Positions 1 through 64,000 of a stretch of DNA of 64,000 nucleotides are shown piece by piece. The stretch comes from Brevibacillus humidisoli (GTDB taxonomy: Bacteria > Bacillota > Bacilli > Brevibacillales > Brevibacillaceae), in the NCBI RefSeq assembly GCF_020923435.1, contig NZ_CP087263.1, positions 744,001-808,000 of the forward strand. Reading direction: 5' to 3'. Below the pieces are notes generated by a model. It saw only the letters and a program-made list of their open reading frames with translations, ran no database searches and had not been told where the DNA came from. Position 1 is the first letter of the stretch, and each line of letters starts with the position of its first letter. The translations under genes and the position numbers were made by a program.

Positions 1-1
1 A

Positions 2-874
2 GTGATTGAGCCTGAAGCACCAGAAGTTGTGATCGCGACACATGCCTACTGCTTGCCCGCTTTGGCATGGGCCAAACGACGCACCAGCAAACCATTTCAG
101 CTAGGTATTGCGCAGACTGACTTTCAGCTAAACAGCTTCTGGGTAAACCGGGAAATTGATTACTATATCGTCTCGGATGAGCAAATCGGGGATCAATTGG
201 TGCAGAAGTTCGACGTCGACCCGAACCGGATTTACGCATACAGCATCCCGATCCGCCCTTCTTATGCAGAGGGGAGTAAACGAACCAAAAGAGAATGGCG
301 AAAGAAGCTGGGACTTGTCCCTGATCTGTTTACCGTGCTGCTTTGCAGTGGTGAGGCAGGGCATAACGACTATGTACCGGTCGTTCAGCGGTTGACAGAG
401 TTGGATGTGCCGCTGCAGATCGTTGTGATCACCGGTCGGAATCAGCGGCAGCTAGCCAGCCTGCAGCAATATAGCGAGAGAGGCTCGACCTCGATGCATC
501 GCCTGCACATCAAAGGCTACGTGGAGGAGATGTGGCAATGGCTGGGTGCGGCTGATGTACTGGTAACCAAGCCTGGAGGCTTAACCTGTTCGGAGGCCTT
601 GGCGATGGGGACACCGCTGATTCTATATCGACCGCTGCCGGGACAAGAACAGCGAAACAGCAGGTTCCTGCAGCAAAAAGGTGTCGCTTATGCAGCAGAG
701 ACTCCTGCAGAAATCGCCAGTGTTTTGCAGCGTCTGGCCAAGGAGCGAACGGCATGGTCGCAAGCTGCTGCCCAGGCAGCCCGACTCGCCCGGCCCGATT
801 CCGCTTACCGTACAGCAGAGGTCATCCTGGCTTCTCTGGCTGATGATCGCGCAACGAGCGGTAATCATTGCTAA
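2..874 (+). CDS. MGDG synthase/UgtP-like diacylglycerol glycosyltransferase, 5'-truncated
   Basis: Carboxy-terminal 290 residues of a GT28-type glycosyltransferase; the reading frame is open to the window edge, so the true start lies upstream (family members are about 380 residues). The nucleotide-sugar-binding segment [18 protein letters not shown] followed by PGQEQRN is typical of the UgtP/MGDG-synthase group, which glucosylates diacylglycerol at the inner face of the membrane to make glycolipids and the lipoteichoic-acid anchor. The gene stands alone here and is followed by a spore protein gene. MurG belongs to the same fold, but the PGQEQRN block fits the diacylglycerol enzymes better. 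Confidence 0.85.
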
Positions 875-883
875 CACCTAAGA

Positions 884-913
884 TGAATGGATTTTTTCCG
901 TATACACATATTA
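884..913 (+). promoter_or_regulatory. Candidate sigma-G promoter for the SASP gene
   Basis: TGAATGG (884-890), 16 bases, then CATATTA (907-913), about 30 bases before the SASP start codon. This resembles the forespore sigma-G pattern (TGAATA, 17-18 bases, CATACTA), and SASP genes are classic sigma-G targets. The match is seen; its use is inferred from the gene it precedes. Confidence 0.6.
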
Positions 914-942
914 AACTTACCAACAACGAGGAGGTGAGAAAT

Positions 943-1146
943 ATGGCAGCGAACAACACTTCTAGCAACCGCTTGCTCGTACCTCAAGCCAACCAGGCAC
1001 TGGATCAACTGAAGTACGAGATTGCACAAGAGTTCGGTGTTCAACTTGGTGCAGATACCACTTCTCGTCAAAACGGGTCGGTAGGAGGAGAAATCACCAA
1101 ACGTCTGGTAAGCTTCGCAGAGCAGCAACTGGCTGGTCGTTCCTAA
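943..1146 (+). CDS. Alpha/beta-type small acid-soluble spore protein (SASP)
   Basis: 67-residue protein starting at ATG 943 behind a strong GAGGAGGTGA ribosome site. It carries the family signature: [11 protein letters not shown] in the first half (the Glu-Ile bond is where the GPR protease cuts at germination) and [15 protein letters not shown] near the C-terminus. Such proteins coat spore DNA, force an A-like conformation and protect it from UV and heat, then supply amino acids during outgrowth. A sigma-G-like promoter precedes it and a hairpin terminator follows, so it is probably monocistronic and forespore-specific. Confidence 0.95.
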
Positions 1147-1205
1147 TAAGTAACGTACGGCCCGGTGCTGGGGAAAGAGAAATGCATATGTGGATGTAGA
1201 TACAA

Positions 1206-1234
1206 GGGCCCGATTTTGGGCCCTCTTCCTTTGT
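1206..1234 (+). terminator. Rho-independent terminator after SASP gene
   Basis: Perfect GGGCCC/GGGCCC stem (1206-1211 and 1218-1223) with a GATTTT loop, followed by a pyrimidine-rich tail. Confidence 0.75.
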
Positions 1235-1368
1235 ATGGAAAGTTTTGTTTCTTGAATTGAACGGGTGATCTGTATAGAGTAATACGTAGACTTGTCACAA
1301 CCCTTTGGCAGAGATAACCAAAGATACCATAAGGTCTACATGATCGAAATCGTGTCGGGAGGAGAACG

Positions 1369-2358
1369 ATGCTGAAAAAGAGTTTGCTTGCAGTCTTGAT
1401 CAGTCTGTCGCTGATCAGCATCTCGAATACGGCAGGGGCAAAGTCCGCTGTGTTGTCTGAAGAAAAAGGAATCACCGATATTTCCGGCCATTGGGCCGAA
1501 TCGAAAATCCGCCAACTGCAGCAGGGCGGAGTGATTGAGGGAAACGACAATGGGCAATTCTATCCTGATAAGGTGATTACACGTTCAGAGTTGATTGCCA
1601 TGTTTGTCAAGGCAAGAGGTGTACAGCCGGATGCCGGCAAGCGCGTTCACTTTGCAGATGTACCAGACGATCACTGGTTTTATCCATACGCCAAGACGGC
1701 GTACCGACTAGGGATTCTCCATGGACACAGAGCAGAGGGAGGCCTCTATCTGCATCCTGATGAAACAGTGAGTAAAGAAGAAATGATCGCAATCTTGCTG
1801 CGTGCAAAAGGAGAAGGGGGACGCATCAATCAACTGCTGTGGTCCACAACCATGAAGACATTGCTCGCCTATCCCGATGGGGACGAGCTATCGGAATGGG
1901 GCAAACGGCCGATGGTATACGCACTGCAACATGAGATTACCCAACCTTCTTCAACAGGAATGCTGCAGCCCGCCAAGTTGATTACACGCGGTGCAGCGGC
2001 TGCCTATGCATATGATTTCTTATACAGACCTAGCTTCCAGAGCAGCAAATACGAGCAAACTGAACCGGTAGCGTTTCGCTATACACGCACGCTGGATGCG
2101 GAGACGACAGCCTATAACTATCCGGATGGCAATGTGAAGTCGTACATCGGGGCGCCGCTTCGTCCTGGAATTGTAGCTGTTGATCCCAATGTGATCGCTT
2201 TGGGCAGCCATCTCTACATTGAAGGATACGGCTACGCTGTAGCGGCAGACATCGGCGGAGCGGTGAAAGGAAACCGCATCGACTTGTACTACCCAACCTA
2301 CCAGCAGGCAGTTGACCACGGAATCCAACAAAATGTAAAGGTGTACGTATTGAACTAG
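1369..2358 (+). CDS. SLH-domain protein with C-terminal 3D domain
   Basis: 329 residues: a cleavable signal peptide (to about residue 24, ending AGA), then up to three S-layer-homology repeats (from ITDISGHWAESKI, VHFADVPDDHWFYPYAK and a weaker third), then a 3D domain at about 255-329. The 3D domain is named for its conserved aspartates, seen here in VAVDPNVIALG, AADIGGAV and RIDLYYP. SLH repeats bind secondary cell-wall polymer. 3D domains form an MltA-like barrel found in peptidoglycan lytic enzymes such as YuiC and YocH. It is probably a surface-anchored wall-remodelling enzyme. Start ATG 1369 follows GGGAGGAG. Confidence 0.88.
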   Translation: MLKKSLLAVLISLSLISISNTAGAKSAVLSEEKGITDISGHWAESKIRQLQQGGVIEGNDNGQFYPDKVITRSELIAMFVKARGVQPDAGKRVHFADVPDDHWFYPYAKTAYRLGILHGHRAEGGLYLHPDETVSKEEMIAILLRAKGEGGRINQLLWSTTMKTLLAYPDGDELSEWGKRPMVYALQHEITQPSSTGMLQPAKLITRGAAAAYAYDFLYRPSFQSSKYEQTEPVAFRYTRTLDAETTAYNYPDGNVKSYIGAPLRPGIVAVDPNVIALGSHLYIEGYGYAVAADIGGAVKGNRIDLYYPTYQQAVDHGIQQNVKVYVLN

Positions 2359-2436
2359 CTGACGATTCTATTTGTCAACAACTTAACATATTTCCCCGTT
2401 TTTTCCTCATACTAGAGAGGAAAGGCGGGGATTCTC

Positions 2437-3102
2437 TTGTTTGGCTGGTATATGCTGCTTGGCATTCTGCTTTTGCTCCTGATCATTGTCGTGACTCCAC
2501 TGAAGATTGTACTGGCATATCGACGTAAAAGTGCTAACGACTATTTGACGATCGAAGTGAGTGCTTGGTTTCACCTAATTCGCTATAAATATGAGATTCC
2601 TGTCTTGAAACTTTTGGCAGGCAAGACGGGTGCCGAGATGTCTGTCAATATGGAGCGGGAGAGCAGACGGAAACGGACAGAGAAGCGTAAGAAGATTTCC
2701 CCGGCGGACATAAAACAGAAGGTGCAGAAGTACAAGCAGTTTCAGCAGCGTGTTATCGATTTGCGTAAGACGATAAAGAAAATGATGCGCCACGTGCGCT
2801 GCGAAGAGATCGAATGGCATACGCGCCTTGGATTCGGGGAGGCGGCCTCAACGGACGCCTTGACGGGCTTGGTATGGGGCATTAAAAGCGCCATCGTAAC
2901 CTGCTTTTCCCACTACATCACGATGAGGACGGTACCACGGCTCAGCGTGCAGCCTGTCTGGAATGGGGAACAGATCCAAACGCAGTTTCGCTGTATACTT
3001 CGATTTCGGCTGGGACACGCTCTTGTCGCAGGGATCCGTATCTTACTAAAACTGAGAAGAAGACGTGAGCAAAAATGGCAGACCACCCCATCCAGGGTTT
3101 GA
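2437..3102 (+). CDS. ytfI: DUF2953 membrane-anchored protein (YtfI-like)
   Basis: 221 residues, starting at TTG 2437 after AAAGGCGGGG. One N-terminal membrane helix (about 5-25, very Leu/Ile-rich) is followed by a basic, Lys/Arg-rich soluble region. In Bacillus relatives this family sits directly upstream of ytfJ. The last 28 bases overlap the start of a ytfJ fragment, which appears to be the native overlap: the DUF2953 stop codon lies inside the direct repeat. The gene is therefore intact despite the insertion immediately downstream. Molecular function unknown; the link to spores is only by neighbourhood. Confidence 0.8.
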   Translation: MFGWYMLLGILLLLLIIVVTPLKIVLAYRRKSANDYLTIEVSAWFHLIRYKYEIPVLKLLAGKTGAEMSVNMERESRRKRTEKRKKISPADIKQKVQKYKQFQQRVIDLRKTIKKMMRHVRCEEIEWHTRLGFGEAASTDALTGLVWGIKSAIVTCFSHYITMRTVPRLSVQPVWNGEQIQTQFRCILRFRLGHALVAGIRILLKLRRRREQKWQTTPSRV

Positions 3103-3180
3103 TGAAGACGACGGTGGAAAACCTGAAACAAATGGTCGATGTAAACACCATTATCGGGGACCCGGTGGAGACCCCGGACG
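3075..3180 (+). repeat. Direct repeat, left copy (106 bp, 103 identical)
   Basis: Matches 6605-6710 in the same orientation. It begins exactly at the ytfJ start codon and ends at the CCCCGGACG of codons 33-35. Together the two copies bracket the R-M genes and the recombinase-like gene. Confidence 0.92.
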
Positions 3181-3203
3181 CGTGTGGAATCTGCAAACGA
3201 TAA
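3075..3203 (+). pseudogene. Truncated 5' copy of ytfJ (gerW) left of the R-M insertion
   Basis: The first 35 codons of ytfJ (MADHPIQGLMKTT... to ...GDPVETPD) are present, then the frame diverges and stops at 3201-3203, giving a 42-codon remnant. Bases 3075-3180 match 6605-6710, the start of the intact ytfJ, with only three mismatches (3114 G/A, 3124 G/A, 3155 C/T). One changes Val to Met; two are silent. The fragment probably has no function of its own and marks the left edge of the insertion. Confidence 0.85.
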
Positions 3204-3255
3204 CGCCAGAAAAGCGGCGCTAACCCCCTGGCATTGAAATACTAACGTTTATTTG

Positions 3256-3281
3256 GACATGTTCACATTGTGGTACATGTC
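3256..3281. promoter_or_regulatory. Inverted repeat with T-rich tail
   Basis: GACATGT (3256-3262) and ACATGTC (3275-3281) are a perfect 7-bp dyad followed by TTTTCGCTTTTC. It could terminate read-through from the ytfI side or act as an operator ahead of the methyltransferase gene. The sequence does not decide between these. Confidence 0.45.
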
Positions 3282-3300
3282 TTTTCGCTTTTCAATTACT

Positions 3301-3349
3301 TTGATTTTGGCTTATCTTTTGTTAAAATAAAAACAGGAACAAACGTTCG
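3301..3349 (+). promoter_or_regulatory. Promoter of the R-M genes with LexA (SOS)-like box
   Basis: TTGATT (3301-3306), 16 bases, TAAAAT (3323-3328) form a sigma-A-type promoter. GGAACAAACGTTCG (3336-3349) sits just after the -10 element, about where transcription should start. Its GAAC-N4-GTTC core is the Bacillus LexA/DinR operator core (CGAAC-N4-GTTCG), with only the outer left C missing. LexA binding there would block transcription. The match is seen; regulation by LexA is inference. Confidence 0.5.
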
Positions 3350-3425
3350 TTTTTAGCATCTTGAAGACAGGTCCAACATCATCTATACTTAATTCTTAAG
3401 CAAGACAGTTAGGAGAGTATCCCAT

Positions 3426-4388
3426 ATGAATTCACTTGAAATATGTGCAGGAGCGGGTGGACAAGCTCTTGGTCTTGAATTAGCAGGATTTGAACATGCC
3501 GCGCTTGTCGAAATTGAATCTCCAGCTTGCGCAACTCTACGCTTAAATCGACCTCACTGGAACGTTATAGAAGATGATTTGCGAAATGTATCTGGAAAAC
3601 ACTTCAAAGGTATTGATTTGCTTGCGGGCGGTGTTCCTTGTCCGCCGTTTTCAAAGGCTGGTAAACAGCTTGGACAAGAAGATGAACGCGACTTGTTCCC
3701 CGAAGCAATTCGCATGGTTGAGGAAATTCAACCTAAGGCAGTTATGCTTGAAAATGTTCGTGGGTTATTGGATGCAGTATTTGACGATTATCGAGAAAAG
3801 ATAGTAGATGATCTTCGTAAAATGGGATATACAGCGGAATGGAAACTTTTAAACGCTTCCGACTTTGGCGTTCCTCAACTTCGCCCGCGTGTTGTCTTTG
3901 TTGCAATAAGGAACGACCTCGCTCATAACTTTAGCTGGCCAAAGCCATTGTGGCATCGACCTCCTACAGTGGGAGAAACTCTTTATGACCTTATGGCTGA
4001 GAATGGTTGGTTTTTGGCCAATCGCTGGAAAGATTGGGCAAATGATATTGCTCCAACTATCGTTGGTGGTTCAAAGAAACACGGGGGGCCTGATTTGGGA
4101 CCAACACGTGCAAAACGAGCATGGGCAGCTCTGGGGGTTGATGGGATGGGCATTGCTGACCAAGCACCTGAGCCTAATTTCATTGGTTTGCCCCGATTGA
4201 CCACAAGAATGGTTGCACGGTTACAAGGTTTTCCTGATTCTTGGCAATTTTTCGGCAAGAAAACGCCAGCCTATCGTCAAATCGGCAATGCATTTCCACC
4301 ACCGGTTGCTCAAGCGGTTGGACTGGAAATTCGAAAGTGCTTAGAAGCTGGAATTACAATAAATCTGAAAAGGATACATAGACTATGA
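3426..4388 (+). CDS. DNA (cytosine-5) methyltransferase, NgoMIV-type R-M system
   Basis: 320-residue C5-cytosine methyltransferase with the canonical motifs in order: I (LEICAGAGGQALGLE, SAM binding), IV (GGVPCPPFSKAG, catalytic Cys72), VI (ENVRG, about 109-113), VIII (QLRPRVVFVAIR, about 150-160), IX (RLTTRMVARLQGFPD) and X (QIGNAFPPPVAQAVG). It should protect host DNA against the adjacent endonuclease, presumably at GCCGGC. Its stop overlaps the endonuclease ATG (ATGA), so the two are translationally coupled. Codon use is visibly more AT-rich than in the flanking host genes, consistent with transfer. The RBS is modest (TTAGGAGAG). Confidence 0.93.
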   Translation: MNSLEICAGAGGQALGLELAGFEHAALVEIESPACATLRLNRPHWNVIEDDLRNVSGKHFKGIDLLAGGVPCPPFSKAGKQLGQEDERDLFPEAIRMVEEIQPKAVMLENVRGLLDAVFDDYREKIVDDLRKMGYTAEWKLLNASDFGVPQLRPRVVFVAIRNDLAHNFSWPKPLWHRPPTVGETLYDLMAENGWFLANRWKDWANDIAPTIVGGSKKHGGPDLGPTRAKRAWAALGVDGMGIADQAPEPNFIGLPRLTTRMVARLQGFPDSWQFFGKKTPAYRQIGNAFPPPVAQAVGLEIRKCLEAGITINLKRIHRL

Positions 4389-5242
4389 CAAATGCGCTTA
4401 TTGCTAAAGCACGAAAGAAATATCATGCCTCGCTCTTGCAGTCAGTACTTACAGTCAATAGTCAAGGAGTTCCGAGCAACGCAGATAAAGACAGTAAATT
4501 ATCGGTTAGAATTGCTAAGGGAATTGCTGAAATACTGGAATCAGAAGCAGGAGAAAGATTAGCAGGTCAAACAAGCGGAAGTGAATTTGAGGCTATTAAT
4601 GCCGAGTTTATACGTGATACTTTTTTGGCACTAAATCATATACGTCCTGGTTATTGGGAGATTAAGAAGATTGGGAATCGCAAAAGAATGGCGATAGCTG
4701 GTTTTGAACAATACGCTCATTTAACCGCACTTGACGAGGCCTCCAAAAACAATCCAGAGCTTGCGGCTGCTCTTGGAAATGACTATACGATTACTCCTGA
4801 TATCATTATTGTTCAGAATCTTTTGCAGGATGATGAACTTAATAGGGATGATCTTATGGTTGATCTAGATGTCAGCCGCCGTGCAGCGATTCGGGCAATT
4901 AACGGAGGAAAGCCGCTGCTTCACGCTAGCATTTCTTCCAAGTGGACGATTCGTTCAGATCGAAGTCAAAACAGTCGTTCAGAAGCTTTGAACTTGATCC
5001 GAAATCGCAAAGGACATTTGCCTCACATTGTCGTTGTTACGGCAGAACCATTGCCAAGTCGTCTTGCCTCCATTGCACTTGGTACAGGTGATATAGATTG
5101 TGTTTACCATTTCGCTCTGGATGAACTTAAACAATCGGTGGAAATGGCAAATGCAGAAGATGCATTGGAGTTGCTCAATATTATGATTGACGGGAAGCGG
5201 TTAAAGGATATATCGGATCTGCCGTTGGATTTGGCTATATAA
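4385..5242 (+). CDS. NgoMIV-family type II restriction endonuclease
   Basis: 285 residues, almost the same length as NgoMIV (286), a tetrameric enzyme cutting GCCGGC. Visible active-site candidates at matching positions are Glu69, Asp139 (in TPDII), Lys186 (in SSKWTIRSDR) and Glu200 (in NSRSEALNL). Arg190, Asp192 and Arg193 match the residues NgoMIV uses to read the site. The downstream stretch PHIVVVTAEPLPSRLASIA and GTGDIDCVYHF is also characteristic. Gene order (M then R, 4-nt overlap, no controller protein gene) is compact. Specificity for GCCGGC is inferred from the family. The window itself contains such sites (for example 1633-1638 and 53774-53779), so the methyltransferase should be needed. 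Confidence 0.9.
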   Translation: MTNALIAKARKKYHASLLQSVLTVNSQGVPSNADKDSKLSVRIAKGIAEILESEAGERLAGQTSGSEFEAINAEFIRDTFLALNHIRPGYWEIKKIGNRKRMAIAGFEQYAHLTALDEASKNNPELAAALGNDYTITPDIIIVQNLLQDDELNRDDLMVDLDVSRRAAIRAINGGKPLLHASISSKWTIRSDRSQNSRSEALNLIRNRKGHLPHIVVVTAEPLPSRLASIALGTGDIDCVYHFALDELKQSVEMANAEDALELLNIMIDGKRLKDISDLPLDLAI

Positions 5243-5250
5243 GTACATTC

Positions 5251-5279
5251 AAGACTGTCAGCTGTTCGATGACAGTCTT
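5251..5279 (+). terminator. Hairpin after the R-M genes
   Basis: Perfect 10-bp stem AAGACTGTCA / TGACAGTCTT (5251-5260 and 5270-5279) just downstream of the endonuclease stop. The T-tract is poor (CGCTATTAT), so it may be a weak terminator or an mRNA-stabilising hairpin. It separates the R-M pair from the recombinase-like gene. Confidence 0.6.
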
Positions 5280-5416
5280 CGCTATTATAATAAATGCAAA
5301 TATTTTCTGACTTGTAATTGTAGTATTATAAAATTTGAAGAGGGAAATAATACAAAAATTTTACTTGCAAAATATGCATAAAATTTTAATTTTATTTAAT
5401 ATGGAGGTTATAAACT

Positions 5417-6343
5417 ATGGAACAGATTTCAATCCAACTGTTGAAGGACTTCATTAACAAAGATTTCGCAATGTTTTTAAAAACAAAAGATAGGAGCTTA
5501 GTTCCAAGGGTTCGAGAACAATACCTACGAGACATTAATAATTATGTTGAAAATTATTTAGAAGACAGTGCCCTTGTTGATTTTAAAAGTTTTTTTGCAA
5601 AGCATTTAATAAAAAGATTTCTAGAAAATCGAACGGGCTCTACAGCAAGAGCAGCACTAACGAATTTTCTTGAGTTACTATGTTCAGCAGATTTAAGAAA
5701 AATTGATTTAGAGTCATATTTTCGTATTAAAGAAACAATCCAAAGTGTTAAAAAGACACCAAAGGAAAAGCTTGATTTTTTAACAGAAGAAGACATTGAC
5801 TATATTATGCACGAAACCGATTTTAGTAAAAAACAAACTCAAGAGAAGATTTTGACGCCATTGATAGTCACACTGGCTTACCATATGCTTTTCGAACAAG
5901 ATCACATTTATAAATTGAAAAGGAATGACGTAAAGATTGAAGAAAGAAAAATACGCAATCTTAGACATGACTTCGATGAATCAGTGGATAAATGGTTGGA
6001 AATGGATTTATATTCATATAATGTTATCAAAAAATATTGCGACCAATATGATGGTGAACTGAATGCTCCATTTGTCATTATTAAAGGAGCACCAGCTAAC
6101 AACCAAACAGTAAATAAAATGCTACATGGAGTGTATAGAAGTACGAAAAATCGTTCAAAATTAACCACTACTGTAGACGTACAAAAACTGATTAGATCAC
6201 GAATTCTCATCGATTTAAGAAACACGCAGGGTCAAAGTCTCATGAAGTTTTATGAAATAATGGGTATGAAAAGAAACACTCAACTTGAAAATGCATTACA
6301 CCAATATTTACAGGAACAACAAGACATTAAGCAAAATAATTGA
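5417..6343 (+). CDS. Degenerate tyrosine-recombinase-like protein inside the insertion
   Basis: 308-residue, Lys/Asn/Ile-rich protein, the most AT-rich gene of the window, behind ATGGAGGTTATAAACT. Its plan matches phage-type integrases: a helical SAM-like N domain (about 1-110), then LTEEDIDYIM and LTPLIVTLAYHMLF...IYKLKRNDVKIEE where the catalytic domain normally starts, and a C-terminal IRSRILIDL...EIMGMKRNTQLENALHQYL like the LRH...LGH...Y end. The box I Arg is not recognisable, the HxLRH block is reduced to QKLIR, and LGH reads MGM. It is probably not an active recombinase by the usual chemistry. Tyr at about 297 could be a nucleophile remnant. Role unknown: relic integrase, DNA-binding accessory factor or regulator. 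Confidence 0.55.
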   Translation: MEQISIQLLKDFINKDFAMFLKTKDRSLVPRVREQYLRDINNYVENYLEDSALVDFKSFFAKHLIKRFLENRTGSTARAALTNFLELLCSADLRKIDLESYFRIKETIQSVKKTPKEKLDFLTEEDIDYIMHETDFSKKQTQEKILTPLIVTLAYHMLFEQDHIYKLKRNDVKIEERKIRNLRHDFDESVDKWLEMDLYSYNVIKKYCDQYDGELNAPFVIIKGAPANNQTVNKMLHGVYRSTKNRSKLTTTVDVQKLIRSRILIDLRNTQGQSLMKFYEIMGMKRNTQLENALHQYLQEQQDIKQNN

Positions 6344-6604
6344 TTGATTAAGGCGGAAAGGACCTTTTTTTATTGTGATCATTGATGGCCGATGTTAAAA
6401 CGAATGCAGGAGAAATTGTAGGGACAACTGAATCTAAGTGATATCATGTGAAGTCTCCAAACGAGCCACTCAATATCTGCTAATTATTCCTTTATTTAGG
6501 TAAATTGATTGTAACCAACGTGGCTCACTCATTTTCAACAGTACATGCTTAGACCCAAGTTGGGGCATGCTACGAATGCCGAATAAACTAAGGAGGAATT
6601 AATG

Positions 6605-6710
6605 ATGGCAGACCACCCCATCCAGGGTTTGATGAAGACGACGATGGAAAACCTAAAACAAATGGTCGATGTAAACACCATTATTGGGGACCCGGTGGAG
6701 ACCCCGGACG
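6605..6710 (+). repeat. Direct repeat, right copy (start of intact ytfJ)
   Basis: Same orientation as 3075-3180, 103 of 106 bases identical. Homology begins at the ytfJ ATG. The bases upstream (AAGGAGGAATTA) are unrelated to the left copy, where coding sequence of DUF2953 precedes the ATG. Confidence 0.92.
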
Positions 6711-7063
6711 GCAGTGTCATCTTGCCTGTATCCAAAGTGGGTTTTGGCTTCGCTGCAGGCGGAAGCGAGTTTGAATACTCCCAGGATTACCATATGCATT
6801 CGGCTGGAAACCACCCCTTTGGTGGCGGGAGTGGTGGCGGTGTATCCATTACCCCGGTCGCTTTCCTGGTCGTCGGCAAGCAGGGCATTCGGTCCATTCC
6901 GCTGGAAAACGCAACCCATTTGTATGATCGCATCCTAGATTCGATTCCGCAATTTGTGGACAAGATCCAGGGCATGTTTTCCAACGATCAGCAACAGTCA
7001 AACTCAACAACGCGCATTGTGACACACGCTGATGACGAAGATTATGTGATTGAAAGAGGATAA
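6605..7063 (+). CDS. ytfJ: GerW family sporulation/germination protein YtfJ
   Basis: 152 residues with the family hallmarks: N-terminal ADHPIQGLMKTTMENLKQMVDVN, GDPVETPDGSVILPVSKVGFGFAAGGSE, a Gly-rich loop (HPFGGGSGGGVSITPVAFLV) and a C-terminal amphipathic helix. In B. subtilis YtfJ/GerW is made in the forespore and is needed for efficient L-alanine-triggered germination. Start 6605 is preferred because it matches the truncated copy; an ATG one codon earlier (6602) sits closer to the AGGAGG at 6591-6596. The insertion has replaced the native upstream sequence (ytfI end), so expression must now depend on sequence supplied by the insert. Confidence 0.9.
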   Translation: MADHPIQGLMKTTMENLKQMVDVNTIIGDPVETPDGSVILPVSKVGFGFAAGGSEFEYSQDYHMHSAGNHPFGGGSGGGVSITPVAFLVVGKQGIRSIPLENATHLYDRILDSIPQFVDKIQGMFSNDQQQSNSTTRIVTHADDEDYVIERG

Positions 7064-7096
7064 CGGCATTCCGCCGAGCGGAATGCCGTTTTTTCT
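7062..7096 (+). terminator. Terminator after ytfJ, shared with convergent pyc
   Basis: 13-bp perfect stem AACGGCATTCCGC / GCGGAATGCCGTT with CGA loop, overlapping the ytfJ stop and followed by TTTTTC. It also lies 3' of pyc on the opposite strand and may serve both genes. Confidence 0.88.
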
Positions 7097-7103
7097 AGGC
7101 GAG

Positions 7104-10100
7104 CTACTCCAGCTCAAGGAGGAGGTCACCGGCTTCAATGGTATCGCCTGCTTTTACGTGAACTGCCTTTACCGTAGCATCGACTGGAGCCTGAAGCGTG
7201 GTTTCCATCTTCATCGCTTCGCTGACGAGAAGATGCTCCCCTTTTCGTACCTTGTCACCCGCTTCGACCAGCACCTTCAATACTTTCCCTGGCATCGAGG
7301 CACCGACGTGGCTGGGGTTTTTCGAGTCCGCTCTGGCCCGCTGTTGTTCCGTGACTTGAGCAGCATGATCCCGCACCTTGATCTCTCGTGGCTGACCGTT
7401 TAACTCAAAGTAGACGATCCGGCGTCCGTCCGGCTGCAGATCACCGACGGCGACCAGCTTGATAATCAGTGTTTTCCCTCGTTCGATGCTGACAGACGTC
7501 TCCTCACCCGGCCGCAGCCCGTAGAAGAAGGTAGAGGTATCAAGGAACGAGAGATCTCCGTACTCCTTCAAACTTTGATCGTACTGGAGGAAGACCGGCG
7601 GGTACATGATGTAGGACAGGACATCCAACTCACTCGGTTCACGTCCGATCTTTTCTTCCAGTTCTTGTTTTAGTTTGGCGAAGTCGACAGGGGCGAGCAG
7701 TTCGCCGGGCCGCGCCGTAAACGATTCACGACTTTTCAGCACCAATTCCTGCAGTCGTTTCGGGAAACCCCCCGGAGGCTGTCCGAGATACCCCTGGAAG
7801 AACTGCACTACGGAATCGGGGAAATCGAGTCGTGCTCCCTTTTCATACAGGTTTTCTTCCGTGAGGTTGTTTTGCACCATGAACAGAGCCATGTCACCGA
7901 CCACTTTGGAGGAGGGTGTCACTTTAACGATGTCGCCAAACAATCGATTCACTGCCGCATACATCGCCTTGATCTCGTCCCAGCGTCCTCCCAAACCGAC
8001 AGCTTTGGCCTGCTGTTCCAGATTGGAGTACTGACCACCCGGCATCTCATGAACGTAAACCTCTGCGTTGCTTGCCTTCATACCGCTTTCAAAACCTTGA
8101 TACAGCGGTCGAATATCCTCCCAGTAATCGGACAAGCGGTTATATGCCTCAAGCGAGAGGCCAGTATCGCGCTCAGTCCGCTCCAGCGAGGCGATCAAGG
8201 CATTGATGCTCGGCTGTGAGGTGAGTCCGGAGAGTGAGCTGACGCAGGCATCCACAATATCGACTCCTGCTTCAATGGCCTTGAGCAGCATCGCACCGCC
8301 GTTTCCGGAGGTATCGTGGGTGTGCAGGTGAATCGGGAGGGCTACCTCCTGTTTGAGGGCCCGAATCAGCTCATAAGCCGCATACGGTTTCAGCAATCCG
8401 GCCATATCTTTGATCGCCAGAATATGGGCACCCGCCCGTTCCAACTCTTTGGCCAGATCGACGTAGTACTTCAGGTTGTACTTGGTTTTGGTCGGATCGA
8501 GTATATCGCCGGTATAACAGATCGCCGCTTCCGCCACTTTCCCTGATTCACGTACCGCGTCAATCGCCACCTGCATATTGGGCAGCCAGTTCAAGCTGTC
8601 AAATATCCGAAACACATCGATGCCTCGTGCGGCCGATTCCTTGACAAAGGCCTGGATCACGTTGTCCGGGTAGTTGGTGTAGCCGACCGCATTTGCGCCG
8701 CGCAGCAACATCTGAAACAACACGTTGGGGATCTTTTCCCGCAGCAGCTGGAGCCTGTCCCAAGGCGATTCCTTTAGAAAACGCATCGCCGTGTCAAACG
8801 TGGCACCGCCCCACATCTCCAGCGAAAAGACGTCGTGCGCCAGTTTGCCGGTGGCTTCGGCGATTGCTACCAGGTCGTAGGTTCGCACGCGTGTAGCGAA
8901 CAGCGACTGGTGGGCATCGCGAAAGGTGGTGTCGGTCAGCAGCACCTTTTGCTGGGACTGAATCCATTTGACCAGCCCGTCTGCCCCTTCCCGATCGAGG
9001 ATCTGCTTGGTTCCGTCCGGATACGGCTGAGAGAACGGTGTTTTGGGAATCCGCGGATAGCCGACGCGCGGTTTTTTCTCCCCCTTGGGCAGGTCCGGAT
9101 AGCCATTGACGATCGTGTTGCCGATGTAGTTGAGCAGCTTGGTGCCGCGGTCCTGTGTGCCAGGGAACACGAACAGCTCCGGTTTGCTGTCGATAAAGGA
9201 CGTGTTGTATTGACCGCTGAGGAAGTCCGGGTGTGTGACCACGTTTTCCAGGAAAGGAAGATTGGTCTTCACCCCGCGGATACGGAACTCCCGCAGTGTC
9301 CGCAGCATTTTCCGGGCAGCCTGCTCAAACGTATCGGCGTACGTGGAGATTTTGACCAACAGCGAGTCGTAATGTGGTGTGATGATCGCGCCAGGATAGC
9401 CGTTCCCTCCGTCCAGCCTGACGCCGAATCCACCTCCCGAGCGCCAAGCCAGCAGACGTCCTGCATCTGGGATAAATCCGTTTTCCGGATCTTCCGTGGT
9501 GACCCGGCACTGGATGGCATACCCGTTCATCTCAATCTCTTCCTGCGAGCGGATGCCGATCTCTGGATCAGAGAGTGTATATCCTTCCGCAATCCGGATT
9601 TGCGCCTGGACGATATCAATCCCGGTAATCAGTTCGGTAATCGTATGCTCTACTTGAATCCGCGGATTGACTTCGATGAAGTAAAATTTGTTGTCCGGGG
9701 TAAGCAGGAACTCGACTGTACCAGCGTTGGTGTATCCCGCTTCTTTCATCAGTTTCAGCGCTGCCTGGCAGATCTCTTCCCGCAGTTCGTCTGACAGAGA
9801 CAGACTTGGGGCCACTTCCACCACTTTCTGATGGCGCCGCTGGATGGAGCAGTCCCGCTCGTAGAGGTGGACGATGTTGCCGTGCTGATCCCCCAGGATT
9901 TGCACCTCAATATGTTTTGGCTCCTCCAGATAACGTTCCACGTAGACGGCTGCGTTGCCAAAGGAGGAGCGAGCCTCCGAACGGGCCCGGTCCAATGCCT
10001 CCTGCAGCTCGTCCTGATTGCGGACGATGCGCATACCGCGGCCACCGCCGCCTGAAACACCCTTGATAATCACCGGATAGCCGTGCTCTTTGGTGAACAG

Positions 10101-10550
10101 GAGCGCTTCCTGCAGGGTCTCGATCGGTTCCGGTGTCCCTGGGATTACCGGGATGCCGGCCTTGATCGCCATGTTGCGAGCCTGCACCTTGTCGCCGAAC
10201 ATCTCGATCAGTTGAGGCGATGGCCCGATAAAGGCGATGCCTTCTTCCTGACAGCGTCGAGCAAACACTTCATTTTCAGCAAGAAAGCCGTAGCCGGGAT
10301 GGATCGCGTCAATGTCGTTCCGCTTGGCAATCTCGATGATGCTCTCAATATCGAGATAAGCTTCGATCGGTCCCTTGCCCGCGCCGACCAGATACGATTC
10401 ATCCGCTTTGAAGCGATGGATCGACACATTGTCCTGCTCGGAGTAGATCGCGACCGTGCGGATGCCCAGCTCGGTTGCCGCCCGAAAGATTCGTATCGCG
10501 ATTTCACCACGGTTGGCCACTAACAATCGATTGATTTTTCTCTGTTTCAT
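7104..10550 (-). CDS. pyc: Pyruvate carboxylase
   Basis: 1148 residues, normal family length. Order: biotin carboxylase (LLVANRGEIAIRIFRAATELG at the start, ATP-grasp loop KGVSGGGGRGMR), carboxyltransferase (LLTDTTFRDAHQSLFATRVRT), PYC_OADA domain, and biotinyl carrier domain with VSEAMKMET (biotinyl Lys about 1114). It fixes bicarbonate onto pyruvate to refill oxaloacetate in the cytoplasm. The start chosen (ATG at 10550, MKQRKINRLL) follows GGGGGAAACC; an upstream in-frame extension to 10586 lacks a ribosome site. It is transcribed divergently from amj. Confidence 0.97.
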   Translation of the reverse strand: MKQRKINRLLVANRGEIAIRIFRAATELGIRTVAIYSEQDNVSIHRFKADESYLVGAGKGPIEAYLDIESIIEIAKRNDIDAIHPGYGFLAENEVFARRCQEEGIAFIGPSPQLIEMFGDKVQARNMAIKAGIPVIPGTPEPIETLQEALLFTKEHGYPVIIKGVSGGGGRGMRIVRNQDELQEALDRARSEARSSFGNAAVYVERYLEEPKHIEVQILGDQHGNIVHLYERDCSIQRRHQKVVEVAPSLSLSDELREEICQAALKLMKEAGYTNAGTVEFLLTPDNKFYFIEVNPRIQVEHTITELITGIDIVQAQIRIAEGYTLSDPEIGIRSQEEIEMNGYAIQCRVTTEDPENGFIPDAGRLLAWRSGGGFGVRLDGGNGYPGAIITPHYDSLLVKISTYADTFEQAARKMLRTLREFRIRGVKTNLPFLENVVTHPDFLSGQYNTSFIDSKPELFVFPGTQDRGTKLLNYIGNTIVNGYPDLPKGEKKPRVGYPRIPKTPFSQPYPDGTKQILDREGADGLVKWIQSQQKVLLTDTTFRDAHQSLFATRVRTYDLVAIAEATGKLAHDVFSLEMWGGATFDTAMRFLKESPWDRLQLLREKIPNVLFQMLLRGANAVGYTNYPDNVIQAFVKESAARGIDVFRIFDSLNWLPNMQVAIDAVRESGKVAEAAICYTGDILDPTKTKYNLKYYVDLAKELERAGAHILAIKDMAGLLKPYAAYELIRALKQEVALPIHLHTHDTSGNGGAMLLKAIEAGVDIVDACVSSLSGLTSQPSINALIASLERTERDTGLSLEAYNRLSDYWEDIRPLYQGFESGMKASNAEVYVHEMPGGQYSNLEQQAKAVGLGGRWDEIKAMYAAVNRLFGDIVKVTPSSKVVGDMALFMVQNNLTEENLYEKGARLDFPDSVVQFFQGYLGQPPGGFPKRLQELVLKSRESFTARPGELLAPVDFAKLKQELEEKIGREPSELDVLSYIMYPPVFLQYDQSLKEYGDLSFLDTSTFFYGLRPGEETSVSIERGKTLIIKLVAVGDLQPDGRRIVYFELNGQPREIKVRDHAAQVTEQQRARADSKNPSHVGASMPGKVLKVLVEAGDKVRKGEHLLVSEAMKMETTLQAPVDATVKAVHVKAGDTIEAGDLLLELE

Positions 10551-10770
10551 GGTTTCCCCCCTATCTCGTGATTCCTCAAGTTTCACAAAGTTGCCATAGT
10601 TTTAATATACAAAACTTTTGCTGTATTTACATCCGTTTTTCCCAGGAAAATTGATTTTTCCGCTCGATAAAGGGGGAATTACCTGTTCTTAGGACTCCAT
10701 GTTGATCCAGGACCAAAGTGGGCAAAACTGGTATGATGGAGAAAACAAAATCAGAGGAGAGCACTTCCAC

Positions 10771-11589
10771 ATGAAACTGGGCTTCATCATGCTGGTTACG
10801 ATGGTGATCAGCTCGATAGAGACGGTCTCGTACGCAGCCCGTCTCTCAGGGGCGAGAACGCGGCGAGTCGGGGCCTCCGCTTCCTTGTTTAACATCCTCG
10901 TCGTTTTTTCCCGTTTTGCGGTGATGACCCAGATGGTCTTTCTCGGTTCCATGCTGGACAACGCGATCCGTACCGGGAGCATCGAATCGCTCTTATCCGA
11001 TTTCCGCCTGGTGCTGCTGGCGATGAGCGGAGGGATTATCATCGGTCTGCTGCTGATCCCTTCCATGGCCCGTATCTTGGCGATTGGCACGGTCAAGCTG
11101 GATCGCCATGGAAGCATACCCAAAATCGTTTTGAGCGAAGGACTGTTCCGAACGTTGGGCAAACTGCCCTCCCAGTTTTGGCTCCCATCGTTTCGCGCCA
11201 ACTGGCAGGAGATCCGGAAGTCGCAGCTTACCTATTGGTTTCTCGCCTTGAACGCAGCCATCTTTTCTTTTTACGCGATTGGCAACCTGTCTGCCCTGTA
11301 CGCGGGCGCTCTTGTTCCCGAGTACCGTTCGGTTGCGATCAATACGGCATCGATTGTGAATGGTCTGGGTACGATTATCCTGGTCATTTTTGTCGATCCG
11401 GTTAGTGCCAAGCTGCTTGATGACGTGGTGCTGGAAAAACGACCGCTTCGCGATCTCAAGGCGGCTGTGTTCCAACTGGGAGTAGGGCGTTTGGTGGGCA
11501 CACTGATCGCCCAACTGCTTCTCTGGCCGTTTGGTCAGCTGTTGGCCTTATTCGTCTTGCTGTTTGAAGGGGGAGCCCATGCAGTCTGA
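10771..11589 (+). CDS. amj: Lipid II flippase Amj family protein
   Basis: 272 residues with six or more hydrophobic segments, matching the Amj (YdaH) family in length and in the opening MKLGFIMLVTMVISSIETVSYAARLSG. Amj is the alternate lipid II flippase of B. subtilis, able to replace MurJ. It acts in the membrane during peptidoglycan synthesis and is under sigma-M control there; I could not find an ECF-type promoter here. Start ATG 10771 follows AGAGGAGA. It is the divergent neighbour of pyc. Confidence 0.85.
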   Translation: MKLGFIMLVTMVISSIETVSYAARLSGARTRRVGASASLFNILVVFSRFAVMTQMVFLGSMLDNAIRTGSIESLLSDFRLVLLAMSGGIIIGLLLIPSMARILAIGTVKLDRHGSIPKIVLSEGLFRTLGKLPSQFWLPSFRANWQEIRKSQLTYWFLALNAAIFSFYAIGNLSALYAGALVPEYRSVAINTASIVNGLGTIILVIFVDPVSAKLLDDVVLEKRPLRDLKAAVFQLGVGRLVGTLIAQLLLWPFGQLLALFVLLFEGGAHAV

Positions 11590-11643
11590 ATACATCCCGT
11601 TCTCTTTGCCCACAATGGGTAAAAAAAGAACGGAGGGAGTGCG

Positions 11644-12201
11644 ATGGAACTCTGCAAACTGGAGCCTGTCGATGTGTGGCGGTTGTTGATCCCAGAGCGC
11701 ATGCAGCTGTTTGAGGACGATATGCCCGGCGACGAACTGATATTCCGTTATCGGGACAGTGTCTACTTTGTCCATGATGACGGGGCTGTTATCGCGCTGC
11801 CAGCGCCTGCTCACCTGGAACAGTTGTCGCTCGGCGGTTTTCTGGAACATGTGATGACGGCAGAAGAGACGGTTGACTTCGACGAGCAAGGCATGTTTGA
11901 CATCGGCACTATCTTGCGGCGAATCGGGTTTGTCGTCTCCTGCACCGGGCGGCGGGACCAGGGGGATTACCAGGTGGAAATCGTGGATGCGCTCGTAGTC
12001 GGCCAGACGATCGCCAGCTATTATCTGACCGGGGTTACGTTTACGTTTGCCCTGTATCACGGGCTGCTATGCTGCTCCCACCTCAATGAACTGGCTGAGG
12101 AGAATGGTGAATTCGAAGTGAAGCGGATCATCAGGTGTCATTTTCCCCATTCCGATAGTGAAAAGCAGCAAAAGATGGTGTATGATGATACGTGTACATA
12201 A
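11644..12201 (+). CDS. Conserved-looking protein of unknown function
   Basis: 185 residues behind ACGGAGGGAG. Acidic, mixed alpha/beta composition, with no signal peptide or membrane segment and no motif I recognise. A run of alternating hydrophobic residues ([19 protein letters not shown]) lies near 125-145, and the C-terminus is His/Asp-rich. It lies between amj and tpx on the same strand, without an obvious terminator before it. Confidence 0.65.
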
Positions 12202-12232
12202 TTTTTCTGATAGGAAAGAAGGAGGGAATCCC

Positions 12233-12751
12233 ATGACTGTTGCAGTTGAGCGTCAAGGTGCGTTTCAGTTTAAAGGCCCTGTTACCCTGCTTGGACCTGA
12301 ATTGAAGGTAGGTGATCAAGCGCCTGACTTTACCGTACTAGCCAACGATTTGTCCCCGGTGACACTGACCGATTCGAAAGGTACGGTGCGGGTGATTTCC
12401 GTTGTCCCTTCCCTCGATACAGGAGTTTGCGATGCGCAAACCCGTCGCTTCAATGAGGAAGCGGCACAACTGGATGGAGTGAAGGTACTGACCATCTCCG
12501 TTGACCTGCCGTTTGCCCAGTCCCGCTGGTGCGGCGCTGCCGGTATTGAGAACGTGCAGACGTTGTCTGACTACCGCGATCTGTCCTTCGGCCTGGCCTA
12601 CGGCGTGGTGATCAAAGAACACAGGCTGCTCAGCCGTGCGGTGTTTGTCGTAGATGCCAACGACAAAGTCGTCTATGCCGAATATGTTCCGGCTGCAGGA
12701 GAACATCCGAACTACGAAGCGGCGATCGAAGCAGCGAAGGCGGCAAAGTAG
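12233..12751 (+). CDS. tpx: Thiol peroxidase (Tpx-type peroxiredoxin)
   Basis: 172 residues. Peroxidatic Cys66 lies in [12 protein letters not shown] with Thr63, and resolving Cys100 in SRWCGAAG, the atypical 2-Cys pattern of Tpx. It reduces hydrogen peroxide and alkyl peroxides in the cytoplasm using thioredoxin. Start ATG 12233 follows AAGGAGGG. A strong terminator follows, so the gene is probably monocistronic. Confidence 0.96.
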
Positions 12752-12781
12752 GCAAAGTAATAGATGACCGGAACAACAGTG

Positions 12782-12812
12782 GCCCATCCCCATGGGGGTG
12801 GGCTTTCTTTTG
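12782..12812 (+). terminator. Terminator after tpx
   Basis: GCCCATCCCC / GGGGGTGGGC stem followed by TTTCTTTT. Confidence 0.85.
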
Positions 12813-12921
12813 CTCTCGGAAGGGCAGGTTGGCAGCTTTCTCTCATGAAAACTGATCGAGCGGCGGGTAGCGGGATTCCATGGTATCGCCACGTTGCACG
12901 ATCAACCAGAGGAGACGAGGA

Positions 12922-13824
12922 ATGAGCGAACGACTGCTTCATTTTCAGGTTGCAGAGGATGAACAAGGCCGGACTGTGCGCGATCTGTTGCAGAGCACGT
13001 ACGGAGTGTCGCGAAGGCTGCTCAACCGGGCCAAATACGATGGGGAGATTCTCATCAACGGAGAGCCGGTACGCGTAACCCGTATAGTTGAGGCAGGGGA
13101 CGTGGTGGAGGTGATCCTTCCTTCTGAACAGCCGGAGACGATCCAGCCGCAGCCGATGCCGCTTGCGATTCGCTATGAGGATCGTGATCTGCTGCTGATC
13201 GCCAAACCGGCCGGCATGGTGGTGCATCCGACCCGCACTCACCCGGATCGAACACTGGCCAATGCAGTGGTAGCCTATTGGCGGGAAAAAGGAGAGATGA
13301 GACGCTTCCGACCAGTCAATCGGCTGGATAAGGATACCTCCGGCTTGCTGATCATAGCGAAAAACCAGTGGGCACATGAGGGGTTTGCACGGATGCAGCG
13401 GGAGCGGACGTTGAGACGAACCTATCTGGCTGTCGTGCATGGATTGCTCAACCAGGAGACAGGAGAGATTGCAGCACCGATCGGTCTTCGGCCTGGGTCG
13501 ATCATCGAACGGGAAGTGCGCACCGACGGCCAGCCGGCGCTGACCCGATACCGTGTGCTCAGCCGCGGAGCGGAGATGTCCGTGGTGGAACTGCAGCTGC
13601 TCACGGGGAGGACGCACCAGATCCGTGTGCACATGCGCCATATCGGTCATCCGCTCGTCGGTGATGACTTGTACGGCGGGCAGCGCAGCTTGATTGGCCG
13701 CCAGGCACTGCATGCAGCGAGGCTGGCCTTTTCTCATCCCCGAACCGGGCAACTGCTCTGCTTTGAAGAGCCGCTGCCGGCTGACATGGCAGAGCTGGTG
13801 AAAAAATGTACGATGAATCGCTAG
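12922..13824 (+). CDS. RluA/RluD-family 23S rRNA or tRNA pseudouridine synthase
   Basis: 300 residues: an S4-like RNA-binding domain (about 15-70, with VSRRLLNRAKYDGEILINGE) and the catalytic domain with PVNRLDKDTSGLL (catalytic Asp136) and LLTGRTHQIRVHMRHIGHPLVGD. It isomerises uridine to pseudouridine in structured RNA. Several paralogues occur in Bacillales (YlyB, YhcT, YjbO), so the exact site modified cannot be assigned. Start ATG 12922 follows AGGAGACGAGG. Confidence 0.92.
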   Translation: MSERLLHFQVAEDEQGRTVRDLLQSTYGVSRRLLNRAKYDGEILINGEPVRVTRIVEAGDVVEVILPSEQPETIQPQPMPLAIRYEDRDLLLIAKPAGMVVHPTRTHPDRTLANAVVAYWREKGEMRRFRPVNRLDKDTSGLLIIAKNQWAHEGFARMQRERTLRRTYLAVVHGLLNQETGEIAAPIGLRPGSIIEREVRTDGQPALTRYRVLSRGAEMSVVELQLLTGRTHQIRVHMRHIGHPLVGDDLYGGQRSLIGRQALHAARLAFSHPRTGQLLCFEEPLPADMAELVKKCTMNR

Positions 13825-13881
13825 AAGGCATCTGGAAAAAAGAAAGCGTTTCCGTTAAGATAAAAAGGAGGAGGTCCGCAA

Positions 13882-14229
13882 ATGAATCCTGTTGATTCCC
13901 GTTATTCGTCCGATTCATATGTATTGGCGACGGGATTTGCCCAACTGCCCAAAGGAACACCGCTTTCCGAACAGCAAAAGGTATTCGCCTGTTCACTGGT
14001 GTTCGACCAGACGGACGACCGGGTAGTTGATGCCTCTTTTACCTTCTTGATGGATGTAACGGAAGAGTTTTTGATTGCCTTGGTGGTAGGACGCCGCTTG
14101 CCGGACGAATGGAAAGAACTGCAGCAGGCGGTGCGGGAACGCTTTCTCGTCCCTACCCAGGGAGCTATTCTGCAGGCGCTGCGGGCTGCCGTAGATCGCT
14201 ACGTGGAAACAAAGCAGCGCGCCAGATAG
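13882..14229 (+). CDS. DUF3870 domain protein
   Basis: 115 residues behind AAAGGAGGAGG. The blocks ATGFAQLPKGTPL...QQKVFACSLVFD...VVDASFTF and AILQALRAAVDRY match the small DUF3870 family of Firmicutes. In other genomes members lie near aromatic or organic-acid catabolism genes; here a fumarylacetoacetase-family gene follows. Function unknown. Confidence 0.75.
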   Translation: MNPVDSRYSSDSYVLATGFAQLPKGTPLSEQQKVFACSLVFDQTDDRVVDASFTFLMDVTEEFLIALVVGRRLPDEWKELQQAVRERFLVPTQGAILQALRAAVDRYVETKQRAR

Positions 14230-14265
14230 ACCTATCCGTGGTGGCAATGATGATAAGAAACCTAC

Positions 14266-14397
14266 TGGTTATCTACGGGGAGAGGATCCGTCGCAAGAAC
14301 CTTTCTCGTTGGAGTAGATAGGGCCCAGTTCAACGCTTTTCTGCTGGCATCAAGGGACGTATCCCGTGCGGGCAGACATTGGCGCGGAACTGGGTTT
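14266..14397 (+). other. Possible structured leader RNA ahead of FAH-family gene
   Basis: Between DUF3870 and the FAH gene, TATCTAC and GTAGATA can pair around an inner GAGAGG/CCTTTCTC stem (about 14269-14321). Further down CCCAGTTC (14328-14335) and GAACTGGG pair over a long loop before TTTTTC, like a terminator. I recognise no known riboswitch or T-box core. It may be an attenuator or simply the upstream gene's terminator. Confidence 0.35.
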
Positions 14398-14443
14398 TTC
14401 TTTCTGTGCCGGCATTGCTGCACATAGAAGGAGGGATTGAACG

Positions 14444-15379
14444 GTGAAACTGGTCACTTACAAGTACAAAGAGAAAGCAGCCACTCCTTGGCGGGCTGGT
14501 CTGCTGGTTGAGAGAGGTGTTCTGGACATCGGCGAGCAGTTGTCCGGGGCGCCGGAGCATCTGCTCGGTTTGTTGGAGCAATGGCAGCGGTGGAGGGACC
14601 CGCTCCACCGCCTGGCCGGACAGCAAGGAGTGGAAGCTCTGCCGCTGGAGCAGCTCCTACTGGGGCCTCCACTACTTCGGCCGCGCAGCTTTCGCGATTT
14701 TTACGCATTTGAAGAGCATGTCAAGACAGCAAGAGGTCGTCGCGGTCTGGAGATGGTGCCCGAGTGGTACCACTTTCCGGTGTTTTACTTCTCCAACGCC
14801 GCCGCATTTGTCGGACCGGAGGCAGAGGTTGTTCGCCCCCGTGCCACCCGCTGGCTGGACTATGAGCTGGAGATCGCCTGCGTGATCGGCAAGGAGGGGG
14901 TCGACATCCCGGTGGACGAGGCGGATCGGCATATTGCCGGTTTTTGCGTGCTCAACGATTGGAGCGCCCGGGATCTGCAGCGGGAGGAAGTAAAGGTGGG
15001 GCTCGGTCCGGCGAAGGGAAAAGATTTTGCCACCTCGTTGGGACCGTATCTGGTCACACCGGATGAGTTGGAGGACAGGCGTGTCGACGGTGAACGGGGT
15101 GCACGCTACGACCTGACGATGACGGCCAAAGTAAATGGGAAAGAGTATTCACGAGGTAACTTTCGCGACATCTACTACACCTTTGCTGAAATGATCGCCC
15201 GTGCGTCTGCCGACTGCACGCTGTATCCGGGGGACGTGATCGGCTCCGGAACAGTTGGTACCGGCTGCATTTTGGAGCTTGGCGGCGACTACCCATGGCT
15301 GGAGCCGGGCGATGTGGTGGAGTTGGAAGTGGAGCGTCTCGGGGTTTTGCGCAATCGGATCGCGGAAAAAAGAGTCTAA
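14444..15379 (+). CDS. Fumarylacetoacetate hydrolase family protein
   Basis: 311 residues, GTG start 14444 behind AAGGAGGGA. The FAH fold is shown by RSFRDFYAFEEHV, the metal-binding LDYELEIACVIGKEG (acidic residues of the family site) and LNDWSARDLQ, then GPAKGKDFATSLGPYLVTPDEL and a GSGTVGTGC loop. It hydrolyses fumarylacetoacetate or a related beta-diketone, the last step of tyrosine/homogentisate breakdown. This fits the homogentisate dioxygenase gene 21 bases downstream. Confidence 0.9.
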   Translation: MKLVTYKYKEKAATPWRAGLLVERGVLDIGEQLSGAPEHLLGLLEQWQRWRDPLHRLAGQQGVEALPLEQLLLGPPLLRPRSFRDFYAFEEHVKTARGRRGLEMVPEWYHFPVFYFSNAAAFVGPEAEVVRPRATRWLDYELEIACVIGKEGVDIPVDEADRHIAGFCVLNDWSARDLQREEVKVGLGPAKGKDFATSLGPYLVTPDELEDRRVDGERGARYDLTMTAKVNGKEYSRGNFRDIYYTFAEMIARASADCTLYPGDVIGSGTVGTGCILELGGDYPWLEPGDVVELEVERLGVLRNRIAEKRV

Positions 15380-15400
15380 CGGGGAAGGGAGAGGGAGGAT

Positions 15401-16564
15401 ATGCCGTTTTATCATCGGCTGGGGAGCTTTCCCCACAAACGTCATACCACGTTTTACAAGCCGAATGGCGAGCTGTTTCGTGAGCAGTTGATGGGAACCA
15501 AGGGATTTTCCGGGATTCAGTCGATTTTGTACCACCACAATCCCCCGACACAAGTGAGGGAGGCCAAGCGCTATGCCGACCTCGACTTGCAGTTTGTGCC
15601 GAGAGAGGTGTTGAAGCACCGGCACTTTCTCAGTTTTGATCTGCCTCCCGGCGGTGACCCGATCAGCGGGCGGAGATATCTGCTGGGCAACCACGATCTC
15701 GTGATGGGTGTCTGCGTACCGACAGAGAAGATGGATTACTTCTACCGGAACGCGGAGGGAGATGAACTCCTGTTTGTACACGAAGGCGAGGGAGAGTTGC
15801 AGACGATTTTTGGTACCGTTCCTTATCGAAAAGGGGATTACCTGGTGATCCCGATCGGCACCACTTATCGGATTGAACCAACCAGCAAAAGCAGCCGATT
15901 TTTGGTGCTGGAATCACAAAACGAGATCGTTCCACCCAAGCGCTACCGCAATGAACATGGCCAACTTCTGGAGCACTCTCCGTTTTGCGAGCGGGATATC
16001 CGGCCGCCGGAGCGGCTCGTCACTTACGATGAAGCAGGAGAATTTGAAGTCCGGGTGAAGCAGAACAATACGCTGTACAGCTATACATTCGACTTCCATC
16101 CGTTTGATGTAGTAGGATGGGATGGGTATCTTTTTCCCTATGCGCTTAGCATTTACGACTTCGAACCGATTACCGGTCGGGTCCATCAACCCCCGCCGGT
16201 CCATCAGACGTTTGCCGGCCAAAACTTTGTCGTCTGTTCGTTCGTCCCGCGGCTCTACGACTACCATCCGCAGGCCATTCCCGCTCCCTACTATCACAGC
16301 AATGTAGAGAGTGACGAGGTGCTCTACTATGTGGACGGCAACTTTATGAGCCGCAAAGGGGTTCACGAAGGATCGATCACACTGCATCCGATGGGCATAC
16401 CGCATGGGCCTCATCCGGGCAAAGTGGAAGCCAGCATCGGTAAGAAGGAGACAAAGGAGCTGGCCGTGATGGTCGATACATTCCGCCCGCTCCAGGTCAC
16501 CCGCCAGGCGCTTGAAGTGGAGGATTCCAACTACATGTACAGCTGGCTTCCAGCGGAACAGTGA
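15401..16564 (+). CDS. hmgA: Homogentisate 1,2-dioxygenase
   Basis: 387 residues, within the range of Gram-positive HmgA proteins. Blocks LGSFPHKRHTTFYKPNG, GDELLFVHEGEGELQT, PFDVVGWDGYLFPYALSIYDFEPITGR and YHSNVESDEVLYYVDGNFMSR are typical; Glu and His in the last block and the following LHPMGIPHGPHPG supply iron ligands. It opens the ring of homogentisate to maleylacetoacetate. With the FAH-family gene it makes a short operon; no maleylacetoacetate isomerase or HPPD gene is in the window. Confidence 0.93.
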   Translation: MPFYHRLGSFPHKRHTTFYKPNGELFREQLMGTKGFSGIQSILYHHNPPTQVREAKRYADLDLQFVPREVLKHRHFLSFDLPPGGDPISGRRYLLGNHDLVMGVCVPTEKMDYFYRNAEGDELLFVHEGEGELQTIFGTVPYRKGDYLVIPIGTTYRIEPTSKSSRFLVLESQNEIVPPKRYRNEHGQLLEHSPFCERDIRPPERLVTYDEAGEFEVRVKQNNTLYSYTFDFHPFDVVGWDGYLFPYALSIYDFEPITGRVHQPPPVHQTFAGQNFVVCSFVPRLYDYHPQAIPAPYYHSNVESDEVLYYVDGNFMSRKGVHEGSITLHPMGIPHGPHPGKVEASIGKKETKELAVMVDTFRPLQVTRQALEVEDSNYMYSWLPAEQ

Positions 16565-16621
16565 GCGAGTCAGGGATGATTTGATGGCGGATCGCCAGTC
16601 TGGATCAAGGAGGAAAAAGAC

Positions 16622-17239
16622 GTGGAAATCGATATCGGCCAGATTGGGCGACAGGAGAAGTACAAATTGCTGATCGGCAGCGTAGTGCCGCGGCCGATCG
16701 CTTGGGTCAGCTCAATCAGCAGGGACGAAGTGGTCAACGTGGCCCCGTTCAGTTATTTTAACGTCGCCTGTATCGACCCGATGATGGTCTCGGTAGCCGT
16801 GGCGCGCAAACCCGGCAGTGTGCCGAAGGATACATCGCGAAATATTCAGGAAACAGGCCAGTTTGTGATTAATATGGTAGATGTGCACAATGTGGAGGCG
16901 GTGAACCAGTCATCGGCCGACTACCCGCCGGAGATCAGTGAGGCCGAGGCCATCGGACTGACGCTCATACCGTCCAAGGCGGTCAAGGTGCCGCGCATCG
17001 GGGAATCGCGGATCCACTTTGAGTGCAAGCTGCACCAGGTGGTGACGCTGGGAGAGCCTGCTGCCTCTGATCTAATCATTGGCGAGGTGGTCTATGTGCA
17101 CATCGATGATGAACTGTACTTTGACGGGAAAATCGATGTCGACAAGTACGCCCCGGTCAGCAGGATGGCTGGACACAGCTACGCCAAGATCGGTGAGATG
17201 TTTGACAGGCCTCGTCCCGTATACGAAAAAAAAGAATAG
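16622..17239 (+). CDS. Flavin reductase-like (FMN-binding) domain protein
   Basis: 205 residues, GTG start 16622 behind AAGGAGGA. The opening (YKLLIGSVVPRPIAWVSSIS...NVAPFSYFNVACIDPMMVSVAV) is the split-barrel FMN-binding domain; HFECKLHQVVTLGEPAASDLIIGEVV is the matching C-terminal half. Relatives reduce flavin for a partner monooxygenase or act as flavoproteins. Placement after hmgA suggests a role in the same aromatic pathway, but no monooxygenase gene accompanies it. Confidence 0.85.
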   Translation: MEIDIGQIGRQEKYKLLIGSVVPRPIAWVSSISRDEVVNVAPFSYFNVACIDPMMVSVAVARKPGSVPKDTSRNIQETGQFVINMVDVHNVEAVNQSSADYPPEISEAEAIGLTLIPSKAVKVPRIGESRIHFECKLHQVVTLGEPAASDLIIGEVVYVHIDDELYFDGKIDVDKYAPVSRMAGHSYAKIGEMFDRPRPVYEKKE

Positions 17240-17256
17240 CTTCCCACCAGGACGGC

Positions 17257-17303
17257 GGCCTGTAGACTGGCTCATAGAGTTTAGTCTGCAGGCCTCTTCT
17301 CTG
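17257..17303 (+). terminator. Terminator closing the aromatic catabolism genes
   Basis: GGCCTGTAGACT (17257-17268) pairs with AGTCTGCAGGCC (17283-17294) apart from one G-T wobble; the tail TCTTCTCTGTC is moderately T-rich. Confidence 0.7.
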
Positions 17304-17395
17304 TCTGCATCCTCACACCCAAGGAGATCGTGAGAAACAGCTTGCTGCCACTTGCCCAGCAGCGCCCAGCAAGACATGTCCCTTAGTTGAATCAC

Positions 17396-17650
17396 CTAAC
17401 GGTAGATGGAGAGGCTGTCCGGGCGAATCGTCCGCCCATAATCGCTATTGGTGCCGCTGTTTGCCGGTGTCCCGTATGGGGTAAAAGGGGGTTGCTGTCC
17501 ATCCGGCCGCACTACGTTGATCTGATAGTAATAATCCGGATCACTGTAGGTGGCCGGTTGCTGGCTCTCGGGAGTAGCTGGGCTGCAACCCGTCCCGATA
17601 GCCGCAAGCCACAAAGCCATCCCTACGCAGCCTGCTCTTTTCCTGTCCAC
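17396..17650 (-). CDS. Small putative lipoprotein
   Basis: 84 residues. The N-terminus is basic (VDRKRAG) followed by a hydrophobic stretch and LAAIGTGC, a plausible lipobox, so the mature protein would be a short Pro/Gln/Tyr-rich peptide tethered to the outer membrane leaflet. GTG at 17650 is preferred over GTG 17659 because GAGGTGA lies at the right distance. No homology recognised. It is divergent from pspC. Confidence 0.6.
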   Translation of the reverse strand: MDRKRAGCVGMALWLAAIGTGCSPATPESQQPATYSDPDYYYQINVVRPDGQQPPFTPYGTPANSGTNSDYGRTIRPDSLSIYR

Positions 17651-17818
17651 GTCAATCACCTCGTGCTGTTAGCGTGTTCCCGCTGAATCCGTTTCATTCA
17701 TCCCGCCGTGGCTCCCTCCGACCTGAGACGGAGTTGAAATCCCACTGGAGCCAGTTCTACGCGGAGGGGGTACTAGGGTATCTTGTAAATAGACAGAACG
17801 AGGAAGGGAAGGATGCAA

Positions 17819-18151
17819 ATGAATCGTTTGTACCGCTCTCGCGATGATAAAAAGCTGTTTGGACTGTGCGGCGGACTGGGCCAGTACGTGGGCGTCGATC
17901 CCACATGGATTCGTCTCGGACTGGTTGTCGTGACCCTTTTTACCGGGTTGCCGATTCTCTTGTACGTGCTGGCAGCGATGATCGTGCCAAAAGAACCGTT
18001 TTGGGGTCGTACAGGAGATCCGTTGTGGGACGATTGGGCGCGTCCTTCGTCGGACAGCCTGGATGATGAGATCGACCGACTGGAAAAACGGGCGTTGCAG
18101 CAAGAGGTATATCGACTGCGCAGCGAGCTGGCCAAGTACCAGGCCCGCTGA
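17819..18151 (+). CDS. PspC-domain membrane protein
   Basis: About 110 residues. The PspC domain (RLYRSRDDKKLFGLCGGLGQYVGVDPTWIRLG...) is followed by one membrane helix (about 36-60, ending MIVPKEP) and a C-terminal coiled coil (DDEIDRLEKRALQQEVYRLRSEL). PspC proteins sense or relay envelope stress. ATG 17813 is an alternative start; 17819 lies better spaced from AGGAAGGG. Confidence 0.88.
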   Translation: MNRLYRSRDDKKLFGLCGGLGQYVGVDPTWIRLGLVVVTLFTGLPILLYVLAAMIVPKEPFWGRTGDPLWDDWARPSSDSLDDEIDRLEKRALQQEVYRLRSELAKYQAR

Positions 18152-18248
18152 AAAAACTGCCCTTGTTGTCATATCGTGTCAACATCAGCGAAATGCTGCA
18201 TACGATGTAAGGTGGAAGAAAAGGCCTTACATAGGGAGGGGAAAAGCA

Positions 18249-18419
18249 GTGTATCTCGGTGTGTTTGACATGCGTCAGCGCCTGGAACAGACGCGGAAAA
18301 TTCTTCGGGAGAAGCAGCATCTGAAGGAACTGATCGAAGAAGACATTCGCGAATTGGAAAAAGACGTACAGGCGCTGGAGGAAATGTTGGTCGTACTCCC
18401 CGACAAACAGGCAAAATAG
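18249..18419 (+). CDS. Small coiled-coil protein
   Basis: 56 residues from GTG 18249 behind ATAGGGAGGGG. Almost entirely one charged helix (MRQRLEQTRKILREKQHLKELIEEDIRELEKDVQALEEML). No known family recognised. It lies downstream of the PspC gene and may belong with it. Confidence 0.6.
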   Translation: MYLGVFDMRQRLEQTRKILREKQHLKELIEEDIRELEKDVQALEEMLVVLPDKQAK

Positions 18420-18660
18420 GGAGTTTGTCGGCAATATAACGAGATGGAAGCCTTTTGCGGCCCATCTTTTCTTTCTATACATAGGTGTGATCCGTATGAG
18501 GCCGTTGCTCCGGCACGGCCCGACTGATCGCTCTCGCGGAACACCACCCCTTATCCTCCTGTAATCGTTCTCCGGGGGGGGGGCCTTGCCGGTTGCCACC
18601 TCAGTTGCCACATGATAGGATGAATTCCGAGAGCACTGCTTGGTGAGGAGGGGGATTGCA

Positions 18661-19413
18661 GTGGACAAGTTTCAGGAATACTTGAGACGATATCAGCAGG
18701 AGATTGATCAGGATATCAAAAAACGGACAGACTTTCTTTACGAACAGATCATCGGTCAGGGGCTGGGCGGGGCCGTTGTAGGGATCTCAGGCGGGATCGA
18801 CAGTGCGGTTACAGCGGCGTTATGTGTACGTGCCCTTGGCAAGGAGCGGGTCATTGGCGTCTGGATGCCGGCGTACTCCCAGCAGATACATGCCGAGGAT
18901 GCACAAAAGCTGGCTGAAGCGATTGGGCTCAATCTGGTCTCCGTTAACCTCAGCCAAGCGTATGATGCCATCGTGGATGAACTAGACCGCGTCGTTTCGT
19001 TGGATGACAAAACCAAGGGCAACACCAAAGCCCGGCTGCGGATGACAACGCTGTACGCCATTGCCAATCAGAAAGGGTATCTGGTTGTAGACACCTGCAA
19101 CCGCAGTGAAATCTACGTTGGCTACATGACCAAAGGGGGCGACGGTCTGGCTGACATCAATCCGGTGGCCAGCTTGACCAAACACGAAATGCGCCTCTTG
19201 GCGGTCGAATTGGGAATCCCGGAGTCGATCATCACCAAAGCGCCGTCCGCTGATTTGTGGGCCGGACAGACGGATGAGCAGGAGATGGGCTTCACCTATG
19301 AAGAGCTGGACCGCTATTTGATTACCGGTGAGACTAGCCCCGAAGCACGGGAAAAAATCGAACGACTGCATCGCATTTCCGAGCATAAGCGCAGTTTGAT
19401 GCCGGACGTATAA
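18661..19413 (+). CDS. nadE: NAD(+) synthetase, ammonia-dependent type
   Basis: 250 residues with GTG start 18661 after GAGGAGGGGG. PP-loop ATP-binding motif VGISGGIDSAVTAAL, then DTCNRSEIYVGYMTKGGDGLADINPVASLTKHE and APSADLWAGQTDEQEMG are diagnostic. It has no glutaminase domain, so it uses ammonia to amidate deamido-NAD in the final step of NAD synthesis. Confidence 0.96.
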   Translation: MDKFQEYLRRYQQEIDQDIKKRTDFLYEQIIGQGLGGAVVGISGGIDSAVTAALCVRALGKERVIGVWMPAYSQQIHAEDAQKLAEAIGLNLVSVNLSQAYDAIVDELDRVVSLDDKTKGNTKARLRMTTLYAIANQKGYLVVDTCNRSEIYVGYMTKGGDGLADINPVASLTKHEMRLLAVELGIPESIITKAPSADLWAGQTDEQEMGFTYEELDRYLITGETSPEAREKIERLHRISEHKRSLMPDV

Positions 19414-19569
19414 GCAGTAACGGCTGACCGATGCACGTTCCGCAGACCGGTTGCGAGTAGTGGCGGTTGTCCGTAGCGCCAGGCGGCAGTGGATCGTTGA
19501 TTCTTCGCTGCGTTTGTACGATAATATCATGTATCACAGATCTTTGTTCAAAAAGAGGTGGAATGGGTT

Positions 19570-19800
19570 ATGTCGACAACGGAATTGATGCTGCGGGCCA
19601 ACTTGGAGGGACGGGTACTCCGCACGCTACAGTCGTACTTCCGTCGTTCCAATCTGGTTTTGCTCCGCGAAAGTTTGTGGGCGACTGGCTTGGAGGAAGA
19701 ACAGGTAGAGGAAATCATGTCCCTTCTGGATCAAAAATATACGGTGAGCGAAATTATGGAGGTTCTGCGCGAAAAGAACGTGTTTCACCAAGCAAGATAA
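19570..19800 (+). CDS. Small helical protein of unknown function
   Basis: 76 residues, ATG 19570 behind AGAGGTGG. Predicted all-helical (LEGRVLRTLQSYFRRSNLVLLRESLW...VEEIMSLLDQKYTVSEIMEVLREK). No membrane segment and no family recognised. A terminator follows. Confidence 0.65.
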   Translation: MSTTELMLRANLEGRVLRTLQSYFRRSNLVLLRESLWATGLEEEQVEEIMSLLDQKYTVSEIMEVLREKNVFHQAR

Positions 19801-19830
19801 TACGTCTTTATAGCAAAGCACATCGTGTAA

Positions 19831-19875
19831 ACCGACCGGCCCCGTTTCTGTAAGGAGCCGGTTGTCCTCTTTTTG
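19831..19875 (+). terminator. Terminator after the 76-residue gene
   Basis: ACCGGC (19835-19840) pairs with GCCGGT (19857-19862), followed by TGTCCTCTTTTTG. Confidence 0.6.
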
Positions 19876-19932
19876 CATCCGTCAGGGACAAGTACTAGTG
19901 GCTCAGAAGTGTCAGACAACGCGGGAAATGTG

Positions 19933-20592
19933 GTGAAAAGCTTGCAAGAATTTGTGCAGATGATCCAACCCTATATAGTGGCGTACGGATATTTCGCTTT
20001 GTTTTTTTTGTTCTTCCTCGGTATTATCGGCATGCCGTTGCCGGAGGAGACGCTGCTGGTTTTTTCCGGCTTTCTGGTCTCCATCGGCCAACTGGAGCTG
20101 GTACAGACGATCCTGGTCTGTTACCTCGGCTCGATTAGCGCGATGACCGCTGCCTACTGGATTGGGCGCGTGCTCGGTTATCCGTTTGTCGAAAAGTACG
20201 GACGCAGGTTTGGGTTGGGGTATGCTGCATATAAACGTACCGAGGAATGGTTCATCTCAATCGGAAAGTGGTCGCTTCCGATCGGCTACTTCATTCCCGG
20301 CGTTCGTCAGTTTACCGCCTATTTTTCCGGTATCACCAAGCTTCCATTTCCCGTGTTCGCCTTGTTTACGTATAGTGGCGGTTTGTTTTGGAGTGCCTTG
20401 TTTGTCATACTTGGCTGGCAATTGGGGGCGAGGTGGGAGCAGTTGTTCGAACTGATTGCCCGCAATCTGGCTGTGTTTTTCCTTCTCCTGTTGGCGGTCA
20501 TTCTCATCTGGTCCTGGTTCCGCCGCAGATCTCGAGAAAAAAATGGCAGGCGCTCGCCGTTGCCCCGAACCAAAGAGGAGGGTACGCGATGA
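19933..20592 (+). CDS. DedA family membrane protein
   Basis: About 219 residues with at least four membrane helices and the DedA hallmarks GMPLPEETLLVFSGFL, YWIGRVLGYPFVEKYGRRFG and the re-entrant YFIPGVRQFTAYFSG. DedA/VTT proteins move lipid carriers such as undecaprenyl phosphate or phosphatidylethanolamine across the membrane. The start is uncertain: GTG 19933 (or 19930) has a weak GCGGGAA upstream, and the frame stays open to TTG 19873. The stop overlaps the next ATG by 4 bases. Confidence 0.88.
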   Translation: MKSLQEFVQMIQPYIVAYGYFALFFLFFLGIIGMPLPEETLLVFSGFLVSIGQLELVQTILVCYLGSISAMTAAYWIGRVLGYPFVEKYGRRFGLGYAAYKRTEEWFISIGKWSLPIGYFIPGVRQFTAYFSGITKLPFPVFALFTYSGGLFWSALFVILGWQLGARWEQLFELIARNLAVFFLLLLAVILIWSWFRRRSREKNGRRSPLPRTKEEGTR

Positions 20593-21128
20593 ACGAAGAG
20601 AAAACAGAACAAGAGACCCAAGGAATGGCCAATGTGCCGGCTGTTCGCGAGCCGAATCAGCTTGTTCAGATTACATTGCCCAAGGAACACCAACGGTTTT
20701 ACGACAAGCTGCGCCGAAAAATCGAGCAGTTTGTCCGTGAGAAAGGGATGAGCGACAAGACGGCGGAATACCTGCTGCTGGCACCTGACTTGTTTGTGCT
20801 GCTCTCTCGCCTCGTTCTGGACAAACGAGTCCCGTTCCAGGCGAAAGCAGTCGCCGGTGCGGCTGTTGCTTACTTTTTATCTCCGATTGACGTTATTCCG
20901 GAGGTACTCACCGGGCCTCTCGGTTTTCTTGACGACGTGGTGCTGGCCGTCTACGCGCTGCGGCGGATCCTCGTTGATGTGGATCGCAGCATTGTTTACG
21001 AACACTGGAACGGGCAGCAGGATCTGCTGCAGACGATCACTCGCATCATCGAATCGGCAGACGATCTGGTAGGGAAAAAGGTGCTGAGCAAACTGGAACG
21101 AAAACTGACAGACAGCCTGCGGAAATAA
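20589..21128 (+). CDS. DUF1232 (YkvA-like) protein
   Basis: 179 residues, coupled to the DedA gene through ATGA. The DUF1232 core is AVAGAAVAYFLSPIDVIPEVLTGPLGFLDDVVLAVYAL, a short membrane-associated helical hairpin, here with an N-terminal helical extension and a C-terminal helix. Function unknown; the coupling suggests a shared envelope role with DedA. Confidence 0.85.
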   Translation: MNEEKTEQETQGMANVPAVREPNQLVQITLPKEHQRFYDKLRRKIEQFVREKGMSDKTAEYLLLAPDLFVLLSRLVLDKRVPFQAKAVAGAAVAYFLSPIDVIPEVLTGPLGFLDDVVLAVYALRRILVDVDRSIVYEHWNGQQDLLQTITRIIESADDLVGKKVLSKLERKLTDSLRK

Positions 21129-21175
21129 GGAGCTGCAACCCAGAGAGAGAACCGCAGGAGAGGAGATTGAAAACA

Positions 21176-22123
21176 ATGCGATATCTGCATGACTATACAG
21201 AAGGGGAAAGACTGATCGCTTTCTGCCTGATCAAGAGTCGGGAGGTAGCGGTTGCCAGCAACCAGCGCGAGTATATGAATCTGGAGGTTGGCGACCGCTC
21301 CGGCAGCTTGCAGGCCAAACTGTGGGATGTGACGGAAGAGCTGAAAGCGATGCTGCAGGTGAAATCGATCGTCAAGGTGGACGCGCTGGTGCAATCCTAC
21401 AAGGGGAAAAAGCAACTGGTCATCCAGCGGGTGCGATTGGCTGTACCAGACGATCAGGTGGCGATGGAGACGTTGATTCCGGCATCTGAGCGCTCCTTTG
21501 AGGAGTTGTGGGAGCGTCTTCAATCCTATATAGGAGCGATCAAAAGCGGGACGCTGCGTGCCATCGTCCAGCATATTCTGGCGTATGATACTTGTGCGGA
21601 GCGGCTGCGTTGTTATCCTGCAGGGGTAAAGATGCACCACAATTACTATCATGGCCTTCTGGAACATATCGTCTCCCTGCTGACACTGGCGGAGCAGTTG
21701 ATCCCGCTCTATCCGCAGATAGAGCAGGATGTGTTGTACGCCACCTGTATCCTGCACGACATAGGCAAGCTAGACGAGCTGTCGGATCCACTTGCCCCCG
21801 ACTATACCACCCCCGGGCAGTTGATCGGCCATTTGGTGATGGGGGTGGAACGGCTGAATGAAGCATGCCGCCAACTGTCGATCTCTGCGGAAGAGAGTGA
21901 AGTCCTTCACCTCAAGCACTGTATTCTGAGTCATCATGGCGATGTGGAAAATGGATGGGGGAGCGCCGTATCCGGCAAAACCCCGACCGCGGTCCTATTT
22001 CACTACCTTGATCAGATTGACAGCAAGATGAACGCACTGCAGCAAGTGATCAACGGCGCACAGGACGAGGAGGAATGGGTGTACGCTCCAGCACTGCGCC
22101 GCAGAGTGTGGCGTGGGTACTAG
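21176..22123 (+). CDS. yhaM: 3'-5' exoribonuclease YhaM family protein
   Basis: 315 residues: an N-terminal OB fold (REYMNLEVGDRSGSLQAKLWDV...KSIVKVDALVQSYKGKKQLVIQRV) and an HD phosphohydrolase domain (HNYYHGLLEHIVSLL, CILHDIGKLDEL, LKHCILSHHGDVENGWGS). This is the YhaM layout; the enzyme trims RNA, and possibly DNA, 3' ends with metal. ATG 21176 is chosen because GGAGAGGAG lies about 10 bases upstream. Confidence 0.9.
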   Translation: MRYLHDYTEGERLIAFCLIKSREVAVASNQREYMNLEVGDRSGSLQAKLWDVTEELKAMLQVKSIVKVDALVQSYKGKKQLVIQRVRLAVPDDQVAMETLIPASERSFEELWERLQSYIGAIKSGTLRAIVQHILAYDTCAERLRCYPAGVKMHHNYYHGLLEHIVSLLTLAEQLIPLYPQIEQDVLYATCILHDIGKLDELSDPLAPDYTTPGQLIGHLVMGVERLNEACRQLSISAEESEVLHLKHCILSHHGDVENGWGSAVSGKTPTAVLFHYLDQIDSKMNALQQVINGAQDEEEWVYAPALRRRVWRGY

Positions 22124-22145
22124 AGGATGCTGCTTCGTGCAGCCC

Positions 22146-22178
22146 AGTTGTCAGGCAAGCCCTGGCAACTTTTTTGTC
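22146..22178 (+). terminator. Terminator after yhaM
   Basis: GTTG-T-CAGG / CCTG-G-CAAC stem followed by TTTTTTG. Confidence 0.8.
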
Positions 22179-22358
22179 TTTCGGAACCCTTGCCTTCCGG
22201 TGTTCGATAAACGAGTCCTATCCGTACATGAGTGACACACGTCTCTCGCCCACAAAAATCAGTTGATTGCTGTAGGAGATTTTGGCTTTTTGTAGAATAC
22301 CTAGTTATTCCATGCTTTGCTCCCCAACAATGTGGAAAAAAGATGAAGGAGAATGTCC

Positions 22359-23312
22359 ATGAGACGGCCAACCTATACGATCACGAGCATCATGAAGAAA
22401 GCATTTCGGCCAGGGGAACGTTCCCTTTCGCGCAGCGAAATCGTGGAGCGGCTTGAGGTGGGATTGCAGGCTGCTGGAATAGACGGAAATGGCGAAGAAT
22501 TTTTAACCAGGATTCTGCATATCCCGAATGCGCCGATACGCGTCGGACGAACAGAGGCGATCATTGAGCTTGTCCATCAGCCGCATCAGCTGTTCGATCT
22601 GGCGTATCGGTATCTCCTGGATGCACAAGTGCCGAAAACGGCGGAGCAGATCTTCCGGGAGGTCCGCAAGCGGACGCAGTTCTCGTGGAATCAGATCGCC
22701 CGCATACTCATACTGGAAAGAGACCCGCGCTTCGTCCAATATGAAAACGATGATCGCTGGTTCCTGGCAGAGTGGAAACTGGCCAATGACCACGTTTACG
22801 AATATCTCGTGTCAGCCAAAGCGGCACCGATGCCGCTTCGCGCGGTATCCTATACGATGGAACGGGAAATAGGCTTGTCACCGAAAGAATACGTCTTTTT
22901 GCCGGAGCTGGATGATCGCTTCCAGGTGGAAACAGGTACTGTCCATCTCACGTCTGCGGAGCAGTCCGAAGCCACTGAGAGCGAGGCAGACGCGGAACAG
23001 AGGCAGGCCGAGGCAGAAGTCGCCGCAGCGACGACTTCACCGGAATCGGCACGACAACAACTTTCTCTGGAGGATGATTGGAGCATGAATAGTACCGCTG
23101 TTAAGACAAATGTGCAAAAAGAAGTGAACGATTTGTTAAAACAGGCATTGCACTTACTGGAAAACCGCAATCAGGAAATGGGGCAGGAAGTGGTGGCCCG
23201 CTTTCAGGAGAGCGATATGCGCTCAATAGAGGGATTAATGAAAGAAAAGCAGCATAATGAGCAGGTGGTACTTGGCATTAAGCAGGTACTCGCAAGCTTG
23301 GCCCAGCAATGA
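22359..23312 (+). CDS. Unknown protein with winged-helix-like repeats
   Basis: 317 residues; ATG 22359 is better spaced from GAAGGAGA than ATG 22353. Residues about 20-190 read like two or three helix-turn-helix/winged-helix units (LSRSEIVERLEVGLQ..., KTAEQIFREVRKRTQFSWNQIARIL...RFVQYENDDRWFLAEW), recalling HARE-HTH domains. A low-complexity Glu/Ala linker (about 200-235) and a C-terminal coiled coil follow. It overlaps the next gene (ATGATG), and a SEC-C protein follows, so the three may act together. No function assigned. Confidence 0.65.
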   Translation: MRRPTYTITSIMKKAFRPGERSLSRSEIVERLEVGLQAAGIDGNGEEFLTRILHIPNAPIRVGRTEAIIELVHQPHQLFDLAYRYLLDAQVPKTAEQIFREVRKRTQFSWNQIARILILERDPRFVQYENDDRWFLAEWKLANDHVYEYLVSAKAAPMPLRAVSYTMEREIGLSPKEYVFLPELDDRFQVETGTVHLTSAEQSEATESEADAEQRQAEAEVAAATTSPESARQQLSLEDDWSMNSTAVKTNVQKEVNDLLKQALHLLENRNQEMGQEVVARFQESDMRSIEGLMKEKQHNEQVVLGIKQVLASLAQQ

Positions 23313-23551
23313 TGGACAGCAAGCCTTCGATCGATTTGGCGCAGCGGTTCGCCCATTTGCGGGAGATTGTCGTGATGTACCGCTCGCGCCTTACACAACT
23401 GGAGGCGGAAGTACTGACGTTGTTTGAGGTCAACGAACTGGAGGCGATTGCATCAAGCATTCGCGAACGGGAACGCATTGAACGGCGTGTTGAAAAACTG
23501 GAGGAGTTCGTCTCACGATGGGAAGAGCAGGACGATCTTCGCATCGATTGA
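23309..23551 (+). CDS. Small coiled-coil protein coupled to the winged-helix-like gene
   Basis: 80 residues starting inside the previous stop (4-nt overlap). It is almost wholly a charged coiled coil (LREIVVMYRSRLTQLEAEVL...ERERIERRVEKLEEFVSRWEEQ). No family recognised. The overlap implies equimolar synthesis with the 317-residue protein, so a complex is plausible. Confidence 0.7.
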   Translation: MMDSKPSIDLAQRFAHLREIVVMYRSRLTQLEAEVLTLFEVNELEAIASSIRERERIERRVEKLEEFVSRWEEQDDLRID

Positions 23552-23663
23552 GGCGAGAACCAGTATAACTTGTGCATTCGCGATATACTATACATGAAAT
23601 GGAACGAAACGAACTGTTGTCAATCCTGGCCTCGTTGCCGGGACGAAAGGAGAACCTACCCCA

Positions 23664-25700
23664 ATGTCAGTCGGTAGAAACGAACTTTGTCCGTGCGGAA
23701 GCGGAAAGAAGTATAAAAAATGCTGCGGCATCGTCACCTCAATCAGCCAGGTGCGGGAGCGGAAACTTCGCAGTGCGTATGATGAAGTGAACGAGCGTTT
23801 GAACACATACGTATCCAAATCCTTCTCGCGTGAGGAGATCGAGCAGGCCAGGCAGCGATTCGCCCGGGAGACCGGGCTTACTGCAGAGGAGGTGCAGCAC
23901 CCGCAGTGGGCGATCCACTTTTACAATTGGTTCGTTTTTGATGATCAGACAGATGGTACCACTGTCGTGGAATCGTTTTTTGAATCAGATGGGCGGCGCG
24001 TCGAACATGATGTGCAGCAGGCCTACCTTCAGCTTACGTTAGGGCTGTACGAGATTGTGCATCGCGTGGACGATGTATTGACAGTACGCTCGCTTTCCGG
24101 TGGAGATTTACTTCAAGTGGTTGCAGCCAATGTAATCAAAACGAGGCCGGGGCAACTGCTGCTGGGAAGGCTGCTCCCGTTTGGACAGCGTTATCAACTG
24201 TTCACCGGCAGCATCGTACTGCCTGCCGCACTAAAACGCCAGTTTGCCCAATGGCTGGCGAAGGTAGGCGAGCGCGACCTGCGACGCCATACTACCCGTC
24301 TGTACCGGTTCTTGTTAAAACAGGGGAATACAGCCAAAGCCGGAAGCAACCCGCCAGAAAAGTTGATTCGTTCCGTGTGGCATCCATCCAATCTACCAGC
24401 GGTTCGGGAGGCTCTGCGCACTCACTCCGCTTTTGAATTGAAGAAAAGAGACGAGTCACAGGAGATCTGGGTGTATGCGGCCCGTAAGGAAGGCGGATTA
24501 CTTGCTGCTTTGGATAACGCACTGGTTGAACTGCACGAGGTGCAGGGGGAGCTGCTGGTAGGCGACGAAACGATCGCCTTCGAAGGATTTCCGGACGCAT
24601 TATCGTCTTTGACGGAGAACCTGCCGTTGCCAGAAGCCGAAAACGAACAGCCGATCGACAGGCTCACATCGAGCGGTTCCAGACTGACGCGTGGAACTAT
24701 TTTCATCACCAGTCAACCCCCTCTGCCCTCGAAAGTGATGCAGTGGGCCGTGCAGACCTACTTTGCAGAGAAATGGCTGGTGACGCCACATCCTGAGATT
24801 GAGGATTTGCCGCCGTTGCTGGTTGCTGCCGCAGAAGATGACCGTCTAAAAGCAAAGCTGGAGAAGGTGGTAGACCAGATTGAGCAGGCGCGAGAGAAAG
24901 GGGCAGGACCAGGCCGGTTTATGCGATTGGACTTGATCCGACCGCGTTTGTCTCTCCCCAATCGACAGTTGTCCATCGAAAATTTGCTGAAACGGCCCTT
25001 GATCGATGGATTGCCCGCCGACTCATTTACGGTTCATCCGGATCGTCTCGCCGATATTGCAGCTTTCGTCAGGGAAATGACGGAAGGCAAGTCGGAATCG
25101 ACAGTGAAAAAGTACGACGAGGCGATGAATCTATTCCGCAGCTTTCTCCGCAGTGCGTTTGGCAGAGGATTTGCCTGGGAGGAGTTGCGTCGGGAGGAGG
25201 TAGCCTACTTCCTCGTTCACGATGTGTTGAGACGAACGGACACGTCGACCAAAACACTAGCCGGCAACTTGCTATCTGTGTTGAGCGCATTTTTTAAATG
25301 GCTCGACAAGCAGCATGAGATTGACCTGAGCGGCCAACTACAGCCTCTCTTGTCTGCCCTGAAGGAGGAATTGCCAGAAGCATATAGGCTTCGCGGCCAA
25401 CTGCAGAAGCAAGCCGTAACTCGTCTGCACGACCATGATCAACAGCCGGAACGGGTGACAGAGGAGGCGCTTCTGGTACTATCTGCCGAGGACGCGGGCT
25501 GGCAGGTGAAAAGGGGCAACGGAGAAGAAATACGGCTGCAGATGGATCAGCAGGAGGAGCAGCTTCCCTCCGGGGACTGGATCGTCTTTGCTCTGATCGG
25601 TCAAACGGCTGACGGTAGATGGCATCTGTATGGCTTGCCTGAATTGTATCCGCCACTAGTCGCAGAACTGCTGGGAGTACGACGAAACGTGCTTGTCTAA
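23664..25700 (+). CDS. SEC-C motif protein with integrase SAM-like region
   Basis: 678 residues. It opens with the zinc-binding SEC-C motif (RNELCPCGSGKKYKKCCG). The middle, about 20-450, is an unassigned alpha/beta region rich in Arg/Glu. At about 455-590, ADIAAFVREMTEGKSESTVKKYDEAMNLFRSFLR...VLSAFFKWLDKQHEID resembles the SAM-like N-terminal domain of tyrosine recombinases, but no catalytic domain follows. The C-terminal 70 residues look like an independent small domain. Start ATG 23664 follows AAAGGAGAACC. Function unknown; nucleic-acid binding is plausible. Confidence 0.75.
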   Translation: MSVGRNELCPCGSGKKYKKCCGIVTSISQVRERKLRSAYDEVNERLNTYVSKSFSREEIEQARQRFARETGLTAEEVQHPQWAIHFYNWFVFDDQTDGTTVVESFFESDGRRVEHDVQQAYLQLTLGLYEIVHRVDDVLTVRSLSGGDLLQVVAANVIKTRPGQLLLGRLLPFGQRYQLFTGSIVLPAALKRQFAQWLAKVGERDLRRHTTRLYRFLLKQGNTAKAGSNPPEKLIRSVWHPSNLPAVREALRTHSAFELKKRDESQEIWVYAARKEGGLLAALDNALVELHEVQGELLVGDETIAFEGFPDALSSLTENLPLPEAENEQPIDRLTSSGSRLTRGTIFITSQPPLPSKVMQWAVQTYFAEKWLVTPHPEIEDLPPLLVAAAEDDRLKAKLEKVVDQIEQAREKGAGPGRFMRLDLIRPRLSLPNRQLSIENLLKRPLIDGLPADSFTVHPDRLADIAAFVREMTEGKSESTVKKYDEAMNLFRSFLRSAFGRGFAWEELRREEVAYFLVHDVLRRTDTSTKTLAGNLLSVLSAFFKWLDKQHEIDLSGQLQPLLSALKEELPEAYRLRGQLQKQAVTRLHDHDQQPERVTEEALLVLSAEDAGWQVKRGNGEEIRLQMDQQEEQLPSGDWIVFALIGQTADGRWHLYGLPELYPPLVAELLGVRRNVLV

Positions 25701-25728
25701 TATAGTTCCACGATGTGCAAAAAAAAAA

Positions 25729-25757
25729 GCGCTGCCGGTGACGGGCAGCGTTTTTTA
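25729..25757 (+). terminator. Terminator after the SEC-C gene
   Basis: CGCTGCC / GGGCAGCG stem followed by TTTTTT, with an A-run on the 5' side. It could also serve the convergent MFS gene. Confidence 0.88.
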
Positions 25758-25835
25758 AAAGGATACGATTAAGGATAATCGTTAACATCATTTACCATTG
25801 GAGGTGCAGGTCATCGTTTCCCCTGACGTTTTTTC

Positions 25836-27044
25836 TCATAGCGGTTGCGTCGCTTGCTGTGTCCAGGCCTGCAGCCTCTTGTCAGTAGGCAGCAAAAATC
25901 CGAGCAGCCCAATCGCCGGCATGATCGCGCAGAGCATCATCACGGCAAACAACCCCTGCTGGTCGGCGAGCAGTCCAAGCGCATATGCGCCAATGCCTCC
26001 CATCCCAAACGAGAAACCGAGGATCAATCCGGATACGGTGCCGATTTTGCCTGGCAGAAGTTCTTGGGCGTAGACGACAGTAACGGAGAAACTGGACAAG
26101 AGAATCAAACCGTCAACAAACAAGAGTGGAAATGCCCAGAATCCCTGGACAAACGGGATAAACAGACTGAGCGGCAGCGTTCCCACTGTAGATGCGATCA
26201 GCATGTTGCGCTTGCCAAAGCGGTCGGCTAATGGACCGCCAAACAAGGTACCGACAGCGCCTGCGAGCAGAAACAAAAACACGTACAGTTGAGCCAGCTT
26301 CACTTCATAACCGAAAACGTCAATCAGATAAAGCGGATAAAACCCTTGCAGGCCGGCATAGACGCAGGAGCGAACGCTGACAATGATGATGAGCAGCAAA
26401 AGAGCGATCTGCCGTTTCGTGAGATGGGTGACGATGGGAACGGCTCCTCCACGACCGCGCTGCCGCTGTTGGCCTGCATACCAGTAGGCGACGAAAATCA
26501 ACACGCCAAGGGCGGCTGACGCTGGAATCACAAACCAGGCTGCGCCGAATTGGCCAAATGGTACAAACACGAGAGCAGTCATCAATGGAGCCAGTGCCTG
26601 TCCGGTATTGCCGCCAACCTGAAAAATGGACTGGCCCAGACCGCGTCGGGAACCGGAAGCTAGGTAGGCGACACGGGATGCTTCCGGGTGAAAGATGGCG
26701 GAACCTACTCCGACAAGCGCAACGGAGAGTAGTACCACGAGGTAGTGCTCTGCCAGGGCGATTCCCAGCATCCCAAGTCCAGAGGCCAACATCCCGACTG
26801 GCATCAGAAAGGGACGAGGCGTACGATCCGACAGATAGCCAACCAGAGGCTGCAGCACGGAGGCTGTAGCATTCATCACCAGCAGGATCATACCCAGTTG
26901 GGCATAGTCGAGGGTTAGGCTGTCTTTCAGGATGGGCAATACGGCTGGAATTACCGCTTGCAGGCTGTCATTCAACAGATGAACCAGGCTGATCGCAAAC
27001 AAGACACGATAAACGGTTGGCGTATGAATCGGATTCACGGGCAT
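25836..27044 (-). CDS. MFS transporter, fosmidomycin-resistance (Fsr)-like
   Basis: 402 residues, 12 hydrophobic segments. The opening VLFAISLVHLLNDSLQAVIPAVLPILKDSLTLDYAQLG and the loop VGYLSDRTPRPFLMPVG are typical of the Fsr subgroup of drug/proton antiporters. Actual substrate unknown. ATG 27044 (MPVNPIH) is chosen because GGAGAG lies just upstream; longer in-frame starts lack this. It is divergent from psuK. Confidence 0.85.
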   Translation of the reverse strand: MPVNPIHTPTVYRVLFAISLVHLLNDSLQAVIPAVLPILKDSLTLDYAQLGMILLVMNATASVLQPLVGYLSDRTPRPFLMPVGMLASGLGMLGIALAEHYLVVLLSVALVGVGSAIFHPEASRVAYLASGSRRGLGQSIFQVGGNTGQALAPLMTALVFVPFGQFGAAWFVIPASAALGVLIFVAYWYAGQQRQRGRGGAVPIVTHLTKRQIALLLLIIIVSVRSCVYAGLQGFYPLYLIDVFGYEVKLAQLYVFLFLLAGAVGTLFGGPLADRFGKRNMLIASTVGTLPLSLFIPFVQGFWAFPLLFVDGLILLSSFSVTVVYAQELLPGKIGTVSGLILGFSFGMGGIGAYALGLLADQQGLFAVMMLCAIMPAIGLLGFLLPTDKRLQAWTQQATQPL

Positions 27045-27201
27045 CAGCTCTCCATTTCTCATTATGACGAGTTCCACCCTCCGCTGGTCATACTGCGGAC
27101 GGAACGTCTTGTTGATCTTTCCATCATAACAAAAAGACTGGTAAAATGGGTACGGGGAAACGAGTCAGATTGTGTTGGCAAGAGGATGGAGGGAACCATT
27201 C

Positions 27202-28155
27202 ATGAGATTGAGACGTTGGCTGGCAATCGGTGGAGCCAATCTGGACGTGAAGGGCGGGCCGCATTCTACTTTGCGTCTGGAGACAAGCAATCCGGGAGTT
27301 GTGCGAACGGCTGCGGGAGGAGTAGCCCGCAATGTGGCAGAAAACGTGGCTCGTTTAGGCGAAGAAGTAGCGCTGCTGGCACTTGTCGGTGAAGACAACG
27401 ACGGCGAGTGGCTGCGACAGGAGACGGCAGCAAGCGGTGTTAGTACAGCCGGCATGTTCCGCCTCGGTGGCCAGCGAACCGGGCGCTACCTATCGGTTCA
27501 CAACGAGTCGGGTGAACTGGTCGTAGCCATCGCTGACATGGAGATCAATGAAGCGTGGGACGATACGCTAGTCAACAGCGGTGTCCAGCTAATGGACGAA
27601 ACAAGCGGCGTTTTTCTTGAGGCCAACCTGCCGCGGCCGGTGATGGAGCAGTTTCTCGCTGCTGCTCACGCACGCGGCTGCCCGATAGCGGCAGATTCTG
27701 TCTCGGTTAAAAAAGCGGAGAAATGGTGCGGCCTCCTGCGTGATATCGCCTTGATTACCCCGAGCAAGTCAGAAGCAGAGGTGTTAACCGGACTGACCAT
27801 CACAGATCAGGCAGGTGTGGAACGAGCGGCAGCATCACTGCTCCAGCAAGGTGTGCAGCGAGTGATCATCACTTGCGGTGCAGACGGGGTGTATCTGATG
27901 AGCCAGACAGAATCCTGCTGGCTGCCTGCGCCGAGGGGACCTGTGCATGATGTGACCGGAGCGGGTGACGCTTTTACGGCAGGTGTCATGTACGGGTTTA
28001 TGCGAACTGACTCGTTGATCGAACAGGCAGCATACGGGCTGGCTATGGCCGGAATGACCCTCGCCAGCAAACATTCGGTCGCCCACGAGGTAAATGCCGA
28101 TAAACTGAATCAGGCAAAGGAGGCCTTTTTACGTGAAACTGGATATCAAACCTGA
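27202..28155 (+). CDS. psuK: Pseudouridine kinase (PfkB family)
   Basis: 317 residues. PfkB features are GGANLDVKG near the start, TAAGGVARNVAENVARLG, and the ATP/anion-hole motif DVTGAGDAFTAGVMYGF with catalytic Asp. It overlaps the pseudouridine-5'-phosphate glycosidase gene by 23 bases, which points to pseudouridine as substrate: PsuK phosphorylates it and PsuG splits it to uracil and ribose 5-phosphate. Start ATG 27202 follows GGAGGGAA. Confidence 0.88.
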   Translation: MRLRRWLAIGGANLDVKGGPHSTLRLETSNPGVVRTAAGGVARNVAENVARLGEEVALLALVGEDNDGEWLRQETAASGVSTAGMFRLGGQRTGRYLSVHNESGELVVAIADMEINEAWDDTLVNSGVQLMDETSGVFLEANLPRPVMEQFLAAAHARGCPIAADSVSVKKAEKWCGLLRDIALITPSKSEAEVLTGLTITDQAGVERAAASLLQQGVQRVIITCGADGVYLMSQTESCWLPAPRGPVHDVTGAGDAFTAGVMYGFMRTDSLIEQAAYGLAMAGMTLASKHSVAHEVNADKLNQAKEAFLRETGYQT

Positions 28156-29047
28156 AGTGGCAGAAGCGCTGGAAAAAGGAGAGGCCGTCGTCGCACTTGA
28201 ATCGACGATTATTTCGCACGGTATGCCTTACCCGCAAAATGTGGAGACGGCAGTGGCAGTCGAGGAGATCATCCGCCGCGCCGGTGCTGTCCCGGCAACG
28301 ATCGCTATACTTGGCGGCAGATGCAAAGTAGGGCTGACTCACGAAGAGATCGAGCAACTGGCCCAAACGAGTGACGTGATCAAGACCAGCCGCCGCGACC
28401 TGGCTTACGTCACGGCGAGGGGACTAAACGGTGCCACCACAGTGGCAGGCACGATGATCATCGCTGAACTGGCCGGTATTCGCATCTTCGTTACCGGCGG
28501 CATTGGTGGTGTGCATCGGGGAGCCCAACAGACGATGGATATCTCGGCCGACCTCAGCGAGCTGGCGCGGACAGAAGTGGCCGTCGTTTGTGCAGGGGCA
28601 AAGTCAATTCTCGACATTGGACTCACCCTGGAATACCTGGAGACTCAGGGTGTGCCGGTGATCGGCTACAAGACGGAACGTTTTCCCGCCTTTTACAGTC
28701 AGGACAGTGGCTTCTCTGTTCCGCACTCGCTCTACAGTGCGGCGGAAGTGGCGGAAGTGCTGGCTGAGAAACACCTGCTGGGTCTTAGCGGCGGTACCGT
28801 TATCGCCAACCCGATTCCAGACGAGCACGCTCTGCCTGCCGAGGAAATCGAGAGTGCGATTGAAGAATCGCTGCGTGAGGCAGAGAGGAGAGGCATCGCG
28901 GGCAAAGAGGTAACACCCTTTTTGCTCAGCAGGTTGGGGGAGATCACCGGTGGAAGAAGTCTGGCGGCTAACATCGAACTGGTGAAGCACAATGCCCGTG
29001 TAGGTGCAGAGATTGCACTGGAATTGGCCAAGCGAATGAAAGGATAG
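28133..29047 (+). CDS. psuG: Pseudouridine-5'-phosphate glycosidase
   Basis: 304 residues with GTG start 28133. Family blocks ALESTIISHGMPYPQNVETA, PATIAILGGRCKVGL, TSRRDLAY, FVTGGIGGVHRGAQQTMDISADL and GVPVIGYKTERFPAFYSQDSG are nearly invariant in PsuG, including the catalytic Lys and Mn-binding Asp segments. It breaks the C-C glycosidic bond of pseudouridine 5'-phosphate. It works with PsuK, upstream and overlapping. Confidence 0.96.
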   Translation: MKLDIKPEVAEALEKGEAVVALESTIISHGMPYPQNVETAVAVEEIIRRAGAVPATIAILGGRCKVGLTHEEIEQLAQTSDVIKTSRRDLAYVTARGLNGATTVAGTMIIAELAGIRIFVTGGIGGVHRGAQQTMDISADLSELARTEVAVVCAGAKSILDIGLTLEYLETQGVPVIGYKTERFPAFYSQDSGFSVPHSLYSAAEVAEVLAEKHLLGLSGGTVIANPIPDEHALPAEEIESAIEESLREAERRGIAGKEVTPFLLSRLGEITGGRSLAANIELVKHNARVGAEIALELAKRMKG

Positions 29048-29080
29048 ACAGTAGGATCTACCCTGATCTTGTCGAATGAT

Positions 29081-29115
29081 TCCTACCGTTGTAGATCTTC
29101 GGTAGGGATTTTTGA
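29081..29115 (+). terminator. Terminator after psuG
   Basis: TCCTACCG (29081-29088) pairs with CGGTAGGGA (29100-29108), followed by TTTTTG. Confidence 0.8.
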
Positions 29116-29119
29116 TGTT

Positions 29120-29146
29120 CGAAACATTTATCTACAAATACTCGAC
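29120..29146 (+). promoter_or_regulatory. Candidate ECF-sigma promoter for the LCP gene
   Basis: CGAAAC (29120-29125), 17 bases, CGAC (29143-29146). This resembles sigma-X/sigma-M type promoters, which drive LCP genes in B. subtilis. The match is short and the -35 lacks the usual leading TG. Confidence 0.35.
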
Positions 29147-29296
29147 TGCCTATGCTAAAATAATGAGCAGGGTTTTGACCGCCAACGGCTAAGGTGTGGC
29201 GGTCACCAAATTTTTCTGCCGGAACCGACTGACAGTTTGACGTTGACGCACCTTTCACAGATTTCAGAAGGATACATACAAGGAGTTTGATTGTTT

Positions 29297-30868
29297 ATGC
29301 CCGAGACGGTCGCGAATCGACGCACCGCTTCTTCCAAAAGACGAACGAAGCCGTCGCGACGCAAAAAATGGCGGCGGATTCTCACCTTGTTTGCGCTGTT
29401 TATGATCCTAGCTGTGGGCGGAGTGGCCGCCGCAGTTGTATACCAACTCAATCATGCAATCGAGAACGTTACGAAAAATCCTTATGAAACGCCATCAACC
29501 GACGGAAAACCGGTCGAGACGGATTACGAATCGGAAAAACCGCTCTCATTCGTTTTGCTTGGGCGGGATACGCGAAAGGGGTCCGGGTCACTCAATACCG
29601 ACGTGATGATGGTCGCCGTGGCCAACCCGAAGACGAAAAAGGTAACCCTGCTATCGCTGCCGCGGGACACGCGCGTTAAAATCCCCGGTTATCGCGGTTA
29701 TCACAAAATCAACGCTGTGTTTGCCAATGGGGAAGCAGAGCGCCGCCAGGCGGAAGCGAGCGGTCAGACGCCGACGGAGAACGGCATGACCCTGACCAAG
29801 AAGACGCTGGAACACATGCTGGGCATTCCGATCCAACACTATGTCGAAGTAAACTTTGATGGGTTTAAGGCGGTCATCGACGAACTGGGCGGAATTGAGG
29901 TTAATGTGGACCGCAAACTGGTTTACGATGATCCGAGTGACGGTACCCATATCTATCTGGAGCCTGGGCTGCAGTTGTTAAACGGCGAGCAGGCACTGGG
30001 GTATGTACGTCACCGCATGGACAACAGGGGACCTCGGTACTATTCCAGTGATTTTGACCGCAACCGACGCCAACAGGAAGTGGTAAAGGCGGTTGTGGAA
30101 AAGATGACCTCCTTTGACGGCATCACGAAGGTTCTTAATGTGATTGGCACAGCTAGTGAGTATGTCCATACGGATCTGTCCAAGGATCAGATCAAAGGGC
30201 TGGTTTACGATTTTAAGAGCTTCCGTTCCCAGGACATCACAGTACTGGAAAACGGAGCAGTCTGGAATTCGGTACTGAGTAAGACGCTTCTGCCGAAAGA
30301 AAATATGGAAAACATCCGTTCGACGTTGATGCGGGAGATGGGTGTGACTATGACTGCCGATTTGAGCGATGCGGCGATTGCTGAATATGCGGCTGCAGAG
30401 GTAGCCAGCCATCGCAGCCAGCAACAGCGGGAAGCGGCAAAGCCTGAACAGAAGTCAGAGAAGCCGGCGGACAGCCAGCAGGAGCAGCCGGATACAGCCA
30501 AGGAAACCGATGGTGATGGAGAGAGCGGTACCAATGGCACCACTCCACCGCCTGACATCGATGTCCTGGTACCGCAACAGCCGAATCAGGGTGGCACAGG
30601 TGAACCGTCCCAACCACCTGCATCTGGCAATAGCGAAAGCGAGCAAGACCCTGAGCCGAATACCAATCCGGGCAGTCTGGAGCCTCCACCGTCAGGAACG
30701 GAGGATGGGGGAGCCGCCAACGGGGGCAACGGGAGTGTTGCACCGCCACCGGATATTGCTCCCCTTCCAGGGACTACCTTCCCTGCGACAGAGCCGACAG
30801 GCGGAGAAGGAACGGAGACACCAACGGTTACCCATCAGTCAAATCAAACGAATACGTCAGTTGGTTAG
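29297..30868 (+). CDS. LytR-CpsA-Psr (LCP) family cell-wall ligase
   Basis: About 523 residues: a basic cytoplasmic tail, one membrane helix (about 28-50), then the LCP domain (about 80-320) with LGRDTRKGSGSLNTDVMMVAVANP, SLPRDTRVKIPGYRGYHKINAVFANG, FDGFKAVIDELGGIEVNVDR and GYVRHRMD...DFDRNRRQQEVV. The Arg/Asp residues of these blocks bind the polyprenyl pyrophosphate. The last about 140 residues are a low-complexity Pro/Gln/Gly/Glu tail, likely disordered in the wall. LCP enzymes attach teichoic acid or other polymers to peptidoglycan. TTG 29291 is the alternative start. Confidence 0.93.
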   Translation: MPETVANRRTASSKRRTKPSRRKKWRRILTLFALFMILAVGGVAAAVVYQLNHAIENVTKNPYETPSTDGKPVETDYESEKPLSFVLLGRDTRKGSGSLNTDVMMVAVANPKTKKVTLLSLPRDTRVKIPGYRGYHKINAVFANGEAERRQAEASGQTPTENGMTLTKKTLEHMLGIPIQHYVEVNFDGFKAVIDELGGIEVNVDRKLVYDDPSDGTHIYLEPGLQLLNGEQALGYVRHRMDNRGPRYYSSDFDRNRRQQEVVKAVVEKMTSFDGITKVLNVIGTASEYVHTDLSKDQIKGLVYDFKSFRSQDITVLENGAVWNSVLSKTLLPKENMENIRSTLMREMGVTMTADLSDAAIAEYAAAEVASHRSQQQREAAKPEQKSEKPADSQQEQPDTAKETDGDGESGTNGTTPPPDIDVLVPQQPNQGGTGEPSQPPASGNSESEQDPEPNTNPGSLEPPPSGTEDGGAANGGNGSVAPPPDIAPLPGTTFPATEPTGGEGTETPTVTHQSNQTNTSVG

Positions 30869-30875
30869 AGAGATT

Positions 30876-30917
30876 ACGGTCAGGAGGGATTCACCACCCC
30901 CTTTTGACCGTTTTTTG
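30876..30917 (+). terminator. Terminator after the LCP gene
   Basis: ACGGTCA (30876-30882) pairs with TGACCGT (30905-30911), followed by a T-run. Confidence 0.8.
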
Positions 30918-31049
30918 TTGTGCGCGCTGCCTGCTTTCTGTGTCCAAGTGCAAGAAAGGGATTCGCAAAGAGAAAATTCGTGGTAAGATAGGAATACGAA
31001 TAGTAGACTGATACTTCTGAACATTCCAGGCAGTGAGGAGGAATGCCGC

Positions 31050-31361
31050 ATGGTGCTGTTTCTGATTAACATGGGTCTTATCATCTTATTTTTATATCTG
31101 ATTAGCCGTCGCCCGTATCAGGACGTCGTCTACGACGAAGAATTTTTCCTGCGCAATCCATCTGCGCTGGAAGAATATCAGCAAATGCCAATCGAATTTC
31201 AGAAAGCCTTTTTCCGTAAACATAAAGACTGGATCAAGGAAAAATACTTGCGCGGGGAAAGCTACGTGCTCGGTTTCTGCCCCAACAAGGAAATCCGCCG
31301 TGCCTGGCTGTCCGAATTCGTTAGTCAGAAAGAGTGGAAGACTCCCTCTCCTTTGCAATAA
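31050..31361 (+). CDS. Small membrane-anchored protein of unknown function
   Basis: 103 residues, ATG 31050 after GTGAGGAGGAA. One N-terminal helix (LFLINMGLIILFLYLI), then a charged, aromatic cytoplasmic part (YDEEFFLRNPSALEEYQQMPIEFQKAFFRKHKDWIKEKYLRG). No family recognised. A terminator overlaps its stop, so it is monocistronic. Confidence 0.7.
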   Translation: MVLFLINMGLIILFLYLISRRPYQDVVYDEEFFLRNPSALEEYQQMPIEFQKAFFRKHKDWIKEKYLRGESYVLGFCPNKEIRRAWLSEFVSQKEWKTPSPLQ

Positions 31362-31379
31362 GGAGGGGGTTTCTTTTTG
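31342..31379 (+). terminator. Terminator overlapping the stop of the 103-residue gene
   Basis: CCCTCTCCTT / AAGGAGGGGG stem around the stop codon, then TTTCTTTTT. Confidence 0.8.
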
Positions 31380-31430
31380 CCGCAACTGCACACAATAACC
31401 CTGAACCCATAGGCAAAAAGGAGAGATCGT

Positions 31431-33131
31431 ATGTTTGGAAAGAATGCGGGAGATGTGCTGGTTGAGCTCCTGATTGAGTGGGGGGTTGACCATATCTACG
31501 GAATGCCGGGAGACTCCATCAACTCGCTGATCGAATCGATACGAAAAGCAAAGGACAAAATCAAGTTTATTCAGGTGAGACATGAGGAAGCAGGGGCTTT
31601 GGCTGCCGCCGCTTATGCCAAGCTTACAGGAAAGTTAGGTGTTTGCACCGCTATAGCCGGGCCAGGTGCGATCCATCTGCTCAACGGTCTTTACGATGCG
31701 AAGATGGATAAGGCTCCGGTATTGGCCATCACCGGTCAGGTAGAGACGGATCTGATGGGGATTGACTACTTTCAGGAAGTAAATCTGGAACGAATGTTTG
31801 CTGATGTAGCTGTGTACAACCAGCGGATTATGTCGGCGGAGCAGCTGCCGGCCGTCGTCAATCAGGCGATTCGCACCGCTTATGCCAAGCAAGGTGTTTC
31901 TGTACTGACGGTGCCCGACGACATACCCAAGATGGAGGTCGAGAGAGAAGCGCGCAGAACGAGCACATTTGTCACCAGCCCCTACATGCTGCCCCAGCCT
32001 GATGATCTGCACAAAGCAGCAGAACTGCTGGACAAGGCGGAGAGACCGGTCATTCTTGCCGGACGGGGGGCCCGTGGAGCACGAGAGTCTCTGCTTGCTC
32101 TGGCGGAAAAAATTGCTGCACCCATCGTGCTCTCACTTCCCGGCAAGGGGGTTGTCCCGGATGAACATCCATTCTGCCTCGGAGGATTGGGCTTGATTGG
32201 AACCAAGCCAGCCTACGAGGCGATGAGAGAGGCGGATACCCTGCTGATGGTGGGAGCCTCGTATCCGTTTACTGGGTTCTTGCCTGATGATGCGGCCACG
32301 ATCCATATCGATACCGATCCGACTCAGATTGGCAAACGCTATCCGGTAGATGTCGGTATGGCCGGCGACGCTGCAAAGAGCTTGTCCCATCTCATCGGAC
32401 AGGTCACGCGGCATGAAGACCGGGACTTTCTGGAGCGATGCCAGCGAAACATGCGGGAATGGTGGGAGAAGATGGAGCGGCAGGAGGCGGACCCAGCCAA
32501 ACCGATCAAACCACAGCGCGTCATCCATGCCTTGCAGCAAGTGGTGAGTGACGATGCGGTACTCTCTGTCGACGTGGGCAATGTGACAGTCTGGGTGGCA
32601 CGCAACTTCCGGATGACCAATCAGCAGATGGTCATATCCAGTTGGCTGGCAACGCTTGGGTGCGGTCTGCCAGGAGCGATCGCCGCCAAAATCGCATACC
32701 CGCAAAAACAGGTATTTGCGATTTGCGGTGACGGCGGATTTGCGATGACGATGAATGACTTCGTGACGGCAGTGAAGTATGAACTGCCAATCGTCGTGAT
32801 TGTCTTCAACAATCACAAGATCGCCATGATCAAATTTGAGCAAGAAGTGATGGGCAACATAGAATTTGGCACCAATCTGCACAATCCTGACTTCGCTCGG
32901 TATGCAGAGATTTGCGGCGGGATCGGTTTTCGGGTCGAGACGGCAGACGAACTGCTGCCGGCGATGCGGCAGGCACTGGCGCTGGGCAAACCATGCATCA
33001 TCGACGTGCTAGTTGACGCACTGGAAGCGCCGATGCCGTCCAAGATCACCTTTGGACAGGCTGCCGGATATGCCAAACATATGCTGAAGGAGCTGTTTGA
33101 GGAGGGCAAGATTGAAGTGCCGATGCGGTAA
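31431..33131 (+). CDS. Thiamine-diphosphate enzyme, pyruvate oxidase (PoxB/YdaP)-like
   Basis: 566 residues with all three ThDP-enzyme domains: N-terminal Pyr domain (GVDHIYGMPGDSINSL, catalytic Glu in QVRHEEAGALAAAAYAKLTG), central FAD/nucleotide domain, and PP domain with GDGGFAMTMNDFVTAVKYELPIVVIVFNN (Mg/ThDP motif). The sequence is closest to pyruvate oxidase and B. subtilis YdaP; acetolactate synthase and phosphoenolpyruvate-type relatives are less likely given the GDSIN and IKFEQE blocks. It converts pyruvate to acetate or acetyl phosphate plus CO2. Confidence 0.85.
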   Translation: MFGKNAGDVLVELLIEWGVDHIYGMPGDSINSLIESIRKAKDKIKFIQVRHEEAGALAAAAYAKLTGKLGVCTAIAGPGAIHLLNGLYDAKMDKAPVLAITGQVETDLMGIDYFQEVNLERMFADVAVYNQRIMSAEQLPAVVNQAIRTAYAKQGVSVLTVPDDIPKMEVEREARRTSTFVTSPYMLPQPDDLHKAAELLDKAERPVILAGRGARGARESLLALAEKIAAPIVLSLPGKGVVPDEHPFCLGGLGLIGTKPAYEAMREADTLLMVGASYPFTGFLPDDAATIHIDTDPTQIGKRYPVDVGMAGDAAKSLSHLIGQVTRHEDRDFLERCQRNMREWWEKMERQEADPAKPIKPQRVIHALQQVVSDDAVLSVDVGNVTVWVARNFRMTNQQMVISSWLATLGCGLPGAIAAKIAYPQKQVFAICGDGGFAMTMNDFVTAVKYELPIVVIVFNNHKIAMIKFEQEVMGNIEFGTNLHNPDFARYAEICGGIGFRVETADELLPAMRQALALGKPCIIDVLVDALEAPMPSKITFGQAAGYAKHMLKELFEEGKIEVPMR

Positions 33132-33340
33132 CGAGCTGCAGAACCGGTAACGGGTTGCACGAATTGCGGCAGCTGCAAAAACGCATCTCTTCACCGTTTC
33201 CCCTGCGAGTAGGAGGAGGCGTCCTCTCCCAGCAGGTTCGTCCAAAAAAAGGGCAGAACGTATGTTGAAGGAGAGGTTGTTTGGGCATACTTGTAAGGGT
33301 GACGCATCACCAACATCACAAGAGGCAAGGAGGATTACAT

Positions 33341-33940
33341 ATGGCAGCACAGTATGGTGCGCATGAAGTCATGGAACTGCATGAAGTGTTGACAGACACG
33401 GTTGATGGGATCAACCAGTTTGAGTTGTACCGCCCCTATGCCAAAGATCCGCAACTGCAGTCGATCATGGATCGGCACATCCAGTTTATGGTTCAAGAGT
33501 ACAACAACTTGGTGAACGCCTTGAACCAGCAGGCGATGGCAACGGGTGGCACCGGCTACCGCACCCCGCGTACGGCGGCTGGCATGTCACCGACATACGG
33601 ACTAAACAACCCTGCACCGCAAACCCCGAACACTTCGCCCAACGAAATGAACGACCAAGATGTAGCAAGCGGCATGTTGGGCTGTCATAAGTCTTCAGCG
33701 ACGATGCGGATGGTGGCGACGCAAGAGATTGCTAATCCTCAGCTTCGCCGGATGGTACAGCAATGTGCGGTTAACTCTTCTGAGATGGCGTACGAGACTT
33801 TCCAGTACATGAACCAAAAAGGGTACTATCAAGTTCCGACGATGAAAGATATGACGACCAACACCGTCATCAGCACCTATCAGCCAGCTCAGATGCCGAT
33901 GGCAACCCAACAACAGCAGGCTCAACAACCGTATCAGTAA
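33341..33940 (+). CDS. CotF-like spore coat protein
   Basis: 199 residues, ATG 33341 behind CAAGGAGGA. Two helical halves (AHEVMELHEVLTDTVDGINQFELYRPYAKDPQLQSIMDRH and DQDVASGMLGCHKSSATMRMVATQEIANPQLRRMVQQCAVNSSEMAYETFQYMNQKGYY) flank a Pro/Thr/Asn-rich linker; the tail is Gln/Pro-rich. This is the ferritin-like coat protein family (CotF domain). It should be deposited in the coat by the mother cell. Confidence 0.88.
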   Translation: MAAQYGAHEVMELHEVLTDTVDGINQFELYRPYAKDPQLQSIMDRHIQFMVQEYNNLVNALNQQAMATGGTGYRTPRTAAGMSPTYGLNNPAPQTPNTSPNEMNDQDVASGMLGCHKSSATMRMVATQEIANPQLRRMVQQCAVNSSEMAYETFQYMNQKGYYQVPTMKDMTTNTVISTYQPAQMPMATQQQQAQQPYQ

Positions 33941-33973
33941 GCATTGACAGTTGTAAGCTGTGGCCATCGACGA

Positions 33974-34010
33974 AAAGGTTCTCCCGCCGCGGAGATCCTT
34001 TTTTTCTTTG
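33974..34010 (+). terminator. Terminator after the coat protein gene
   Basis: AAGGTTCTCC / GGAGATCCTT stem (one T-T mismatch) with CGCCGC loop, then TTTTTTCTTT. Confidence 0.82.
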
Positions 34011-34162
34011 CCGAATATATGAAGACGATGTAAAACAGTGTCGGATTAACGTAAATCCTGTATGGTCCAGGTAAAGATTTTTTAAAATAAATCCCCATAA
34101 TCGATTATGAACCACAGTTTTGTAATAAGTTTTAAGTAGGGTGAGCGGAAGGGGGAAGCAGT

Positions 34163-34960
34163 ATGCCGTTAACGGTAAAACTGGCGGAAACGGAAGAAGA
34201 GAGGAATAGAGCGTTTGCTCTGCGTCATCAAGTGTTTGTCCAGGAAAAGGGGAATCATCCGGATGGCAGTCAACTGGGAATACAGCTCAATGAGCGGGAA
34301 GAAGACGAATACGATGCGATCAGTGAACACATCATTGTTGTGGATGAAGAAACGCGAGAAGTCATTGGGACGTACCGCTTGGTTGACGGAGGGACTGCTC
34401 TTCGGACACTTGGTTTCTATTCTGACCGATTTTTTCAGCTGCACCCGATACGATCGAAGTTGACCGATACGATCGAGTTGGGGAGGAGCTGCATCCGTGC
34501 TGATTACCGCAGCGGCAGGGCGATTACCCTGCTGTGGAGAGCGATCGGAGACTTGATGATCAAACGACAAATCCGCTTTTTGATTGGCTTGACCAGCTTA
34601 TTCCCTTCTACCAATGAGGAGTTGATGCGAATCTATACCTATCTCATTCGGCATTATCGGATGGGAGACGTTTGGCTGGAGGCGAAGAGCGAATATCGAG
34701 TGGCAGGAGTTGGTGAAGTGGAACTAGTCGACTCCGAACAGGAGATGTTCCGGAAACTGCCCCCGCTCTTAAAAGGGTATCTGCGGGCTGGCGCGTGCGT
34801 CGCCGGGGAGCCCGCCTATGATCCGGGGTTTGGTTCGACACTCTTCTTTACGATGCTCGACAGCAGACAGATCGCTGAACGATATCGCCGCGGCTTTCTG
34901 ACTCGCACACCGATTGAGAGAGAGGAGAAGGTTACTTGTACGAGTGGGTCGGACGTCTGA
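34163..34960 (+). CDS. GNAT-fold N-acyltransferase (OlsB/Acetyltransf_5-like)
   Basis: 265 residues. The N-terminal part (FALRHQVFVQEKGNHPDG..., HIIVVDEETREVIGTYRLVDG, IELGRSCIRADYRSGRAITLLWRAIGDLMIKRQIRFLIGLTSL) matches the GNAT family that includes OlsB, which transfers a 3-hydroxyacyl chain from acyl-ACP to ornithine, and autoinducer-synthase-like enzymes. It overlaps the LpxL-like acyltransferase gene by 25 bases. Together the pair resembles the two steps of ornithine- or acyl-amino-acid lipid synthesis. The substrate is inferred only. Confidence 0.8.
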   Translation: MPLTVKLAETEEERNRAFALRHQVFVQEKGNHPDGSQLGIQLNEREEDEYDAISEHIIVVDEETREVIGTYRLVDGGTALRTLGFYSDRFFQLHPIRSKLTDTIELGRSCIRADYRSGRAITLLWRAIGDLMIKRQIRFLIGLTSLFPSTNEELMRIYTYLIRHYRMGDVWLEAKSEYRVAGVGEVELVDSEQEMFRKLPPLLKGYLRAGACVAGEPAYDPGFGSTLFFTMLDSRQIAERYRRGFLTRTPIEREEKVTCTSGSDV

Positions 34961-35856
34961 CCGGCCATCTCGACCGACTGCCTGGCATAGCGAGGTGGAT
35001 CAGGTGGGTCCCCCGCCCGGTCATGTTAGGGATCTGCAGTCTGTTGGGCTGGCTGGTTTGGAAAAAGGAGAATCACCTACGCACGAAAGTGCTGGACAAT
35101 ATGGGGGAAGTGCTGACGAATCGAAACCAACTGCAGATTGGCAAGGAGTGCCGCCGCTATTTTCGCAATTTCTTCATCACGGTGTATGAGGTTTTGATCG
35201 ACTCGTTCAGACTGGAGCAAACAAAGCGATGGCGATTTCAGGTGAGTGGGGAGGCAAACCTGCAGGAGGCGCTCTCCGCTGGTAAAGGGGTGATTGTCTT
35301 TACTCCGCACCTGGGAAACTTCTTTTACTATTACTGGTATCTGAGCCGCAGGTACCCGTGTCTGACCGTCGTAACCGCCGGAAGTCCTGAGTTGCGCCCA
35401 CTCTATTTGCTGTTTCAGCAGTTGGGATGCCGGGGATTGGATTACGATGCTACGCCGCCGATGCAGTTGATTCGGACGTTGAGAAAGCATTTGCGACAAA
35501 ACGGGGTTGTTTTTCTGCTTGGTGATTTTTGGCGCCCGACGTTTCCGCAAGCCAGGCTGTTTGATCGGATCACCCGCAGTCCGGCTGGAACCACAGCCCT
35601 GGCGTTGGAACAGCAAGTACCGGTCGTTCCGTTTTACGGGTATCGTCGAAGAGGGTTTCGGCATCAGCTGGTGTTTGGACCAGCCATTCACCTGCATCAG
35701 ACATACCGTCCCGACCAACGAACAGAAGCGACCAATCATCTCAATCGGTTTCTTGAAGACGCTATCACTACAGTTCCCGGGCAGTGGCTCTATTGGTTTA
35801 ACGCGGAGCACAGATGGGAAGAAGTCGATACGGCGGCAAGACAAGCAGAGGGGTAA
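34936..35856 (+). CDS. LpxL/HtrB-like lysophospholipid acyltransferase
   Basis: 306 residues with TTG start 34936 behind GAGGAGAAGG. An N-terminal membrane-associated helix (VPRPVMLGICSLLGWLVW) is followed by NMGEVL...RRYFRNFFITVYEVL, VIVFTPHLGNFFYYYWYLSRRYP, and ALEQQVPVVPFYGYRR with PGQWLYWFNAEHRW near the end, the usual LpxL-family plan. The HxxxxD/E position reads H-LGNFF, lacking the usual acidic residue right after, so catalytic competence deserves a check. Lipid A is not expected in this organism, so an O-acyl step on an amino-acid lipid or another glycerolipid is likelier. Confidence 0.8.
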   Translation: MYEWVGRLTGHLDRLPGIARWIRWVPRPVMLGICSLLGWLVWKKENHLRTKVLDNMGEVLTNRNQLQIGKECRRYFRNFFITVYEVLIDSFRLEQTKRWRFQVSGEANLQEALSAGKGVIVFTPHLGNFFYYYWYLSRRYPCLTVVTAGSPELRPLYLLFQQLGCRGLDYDATPPMQLIRTLRKHLRQNGVVFLLGDFWRPTFPQARLFDRITRSPAGTTALALEQQVPVVPFYGYRRRGFRHQLVFGPAIHLHQTYRPDQRTEATNHLNRFLEDAITTVPGQWLYWFNAEHRWEEVDTAARQAEG

Positions 35857-36282
35857 GCGTGTGGTGGCTGACGTGATGGAGCAACTGATGAACGGACGAA
35901 CGGAGAAGAGCTAAGCGGAAAAGGAAAAAAAGAGACGCTGCAGCGTCTCTTTTGATATTTTATTTTCTCTATATAGCCCGTTCAGATGTTCCACTTTGGC
36001 GCGAATCTCTTTTTTATTTCTTTCTCTATGACATTATGACGAGCTAATTACCGATTTGTTTCGTTATATGCGTGATTTTTTTCAGGGAGTTTTTGGGATC
36101 TCACAGGGGGAGCCAGTTTGGTCAGAGTAGGGATGGATATGTGGTGGTGGCAAGCGACGGATGATACATGATAGCGATAGCGAGCGGCACTAGCCTGCTC
36201 CTTCCTGTGGTATACTGGTGGAACAAAACCGGAAATGGGATCAGAGGATCTGGCTGGTGGACGAACAGGAGGAGCATAACGG
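35857..36282. other. Long intergenic stretch, terminator only
   Basis: 426 bases between the acyltransferase and the next gene. The 5' part holds the perfect palindromic terminator listed next. The rest is unremarkable, with T-rich tracts near 36000-36080; I see no RNA gene, repeat or coding frame I can support. Confidence 0.5.
35929..35962 (+). terminator. Terminator after the acyltransferase pair
   Basis: Perfect palindrome AGAGACGCTGCAGCGTCTCT (35931-35950), then TTTGATATTTTATTTT. Confidence 0.85.
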
Positions 36283-36750
36283 ATGTTGAGTATGTTGACT
36301 GAACAACTGCAGATCCATCTGGGACAGGTGGGTGTGATTACCAATCTGTTGGTACGCACGGAGCAATCTCTCTACAGCGATGAGGAGAGCCACGAGGTTG
36401 AGATCTATGTCGCGGAGGAAGAAGGAGCTTGGGATAAGCCGCTGGCTACGATCCATCTATACCCCCTTGCAGAAGAAGAGGCAGTAGAGATTGAAGCGGA
36501 GATTCAGTACCCTGTCGTTGATGGTAGTCCGGATCGCTCACTTCTGTTTGAACGGGTCACTTTAGTCGGCGTGGAGGCTGCAATCACAGAGAAGCACCGT
36601 TTTCTCGGGCCGCAGCAAATGGTGGAATCGGTTTTGGTGCTTGATTTTCACTTTGTCGTTGCTTCTCCCCGGTCGGCTGAGGAGGAAACAGAGGTGGAGG
36701 GGCAACTGATGCGGCTTGCCAGACAGATTGGGACCTTGCTCCGGCTGTAG
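36283..36750 (+). CDS. Acidic protein of unknown function
   Basis: 155 residues behind AGGAGGAGC (ATG 36283; ATG 36292 is an alternative). Strongly acidic and rich in beta-forming stretches (VGVITNLLVRTEQSLYS, HEVEIYVAEEEGAWDKPLATIHLYP, SVLVLDFHFVVASP). No signal peptide, membrane segment or known motif. Confidence 0.65.
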   Translation: MLSMLTEQLQIHLGQVGVITNLLVRTEQSLYSDEESHEVEIYVAEEEGAWDKPLATIHLYPLAEEEAVEIEAEIQYPVVDGSPDRSLLFERVTLVGVEAAITEKHRFLGPQQMVESVLVLDFHFVVASPRSAEEETEVEGQLMRLARQIGTLLRL

Positions 36751-36850
36751 GCTATAGCGAGATAGAGAGGAGCACGCCATTCGCCTTAAATACAGATCGC
36801 CTGGGGTTTGTCCTTAAGCAGGAATTAAGCGGCGAAAACCGAAATAAAAA

Positions 36851-36868
36851 TGAATGAATGTTCATTCT
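36851..36868 (+). promoter_or_regulatory. FadR-like operator upstream of dienoyl-CoA reductase
   Basis: TGAATGAATGTTCATTCT, with a perfect 7-bp dyad GAATGAA-TG-TTCATTC. It differs at two defined positions from the B. subtilis FadR box (TGAATGANTANTCATTCA). FadR represses beta-oxidation genes until long-chain acyl-CoA releases it. Position 36 bases before the start codon of a fatty-acid oxidation gene supports the assignment. Confidence 0.7.
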
Positions 36869-36903
36869 GTGTTGTTGAGAGCAAGCACAAAGGGGGAATC
36901 AGA

Positions 36904-38904
36904 ATGTTAAAGCGCGTATTCCAACCGATACGTTTGGCCGATACCACCTTTCCCAATCGGATCGTGATGGGATCGATGCATGTCGGCTTGGAAGCTCTTG
37001 AAGGCGGCATGGAGCGGTTGGCGGCCTTTTATGCAGAGCGGGCGAGAGGAGGCGCAGGTCTGATCGTCACAGGAGGAGCCGGCGTCTGCCCCGAAGGAGG
37101 ACTGGGCAATAAATCGGCCAGCATCTATGCAGACGAACATGTGGAGCAGTTTCGGCCTGTGACCAATGCCGTTCACCGGGAAGGGGGAAAAATCTTTCTA
37201 CAGTTGTTTCATGCTGGACGCTACGCCTATAAAGAGATGACCGGATTGGACCCCGTTGCCCCATCCCCGATCCAAGCACCGATCAATCGAACGGCACCGC
37301 GTGAGCTGCGCGACGATGAGATTGAACAGACGATTGAAGCCTTTGCAGCCGGAGCTCGCCGTGCACAGGCAGCAGGTTTTGACGGTGTTGAGATTATGGG
37401 TTCGGAAGGGTACCTGATCAACCAGTTCCTGTCACCGGTAACAAACCGGCGAACTGATCGGTGGGGCGGCGACCTGCAGAATCGGAGCCGCTTTGCCCTG
37501 GAGATTGCTCGCCGGGTCAGAACGGCTGTCGGCAAGCAGTTTCCAGTGATTTTTCGCATGTCAGGCCTTGATTTGATTCCACACAGCACCACGCTGGAAG
37601 AGACGATCCGGTTCGCGCAGATGCTGGAGGAAACCGGAGTCGATGCGCTCAATATCGGGATTGGTTGGCACGAGTCACAGGTACCGACAATCGCCATGAT
37701 GGTGCCGCGGGGCTCCTTTGTCTGGGTCGCCAGCGAGATCAAGACGGCGGTCACAATCCCGGTGATCGGCAGCAATCGAATCAACGATTTGCGCCTCGCC
37801 GAACAGTACCTGCAGGAAGGATTGTGTGACATGGTTTCACTGGCTCGTCCTTTTCTTGCAGATCCACAGATCGTGAACAAGAGCATGGATGAACGATTTG
37901 ACGAAGTGAACACCTGTATCGCTTGTAATCAAGCTTGTCTCGACCATATTTTCTCAGGGCAGCCGGCCAGCTGTTTGGTTAATCCAGAGGCCGGCAGGGA
38001 GCATGAGTTGGCTATTCGGCCTGCGGCGGAAAAAAAGCGGATCGCGGTGGTTGGTGCCGGACCGGCAGGCATGGAAGCTGCGCGGGTGCTGGCGCTGCGA
38101 GGTCATCAGGTTGTCTTGTTTGAACGGGACAGCAAGATCGGCGGCCAATTAAACTATGCCCGCCAGGTTCCCGATAAGCAAGAGTTTGATGAGACACTTC
38201 GCTATTATCGGATACAGCTTGCCAATCATGGCGTCAAGATCCGCTACGGTACGGAAGTGTCGGCAGAACGATTGGTATCGGAAGGGTTTGAGGAAGTGAT
38301 TTCCGCTACAGGAGTGATTCCTCGTCAGCCAGAGTTGCCGGGGATTGATCTACCCCATGTCGTCTCCTATGCCGATGTATTTGAAGGAAGAGTAGATGTC
38401 GGACAGCGGGTCGTGATCGTCGGAGCGGGTGGTATCGCTTGTGATCTCGCTCATCTGTTGACGGATTCACGCCGTCTGTCGGCGGATACGGCTCATTATC
38501 TGCTGGAGTGGGGCGTGCTCGATACTTCTTCACTGGAGAGGCTGAAAGGCAGCAAAAGGTCGGTGACGATGCTGCGACGCGGGAAGCAGGTGGGGACTGG
38601 ATTGGGCAAGACGACGCGTTGGGCTGTGCTGGCGCGACTAAAGCATCAGGGCGTAACCATGTTGACGGAGGTCGCATACCGGGAGATCACGGAAGAGGGG
38701 GTTCGGATTATCCACGAGGGCCACGAGCGGATTCTGTCGGCCGATACAGTAGTAATTGCAGCAGGGGCTACCCCGAATAACCGCCTAGCTGACGAATTGC
38801 GTGGTGTTCTCCCTGTCCATGTGATCGGTGGAGCGCGGGAAGCGGGCGAACTGGATGCCAAACGGGCGATATTGGAAGGGGCTCTGCTGGCCAGACAGAT
38901 CTAA
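36904..38904 (+). CDS. fadH: NADPH-dependent 2,4-dienoyl-CoA reductase (FadH-like)
   Basis: 666 residues, the normal length. An N-terminal old-yellow-enzyme FMN barrel (RVFQPIRLADTTFPNRIVMGSMHVG... to about 330), a 4Fe-4S cluster motif C-x2-C-x3-C-x11-C (CIACNQAC...PASC), then FAD and NAD(P) domains (IAVVGAGPAGMEAARVLALRGH and VVIVGAGGIACDLAH). It removes the double bond of 2,4-dienoyl-CoA so that unsaturated fatty acids can enter beta-oxidation. ATG 36904 follows AAAGGGGGAATC; the FadR-like box just upstream fits this role. Other OYE-type reductases share the layout. Confidence 0.88.
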   Translation: MLKRVFQPIRLADTTFPNRIVMGSMHVGLEALEGGMERLAAFYAERARGGAGLIVTGGAGVCPEGGLGNKSASIYADEHVEQFRPVTNAVHREGGKIFLQLFHAGRYAYKEMTGLDPVAPSPIQAPINRTAPRELRDDEIEQTIEAFAAGARRAQAAGFDGVEIMGSEGYLINQFLSPVTNRRTDRWGGDLQNRSRFALEIARRVRTAVGKQFPVIFRMSGLDLIPHSTTLEETIRFAQMLEETGVDALNIGIGWHESQVPTIAMMVPRGSFVWVASEIKTAVTIPVIGSNRINDLRLAEQYLQEGLCDMVSLARPFLADPQIVNKSMDERFDEVNTCIACNQACLDHIFSGQPASCLVNPEAGREHELAIRPAAEKKRIAVVGAGPAGMEAARVLALRGHQVVLFERDSKIGGQLNYARQVPDKQEFDETLRYYRIQLANHGVKIRYGTEVSAERLVSEGFEEVISATGVIPRQPELPGIDLPHVVSYADVFEGRVDVGQRVVIVGAGGIACDLAHLLTDSRRLSADTAHYLLEWGVLDTSSLERLKGSKRSVTMLRRGKQVGTGLGKTTRWAVLARLKHQGVTMLTEVAYREITEEGVRIIHEGHERILSADTVVIAAGATPNNRLADELRGVLPVHVIGGAREAGELDAKRAILEGALLARQI

Positions 38905-38933
38905 GAGATATTTTCCATTCCTCTCCTGTGACA

Positions 38934-38983
38934 TTGATTTACAAAAGTGATATCATAATGATATCGAATCAATATCACTTTTG
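38934..38983 (+). promoter_or_regulatory. Promoter and large inverted-repeat operator of the SPFH gene
   Basis: CAAAAGTGATAT (38942-38953) and ATATCACTTTTG (38972-38983) form a perfect 12-bp inverted repeat, with a second dyad inside, GATATCA-TAA-TGATATC (38949-38965). TTGATT (38934-38939), 17 bases, AATGAT (38957-38962) is a candidate promoter inside the repeat, so the bound protein would repress. The downstream ribbon-helix-helix protein is a natural candidate. Confidence 0.6.
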
Positions 38984-39009
38984 AAATGAGATACAGGGAG
39001 GTTCAACAA

Positions 39010-39855
39010 ATGAATGAACGGAAGGTATGGGCTGTCAACGGGTTTATCGGTGTTTTTGTCATTGCGGTACTGCTTGTACTGGGTGTTATGGCCTTGTTCA
39101 GCCAGGTGAGCATACTGTTTGGGGTTCTCATGATCTTGCTGGCTGTTGTATTGGCTACGGGGATTGTGATCGTGCAGCCGAACCAGGCAGTCGTGCTGAT
39201 TTTCTTCGGTAAGTATCTGGGCAGCATCCGCGACAGCGGTCTGTGGTGGAGTATCCCGTTTACACTGCGGCGCAGCGTTTCCTTGCGTGTTCGCAACTTC
39301 AACAGTGCACGACTCAAGGTAAACGATGTGGATGGCAACCCGATCGAGATTGCCGCCGTCATCGTGTTCCGCGTGGTCAATTCGGCCAAGGCGCTGTTTG
39401 ATGTCGATGACTACGAAGAGTTCGTGGAGATTCAGAGTGAGACAGCACTGCGTCATGTTGCCAGCCGCTATCCGTATGACAACTTTGAACAGGAAGGCTA
39501 CTCCTTGCGCGGCAATACGGACGAGATCGCAGAGGAATTGGCTCATGAACTACAGGAACGTCTGTCTGTCGCAGGAGTAGAAGTGATCGAAGCCCGTCTT
39601 ACGCACCTTGCTTATTCGACAGAAATCGCCAGCGCGATGCTGCAGCGGCAGCAGGCAGCGGCGATTATCTCCGCTCGCAGACTGATCGTACAAGGAGCAG
39701 TCGGCATGGTGCAGATGGCGATTGAGCAGTTGCAGCGTGATCAGGTAGTTGAGTTGGATGAAGAGCGCAAGGCGGCGATGATCAATAATCTGATGGTTGC
39801 CGTTGTCTCCGATCGCGGCGCGCACCCCGTCGTTAATACAGGAACGATATACTGA
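39010..39855 (+). CDS. SPFH/Band 7 domain membrane protein
   Basis: 281 residues. Two N-terminal membrane helices (about 9-30 and 35-52) precede the SPFH domain ([30 protein letters not shown]...[30 protein letters not shown]), ending with a helical segment ([24 protein letters not shown]). SPFH proteins scaffold membrane microdomains or protease complexes. ATG 39010 follows CAGGGAGG. The next gene starts inside its stop codon (TGATG). Confidence 0.9.
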
Positions 39856-40067
39856 TGGACAGGAATGGAATCGTATGTCCGGTAAAAAAAAAGTTCCTGC
39901 TGAGGATCGATCCCAAACTGTACGAGGTGCTGGAGCGATGGGCCGCAGATGAGTTTAGAAGCGTAAATACACACATCGAATACGTACTGCGCGAAGCGGC
40001 CAAAAAGACGGGGCGGTTGACAATCGGTGAATCGGGTAAGAAGAGTCAGGGCGATGATGAGGAATAG
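39855..40067 (+). CDS. Arc-type ribbon-helix-helix DNA-binding protein
   Basis: 70 residues sharing one base with the SPFH stop. The core KKKFLLRIDPKLYEVLERWAADEFRSVNTHIEYVLREAAKK is a ribbon-helix-helix fold: beta strand FLLRI, then two helices with the NTHIEY turn. Translational coupling to the SPFH gene and the large dyad before the operon suggest autoregulation. This is inference. Confidence 0.82.
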   Translation: MDRNGIVCPVKKKFLLRIDPKLYEVLERWAADEFRSVNTHIEYVLREAAKKTGRLTIGESGKKSQGDDEE

Positions 40068-40096
40068 AACAGAATCCGTGTTTTGATGCCACTTAC

Positions 40097-40130
40097 CGGC
40101 ACGCCTGTCCTTAAGGCGTGCCATTCATTG
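40097..40130 (+). terminator. Terminator after the SPFH operon
   Basis: GGCACGCC (40098-40105) pairs with GGCGTGCC (40115-40122); the tail ATTCATTGTAT is only moderately T-rich. Confidence 0.6.
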
Positions 40131-40187
40131 TATGGTTGCACCCGATTCGAGTGAAAACGGCAACTGCTGAAAGAAGGGGAAGCGGAC

Positions 40188-41219
40188 GTGAGACGATGGA
40201 ATCTGGCGATTAGTGGTTTCGGTACGGTTGGCTGGCATGTGGCGCAACTGCTTGCCGAACGGCAACAGCGATACGCTGCTCTCTATGGAGCAGATGTCAG
40301 GGTGACTGCCGTATGCAGTTCCAGGCAGGGAATTCATGATCCAGCGGGAATCAGCTGGGAGCTTTTGCGGAATTGCAGCAAATCCAATGGGGGTCTGGAT
40401 GCGTCTGGACAAGCATCAGCAGCTTGTACAGGTGCAGCATATCTCTCCTCTAGCGGCGCCGATGTGCTGATCGAAGCGGGGCCAACTGACTTTCATACTG
40501 GAGAACCAGGATATACCTACATCAAGACGGCATTGACGCAGGGAATGCATGCGATCGTTATCTCCAAAGGAGCGCTGGTCGTGGATTATCCCGGACTTGC
40601 CGCGATCGCGGACGAGCGAGGTGTCCAGTTGAAAATCAGCGGTGCCACGGCCGCTGCTTTGCCGACCGTTGATCTGTTCCGCTACAATCTGACGGGCTGT
40701 GAGGTCGATGAACTTAGCGGAATCCTCACAGGAACCGCCAACTTTGTGCTGACGTTGATGACAGAACGGAACATCCCACTGGCAGATGCGGTGAGGGAAG
40801 CACAGCGGCTGGGAATTGCTGAAGCCAATCCCCGCTTTGATCTGGACGGTTGGGATACCGCCTGCAAACTGACCATCCTCGCCAATGCGGTCTTTGGGGG
40901 CAAGCTGAAGCTGTCCGACATAGACGTTTCGGGAATCGATCAGGTTGAGAAAGACCTTGACCGGTATCGCAGCAGCGGACAGGTGCCAAAGCTGATCGGC
41001 CGCTTGACGCAAACAGCCGGGCGCTTGACAGCACAGGTCGGGTGTATGTTCTATCCGCTTGTTCATCCGTTTGGCCATGTCAAGGGAGCGACCAAGGCGA
41101 TCCAGGTAAAGAGCAAGGAGATGGGAGAGCTGGTCGTTATCGGCGGCGCCTCTGATCCACGGGCGACAGCTGCTGCAGCACTAAAAGATTTTGAACATCT
41201 CCTGCTGATGGAGAAATAA
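40188..41219 (+). CDS. hom: Homoserine dehydrogenase, ACT-less form
   Basis: 343 residues from GTG 40188 behind AGAAGGGGAAG. NAD(P)-binding start LAISGFGTVGWHVAQLL, then ADVLIEAGPTDFHTGEPGYTYIKTAL, SKGALVVDY, ISGATAAALPTVDLFRYNLTG, and LSGILTGTANFVLTLM with EAQRLGIAEANPRFDLDGWDTACKL, the catalytic core of the family. It lacks a C-terminal ACT regulatory domain, so threonine feedback through ACT is not expected. It reduces aspartate semialdehyde to homoserine. It is not next to thrB/thrC and could be a second copy. Confidence 0.88.
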   Translation: MRRWNLAISGFGTVGWHVAQLLAERQQRYAALYGADVRVTAVCSSRQGIHDPAGISWELLRNCSKSNGGLDASGQASAACTGAAYLSSSGADVLIEAGPTDFHTGEPGYTYIKTALTQGMHAIVISKGALVVDYPGLAAIADERGVQLKISGATAAALPTVDLFRYNLTGCEVDELSGILTGTANFVLTLMTERNIPLADAVREAQRLGIAEANPRFDLDGWDTACKLTILANAVFGGKLKLSDIDVSGIDQVEKDLDRYRSSGQVPKLIGRLTQTAGRLTAQVGCMFYPLVHPFGHVKGATKAIQVKSKEMGELVVIGGASDPRATAAAALKDFEHLLLMEK

Positions 41220-41341
41220 CACCCTAACACCCTGTCGATAGCTTGTCAATTGGTGGAATGTTTTGTCGAAGTACTTCCTCTTTACTCGGAATTTGGTGCA
41301 CAATGGATGTACACAACAGTGATTGGAAGGGTGGCGTCACA

Positions 41342-41644
41342 ATGGGCGATAATGGTATCCTGCTGGGCAAACGTCAGTTGCTGTTTTATCGGGCGCAGTC
41401 GATTACGCTGAGAGGATGGAGGTTCCACATCGCCCCCGGGTATACGGTAATAGCCGACGGATCAGAGCAGTCTGCAAAAAGCTTGATCAGCATCTATCGA
41501 GATTCGGAGAAAATGGCGCGGTTGAATCTGGCTGAGCGGGGCACGGGATCCGTCTTGGCAGTAGAGGCGATCGCAAGCGAAATCAAGCTGGAAGTGATCC
41601 CCTGGGCGCGTTTGGTGTTCCTGACGGAAAAGACGGAACGATAA
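41342..41644 (+). CDS. Small protein of unknown function
   Basis: 100 residues, ATG 41342 behind GGAAGGGTGG. Mixed alpha/beta (LLFYRAQSITLRGWRFHIAPGYTVIADG...IKLEVIPWARLVFLTEK). The frame extends upstream to 41243, but nothing there looks like a better start. No family recognised. Confidence 0.55.
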   Translation: MGDNGILLGKRQLLFYRAQSITLRGWRFHIAPGYTVIADGSEQSAKSLISIYRDSEKMARLNLAERGTGSVLAVEAIASEIKLEVIPWARLVFLTEKTER

Positions 41645-41652
41645 CTCCCGAC

Positions 41653-41682
41653 AGAAGCACCCTGAGGGTGCTTCTCGACTTT
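41653..41682 (+). terminator. Terminator after the 100-residue gene
   Basis: Perfect stem AGAAGCACCC / GGGTGCTTCT (41653-41662 and 41666-41675) with TGA loop, tail CGACTTTC. Confidence 0.7.
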
Positions 41683-41791
41683 CAGGAATGGTTCCCTTGT
41701 TTGAATTGGCTTATAATGGAACGGGACAGGAAAAACCGGACTTCCGCCGGGACAGGTCAACGGCGAAGTCGCCAAAAGGAGGAATGGCTGC

Positions 41792-42640
41792 ATGAACAAA
41801 CTGAAACTGGGAGAGTTCACGCTAACGTGGCTGTCGGGCGGTTTGACACAGTTGGATGGCGGTGCCATGTTTGGGGTTGTACCAAAACCGTTGTGGAGCA
41901 GAAGGTATCCTGTCAATGAGCTGAACCAGATTCCCCTGCGGGCAGATCCCATCCTGCTGCAGGCACACGGCAAGAATCTGCTGATCGAAGCGGGGATCGG
42001 TAAGGACCGCCTTACGGAAAAGCAGCAACGGAATTACGGATTGGCGGAAGAATCACGGGTCATCGAGTCGCTGGCTGAGCTTGGACTCAGCCCGGAAAAG
42101 ATCGATGCCGTGTTGATGACACACATGCACTACGATCATGGAAACGGATTGGTTTCTCGTCATGAGGAACAGCTGGTCTCCACTTTCCCCAATGCGGTCA
42201 TTTACGTGCAGCAGATTGAATGGGACGAGATGCGCAATCCGAATATCCGTTCACGCAATACTTACTGGGAGGACAATTGGCGCCCGATCCAATCGCAGGT
42301 TGAGACGTACGGAGAGAGCCTGGAAGTCTTGCCTGGGATTGTGATGCACCACACTGGGGGACACAGCAATGGGCATGCCATCATCTCCATCGAGAGCGGA
42401 GGCGAAAAGTTGCTTCATCTGGCTGATTTACTGCCGACTCATGCTCACGCCAACCCCCTATGGGTGATGGCTTATGATGATTATCCGATGACGTCGATTT
42501 TTGCCAAGGAAAAGTGGATTCAAGCGGGTATCCGTGACGGTGCATGGTTTACATTTTACCATGATGCCATCTACCGAGCGTTGAAATGGAATGAGCAGCA
42601 GGAGATCATCGCAAAGATCGAGCTGGAACCGAAAGCGTGA
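41792..42640 (+). CDS. ytnP: Metallo-beta-lactamase-fold lactonase, YtnP-like
   Basis: 282 residues. The zinc-binding HxHxDH motif is [11 protein letters not shown] (His111, His113, Asp115, His116), with further ligands in [10 protein letters not shown] and [11 protein letters not shown]. The N-terminus [23 protein letters not shown] is typical of the YtnP group, which in Bacillus degrades N-acyl-homoserine lactones and other quorum signals. The native substrate is unproven. Start ATG 41792 follows AAAAGGAGG. Confidence 0.88.
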
Positions 42641-42710
42641 ATCGCCGTTGCAAACCGCGGATGATCCTCTCTTATCAAGATTTTTGAACACTGTAATCAA
42701 AAATTATTGA

Positions 42711-42739
42711 TTGACGGATGATGCTCCTATCCCTACAAT
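42711..42739 (+). promoter_or_regulatory. Sigma-A-type promoter of the MFS gene
   Basis: TTGACG (42711-42716), 17 bases, TACAAT (42734-42739); 64 bases before the start codon at 42803. Confidence 0.65.
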
Positions 42740-42802
42740 GATGGAACAACCTGTCAGATAGAAAAATCGACAAACAGAACCGCAGGGGATAGGAGTAGAG
42801 AG

Positions 42803-44038
42803 ATGAATAGGGTCCGCTCTTTTTTGGCTGAGTACCATCCGATTGTTCACTCGCTAATGATCGGTACTGTCTTTGTACGCGCCGCCAGTTCGATGAGTAT
42901 GCCGTTTCTGGCCATCTACCTGGCGACCAACACAGGGATGAACGAAGTGATGATCGGATTGACCATCGGCGCAAGTTCTTTGGCCGGCGCGTTTGGCGGT
43001 TTTGTCGGAGGCACGCTCTCTGATCTGTTCGGCAGAAGACGCGTCATGCTGGGAGCCTTATACGTATGGGCGATCGTTTTCTTCGGATTTGCCGTGGGCG
43101 AGAGCCCGTTGCTTTTTTTACTGCTTAGTGTGCTGGGAGGATTGTGCCGCTCCTTTTACGAGCCCGTCTCCCAAGCGTTGATGGCTGATGTGACCGAGTC
43201 GCAGAAACGGCTTCGTGTCTTCTCACTTCGGTATATGTGTATCAATATCGGGGTTGCAGTGGGGCCTCTGCTCGGCGCTTACCTAGCGTTGCGGGGAGAC
43301 TCGCTGCCCTTTCTGGTGACGGCGGTTGTGTACCTGTTGTATGTCGTGAGTCTGCAGGGAATGCTCTCGCACTTCGGAATCAAACAGATCGAAGGGCAAA
43401 AGAAAGAACCAGTCAGCTTTCGCAGTACTTGGCAGGTCGTGACACATGATGTGGCCCTCCGCTTTTTCCTGATCGGCGGTATCTTGGTCAGCGTCGGCTA
43501 CTCGCAGATGACGATTACGCTTTCGCAATATGTTGCTTCGACGTTTGTCGATGGGGTGAAATTATTTGCCGTCTTGATGAGTGTCAATGCGATAGCCGTC
43601 GTTGTGATGCAGTATCCGCTGGCCCGATGGGCGGAAAAACGGACACCTCTCTACAGCATTGTGGTCGGCTGCTGTTTTTACGCCCTGGGACAGGTGGGAT
43701 TCGCCTTTTCCTTCAACTGGTCGCTGTTTATCACTTCGATGATTGTGTTTACGATTGGGGAGATTCTAACATTTCCGGCTTCCAACCTGTTTATCGATCG
43801 CCTGGCTCCTGCCGAGATGCGCGGCGCCTACTTCGGTACGCAAAGCTTCACCAGCCTCGGACAGTTTATCGGCCCCACCTTTGGCGGGTTTCTGCTGGCT
43901 GGCTACGGCGGACCGATCATGTTTGTGACGATGGCGGGGATCACGCTGCTCAGCATCTTGTTTTACTGGGGCGGACAGCGGCAGTATGCGATGCGTCTCG
44001 CTGGAACAGAGCAGAAAAACGACCTCTTGCGGGCCTAA
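42803..44038 (+). CDS. MFS transporter
   Basis: 411 residues with 12 predicted membrane helices; the loop GGTLSDLFGRRRVMLGALYVW between helices 2 and 3 is the MFS motif A (G-x3-D-x-x-GRR). Overall it resembles the MdtH/multidrug subgroup. Substrate unknown. ATG 42803 lies behind GATAGGAGTAG. The stop is inside a terminator hairpin, so the gene is monocistronic. Confidence 0.85.
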   Translation: MNRVRSFLAEYHPIVHSLMIGTVFVRAASSMSMPFLAIYLATNTGMNEVMIGLTIGASSLAGAFGGFVGGTLSDLFGRRRVMLGALYVWAIVFFGFAVGESPLLFLLLSVLGGLCRSFYEPVSQALMADVTESQKRLRVFSLRYMCINIGVAVGPLLGAYLALRGDSLPFLVTAVVYLLYVVSLQGMLSHFGIKQIEGQKKEPVSFRSTWQVVTHDVALRFFLIGGILVSVGYSQMTITLSQYVASTFVDGVKLFAVLMSVNAIAVVVMQYPLARWAEKRTPLYSIVVGCCFYALGQVGFAFSFNWSLFITSMIVFTIGEILTFPASNLFIDRLAPAEMRGAYFGTQSFTSLGQFIGPTFGGFLLAGYGGPIMFVTMAGITLLSILFYWGGQRQYAMRLAGTEQKNDLLRA

Positions 44039-44058
44039 CAGCCACAGAGGTCGTTTTT
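44018..44058 (+). terminator. Terminator overlapping the MFS stop
   Basis: AACGACCTCT (from 44018) pairs with AGAGGTCGTT (44046-44055), followed by TTTG. The stop codon lies in the loop. Confidence 0.82.
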
Positions 44059-44083
44059 GTCTGCAGCCCCGTGTTCTACTGTT

Positions 44084-44143
44084 AACTGTTCAAGTGTCCA
44101 ACTAACTGTTCAAGTGTTCAACTAACGTTCAAGTGTTCAACTG
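44084..44143. repeat. Three-copy 20-bp tandem repeat
   Basis: Unit AACTGTTCAAGTGTTCAACT repeated about three times with small changes (a C for T in the first copy, one base missing in the third). It lies in the 316-base gap between the MFS gene and the alpha/beta hydrolase gene. There are no spacers, so it is not CRISPR. Confidence 0.8.
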
Positions 44144-44353
44144 GCGATGCCTTTCTTGTCAGGCTGTGCTGGCCGTGTTGTCTATAGACAAAAAGGACCG
44201 GCACGGGAGGAGAGTCTACTTTTCCCAGTTGATCCGTTGCCACCCTGCAAGGAAGTAGAACTGTCCGCTGTGACTGTATAATGGATATTGGCTATGGAAT
44301 AGTCGCTATATGTTAAAGGAGCAGCGTAACCAAATGTCATGGAGGAGAAACGA

Positions 44354-45133
44354 GTGGAGAGAGTAACCTTTACCAATTCAAGAAATGGAACATTGGTCGG
44401 TAACCTTTATCCGTCTCTGACGCAAACGATGATCATCATGTGTCATGGTTTCATCTCTGACAAATCATCCCGGGGACGGTTTGACAGATTGTCGCAAACG
44501 TTTGCTGCCCATGGTTACGGCGTACTGGCGTTTGACTTTAGCGGCTGTGGGGAAAGTCACGATGATCGGTTGACACTGGCCAAGCTGGTAGATGATTTGC
44601 GATCAGCGATTCGCTTTGTCAAGGCAAACGGCTATGCCAAAATCGCGCTGTATGGGCATAGCCTGGGCGGCAGAGTATGTCTGGAGGCCTTTTCCCCGCA
44701 AGATATTTCCACCATTGTCATGACGGGTCCAGGGACAGGACCGATCAGGTATAACTGGAACGAGCACTTCTCTGAAACGCAATGGAGACAACTGCGGGAA
44801 TGCGGATATCTAACGGTGTCATCTAACAGCACAGTGAGAAAAAACATGACGATTGACAAACAAATGCTGCTCGATTTTGAGCAATTTTCACAGGAAACAT
44901 TGCTAAAGCGTATCACCTGTCCAGTGTTGATCATGCATGGCGACGGTGGCTGGGAGGAGCCGCTGCTTGCCGATATCACCAGGCAAGGGATGAAGTGGCT
45001 GACAGCTGACTCTCAACTGGTGATCGTTGAGGGGGCAGATCATAGTTTTATGGATCACTTGCATGTGGTGGAAAGGTTGGCTGTAGAATGGTTTTCGCAG
45101 TACTTTCCTGTAGAGGACGTTAAGAGTTTATAA
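44354..45133 (+). CDS. Alpha/beta hydrolase
   Basis: 259 residues. GTG 44354 is chosen because GGAGGAG (44341-44347) lies 6 bases upstream. The fold is shown by MCHGFISDKSSRG (oxyanion region), FDFSGCGESHDD, nucleophile elbow GHSLGG (Ser103), the acid in MHGDGGWEEPL and the catalytic His in GADHSF. It is similar to esterases/acylpeptidase-like hydrolases; substrate unknown. Confidence 0.87.
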   Translation: MERVTFTNSRNGTLVGNLYPSLTQTMIIMCHGFISDKSSRGRFDRLSQTFAAHGYGVLAFDFSGCGESHDDRLTLAKLVDDLRSAIRFVKANGYAKIALYGHSLGGRVCLEAFSPQDISTIVMTGPGTGPIRYNWNEHFSETQWRQLRECGYLTVSSNSTVRKNMTIDKQMLLDFEQFSQETLLKRITCPVLIMHGDGGWEEPLLADITRQGMKWLTADSQLVIVEGADHSFMDHLHVVERLAVEWFSQYFPVEDVKSL

Positions 45134-45287
45134 GCAGTAAAGGTATGGAGATCAGCCGTGCAGCACGACAACAAGTGAAAGGTGACATTATTTTTGTGTA
45201 TATTATCCAAATATGGTTTTGAAGAACTATTCAGCTACTTCCATATATAGTATATTATGTTATCATAAAGAATTTCGGAGGTGTTTT

Positions 45288-45893
45288 ATGAAGTATTTAA
45301 GTAAAACATTAGTATCTGTAGTTGTTGGTTGCCAATTGTTTGTATTGGCATCAGGTGCTTCAGCCAAAACGCTTTCTGTATTCTACGCTGATACATACAA
45401 CATAGGTTATAACGGAGGAGATATTTGGATTGGTGTTATCGGTGACGCATTCGATCCAGATGATTTTGACAGTTATGTCGATCATGCAAGAGATGAGTGG
45501 GAAGAAGCGCTGGGGATTAATACCACTGGGCAAGACGACAAGTCTGACTCTTCCATAGAAGTGTATGGTGGGTCAAGAGAAGAGTTGGAACGGATGGAGC
45601 CAAATCTTGAAGGACGGAGGGCTGTTGCTGTATTGGAGAGTACAGAGCATGTAGGTGATCACACCTACGATGGGAAAAGAGTTAGAAATTATCGAATTGA
45701 TAAAGCAGAAGTATACATTCCAAAAGATTGGTATTACTCGTCAAGGGATTACAAGGAAACAGCAACCCATGAGCTAGGTCACGCTTTAGGATGGTTTGGT
45801 CACAGCAGCGATTCTGATGACGTAATGTATAGAAACACGGATGAACTTTACTTGACATCTCGAGATAAAGACCATTTAAGCCAAAACTATTAA
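45288..45893 (+). CDS. Secreted zinc metalloprotease, matrixin-like
   Basis: 201 residues behind CGGAGGTG. A signal peptide ends near Ala26 (ASGASAKT). The zinc site is HELGHALGWFGH at 161-172, with Met180 in VMY as the Met-turn of metzincins. The third His falls one residue later than in the usual HExxHxxGxxH, which could be a true variant. The gene is more AT-rich than its neighbours. The following gene, 18 bases away, also codes for an exported protein, so the pair is probably co-expressed. Probable role: extracellular proteolysis; target unknown. Confidence 0.82.
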   Translation: MKYLSKTLVSVVVGCQLFVLASGASAKTLSVFYADTYNIGYNGGDIWIGVIGDAFDPDDFDSYVDHARDEWEEALGINTTGQDDKSDSSIEVYGGSREELERMEPNLEGRRAVAVLESTEHVGDHTYDGKRVRNYRIDKAEVYIPKDWYYSSRDYKETATHELGHALGWFGHSSDSDDVMYRNTDELYLTSRDKDHLSQNY

Positions 45894-45911
45894 GGAAGGA
45901 GTGAGAAACAG

Positions 45912-46817
45912 TTGAGAAAAAAGGTAAGTATTGTGATGGCTGTTTGTTTGGCCGTTCTTTTAGCCGCTAGCCTCTATCATGGTACAGAGAGTAGGGCTAA
46001 TTCATTGGAGATTCGTCAAACCCAAAATATTACGACACAAGGGTTGTATGATTATGACCTAACATTTGACAACTTGGTGAATAAATATTCAAGTCATATC
46101 GCCACGGCTTCTGTGGAAGAACTGGCTAAAGGTAAAAATACGTTTAAGGTAAGGGTACAGGAACCGTTACTTGGGACATTTGAGAAGGACAACATATTGG
46201 TTTATGTTGATGAACATTTGTTGGAGATAGGCGAGACCTACGTGTTCTTTTTGAGAAAGTTTGATGATAAGGCCTACCCTGAGGATTTTTTTGTACAAAA
46301 TAGTGACTTTATTGTCAAGCTTGATGATGATAAATTACTATTGTTAAAAGATCCACTCAGCAAGGAATATGACAAGCCTTTTATACAAGACAAATACAAC
46401 AACTTCTCCGAGATGAAGAAGTACATTGACTCCATAAAAGATAAAAATGAGCATCTAAGTCAAAAATCCCATAAATTATTGGTTCAACCCGAAGATAATC
46501 AGCAGCTAATGAGTCTTGCAGATCATATTATCGAAATTACCCCCGATTCTCTCGTTGAAGACAATGGCTACGTCAAATCCGTCTTGTTTAAACTGGAGGA
46601 ACGCTTTAAAGGCGCTGATTTCAAGAACAAAAAAATGATCCTTGTCCTGCCAACCGATCAAGTGGATATTGGCAAGAAGCATCTCGTTTTCCTAGAGGAA
46701 GTGGATGGAGGTGGGTTGGATATTGTCTCCAGGAAAGGAAGTGTGATCAGTGAAACGAGTGAAAACTACCATGAACTGCGAACAATAGTAGCAAACACAT
46801 TCGATAAAGAAAACTAG
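45912..46817 (+). CDS. Exported protein with duplicated domain, partner of metalloprotease
   Basis: 301 residues, TTG start 45912 behind AAGGAGTGAG. A signal anchor or signal peptide (VSIVMAVCLAVLLAASLYHG) is followed by two similar halves: about 55-145 (YSSHIATASVEELAKGKNTFKVRVQEPLLGTFEKDNILVYVDEHLLEIGETYVFFL) and about 195-290 (LADHIIEITPDSLVEDNGYVKSVLFKLEERFKG...MILVLPTDQVDIGKKHLVFL). The halves look like an old internal duplication of a beta-rich domain. No known family recognised. Inhibitor, chaperone or surface protein for the adjacent protease are possibilities only. Confidence 0.65.
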   Translation: MRKKVSIVMAVCLAVLLAASLYHGTESRANSLEIRQTQNITTQGLYDYDLTFDNLVNKYSSHIATASVEELAKGKNTFKVRVQEPLLGTFEKDNILVYVDEHLLEIGETYVFFLRKFDDKAYPEDFFVQNSDFIVKLDDDKLLLLKDPLSKEYDKPFIQDKYNNFSEMKKYIDSIKDKNEHLSQKSHKLLVQPEDNQQLMSLADHIIEITPDSLVEDNGYVKSVLFKLEERFKGADFKNKKMILVLPTDQVDIGKKHLVFLEEVDGGGLDIVSRKGSVISETSENYHELRTIVANTFDKEN

Positions 46818-46952
46818 TTCGACAAAGATATCGATACCTTTTCGGTTGTAATGCCGGAGAGGTATTCATTTTCTTATTGAGTATCTCTATAACTTTCGTT
46901 ACGAGTCGTTTTGGCAAGAGGGGCTATACTGCCATCCCACCTATCCTTGCTC

Positions 46953-46980
46953 TTGACAGAAAAATGATTTATATTATAAA
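46953..46980 (+). promoter_or_regulatory. Strong promoter of marR; predicted leaderless start
   Basis: TTGACA (46953-46958), 16 bases, TATAAA (46975-46980). The start codon is at 46989, only 8 bases beyond the -10 element, about where transcription should begin. TTTATA-T-TATAAA (46968-46980) is also a perfect dyad overlapping the -10 and may be the autoregulatory site. Confidence 0.65.
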
Positions 46981-46988
46981 CTAAATCC

Positions 46989-47450
46989 ATGAACCAAAAA
47001 CATAATCCCCCAACAAACAATCGAAATAGTACCAAGGGCAGCGAGCAGCTTGGCCGCCTATTCCTGCAGCTTCGTCGGATGGAACGACAGCCGCGCGTAT
47101 TCGGCGAGGCTGGCCCGCTCACGCCAACGGAGGTTCACACAATCGATGCGATTGGCTGCGATGCAGGGATCCTAATGAGCGAGCTGGCTGCTCGACTCGG
47201 TGTGACCAAAGGGGCGGTGACACAGCTGGTCGGACGTCTGGAAGGAAAAGACCTGGTGAAGCGTACACCTCATCCGGAGGATTCCAGAGCGGTGATGGTC
47301 TCCCTGACTGACAAAGGAAAGACGGCCTATCATCAGCACGAGATATTGCACCATCACTTTTACAACCAGTTGAGAGAACATCTCAATGAAGAGGAAATCT
47401 CTATTTTTGAGAAGGGAATCGAAACGCTTGTCAGGATTTTGCGGGAGTAA
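46989..47450 (+). CDS. MarR family transcriptional regulator
   Basis: 153 residues. The winged helix is seen in LTPTEVHTIDAIGCDAGILMSELAARLGVTKGAVTQLVGRLEGKDLVKRTPHPEDSRAVMVSLTDKGKTAY, flanked by dimerisation helices. No Shine-Dalgarno sequence precedes ATG 46989. Its likely target is the EamA transporter gene downstream, given the dyad at 47463-47483 and the colinear order. Confidence 0.9.
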   Translation: MNQKHNPPTNNRNSTKGSEQLGRLFLQLRRMERQPRVFGEAGPLTPTEVHTIDAIGCDAGILMSELAARLGVTKGAVTQLVGRLEGKDLVKRTPHPEDSRAVMVSLTDKGKTAYHQHEILHHHFYNQLREHLNEEEISIFEKGIETLVRILRE

Positions 47451-47462
47451 ATTTTTTGTTTA

Positions 47463-47483
47463 ATAGTTTAGTGCATAAACTAT
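47463..47483 (+). promoter_or_regulatory. Candidate MarR operator
   Basis: ATAGTTTA-GTGCA-TAAACTAT is a perfect 8-bp inverted repeat 12 bases after the marR stop. The half-site TAAACTA also occurs at the marR -10 region (46977-46983), which supports one protein binding both. Confidence 0.55.
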
Positions 47484-47589
47484 CGGCTGCGAAGCGTTTT
47501 ATCTGTGCTAGTGAGCAGCGGACGGGATATCAGCAGACAAAGGGAAACAACACAGGACAGAGGGGACGCCAGAGGACAGAGTAGCTAGA

Positions 47590-47730
47590 GCAGGAGAAAA
47601 CGGGAGGAGCAGGAGGAACGGGAGGAGCAGGAGGAACGGGAGGAACGGGAGGAGCAGGAGGAACGGGAGGAGCAGGAGGAACAGGAGGAACAGGAGAACG
47701 GGAGGAACAGGACAAACAGGAGGAGCAGAA
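47590..47730. repeat. Purine-rich GGAGGA(R)C tandem repeat
   Basis: About 140 bases built of 9-base units GGAGGAGCA, GGAGGAACG and GGAGGAACA, almost pure A/G on the plus strand. It contains more than ten GGAGG elements. All of it lies between marR and the EamA gene; no plus-strand frame has a credible start. The complementary strand reads as Pro/Leu-rich nonsense. Confidence 0.85.
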
Positions 47731-47799
47731 AGAGCAGTCATACAGGCTGTTCCATTTAGAGGATAGGAGGGGAATGACATAGGAATCTTATTTTCCTTT

Positions 47800-48771
47800 T
47801 TGACCGCTTTGGTTTTTGCGATCAACAATATTGTCGTGAAACAGGGGTTTAAGCAGAGCGATGGAAAAGATAACGGTTTTTTCACTACGGTCCTGATCAA
47901 CGTGGTGGTGCTGGGACTGTTTTTTGTCGCAGCGGCTGCCTGGAAAGGGTGGGAACTACGATTTTCGTGGACCGGGCTGTGGTACTTTGTCCTGGCGGGT
48001 CTGTTCACCACTGGTTTAGGACGTTTGACGCTGTTTTCCAGCATCCACCGTATCGGTCCGTCGAAAGCATCCGCTATCCGCAACAGTACACCCGTTTTTA
48101 CCATGCTGTTCGCCCTTCTGGTGTTGGGAGAGGCGATCACGCTGCTTCCTGGTCTTGGCATCGGGATGTTGCTGGCTGCAATTTTTTTACAGGGGTTTGT
48201 GCTGTACCGGGGTTCAGCGAGCGGAAAACTGCAAGCCGGGAAATCGAGTGAGAAATCAGCGGGGAGATTGACAGATCAATCGGCAGAGAAAACAGCTGGG
48301 CAATCGGCAGACCAACTGGCGGAGCGAAACAAACGGTGGGCCGGGTTCCTGCTTGCGCTGCTCTCCGCCGCCATCTTTGGAGCGGGACAGGGTGTACGCA
48401 AGCAAGGGCTGCTGGAGATGAATGACGCTTTTCTAGGAGCGTGGGTTGGCGCTCTCACGTCGCTAGTCTTTGCGCTCATCTATCAAGGCTGGCGCGGGGA
48501 GCTGAAGGTAGCCTTGCGGCGTACTTTTTCGCAGTGGAACCCGTATTATCTGATCGCAGGCGTCATGACCAGCCTGGGACCGCTGTTTTTCTTTCTCGCT
48601 GCTACTTCCCTGCAGGTCACCTACGTAAGTGTGATTGCGGCAGTAGAGCCGATCTTGACGGTATTGCTCAGCATGCTGTTTTTGAAAGGGGAGGAAACAC
48701 ACACGCTCTCCATCTGGATCACCGCCGCATTGATTTTGGCCGGTACCGTTTTGATCGCGCTGTTTGCTTAG
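47800..48771 (+). CDS. EamA/DMT superfamily transporter
   Basis: About 323 residues, ten hydrophobic helices in two EamA halves (first half to about 135, second from about 180), with a Gln/Ser/Lys-rich central linker (about 136-178). Small-molecule exporter; substrate unknown. The start is unclear: the first natural helix (IGILFSFLTALVFAINN) begins at 47779 with ATA, ideally spaced from AGGAGGGG, while the only ATG nearby (47774) is out of frame and hits a stop two codons on. TTG 47800 is the conservative choice. Confidence 0.8.
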   Translation: MTALVFAINNIVVKQGFKQSDGKDNGFFTTVLINVVVLGLFFVAAAAWKGWELRFSWTGLWYFVLAGLFTTGLGRLTLFSSIHRIGPSKASAIRNSTPVFTMLFALLVLGEAITLLPGLGIGMLLAAIFLQGFVLYRGSASGKLQAGKSSEKSAGRLTDQSAEKTAGQSADQLAERNKRWAGFLLALLSAAIFGAGQGVRKQGLLEMNDAFLGAWVGALTSLVFALIYQGWRGELKVALRRTFSQWNPYYLIAGVMTSLGPLFFFLAATSLQVTYVSVIAAVEPILTVLLSMLFLKGEETHTLSIWITAALILAGTVLIALFA

Positions 48772-48781
48772 ATACCTCACC

Positions 48782-49573
48782 TCAATCGACTGCTTGCAAC
48801 ACCCGCTCAGCGATGCGGGCATAGCCAGCGCTGTTGGGATGAAAATGATCGGTGTAGAGATACGCGTCTTCTTTTTGAGCAAATAGGTCGTAGGTAGGGA
48901 CCACGAGTACCTTGGCAAACTGGGCGGCGGTTTGCTGGGCCGTACTGTTCCACTGCAGGAGCGGTTTGGTCGTGGCTCCGGCAGCCTCCGTATTGCCAAA
49001 TGGATTGTAGAGTGATGTATAAACAATCGTTGCCTGTGGATTGTGCCGACGGAGTTCGGCCAGAACCTTCACGAAGTTTTGCTCCAGATGCGACAGCGCA
49101 GTGTCGATCGTCTCCTCATCCAACTCATACAGACCCTCGCTCAGGCGGAACAGGTCGTTCCCGCCGATGGTGAACAGGATCAGATCGGCTGACGCCAGCA
49201 GCTGCTGTACCTGCTTTTGTTCCAATTGCTCAAGCAGTTCGGTGGAGGTAAGGCCGTTAATCGCCAGGTTGTGCAAGACGATTTTGTGCGTCGTTTCTTT
49301 TTCATACGCCTCACGGAACAAGCCGACGTACCCTTGACCGTTCACATCACCGGTTCCGCGGGTAAGCGAATCGCCCAGTGCTACTATGTCCCACTGGTTG
49401 TCCGTCTGGTCCGGATTGGCCGGCGCTTGTTCTGCTGTCGGAGTCAACGGTTTGTCAGCAGCCAGCATGTGTGGATTGAGGGCGAAAACGAAGCCGCAGG
49501 CAAATAAAAGCAAGGAGAGCAAGGCGATCGATCCTGTAATCGGCCAGAGCAGTTGTCCTGACTGACGGCGCAT
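48782..49573 (-). CDS. SGNH/GDSL-type lipase-esterase, YpmR-like
   Basis: 263 residues. The N-terminal hydrophobic segment (about 10-33) contains LLFACGFVFAL and serves as signal peptide or anchor. The SGNH blocks are: I ALGDSLTRGTGD (Ser nucleophile), II around INGLTSTELL, III FTIGGNDLF, V DHFHPNSAGYARIA (Asp and His). It acts outside the membrane on an ester of lipid or cell-wall glycan. ATG 49573 follows GGAGGTACC. Confidence 0.9.
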   Translation of the reverse strand: MRRQSGQLLWPITGSIALLSLLLFACGFVFALNPHMLAADKPLTPTAEQAPANPDQTDNQWDIVALGDSLTRGTGDVNGQGYVGLFREAYEKETTHKIVLHNLAINGLTSTELLEQLEQKQVQQLLASADLILFTIGGNDLFRLSEGLYELDEETIDTALSHLEQNFVKVLAELRRHNPQATIVYTSLYNPFGNTEAAGATTKPLLQWNSTAQQTAAQFAKVLVVPTYDLFAQKEDAYLYTDHFHPNSAGYARIAERVLQAVD

Positions 49574-49781
49574 ATTGGTACCTCCGTTTCGATGTTCGTC
49601 TGCCAAGCGTGCGTGTTATACTACTGTAAGATTGTATCATCGGTCGCAAGATTTCATCATCGGTAGTGTACCACAAGTTGTCCGCGCTCGTCAGGATGGC
49701 AGCTATTGCTGCCAACGGCTGATACGGGTCGGATGACTACCTTTTGAGATGGGCATACAGCAGTGGGAAAGGAGCGAGAGG

Positions 49782-50741
49782 ATGGCGGAGGTTGTACTGT
49801 CAGTCACCCACCTGCAGAAACGGATGGGCGGCAAACCCATTATCGAAGATATTACGTTTGATGTGTATGCCGGGGAAGTGTTTGGTTTTCTCGGTCCGAA
49901 TGGAGCAGGCAAAACGACGACGATTCGTATGTTGACAGGACTGGCTTCCGCAGATGGCGGACACATCCTGATTGATGGACATTCCTTGGTCGACCGGTTC
50001 CCCGAGGCGATTCGGCAGGTGGGTTGTATCGTCGAAAATCCGGAGATGTACAAGTTTATGAGCGGGCGGGAAAACCTGGAGCACTATGCCCGGATGAGCG
50101 GTGGGATCAGCGCGGAACGGATAGAGGAAGTGATTCGCTTCGTCGATTTGTGGCAGGCGATTGACGATAAGGTAAAAACGTACTCGCTGGGAATGCGGCA
50201 GCGGTTGGGGATTGCCCAAGCCTTGCTGCACCGACCAAAACTGCTGATCCTGGACGAGCCGACCAATGGGCTCGATCCTGCGGGGATACGGGAACTCCGC
50301 CGTACGATTCGCAGACTGGCGCAGGAAGAGGGACTAGCGGTGTTCGTATCGAGCCATTTGCTCAGTGAGATCGAGCTGATGTGTGACCGGGTGGCGATCA
50401 TCAACAAGGGCAAGGTGATTTCTGTCGGATTCGTACGTGAGCTGATGGAGCGTTACGCCGATCAGGTCGATTGGCAGCTCACAGAGGGAGGGCAGGAAAA
50501 AGCGGTTGAAGTGCTAAATCGCTTGTCCAGTGTGACGGAAGTCTGGACGTTGCCGGATGGTACGATAAGATGCAAGATGGATGTAGAGCGGATCGACGAA
50601 GCAAACAAAGCACTGGTGGATGCTCATGTAGGCGTTGTGCAGATCGTCTCGCGATCCGTTACATTGGAAGATCTGTTTTTGCTGTTGACAGGAGGAGGTG
50701 CGTCCGATGGGCGGCAGCATGCTGCATCTGGTACAAAATGA
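49782..50741 (+). CDS. ABC transporter ATP-binding protein
   Basis: 319 residues: Walker A GPNGAGKTTT, Q-loop region, signature YSLGMRQRLGIAQAL, Walker B LLILDEPTNGLDP, H-loop SSHLLSE. It is of the drug/lantibiotic-immunity (BcrA/CcmA-like) class, with an extra C-terminal domain. Its 3' end overlaps the permease gene by 35 bases. ATG 49782 lies behind AAAGGAG...GAGAGG. Confidence 0.93.
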   Translation: MAEVVLSVTHLQKRMGGKPIIEDITFDVYAGEVFGFLGPNGAGKTTTIRMLTGLASADGGHILIDGHSLVDRFPEAIRQVGCIVENPEMYKFMSGRENLEHYARMSGGISAERIEEVIRFVDLWQAIDDKVKTYSLGMRQRLGIAQALLHRPKLLILDEPTNGLDPAGIRELRRTIRRLAQEEGLAVFVSSHLLSEIELMCDRVAIINKGKVISVGFVRELMERYADQVDWQLTEGGQEKAVEVLNRLSSVTEVWTLPDGTIRCKMDVERIDEANKALVDAHVGVVQIVSRSVTLEDLFLLLTGGGASDGRQHAASGTK

Positions 50742-51702
50742 GACGATCAAGATCCTGCGCCGCCGCCGGTTCCTTGTGGTCTTTCTGATTCTGCTGATCC
50801 TGATCCCGATTTTTACCTATGCCCAGTACAGAGCCTCCCTCACTGCCCAGGAACGGCTCGGTACGGATGACTGGCGAGCGTTGTTGCAGCAGCAGATCGT
50901 CGATACGCAGAACAGGCTCACCTCCAGCAGGCTGCCGGAAGAGTGGCGGGAGTGGTTGAAAATCCGGGTCCAGCAGCAGCAGTACTACCTGGAACACGAT
51001 ATCAACCCTACAGCACCGGGCGGCCCTACCTTTGCCCGCGGCTTCATGGATCAGGCCGTATCGCTGTTTTTGCCGATGATGATCGTCGTGCTGGCAGTCG
51101 ATCTCGTCTCATCGGAATACAGCGAGGGCACGATTAAACTGCTGCTGACACGACCGGTACGCCGCTGGAAGGTACTGACCAGCAAGCTGATCACCTTGAT
51201 CTTGTTCATTTCCTTGACGGTTCTGCTGACATTGGTGCTGGCGTACCTGATCTCTGGGATCGTCTTTGGCTATTCGGGATGGGATATGCCGGTACTGACC
51301 GGGTTTCAGGTGGTCGGTGCCGAACTGGACACTTCACAGGTCTTTATGGTGCCGCAGTGGCTATATCTGTTTATGCAGTACGGGTTGGGCTGGTTTGTCT
51401 GCGTGGTCGTCGGCATGATAACCCTGATGGTCTCAGTCGTTGTCCGCAGTGCCGCAGCGGGTATGGGGATCATGATGGCCGCCCTGATCAGCGGGACGAT
51501 TCTCTCTCAGATGGCTTCATCCTGGGAGGCAGCCAAGTATCTGTTTGTCGTCAACCTGCAGGTAACTGATTATCTGGCTGGAACATTACCCCCTATCAAA
51601 GGCATGACGTTACCCTTCTCGCTCGCTGTGCTTTCCGTCTGGACGATTGCGGCTCTGCTTGTCTCTTATCTGGTTTTTATCAAAAAGGATGTGACCACCT
51701 AA
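50707..51702 (+). CDS. ABC-2 type permease
   Basis: 331 residues with six membrane helices and a large external loop between helices 1 and 2 (about 40-115). Features such as VDLVSSEYSEGTIKLLLTRPVRRWKVLTSKL are standard for ABC-2 permeases. It pairs with the ATPase upstream as a two-gene exporter. ATG 50707 follows AGGAGGTG at 8 bases. Confidence 0.92.
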   Translation: MGGSMLHLVQNETIKILRRRRFLVVFLILLILIPIFTYAQYRASLTAQERLGTDDWRALLQQQIVDTQNRLTSSRLPEEWREWLKIRVQQQQYYLEHDINPTAPGGPTFARGFMDQAVSLFLPMMIVVLAVDLVSSEYSEGTIKLLLTRPVRRWKVLTSKLITLILFISLTVLLTLVLAYLISGIVFGYSGWDMPVLTGFQVVGAELDTSQVFMVPQWLYLFMQYGLGWFVCVVVGMITLMVSVVVRSAAAGMGIMMAALISGTILSQMASSWEAAKYLFVVNLQVTDYLAGTLPPIKGMTLPFSLAVLSVWTIAALLVSYLVFIKKDVTT

Positions 51703-51714
51703 CAGCTGTTCCCA

Positions 51715-51750
51715 TAAAAACAGCCGGAGCGAATGCCCCGGCTGTTTTTG
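51715..51750. terminator. Terminator between ABC genes and anti-sigma gene
   Basis: AAACAGCCGG / CCGGCTGTTT stem with T-tracts on both sides; it serves both convergent operons. Confidence 0.9.
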
Positions 51751-53178
51751 CTACTCCTGATCCCACTGGATCGTTCTCGTCAAATCAATCAATTCTTCCA
51801 GGCGAATACCGCTTGCGGTCAGAGTTACATAGAGCGGGATGTTGTCACGTGTGGTGATCAGGTGCACCTCATGTTCTGCCCTGGCTGTAGAGTTCTTCGG
51901 GTCGTGTGTCACAGCTATCGCCTGATCGCTGCCGACCGGGAACAGGCGGCGGTCCACAAACGTACCTGGGATCGACAAGGTCCGCTTGGGGGAATCGTTG
52001 CGCGTGATCGCCACTTGAATCTGATCGTCGTCCCGCGTATAAGCAGCGGACACAGCACTAACCTGGTTGCTGGTCTCGGAACGATACCGCAATGAGATCG
52101 ACTGCCGTTCAAATCCGCTCGGCAGATTGACCAGTACCGGAATCGGGATGTCGGAGACTTGTGCGGCCGTCTCTACATCGCTAAAAGTGGAAATCGTCAC
52201 AGGCTCTCGGACAATGCCCTGATGGACGTCATCAGACAACTCACCCGTTTCATCCGTTGCTGCTTCCCCTTGTTCGCTGCCAGTTGCGGTCAACTTTTCT
52301 TCAGTACCATCCTGCACCGCCAGAGGTTCCTCTATCTGGTCTGCATTCGATGCATCGGTTGGCTTGGCAGCTGTTCCATCCGCTTTTTCAGCGTTTTTCG
52401 GGTTCTCTGCAGAAGCGTTCTTGTTCTCCGGCACCTTGGCACCCGCATCCCGACTGGTAAGTGATGTTTCGCTGTGAGGACGGGAAGCATGCTTGGCTTG
52501 AGGGAGATTGGCCGAATCCATCGCGATCAGCGCTTCTTCCATGTTGCTAAGATTCTCTTCCAGCGGTTTCCCCAGCATCTCCGGGACAGTCCCGCCTCGC
52601 TGTTCCTGCGGCTCTGTTTCCTCTGGCAATGACGCTGCCTCTGCCTCACTGTTATGCACACCACTCTCTTGAGAGGGCTCATCGGACATAGAGCTCTCCT
52701 GACTGGCATAGGTCATCGCCGTGTTGTTGGCAGGAGCCAATTCAGCGGCAGATGGGGCAGAGCTTTGTGGTGCAACCGCGGTACTGTCCGAGCCGGCTTG
52801 CTGCATTCCTCCGCCGCCCAGCTGTGCCTGCATTCCGATGAAGCCCACGACTAGAAGAATGCCTGCAGCACTCACCCAAGCTCCTGTCCGCAAGCGCGTC
52901 CAACTCCGCTTCGGTCTTTTTAGATCGACGGAGACAGACTGCTGGGCAGCGCTCAAAGGAGGCAGCACGCCTTGTCCGTTTGCGGCATAGATGGTTTGCA
53001 TGATTCGATCTTCCAACTCTGCAGACGGCTGGGGGAACTCCTTCATGAATGTAACCTCCTCCTCACTGGCAAAGGCGGTTTCGATCCAGTTCAAGCAGTC
53101 GTCGCAGGTCTCGATATGGGAAAGGGCGGTCTCGTCTACATGGTCCATCCATTTGATGCGAAAGTCATTGCAGTTCAT
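51751..53178 (-). CDS. Anti-sigma factor with DUF4367-like C-terminus
   Basis: 475 residues. The N-terminal zinc-binding anti-sigma domain contains HIETCDDCL (HxxxCxxC). One membrane helix lies at about 99-116 (GAWVSAAGILLVVGFIGM). A long low-complexity extracellular linker (about 120-330, Glu/Ala/Ser) leads to a folded C-terminal domain (about 335-475) ending SGIRLEELIDLTRTIQW. It overlaps the ECF sigma gene by 14 bases, so it should hold that sigma factor inactive at the membrane until an envelope signal. Confidence 0.88.
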   Translation of the reverse strand: MNCNDFRIKWMDHVDETALSHIETCDDCLNWIETAFASEEEVTFMKEFPQPSAELEDRIMQTIYAANGQGVLPPLSAAQQSVSVDLKRPKRSWTRLRTGAWVSAAGILLVVGFIGMQAQLGGGGMQQAGSDSTAVAPQSSAPSAAELAPANNTAMTYASQESSMSDEPSQESGVHNSEAEAASLPEETEPQEQRGGTVPEMLGKPLEENLSNMEEALIAMDSANLPQAKHASRPHSETSLTSRDAGAKVPENKNASAENPKNAEKADGTAAKPTDASNADQIEEPLAVQDGTEEKLTATGSEQGEAATDETGELSDDVHQGIVREPVTISTFSDVETAAQVSDIPIPVLVNLPSGFERQSISLRYRSETSNQVSAVSAAYTRDDDQIQVAITRNDSPKRTLSIPGTFVDRRLFPVGSDQAIAVTHDPKNSTARAEHEVHLITTRDNIPLYVTLTASGIRLEELIDLTRTIQWDQE

Positions 53179-53728
53179 GAACGAGTCCTCCTTCCGTGCG
53201 ACTTAATAATTTGGCAAATTCTTGACGGGCGCGCAGATAACGTACTCGTGCGGTCGATTCGGCAATCCCCAGGAGGGAAGCGATCTTCTCAAACGGATAC
53301 TCGTGCGTGCAGCGCAGGACAATCACCTCGCGGTAAGAATCAGACAGCATCGAAAAGGCGCGCTCTATCTCTTTGCGCTGTTCTTTTGTCAATAACGAAT
53401 CTTGCGGCGATTCGTCACGTGCCTGAGAAGGGATGAAAGCCAGTTGCTCGTCCGAATCGTGGATTTTTCGTCGTCGCAAAAAATCGATCGTACGGTTGCG
53501 AGCAAGTGTATGCAGCCAGGTAGAGAATTGACTGTCACCGCGATATGTGGAAAGCTTTTCATAAGCTTTGACAAAGACTTCTTGTGTCAAATCTTCTGCG
53601 TCTGCTGTGTTGTTAACCATCTTGTAGATGAAGACAAAAATCATCCGCTGATACCGCTGGATAATCTCGCGGTACGCCTCTACATCACCCTGCGTGATCT
53701 GCTGGATGATTTCCTGATCGGTTTGCAT
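53165..53728 (-). CDS. ECF-family RNA polymerase sigma factor (SigW/SigM-like)
   Basis: 187 residues: region 2 (YQRMIFVFIYKMVNNTADAEDLTQEVFVKAYEKLSTYRGDSQFSTWLHTLARNRTIDFLRRRK) and region 4 (RAFSMLSDSYREVIVLRCTHEYPFEKIASLLGIAESTARVRYLRARQEF). It directs transcription of an envelope-stress regulon. It overlaps its anti-sigma gene, and an ECF-type promoter lies just upstream, which suggests positive autoregulation. Confidence 0.94.
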   Translation of the reverse strand: MQTDQEIIQQITQGDVEAYREIIQRYQRMIFVFIYKMVNNTADAEDLTQEVFVKAYEKLSTYRGDSQFSTWLHTLARNRTIDFLRRRKIHDSDEQLAFIPSQARDESPQDSLLTKEQRKEIERAFSMLSDSYREVIVLRCTHEYPFEKIASLLGIAESTARVRYLRARQEFAKLLSRTEGGLVHELQ

Positions 53729-53758
53729 ACGTACGATTGGCCCCCCTTCTGATATTGA

Positions 53759-53785
53759 GACGATTCAATTGGTGCCGGCGTTTCA
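53759..53785 (-). promoter_or_regulatory. ECF-type promoter of the sigma/anti-sigma operon
   Basis: On the minus strand TGAAAC (53780-53785), 17 bases, CGTC (53759-53762). This matches the ECF (sigma-W/M-class) consensus TGAAAC-N16-CGT and lies 31 bases before the sigma start. The spacer contains GCCGGC, the presumed site of the R-M system at 3.4 kb. Confidence 0.68.
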
Positions 53786-53789
53786 TCAC

Positions 53790-55469
53790 TCACTCTATCT
53801 CCTCTGCTTCCATTATTTCGTAGCGGTAGCCCTGCTCGACGAGAAACAGTTGCCGATGCATGGCGAACTCTTGTTCGCGTGTATCACGTGTTACCAGTGT
53901 ATAAAAATGAGCCTGGTTGACATTTTGTTTTGGACGCAGAATCCTGCCCAGCCGTTGGGCCTCTTCCTGGCGAGAGCCAAATGTTCCAGAGATCTGAATC
54001 GCCACGTTCGCTTCCGGCAAGTCGACGGCAAAGTTGGCCACTTTGGACACAACGAGACACTTCAGTTCACCTGCTCTGAACTGACGGTACAAATCCTGCC
54101 GTTCCTGCTCGCTGACACTGCCGGTAATCAGCGGCGCCCCTAGTTCAGCGGCCACTTGCTTCAATTGGTTGAGATACTGACCGATAACCAGGATCTGGTC
54201 ATCGCGATGCCGATCGAGCAGTTGGCGAATCACTTGCATCTTGCGGGGGTTCTCCGCCGCAATGCGGAACTTCTGCTGCGGTGCAGCCTGAGCGTAGGCA
54301 TGACGCAACAGCGGGTCGATGGACAGGCGAATCTCACGACAGCAGGCTTCGGCGATCCAACCGTTTTGCTCCAGCTCCTTCCATGGAACATCATACTTTT
54401 TCGGACCGATCAGAGAGAAGACATCCTCTGCGCAGCCATCTTCGCGCACCAGTGTAGCTGTCAACCCAAGGCGCCGTTTTGCCTGGATGCCGGCCGTCAC
54501 TCGAAAGACGGGAGCGGGCAGCAGATGCACCTCGTCGTAGATGATCAGCCCCCAGTTCCGCTCGTGAAACAACCGCATATGCGGGAACTGATCCTCCGCA
54601 TTTCGGCGGTAGGTTAGGATCTGATAGGTGGCGACGGTGATCGGTCTTACTTCCTTTCCTTCTCCAGTGTATTCACCAACCATGGTGGGGTCAATGTTGG
54701 TCTTGTCAAGCAGTTCCCGTTTCCATTGCCGAACTGATGTGGTGTTGGTAGTCAGGATCAAGGTTGCGGTTTTCAGCCGACTGATGGCAGCAAGTCCGAT
54801 CACGGTTTTGCCGGCTCCGCAAGGCAATACCAGCACACCGCTTCCTCCCAACTCCGTGCCTCTCTCGTAAAAGGCGTCGACGGCTGCTTGCTGATAATCG
54901 CGCAGGTGAAAGGGCATGCCACTGTTCGTCACGTCCTTCAGTTCTATCGGGCACGCCTCCCCGTCGTTGTAACCGGCCTGGTCACGCACCGGATAACCGA
55001 GCCGGAGCAGTTCCTGTTTGAGCAACCCCCGTGCGTCGGCAGCGATGGCGTACGTCGTAGGCGACAACTGCTCCAGAACATACTGCTTCAGCGATGGATA
55101 GCGAAGGAGTTCAGCGAGGATCCCGGAGTTGTCACTCGTCAAAAGCAGTTGTCCCCTCCATTGTTCCATCAGCAGCAGTCCATACCGACTCATCGTGTCC
55201 CGCACTTCGGCGACGATGGTCGGGGGTACGCCATACTTGCTGAACCGATCCAGAGAGTCGAGCACCTCCTCAACGGAGACGCCGCTTGCTGCCGCATTCC
55301 AGAGAGAGAGCGGCGTAATCCGGTAGGTATGGATGTACTCAGGGCTTTTGACCAACTCGCAAAACCGGGTCAAAGCCGCTCTCGCTTCGGCAAACTGCGG
55401 ATGCATGGCTTCAAGCAGGACAGTACGGTCACTTTGCACAATTGCGGGAAGAGCGGGTCGGTATTCCAC
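53790..55469 (-). CDS. XPB/Rad25-type DNA helicase
   Basis: 559 residues, GTG start behind GAGGTGAACATCA. An N-terminal domain of about 190 residues precedes the SF2 core: motif I (VLPCGAGKTVIGL), motif II DEVH, motif III (LGLTATLVRED), and C-terminal motifs V-VI (VSKVANFAVDLPEANVAIQISGTFGSRQEEAQRLGRILRPK). Bacterial XPB homologues are 3'-5' DNA helicases/translocases thought to act in repair; no XPF- or Bax1-type nuclease gene is adjacent. Confidence 0.93.
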   Translation of the reverse strand: MEYRPALPAIVQSDRTVLLEAMHPQFAEARAALTRFCELVKSPEYIHTYRITPLSLWNAAASGVSVEEVLDSLDRFSKYGVPPTIVAEVRDTMSRYGLLLMEQWRGQLLLTSDNSGILAELLRYPSLKQYVLEQLSPTTYAIAADARGLLKQELLRLGYPVRDQAGYNDGEACPIELKDVTNSGMPFHLRDYQQAAVDAFYERGTELGGSGVLVLPCGAGKTVIGLAAISRLKTATLILTTNTTSVRQWKRELLDKTNIDPTMVGEYTGEGKEVRPITVATYQILTYRRNAEDQFPHMRLFHERNWGLIIYDEVHLLPAPVFRVTAGIQAKRRLGLTATLVREDGCAEDVFSLIGPKKYDVPWKELEQNGWIAEACCREIRLSIDPLLRHAYAQAAPQQKFRIAAENPRKMQVIRQLLDRHRDDQILVIGQYLNQLKQVAAELGAPLITGSVSEQERQDLYRQFRAGELKCLVVSKVANFAVDLPEANVAIQISGTFGSRQEEAQRLGRILRPKQNVNQAHFYTLVTRDTREQEFAMHRQLFLVEQGYRYEIMEAEEIE

Positions 55470-55644
55470 TGATGTTCACCTCGTACAAGTGATTATCACT
55501 ATCCTACCACAGTAGAGGAGAGAAAAGAAAAAAACCGATCAGGAAGCGAGTTAGGAAAAAATGCAAAACAGGAGCAAGGAGAAGAGAGAGTGAGCAGAGG
55601 GAAAAAGCGGTGGGGTGATCGCGTCAAACGCATACGATTGAATA

Positions 55645-55673
55645 TTTACAAAATTAAAAATAATACGTATAAT
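55645..55673 (+). promoter_or_regulatory. Sigma-A promoter of the CorC gene
   Basis: TTTACA (55645-55650), 17 bases, TATAAT (55668-55673), set in an AT-rich patch. It predicts a transcript start near 55680 and a leader of about 350 bases. Confidence 0.8.
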
Positions 55674-55679
55674 GATCGT

Positions 55680-56032
55680 CACAGCGATCCATCATCGCTG
55701 CCTACTTTACAGCAAAGGAGCGGTTGATAGCAGGGAGTAACCGGTTGAAAAACGGAATTCGCGAAAAGGTCGGGGGAGGGATGAGATTCCTCAGAGGATT
55801 GTGATGCCGCTGTCTACAACTGCTGTCGATTGCCGGATATGACGATGAGAAAAGGATGTTATAAACAAGTGCATAGAGAAGCAAGTTGGTAACAGCCCTG
55901 TGGTGGTCTTCGCAGAAGAGCAGCACGGGGCTTTGTCTGTCATGTACGGTCTTCCGCGCGCTGGTCGGGACGATATTTCCAAGGGTTGCGGGTTACACTA
56001 GAGAGAAGCTGCTGGCAAAGGAGGTACTGTCT
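55680..56032 (+). other. Long 5' leader of the CorC gene, possible regulatory RNA
   Basis: About 350 bases between a good promoter and the TTG start, with no supported reading frame. It opens with a perfect hairpin AGCGAT-CCATC-ATCGCT (55683-55699). I compared it by eye with the M-box, ydaO and yybP-ykoY riboswitch cores and found no convincing match. Leaders of metal transporters are often riboswitches, so an unassigned one is possible. Confidence 0.4.
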
Positions 56033-57376
56033 TTGGAGAGCGATTTCCTGCTACTCGCTGCCTTTAACCTCTTCCTCGTACTGGTGCTGGTTTTTCTCAA
56101 TGGTTTTTTCGTCGCTACCGAATTCGCTGTCGTCAAGGTGCGGGAGTCGCGAATTGCCCAGCTTGTCGCCGAGGGAAACCCTCGGGCCCGTCATGTGGAT
56201 CGACTGATTCGCAATCTGGATGCGTATCTGTCCGCCTGTCAACTTGGGATTACGCTGGCTTCGCTGGGTTTGGGCTGGTTGGGAGAACCGGCGGTTGCAG
56301 ATTTGCTGCATCCGTTGTTCGTTTTCTTTGCCATTGGAGAGCCCTGGACCCATACCATTTCCTTCATCGTTGCTTTTTCCTTTATTACGTTCCTACATAT
56401 CGTACTGGGAGAATTGGCACCTAAATCGCTTGCGATTCAGCGTTCGGAGTGGGTTTCTTTACAAGTGGCACGACCCATTCAGCTGTTTTACAGGGTGATG
56501 TATCCGTTTATTGTCTTTCTCAATTGGGCGGCATTCAAGTTTCTTGGGTTGTTTGGAATTCCACCCATAACCGAACAGCAAGCGGCCCATACGGAAGATG
56601 AGATCCGGATCCTGGTTAGTCAGAGCCATAAAAGCGGCTTGATCGACAAGACAGAGTTGATGCTGGTCGACAACATCTTTGATTTCTCCGAGACAATGGC
56701 GCGGGAAATTATGGTGCCGCGAACCGATATGATGGTGTTGAATCTTCACGATCCGTATGAACACAACAAACAATTGGTCAAGGATGGCAGGTTTACCCGC
56801 TATCCGGTGATTGAAGGGGATAAGGATCATGTAGTCGGTACCCTGCATATCAAGGATCTCTTGACCAACGTCTTGCAAGGAGACAAGAGCGAGCTGGAAG
56901 CGATTATGCGGCCAGTTTTGACAGCTCCCGAGACGATTTCCATCAGCCGACTGCTTACCATGATGCAAAAGCAGCATAACCAGATGGCCATCCTGATCGA
57001 CGAATACGGTGGTACGGCAGGACTGGTAACGATTGAGGACATCATGGAGGAGATTGTTGGGGACATACAGGATGAATTCGACAACGAGCGGCCGGAGGTA
57101 GAGAAAAAAGATGACGTTTTCTCGTTTGACGGTCGGGTCCTGCTGGAAGAGGTAAATGATTACCTCGGACTCTCGTTGGACGGTACGGAAGTAGATACGC
57201 TGGCGGGTTGGATTTACATGCAGATTGACCATCCGCCAAAAGTAGGAGATAACGTGACCGCAGAAGGATATAGTTTTATCGTAGACGAGGTAGATCATTA
57301 TCGGATCAACCGGGTTCAGGTGAAGAAGCTGGTGGCACAAGCGGCTGAATTAGAGCGCGTCCATCAGGAAGTATAA
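56033..57376 (+). CDS. CorC/CNNM (hemolysin C) family transporter
   Basis: 447 residues from TTG 56033, well placed after AAAGGAGG. Domain order: DUF21/CNNM membrane domain (FNLFLVLVLVFLNGFFVATEFAVVKVRESRI..., about 10-190), paired CBS domains (MVPRTDMMVLNLHD..., TAPETISISRLLTMMQ, about 215-335) and CorC_HlyC domain (VDTLAGWIYMQIDHPPKVGD). It is thought to export Mg2+ or related divalent ions, with ATP sensed by the CBS pair. Confidence 0.93.
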   Translation: MESDFLLLAAFNLFLVLVLVFLNGFFVATEFAVVKVRESRIAQLVAEGNPRARHVDRLIRNLDAYLSACQLGITLASLGLGWLGEPAVADLLHPLFVFFAIGEPWTHTISFIVAFSFITFLHIVLGELAPKSLAIQRSEWVSLQVARPIQLFYRVMYPFIVFLNWAAFKFLGLFGIPPITEQQAAHTEDEIRILVSQSHKSGLIDKTELMLVDNIFDFSETMAREIMVPRTDMMVLNLHDPYEHNKQLVKDGRFTRYPVIEGDKDHVVGTLHIKDLLTNVLQGDKSELEAIMRPVLTAPETISISRLLTMMQKQHNQMAILIDEYGGTAGLVTIEDIMEEIVGDIQDEFDNERPEVEKKDDVFSFDGRVLLEEVNDYLGLSLDGTEVDTLAGWIYMQIDHPPKVGDNVTAEGYSFIVDEVDHYRINRVQVKKLVAQAAELERVHQEV

Positions 57377-57381
57377 AAGGA

Positions 57382-57450
57382 AAACCGATTGCCCGTCGGT
57401 TAGGCGATAACGATCAGCCTATCTAAGCAGCGGACAATCGGTTCTTGCTC
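57382..57450 (+). terminator. Compound hairpin after the CorC gene
   Basis: AACCGATTG (57383-57391) pairs with CAATCGGTT (57435-57443), with an inner TAGGC/GCCTA stem, and CTTGCT following. A weak but clear structure. Confidence 0.6.
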
Positions 57451-57517
57451 CCGGTGATTCCTGTGTCCTGCAAGCTTCTTTATACAAGAATTAGATCGGG
57501 AAGACCCTGTACGTGTC

Positions 57518-58450
57518 TCAATCTGGATCTTTCATTCTGCCAAACAGAGTGGCGATGATCGGTCCGGAGATGTTGTGCCATACACTAAAGAGCGCACTGG
57601 GGACGGCTGACAACGGAGAAAAGTGAGCGGCCGCAATCGCTGCGCCCAGTCCGGAATTTTGCATCCCTACTTCAATAGAAAGTGCTTTTTGCTTGCTCAG
57701 GTTCAGTTTGAACAGCTTGGCAATCAGGTATCCCAGTGCCAAACCAATCAGGTTGTGCAGGACAACGACGGCAAAGATCATGAGACCACTGCTGGCGATG
57801 CTTTCTTTGCTGCCGGCCACCACGGCGGCCACAATGGCGACGATGGCCACGACCGAGATCAGCGGCAGTGCTTTTACACCTGCCTCTGCCTGACGTTTGA
57901 ACAGCATTTTGACGATTAATCCCAGCGCAATGGGGATGATGACCACTTTAACAATCGACCAGAACAAGCCGAGCGCGTCAACGGGAACCCATTGGCTGGC
58001 GAACAGTAAGATCAAGCCGGGTGTGGCAAGCGGAGCGAGCAGTGTCGAGACAGAGGTGATCGCAACAGAAAGGGCGACATCCCCCCGGGCCAGGTAGGTC
58101 ATCACATTGGAGGCGGTTCCACCCGGACAGCAACCGACCAGGATGACGCCGACTGCCACTTCGGGGGGCAATCGCAAGCCCACAGCCAGCCCGAAGCCTA
58201 ACAGCGGCATAATCACGAATTGTGCCAAAACACCAAGCAGCACCTCTTTTGGACGCTTAAACACTTCTTTAAAGTCGGCGGTGGAGAGGGTTAATCCCAT
58301 TCCAAACATGATGATGCCCAGCAGAGGGACGATATAGGGGGCAATGCCAACAAACCAGGATGGATACAAAAAGGCCAGAACCGTAAAGAGCAAAACCCAC
58401 ACAGCAAACGTGTTCCCCACAAATTGACTGATTCGTTCCAACGTTTTCAA
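57518..58450 (-). CDS. Bile acid:sodium symporter (BASS) family transporter
   Basis: 310 residues with 8-10 membrane helices. Family blocks [56 protein letters not shown] and [16 protein letters not shown] are typical. BASS proteins import organic anions such as pantoate or keto acids with sodium; the substrate here is unknown. TTG 58450 is chosen after AAAGGGGTTGGG; the frame extends to 58558 without a ribosome site. Confidence 0.92.
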
Positions 58451-58641
58451 TATTCCCAACCCCTTTCTATGTGACTGATTATAAGAATTGCCAGCTTTTG
58501 TTTCAACAGGAGATATGAAAGCGCAACAATCAATCAACTTCGTACTGGATTCACACAAAAGACAAAAGTTTTTTGCAACCGCTTTCTGCTGAACATCGTA
58601 TAATAGACAAGAACACCGCTGGCCGAAAGAGAGGGATGAAC

Positions 58642-59067
58642 ATGCCAGGCAATGCAGAGAATGAGAAGCAAATCTTGTTTAATTCGATACGACTGATGAT
58701 ATGTGTTGGTCATGCGGATGGGTATATGGGAGAGAAAGAGATCGGGCGCGTCTATCGCATGGTGGAAAGCGAACGTTTTACCCTGCGGGAACGACAAGTC
58801 CTGATGGATGACATAGACAATCCCAAACGGCCGGATCAACTGGTCCAAGATATGGCCGACTTGACACGAACGGAAAAGCTACGTTTGCTGCGACAGTTGT
58901 ACCATGTTGCGGTTGCTGACCGCAAGATCACACCCGCTGAACAACAAGAGATTCGGCGCATCGCCGGCCTGCTTGGAATCGAGCAGGATAAACTGCAGCA
59001 GGTGGAGGATTGGATACTCGAAGGTATCGATTGGAAAGAACGTTGGCAAAAGATCGTCGGAGAATAA
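58642..59067 (+). CDS. TerB-like (DjlA N-terminal type) protein
   Basis: 141 residues; ATG 58642 is 7 bases after GAGAGGG, with ATG 58636 as alternative. All-helical, with [17 protein letters not shown] and [26 protein letters not shown], the paired acidic helical hairpins of the TerB family that bind metal. Exact role unknown. A terminator follows. Confidence 0.82.
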
Positions 59068-59082
59068 AGAAGCATTTCCAGA

Positions 59083-59109
59083 AAGCCGTGGCATGCGCGG
59101 CTTTTTTTG
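59083..59109 (+). terminator. Terminator after the TerB-like gene
   Basis: AGCCG / CGGCT stem with a TGGCATGCG loop, then TTTTTTTG. Confidence 0.8.
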
Positions 59110-59173
59110 TTGTCGCTTTCGCATCCCGGTGGCGATTTTGGTAAAATGAGAAAATGGAACAGAAGGAGGAATC

Positions 59174-59983
59174 ATGGAGATGGTGCGTATCTTGGTATCA
59201 AATGACGACGGAATCAACGCCCGAGGAATCCGCTTGCTGGTTGACGCTATCCTGACGCTTCCCAACGTAGAGGTGTTTGTGGTAGCACCCTCGGGAGAAA
59301 ACAGTGGTGTCGGCCACAGCATCACTTATCGCTCGGCACTGGCTCCCAAGCCCCATCCCTTTTACGAGCTGCCGGTACAGGCTTGGGAGGTGAACGGCAC
59401 ACCTGCAGACTGCATCAAGTCTGCGTACCATCTGGTGTTGACAGACAAAAAGAAGCCGGATCTTGTCCTCTCCGGGATTAATGTGGGTAATAACCTTGGA
59501 CGAGACGTCTATTATTCAGGGACCTGCAGTGCGGCTCGGGAAGCGGTGATCCTAGGTACACCGGCTGTCGCGCTCTCGTATGACAATTATTTCCACGAAG
59601 AGGATTACGGAGAAGTGGTTGACATCATTCAGCCATTGCTTAGCCATTTCGTGCAGAAGGCGAAGCAGAACGAACTGCCGCCTGAAGTATTTTGGAATGT
59701 GAACATCCCGCATCGGAAGCAATCCGACATAAAAGGGATTGCTCCAGCCGTCCTCTCATTGTATCACTATGATGACCAGTACCACCGCGAGGATGAGGGG
59801 TACTGGCTCAAGCGGCAGTACAAAGAAGCGAAGAGGCCCGATGAGCGAGACGATTACCATCTCTTGACGAGTGGGTATATTACTGTCACGCCGATCCATA
59901 TTGATTCGACTGATCGAGGGTTATTGGACGAGATTGCCCATTGGCCGCTCGCAGGCGAGTGGACTAAAGAAGAGAAGACATGA
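59174..59983 (+). CDS. surE: 5'/3'-nucleotidase SurE
   Basis: 269 residues: ILVSNDDGINARG (metal-binding Asp-Asp), VVAPSGENSGVGHSIT, NGTPADC and DLVLSGINVGNNLGRDVYYSGTCSAAREA are the invariant SurE blocks. It dephosphorylates nucleoside monophosphates and related phosphates in the cytoplasm. ATG 59180 is an alternative start, with better spacing from AGGAGG. The next gene overlaps by four bases. Confidence 0.94.
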   Translation: MEMVRILVSNDDGINARGIRLLVDAILTLPNVEVFVVAPSGENSGVGHSITYRSALAPKPHPFYELPVQAWEVNGTPADCIKSAYHLVLTDKKKPDLVLSGINVGNNLGRDVYYSGTCSAAREAVILGTPAVALSYDNYFHEEDYGEVVDIIQPLLSHFVQKAKQNELPPEVFWNVNIPHRKQSDIKGIAPAVLSLYHYDDQYHREDEGYWLKRQYKEAKRPDERDDYHLLTSGYITVTPIHIDSTDRGLLDEIAHWPLAGEWTKEEKT

Positions 59984-61038
59984 AGGACAGACAGTTGATG
60001 CCAACCATCAGCCCTGATCCGTCACTGCGCTCCCCTACGCAGGAGACGATGGGGCAGATCTTGTCTTCAGCCGGTTACACTGACCTGTATCGATTGGTCG
60101 AAGCTGAAGGATTGCCTTACTTCCCCCGTATCGATGCCGCCGGGGATGTCGAACTGTACCTGGTCTTTGAGTCGGTGGAAGAGTTTAGCAAGGCAACTCG
60201 CGACGAACTGAGCATTGACTGGAAAACCTATCGGGACAAACTGTTTGCGGTCGTTTGGACTTTAACTGATCCAATCGAGCCGCTGGGATTTCCGATCGCG
60301 TTCGACATCGGCGAGGAGAGAGAACGTTACATGGCCCTGCGGCTTGTTCAACAGCCGCTCACCTGGATCCATCATTTGGCGTTTCAGGAGGGGCAGCTGA
60401 TCCACATCTACTCGGAGACGGTGTCGTTTTCACCAGCCGAGCGGGACCAAGTGTATCGGATGGCGGAGCGCCTGTTTGCAGATAATGACAAAGAGCAATC
60501 CCACTGTTCCGCAGCTGGTGATGAGGAAATCAGAGAAGAGGAACTGACGACTGTGGATGCCGATTCGCTGGGGGATTCCACGCTTCTGGAGAGCGGTGTC
60601 GCCTATCAGTTCGATTACGCAGCCATGGAGCAGCGGCATGGAGAAGAGCACGCACAGGTGTTGCTGATGGAGGCGCTCAACCGAGCCTTGTTGGTGATGC
60701 GCCGCCACGCCCGCAGCGATGTTCGCAGCCAATCGTTCATCGTCTGGGTGGCGAAAGCCCCTCCTTATCTTTCGATGATTGTCACGCCAGGGATGGACCA
60801 TTTGTTTGAAGTGGTTCACAGCGCCGAAGAGGAGGCAAACCCGTTTACCCGTTTTTTCCTGACTCTGCCTGATTTTGTCGAGACACGGGAATTACAGCCG
60901 CTTGCGGTTGGCGCATACCCGATCATCCGGTCAGAACAGGGGAGACCGTTACATCTGGAACTGACGGAAACATTTCAGAGAAGATTGAAAACGCTGTTCG
61001 ACACGTACTGGCCGGCTACCCCCAATCCATATGAATAG
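59980..61038 (+). CDS. Unknown protein coupled to surE
   Basis: 352 residues starting inside the SurE stop (ATGA). Two alpha/beta halves (about 20-170 and 205-350) are separated by an acidic linker (EEIREEELTTVDADSLGDS). Blocks include LYLVFESVEEFSKATRDEL and FIVWVAKAPPYLSMIVTPGMDHLFE. No signal peptide, membrane segment or family recognised. Confidence 0.65.
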   Translation: MKDRQLMPTISPDPSLRSPTQETMGQILSSAGYTDLYRLVEAEGLPYFPRIDAAGDVELYLVFESVEEFSKATRDELSIDWKTYRDKLFAVVWTLTDPIEPLGFPIAFDIGEERERYMALRLVQQPLTWIHHLAFQEGQLIHIYSETVSFSPAERDQVYRMAERLFADNDKEQSHCSAAGDEEIREEELTTVDADSLGDSTLLESGVAYQFDYAAMEQRHGEEHAQVLLMEALNRALLVMRRHARSDVRSQSFIVWVAKAPPYLSMIVTPGMDHLFEVVHSAEEEANPFTRFFLTLPDFVETRELQPLAVGAYPIIRSEQGRPLHLELTETFQRRLKTLFDTYWPATPNPYE

Positions 61039-61167
61039 ACCGCCTGCCAGCGGACGGATCCTTCAATCGCAAAACATGGTAAAATTAGTCAGTTTTCAAC
61101 AAAGGATTTGACACGAGCAACTGCGAATTGGATACGGCAGAAACCAAACATAGATGAGGTGAGAGAC

Positions 61168-61656
61168 TTGTATACTGTCCAGCCTGACTGGTTTGATGCC
61201 GTATCACGTGTTGCCGGCCGGTTCCAACAAGAAGTAGAGCAGCTCGCCGGAGAATTCTCGCTGTGTATCGAGGCGGGAGAGCCTACGCTGGGATTACGTG
61301 TCGGCTTGTTATATCAAGCGCAGCTGGAATGCGCGTTATGGGGAGCAGCAGGGCTCGTTTCGATCAAAGGCAGATTGCGGGGAAGCCAAGAGACGGCCGA
61401 TATGGATCAACCGTTCCCGGTCACCATGCGTTTTTCTCTTGCTTGCAGCCCGCAGTGTGAAGCAGACCAATGGGAGCGCCGACTAGCTGAACGCATCGGG
61501 CGCAAGGCAGAGATTCATTGGTATATCCCTCCTTCTACCGCCCTCGCTCATCTGGAGGTGTCGCTCCAGTTCCTCTACCGTCCTCAAACAGGCATGTTGA
61601 GGGAATACGCGCATGATGTATTGGATACAATCTTAGGAAAGCCCTTGACTGCCTAG
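61168..61656 (+). CDS. Unknown protein
   Basis: 162 residues from TTG 61168, well placed behind GATGAGGTGAG; a longer frame from 61108 has no matching ribosome site. Mixed alpha/beta with YTVQPDWFDAVSRVAGRFQ at the start and WERRLAERIGRKAEIHWYIPPSTALAHLEVSLQFLYRPQ near the end. No family recognised. Confidence 0.55.
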   Translation: MYTVQPDWFDAVSRVAGRFQQEVEQLAGEFSLCIEAGEPTLGLRVGLLYQAQLECALWGAAGLVSIKGRLRGSQETADMDQPFPVTMRFSLACSPQCEADQWERRLAERIGRKAEIHWYIPPSTALAHLEVSLQFLYRPQTGMLREYAHDVLDTILGKPLTA

Positions 61657-61694
61657 GAAGCGGTTGTCTAACAACTGATGCTCTCTATACCAAT

Positions 61695-61722
61695 GCTCTC
61701 CGGGTCGGAGGGCTTTCATTTA
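61695..61722 (+). terminator. Terminator after the 162-residue gene
   Basis: GCTCTCCG / CGGAGGGC stem (one T-G wobble) with GGT loop, then TTTCATTTATT. Confidence 0.7.
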
Positions 61723-61728
61723 TTATCA

Positions 61729-61778
61729 GAAAGCTTGGCTTCGCCTGCCGCCAGTACCTTGGCAAAGCCAAGTTTTCT
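61729..61778. repeat. Imperfect inverted repeat
   Basis: AGAAAGCTTGGCTT (61729-61742) and AAGCCAAGTTTTCT (61765-61778) pair at 13 of 14 positions over a 22-base loop. It lies between the terminator and thpR, and could be a second terminator or an unrelated hairpin. Confidence 0.6.
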
Positions 61779-61840
61779 AATGAAAGTGTGGACACCTGAA
61801 TTGCAGGGGTAATCGCGTATCGATAGGGAGGAAAGCGAAG

Positions 61841-62440
61841 ATGCGTTTGTTTGTTGCGGTTGATATTCCAGACCAGGTTGCCGCTTCACTCGCTACCATA
61901 CAGCAACGGCTGCGCCAGGAGATCGCGACGAAGCGCTGGCAGCGGTGTGAGAATATGCATGTGACACTCCATTTTCTCGGCGATGTGAGTGAAGAATATG
62001 TCCCGGAGCTTCAACGGGACATTGATCTGGTCAGCTCTGTTGTTGCTCCTTTTCGCTTGGCGATTGGGCGATTTGGTGTGTTTCCCAATCCGGGCAGACC
62101 ACAGGTGCTGTGGCTGGGTCTGTCCGGGGAGCAGCAGGTCTTGCAGCAGACTTATCGATTACTGGGAAATCAGTTTTGCAGATATGCTTGGCTAGTGCAG
62201 GAAAAACGGCCGTACACGCCACATATTACCCTGGCCCGCGGCCCCTTCACAGGTACATTCCCCCTGCCGCTCACAGAGTGGAATGAAAGACTTCGACCTA
62301 TACCTCCACTCTCCTGGGAAGTGAAGGAGATTCATCTCTATCGATCCGAGCTGCTGCCGCAGGGGGCCGTTTATTCCGTGATCCACTCCGGCCGACTGAC
62401 CGGTACAGCTGATCATATCCAGGAAGGAGACGAGGCGTAG
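61841..62440 (+). CDS. thpR: RNA 2',3'-cyclic phosphodiesterase
   Basis: 199 residues of the 2H phosphoesterase family: MRLFVAVDIPDQV at the start and the two catalytic HxT motifs, HVTL (His40) and HITL (His128). It opens 2',3'-cyclic phosphate on RNA and was known as 2'-5' RNA ligase. ATG 61841 follows AGGGAGGAAAG. Confidence 0.93.
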   Translation: MRLFVAVDIPDQVAASLATIQQRLRQEIATKRWQRCENMHVTLHFLGDVSEEYVPELQRDIDLVSSVVAPFRLAIGRFGVFPNPGRPQVLWLGLSGEQQVLQQTYRLLGNQFCRYAWLVQEKRPYTPHITLARGPFTGTFPLPLTEWNERLRPIPPLSWEVKEIHLYRSELLPQGAVYSVIHSGRLTGTADHIQEGDEA

Positions 62441-62576
62441 ACCGCAGTACGCATAGGATCGCGTCAAGAATGAGGGTGCTGTTGAATAGACTGTTCACAG
62501 ATAGGTGTTTCTTGGCGCGTCGCTGGTGCGAACAGTTGGGTAACCGTCACTTTCTGAGAAAGCGGTGGGGATTCAA

Positions 62577-63248
62577 ATGAGTGAGTTTACTACCGGAGTG
62601 TTGTATTCCAGATCCTACGAGCCCGATGTACTGCTTTCCTTGCCATGTTCACGGCAGCCCTATTTTCATAAAAATCTAAACAACAAGTGGAACGTGTTTT
62701 TTCTCAAGGATGAGTGGCTGGAAAAGGCGGAGACACTGCAGTTTCTGCGGGAACTGTCACGCAGTGGCATCACCTTGTTGTGGTTTCACGATTCAGAAGA
62801 TTACGGCTGGGGATTTCGGCTCTTTGATCAAGGGTATGAGGTGACTTCGGCAACGATTGCGTACGATCTGGAAATCGAACTGACTGAGCAGGAGCTGGAG
62901 CGTCGTCACCCAGGCATCGACATCTCCCAGGAAGTGATCGAGAACGAGGAGTTGCGCAGAGAATACGACCACGTCCTGCATGACCTCATTCAGTCGGGAC
63001 GGCTGCGTCAGGAGATCCACAAAGGAATCGACCGTGTCCGTCTGCACTGCTTCAACCGCATTCTCTCCCCCCTGCAGGTACAGCAGCTGCACACCGTTTT
63101 TGATCTCAACCTGCTATGTGAGTACGATGAACAGACAGGCAGTTCCCTGTTGTACGACTCCGTCGATTTGTTTAAGGAAATATTGGGCATCGAAGAGATG
63201 GTCTGGGTCAATTACACCTACCTGGCCAGTGGCGGGAGAGAAGGTTGA
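62577..63248 (+). CDS. Unknown protein
   Basis: 223 residues, ATG 62577 behind GGTGGGGA (GTG 62565 alternative). Soluble, acidic, with YHKNLNNKWN-type aromatic segments near the start (QPYFHKNLNNKWNVFFLKDEWLEKAETLQFLREL) and a long helix (SQEVIENEELRREYDHVLHDLIQSGRLRQEIHKGID). No family recognised. Confidence 0.65.
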   Translation: MSEFTTGVLYSRSYEPDVLLSLPCSRQPYFHKNLNNKWNVFFLKDEWLEKAETLQFLRELSRSGITLLWFHDSEDYGWGFRLFDQGYEVTSATIAYDLEIELTEQELERRHPGIDISQEVIENEELRREYDHVLHDLIQSGRLRQEIHKGIDRVRLHCFNRILSPLQVQQLHTVFDLNLLCEYDEQTGSSLLYDSVDLFKEILGIEEMVWVNYTYLASGGREG

Positions 63249-63349
63249 GCAAGAGTCGAAAAAAGAGCGAATGGTTCAACGTTTCTTACATTTTATTAGT
63301 TCAATCTGGTAAAATATAGGCAGCACAGAGCAGAAAGAGAGGGGACAAC

Positions 63350-63820
63350 ATGCCGCAGATTGTAAAAGAGGTAACGATCGCTGCTTCACCAGAGCTGGTC
63401 TGGTGGGCGTGGACAAGCTCCGATCGGGTGGCAGCCTGGTTTGCACCCGAGGCCAACGTGGAAGCCCGCGTGGGGGGAGCATTTGAGCTGTTTTTTGATC
63501 CGGCTAACCGGGAGCAGATGTCTACAAAGGGATGTATTTATACGGAACTGAAGCCCAAGGAGAGGCTTGCTTTCACCTGGAAGGGGCCTGATCCGTTTGC
63601 CGAACTGATGAATCGACAGGCGGAGCTGACTCGCGTAGTCGTCACACTGCAGGAAGAAAACGGCGGGACACGCTTGCTGCTGGAACATGCAGGCTGGGGC
63701 GATGGCGATGAGTGGGCAAAGGCGTTGGAATGGCATCAGATGGCTTGGGATCAAGTATTGGGCAGTCTCAAATCGGCGCTTGAATCAGGTGAGGGACAGC
63801 TCTGCTGCCAACCAGAGTGA
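63350..63820 (+). CDS. SRPBCC/AHSA1-domain protein
   Basis: 156 residues, ATG 63350 behind AGAGAGGGGAC. Typical START/AHSA1 pattern: KEVTIAASPELVWWAWTSSDRVAAWFAPEANVEARVGGAFELFF, GCIYTELKPKERLAFTWKG, and a C-terminal helix LEWHQMAWDQVLGSLKSAL. Such proteins bind small hydrophobic ligands; role unknown. Confidence 0.9.
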   Translation: MPQIVKEVTIAASPELVWWAWTSSDRVAAWFAPEANVEARVGGAFELFFDPANREQMSTKGCIYTELKPKERLAFTWKGPDPFAELMNRQAELTRVVVTLQEENGGTRLLLEHAGWGDGDEWAKALEWHQMAWDQVLGSLKSALESGEGQLCCQPE

Positions 63821-64000
63821 GTGGCATACCGCCGTCAATCACCTCAAACGCAACCTGGCCATACGGCAATTCCGCTCGAACAGCATCCAGGTCCACCTTC
63901 TCTTTGTCGGCAGGAACGGCCAGCCTGACATTCACTTTCATATTATGTAAGTCGTTATCCGGCAGAACAGACCTAAGGCCCGGCATTGAGTTGTGATGAA
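63768..64000 (-). CDS. Possible partial gene at the window edge
   Basis: Minus-strand frame that stays open to the window end, giving at least 77 codons. The protein reads like natural sequence (MKVNVRLAVPADKEKVDLDAVRAELPYGQVAFEVIDGGMPLTLVG), and its stop lies inside the SRPBCC gene (53-base convergent overlap). If it starts inside the window, ATG 63986 and 63941 both lack a ribosome site, so a start further right is likelier. No family recognised. Confidence 0.45.
   Translation of the reverse strand, partial: HHNSMPGLRSVLPDNDLHNMKVNVRLAVPADKEKVDLDAVRAELPYGQVAFEVIDGGMPLTLVGSRAVPHLIQAPI

What the first reader, a model, noticed from the sequence alone, without database searches (positions are those of the whole stretch)
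3075..6710. R-M genes inserted into ytfJ with a 106-bp target duplication
Seen: about 3.4 kb of foreign-looking DNA splits the ytfI-ytfJ locus. The first 106 bp of ytfJ occur twice in direct orientation, 103 of 106 identical; the left copy runs into a stop after 42 codons and the right copy is the intact gene. The DUF2953 stop codon lies within the repeat, so both host genes survive. Known: Kobayashi and colleagues described R-M genes that enter chromosomes with long target duplications. This fits that pattern and looks recent. Inference: the unit jumped in as one piece, and the locus could revert precisely by recombination between the repeats.
Basis: partly seen in the sequence, partly recalled or inferred. 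Interest (0 to 1): 0.78.

Follow-up and report, generated by a model that had tools for sequence, protein, structure and literature searches.

The report
Leftover prophage-type end with restriction genes
Restriction-modification genes beside a doubled start of the spore gene ytfJ look like the leftover left end of a phage-type element that integrates inside that gene, joined to an intact copy of the gene, rather than genes that jumped in and duplicated their target.

Summary
The repeat is real: 3075-3180 and 6605-6710 match at 103 of 106 bases; the insert is unique in its genome. It holds an NgoMIV-type methyltransferase and nuclease plus an orphan ORF. Target duplication fails at both borders. 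(1) The left copy breaks at ytfJ codon 36, where large-serine-recombinase elements split ytfJ in three other genomes (G032, about 115 kb; G513, about 35 kb; G697, two contigs); a viral contig with a related integrase also runs into ytfJ near there. DNA after the break resembles the G032 element's arm (anchored score 19; best of 20,000 controls 6). So the left border is an attL-type end. (2) The right copy carries a native ytfJ upstream block (6541-6598) found in relatives with separated ytfI and ytfJ, while the left copy overlaps ytfI by 28 nt as in 8 of 38 relatives. The locus is a composite: an element's left end, without integrase or attR, joined to an intact ytfJ, probably by recombination between an element-carrying and an element-free chromosome. 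Route and order are unresolved. By-product: ytfJ codon 36 is a recurrent integration site, which my literature searches did not find described.

The parts
2437..3102 (+). ytfI (DUF2953), intact; its stop lies 28 nt inside the left ytfJ copy
   Evidence: PF11167
3075..3180 (+). left partial copy of ytfJ (codons 1-35 plus one base); host side of the attL-type junction
   Evidence: 103 of 106 identical to 6605-6710; 42-codon reading frame then stop
3180..3230 (+). presumed crossover (codon 36) and element-side arm of the junction
   Evidence: anchored alignment with the G032 junction arm, 0 of 20,000 controls as good; with G513, 11 of 20,000
3426..4388 (+). C5-cytosine DNA methyltransferase
   Evidence: PF00145 E 1e-75
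4385..5242 (+). NgoMIV-family restriction endonuclease
   Evidence: PF09015 E 1.3e-124; PDB 1fiu E 1e-112
5417..6343 (+). ORF3, 308 aa, function unknown
   Evidence: one relative at 30% identity, fused to an HNH domain; that relative's N-terminal part has a weak PF00589 match, E 0.002, below cut-off
6344..6540 (.). stretch in which the join between element DNA and the native ytfJ upstream region must lie; exact point unknown
   Evidence: no similarity found to the fetched element pieces
6541..6598 (+). native ytfJ upstream block with ribosome-binding site
   Evidence: aligned with G012; window 6505-6604 beats all 1,000 controls against 7 of 38 genomes
6605..7063 (+). intact ytfJ/gerW; 6605-6710 is the right repeat copy (ORF listing starts it at 6602)

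Best explanation
A mobile element with a large serine recombinase had integrated at codon 36 of ytfJ in a chromosome whose ytfI and ytfJ overlap. That gives the junction seen at 3180/3181: ytfJ codons 1-35, then the element's arm and its left-side cargo, here an NgoMIV-type R-M pair and ORF3. Recombination then joined this left end to an intact ytfJ with its own upstream block, of the kind seen where the two genes are separated; the join lies between 6344 and 6540. The rest of the element, with integrase and attR, is absent. The likeliest route is one homologous and one illegitimate crossover during DNA uptake: either element DNA entering an element-free cell, or intact ytfJ DNA entering an element carrier and repairing the gene. 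Shown: the left break at the site used by such elements, the similar arm, the native block before the right copy, and no close integrase in the genome. Inferred: that recombination between two chromosomes made the join, its route and order, and what the whole element was.
For: Same break point: ytfJ is split at codon 36 in G032, G513 and G697, each with a 497-503 aa serine recombinase beside the right half; a viral contig's integrase (53% identical to G032's) runs into ytfJ residue 33 on. Joining the halves of G032 and of G513 at GG restores the ytfJ frame. Arm: anchored score 19 against G032 (control maximum 6 of 20,000); 4 against G513 (11 of 20,000 as good); G032 against G513 8 (3 of 20,000). 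Right side: window 6505-6604 matches the upstream region of ytfJ in 7 of 38 genomes better than all 1,000 controls. Left copy: overlap of 28 nt with ytfI, as in 8 of 38 genomes; the six best matches to the 100 nt before it are all such genomes. Own genome: best serine recombinase only 28% identical to G032's.
Against: The second base of the presumed GG crossover is C in the window's left junction (3181), so it is not a perfect attL. G513's arm alone is a modest match. The arm was found only by an anchored alignment; blastn (E up to 0.1) of the whole insert against 11 element or relative pieces found nothing, and the R-M genes were not found in those pieces, so the cargo does not link them. The neighbour G001, with separated genes, does not share the upstream block significantly (score 16, 276 of 1,000 controls as good), and the overlapping-gene genome G029 scores 23 (8 of 1,000). 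Flank identities to G001 and G002 do not reveal a donor. No strain of the same species was available, and no attR or remnant integrase is present.
Confidence: 0.7

Rival explanations
1. Insertion with long target duplication: an R-M unit entered an overlapping ytfI-ytfJ locus as one piece and duplicated the first 106 bp of ytfJ.
For: Formally the order is host, repeat, insert, repeat, host, and G002 looks like the empty site. Such insertions of R-M genes are reported (PMC3031569 passages).
Against: The insert's left end resembles the arm of elements that use this very site and its right end is a ytfJ upstream block; neither is expected of an independent R-M unit.
Confidence: 0.12
2. A circle made by faulty excision in another strain, carrying the ytfJ upstream block, ytfJ 5' end, arm, R-M genes and ORF3, integrated by one homologous crossover in the 106 bp of an overlapping ytfI-ytfJ locus.
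For: It gives exactly the observed order in one step and explains why the insert ends in a ytfJ upstream block.
Against: It needs an earlier faulty excision, and crossover in only 106 bp; no such circle was seen (no second copy in the genome; no ORF3 in plasmids or phages).
Confidence: 0.12
3. The element carries a spare ytfJ promoter and 5' end, so that integration restores the gene by design.
For: In the window ytfJ is intact behind the element DNA.
Against: In 4 of 4 right junctions seen (G032, G513, G697, viral contig) the element runs straight into the ytfJ remainder without a spare 5' end.
Confidence: 0.03

Closest known systems
Elements that interrupt sporulation genes: skin in sigK, SPbeta in spsM, vfbin in spoVFB, gin in gerE, yin in yabG (PMC10747680 introduction; PMC5595907 passages)
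   Same: Serine-recombinase element inside a sporulation gene; in G032 and G513 the joined halves restore the frame.
   Different: The gene is ytfJ/gerW; in the window only the left end remains and an intact gene stands beside it. Excision was not tested.
SPbeta-like phages (PMC8270828 passages)
   Same: G032's element is of similar size (about 115 kb) and its integrase is closest, among phage records, to those of staphylococcal SPbeta-like phages, 31.8% identity.
   Different: Reported SPbeta-group sites in that review are spsM, kamA or intergenic; whether the window's element was SPbeta-like is unknown.
R-M insertion with long target duplication (Nobusato et al. 2000, seen only as a reference; PMC3031569 passages)
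   Same: R-M genes between direct repeats of host sequence.
   Different: One border resembles an attachment site and the other is native ytfJ upstream DNA.
NgoMIV R-M system (PDB 1fiu)
   Same: Nuclease homologous over residues 5-285; methyltransferase gene directly upstream, as on plasmid pAES2.
   Different: Host and context; activity untested.

Membership tests
ytfJ-targeting large-serine-recombinase element | left junction at ytfJ codon 36 | tested here: met
ytfJ-targeting large-serine-recombinase element | element-side arm similar to known ones | tested here: met
   (strong with G032, modest with G513)
ytfJ-targeting large-serine-recombinase element | integrase gene | tested here: not met
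   none in the insert; own genome's best is 28% identical. So it is at most a remnant.
ytfJ-targeting large-serine-recombinase element | attR junction with the ytfJ remainder | tested here: not met
   right copy is a complete gene with its own upstream block
R-M insertion with long target duplication | R-M genes between long direct repeats | tested here: met
R-M insertion with long target duplication | everything between the repeats is foreign | tested here: not met
   6541-6598 resembles native ytfJ upstream DNA
R-M insertion with long target duplication | matching empty site in a close strain | tested here: inconclusive
   no same-species genome held; the genus has 3 genomes
NgoMIV-type II R-M system | NgoMIV-family nuclease with adjacent C5 methyltransferase | tested here: met
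NgoMIV-type II R-M system | cleavage and methylation of its site | not testable with these tools
   needs expression or a methylome
Sporulation-gene intervening element | interrupts the gene and is excised during sporulation | tested here: not met
   in the window ytfJ is intact; interruption is met in G032, G513, G697, excision not testable
MrpR (SPbeta repressor), considered for ORF3 | sequence similarity to SPBc2 YopR | tested here: not met
   hhalign probability 0.2 percent; profile of only 2 sequences

The most novel reading that the evidence does not exclude
ytfJ (gerW) codon 36 is a standing integration site for a family of serine-recombinase elements in spore formers. They excise during sporulation to rebuild a forespore-expressed gene, so that, unlike with mother-cell elements, the excision would be inherited by the spore. 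Lineages such as this one escape by recombining in an intact gene and keep the element's R-M genes.
Probability: 0.25. Interest if true: 0.7.

Novelty: new member of a known kind. Interest (0 to 1): 0.45.

Why it matters
It replaces a special mechanism (R-M genes inserting themselves) with an ordinary one (the end of a phage-type element plus an intact gene), and suggests a check for other claimed R-M target duplications: look for an attachment arm at one border and native regulatory DNA at the other. It also points to ytfJ as a recurrent integration site. GerW expression is reported as forespore-specific (PMC4366231 passages), so regulated excision there, if it occurs, would pass into the spore, which can be tested.

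Tried and rejected
ORF3 as an active integrase: no convincing match in Pfam, NCBIfam, PHROGs or PADLOC; its relative's PF00589 match is below the cut-off; the structure model was useless (mean pLDDT 40.1), so no fold search was made. ORF3 relatives: none in plasmids or phages, none in the first genome-contig scan or the viral scan, one Thermincola MAG contig in the second genome-contig scan, which by its match coordinates is probably the G249 contig; 2 of 398 phylum genomes, own included.

Attachment-arm pattern in viral contigs: 4 matches, none recognisably beside ytfJ by eye. A first local-alignment test of the arms was spoilt because its control pools held the arms themselves; against shuffles it gave 0 of 5,000 for G032 and 134 of 5,000 for G513; replaced by the anchored test with clean pools. 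A ytfJ query in viral contigs found only the contig already known. Recombinases similar to the ytfJ-specific ones: 18 loci in 15 of 398 class genomes at E 1e-90, only 3 first-look candidates per genome being scored in the rows shown; 3 of the 18 loci (G032, G513, G697) hold a ytfJ match within the 1.5-kb flanks. Split-gene survey: 244 of 398 class genomes match ytfJ; I re-examined 19 (18 other than the own genome that I saw listed with more than one match, plus G580, whose match ends at a contig end); long splits in 3 of 19, the others short gaps, distant paralogues or the contig end. Genomes with one partial match were not checked, so 3 is a lower bound. Donor assignment from flank identities was uninformative. 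No Rfam family in 2000-8000. GCCGGC (NgoMIV site, recalled) is not depleted in the window: 30 copies against 7-24 for five other G+C hexamers.
Full report
What is there. The window lies at 744,001-808,000 of a single-contig genome of 4.9 Mb. Between ytfI (DUF2953, 2437-3102) and an intact ytfJ/gerW (6605-7063) lie a cytosine methyltransferase (3426-4388), an NgoMIV-family nuclease (4385-5242; PDB 1fiu over residues 5-285, E 1e-112) and an unknown ORF3 of 308 residues (5417-6343). The first 106 bases of ytfJ also stand at 3075-3180, 103 of 106 identical. The segments between have 25-46% G+C against 52% for the window, and the insert is unique in the genome.

The left border. Of 39 family genomes, own included, G032 has ytfJ in two pieces, residues 2-41 and 34-147, about 115 kb apart on one strand. 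A 503-residue protein with resolvase and recombinase domains stands beside the second piece. In a class sample 244 of 398 genomes match ytfJ. Of 19 genomes re-examined, G513 (about 35 kb) and G697 (pieces on two contigs), besides G032, are split at the same place; their integrases are 60% identical to G032's. A 204-kb viral contig has an integrase 53% identical to G032's that runs into ytfJ; its left end was not found, so its exact crossover is open. Joining the halves of G032 and of G513 at a GG restores the ytfJ frame at glycine codon 36. The window's left copy stops matching inside that codon.

The arm. In an alignment anchored at the junction, 52 nt of the window scored 19 against G032, where 20,000 control stretches had a mean of -11.9 and a maximum of 6. 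Against G513 the score was 4 (11 of 20,000 controls as good); G032 against G513 gave 8 (3 of 20,000). Position and arm together make the left border an attL-type end. Against this: the second base of the presumed GG is C in the window (3181), blastn of the whole insert against 11 fetched pieces found nothing at E up to 0.1, and the R-M genes were not found in those pieces. No integrase of this type is in the genome: the best serine recombinase is 28% identical to G032's.

The right border. From the table I assigned 32 of 38 other family genomes: 8 have ytfI overlapping ytfJ by exactly 28 nt (G002, G029-G033, G036, G038), 24 have the genes separated by 76-171 nt, and 6 were not assigned (G010, G017, G024, G034, G035, G037). 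The window's left copy has the same 28-nt overlap. The window's 6505-6604 matches the region upstream of ytfJ in 7 of 38 genomes better than each of 1,000 control stretches (G012, G011, G010, G028, G005, G003, G034); of these, 5 are among the 24 separated genomes and 2 were not assigned by the script. G012's alignment covers 6541-6598 and includes the ribosome-binding site. The congeners G001 and G002 do not match significantly, and the overlapping-gene genome G029 gives 8 of 1,000. As a control, the six best matches to the 100 nt before the left copy are G002, G030, G038, G029, G036 and G032, all overlapping-gene genomes. So the left copy belongs to the overlapping arrangement and the right copy to the separated one. 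A sigma-F promoter and forespore-specific expression are reported for gerW in B. subtilis and B. megaterium (PMC4366231, passages); promoter function was not tested here.

Reading. A target duplication would need a foreign unit that starts with the arm of an element using this very site and ends in a ytfJ upstream block. A join between the left end of such an element and an intact ytfJ locus accounts for both borders, the missing integrase and attR, the intact gene, and the 3% difference between the copies. Two mirror routes fit: element DNA taken up by an element-free cell, or intact ytfJ DNA repairing an element carrier. A circle from a faulty excision, integrated through the 106 bp, fits the order as well. 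Homologous recombination at one end with illegitimate joining at the other has been reported in naturally competent bacteria and in conjugation (PMC3240628, start of abstract in a listing); merodiploids made by transformation are described in S. pneumoniae (PMC3784515, abstract). Flank identities to G001 and G002 did not separate the routes: ytfI 70% and 71%, ytfJ remainder 78% and 74%, pyc 3' end 82% and 80%.

R-M genes and ORF3. NgoMIV-type nucleases match in 9 of 398 phylum genomes, own included, 3 of them only in part, in 17 plasmid records and 1 phage record, so the pair is found on mobile DNA. ORF3 has one relative, fused to an HNH domain; a weak tyrosine-recombinase signal in that relative and no match to MrpR leave its role open.

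Novelty. Elements inside sporulation genes are known for sigK, spsM, spoVFB, gerE and yabG (PMC10747680, introduction). Neither ytfJ nor gerW occurs in the main text of three papers on such elements or phages (PMC5595907, PMC8270828, PMC10747680). Searches combining ytfJ or gerW with phage or recombinase terms gave no report of it as an integration site (judged by titles and abstract starts; one search listed 15 of 48 papers; the library holds open-licence papers only). The window itself is a decayed example next to an intact gene; the recurrent site is the more useful finding.

Noticed in passing
L045, L046 (G032); L120, L121 (G513); L122, L123 (G697); L083: Large-serine-recombinase elements of very different size (about 115 kb in G032, about 35 kb in G513) sit in ytfJ codon 36; a viral contig runs into ytfJ near there.
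   Followed up: partly
family genomes: The ytfI-ytfJ junction exists in two states, overlapping by 28 nt (8 of 38) or separated with an upstream block (24 of 38), and both states occur within the window's genus.
   Followed up: partly
L035 123-1559 (G249): The only relative of ORF3 has the same N-terminal part fused to a C-terminal HNH nuclease domain.
   Followed up: partly
L045 940-1695 and L120 1865-2563: The gene next to the left junction looks alike by eye in G032 and G513 (zinc-ribbon-like; CapR homology domain in G032's), although the elements differ about threefold in size.
   Followed up: no
window, whole: GCCGGC, the site recalled for NgoMIV, is not depleted: 30 copies in 64 kb.
   Followed up: no
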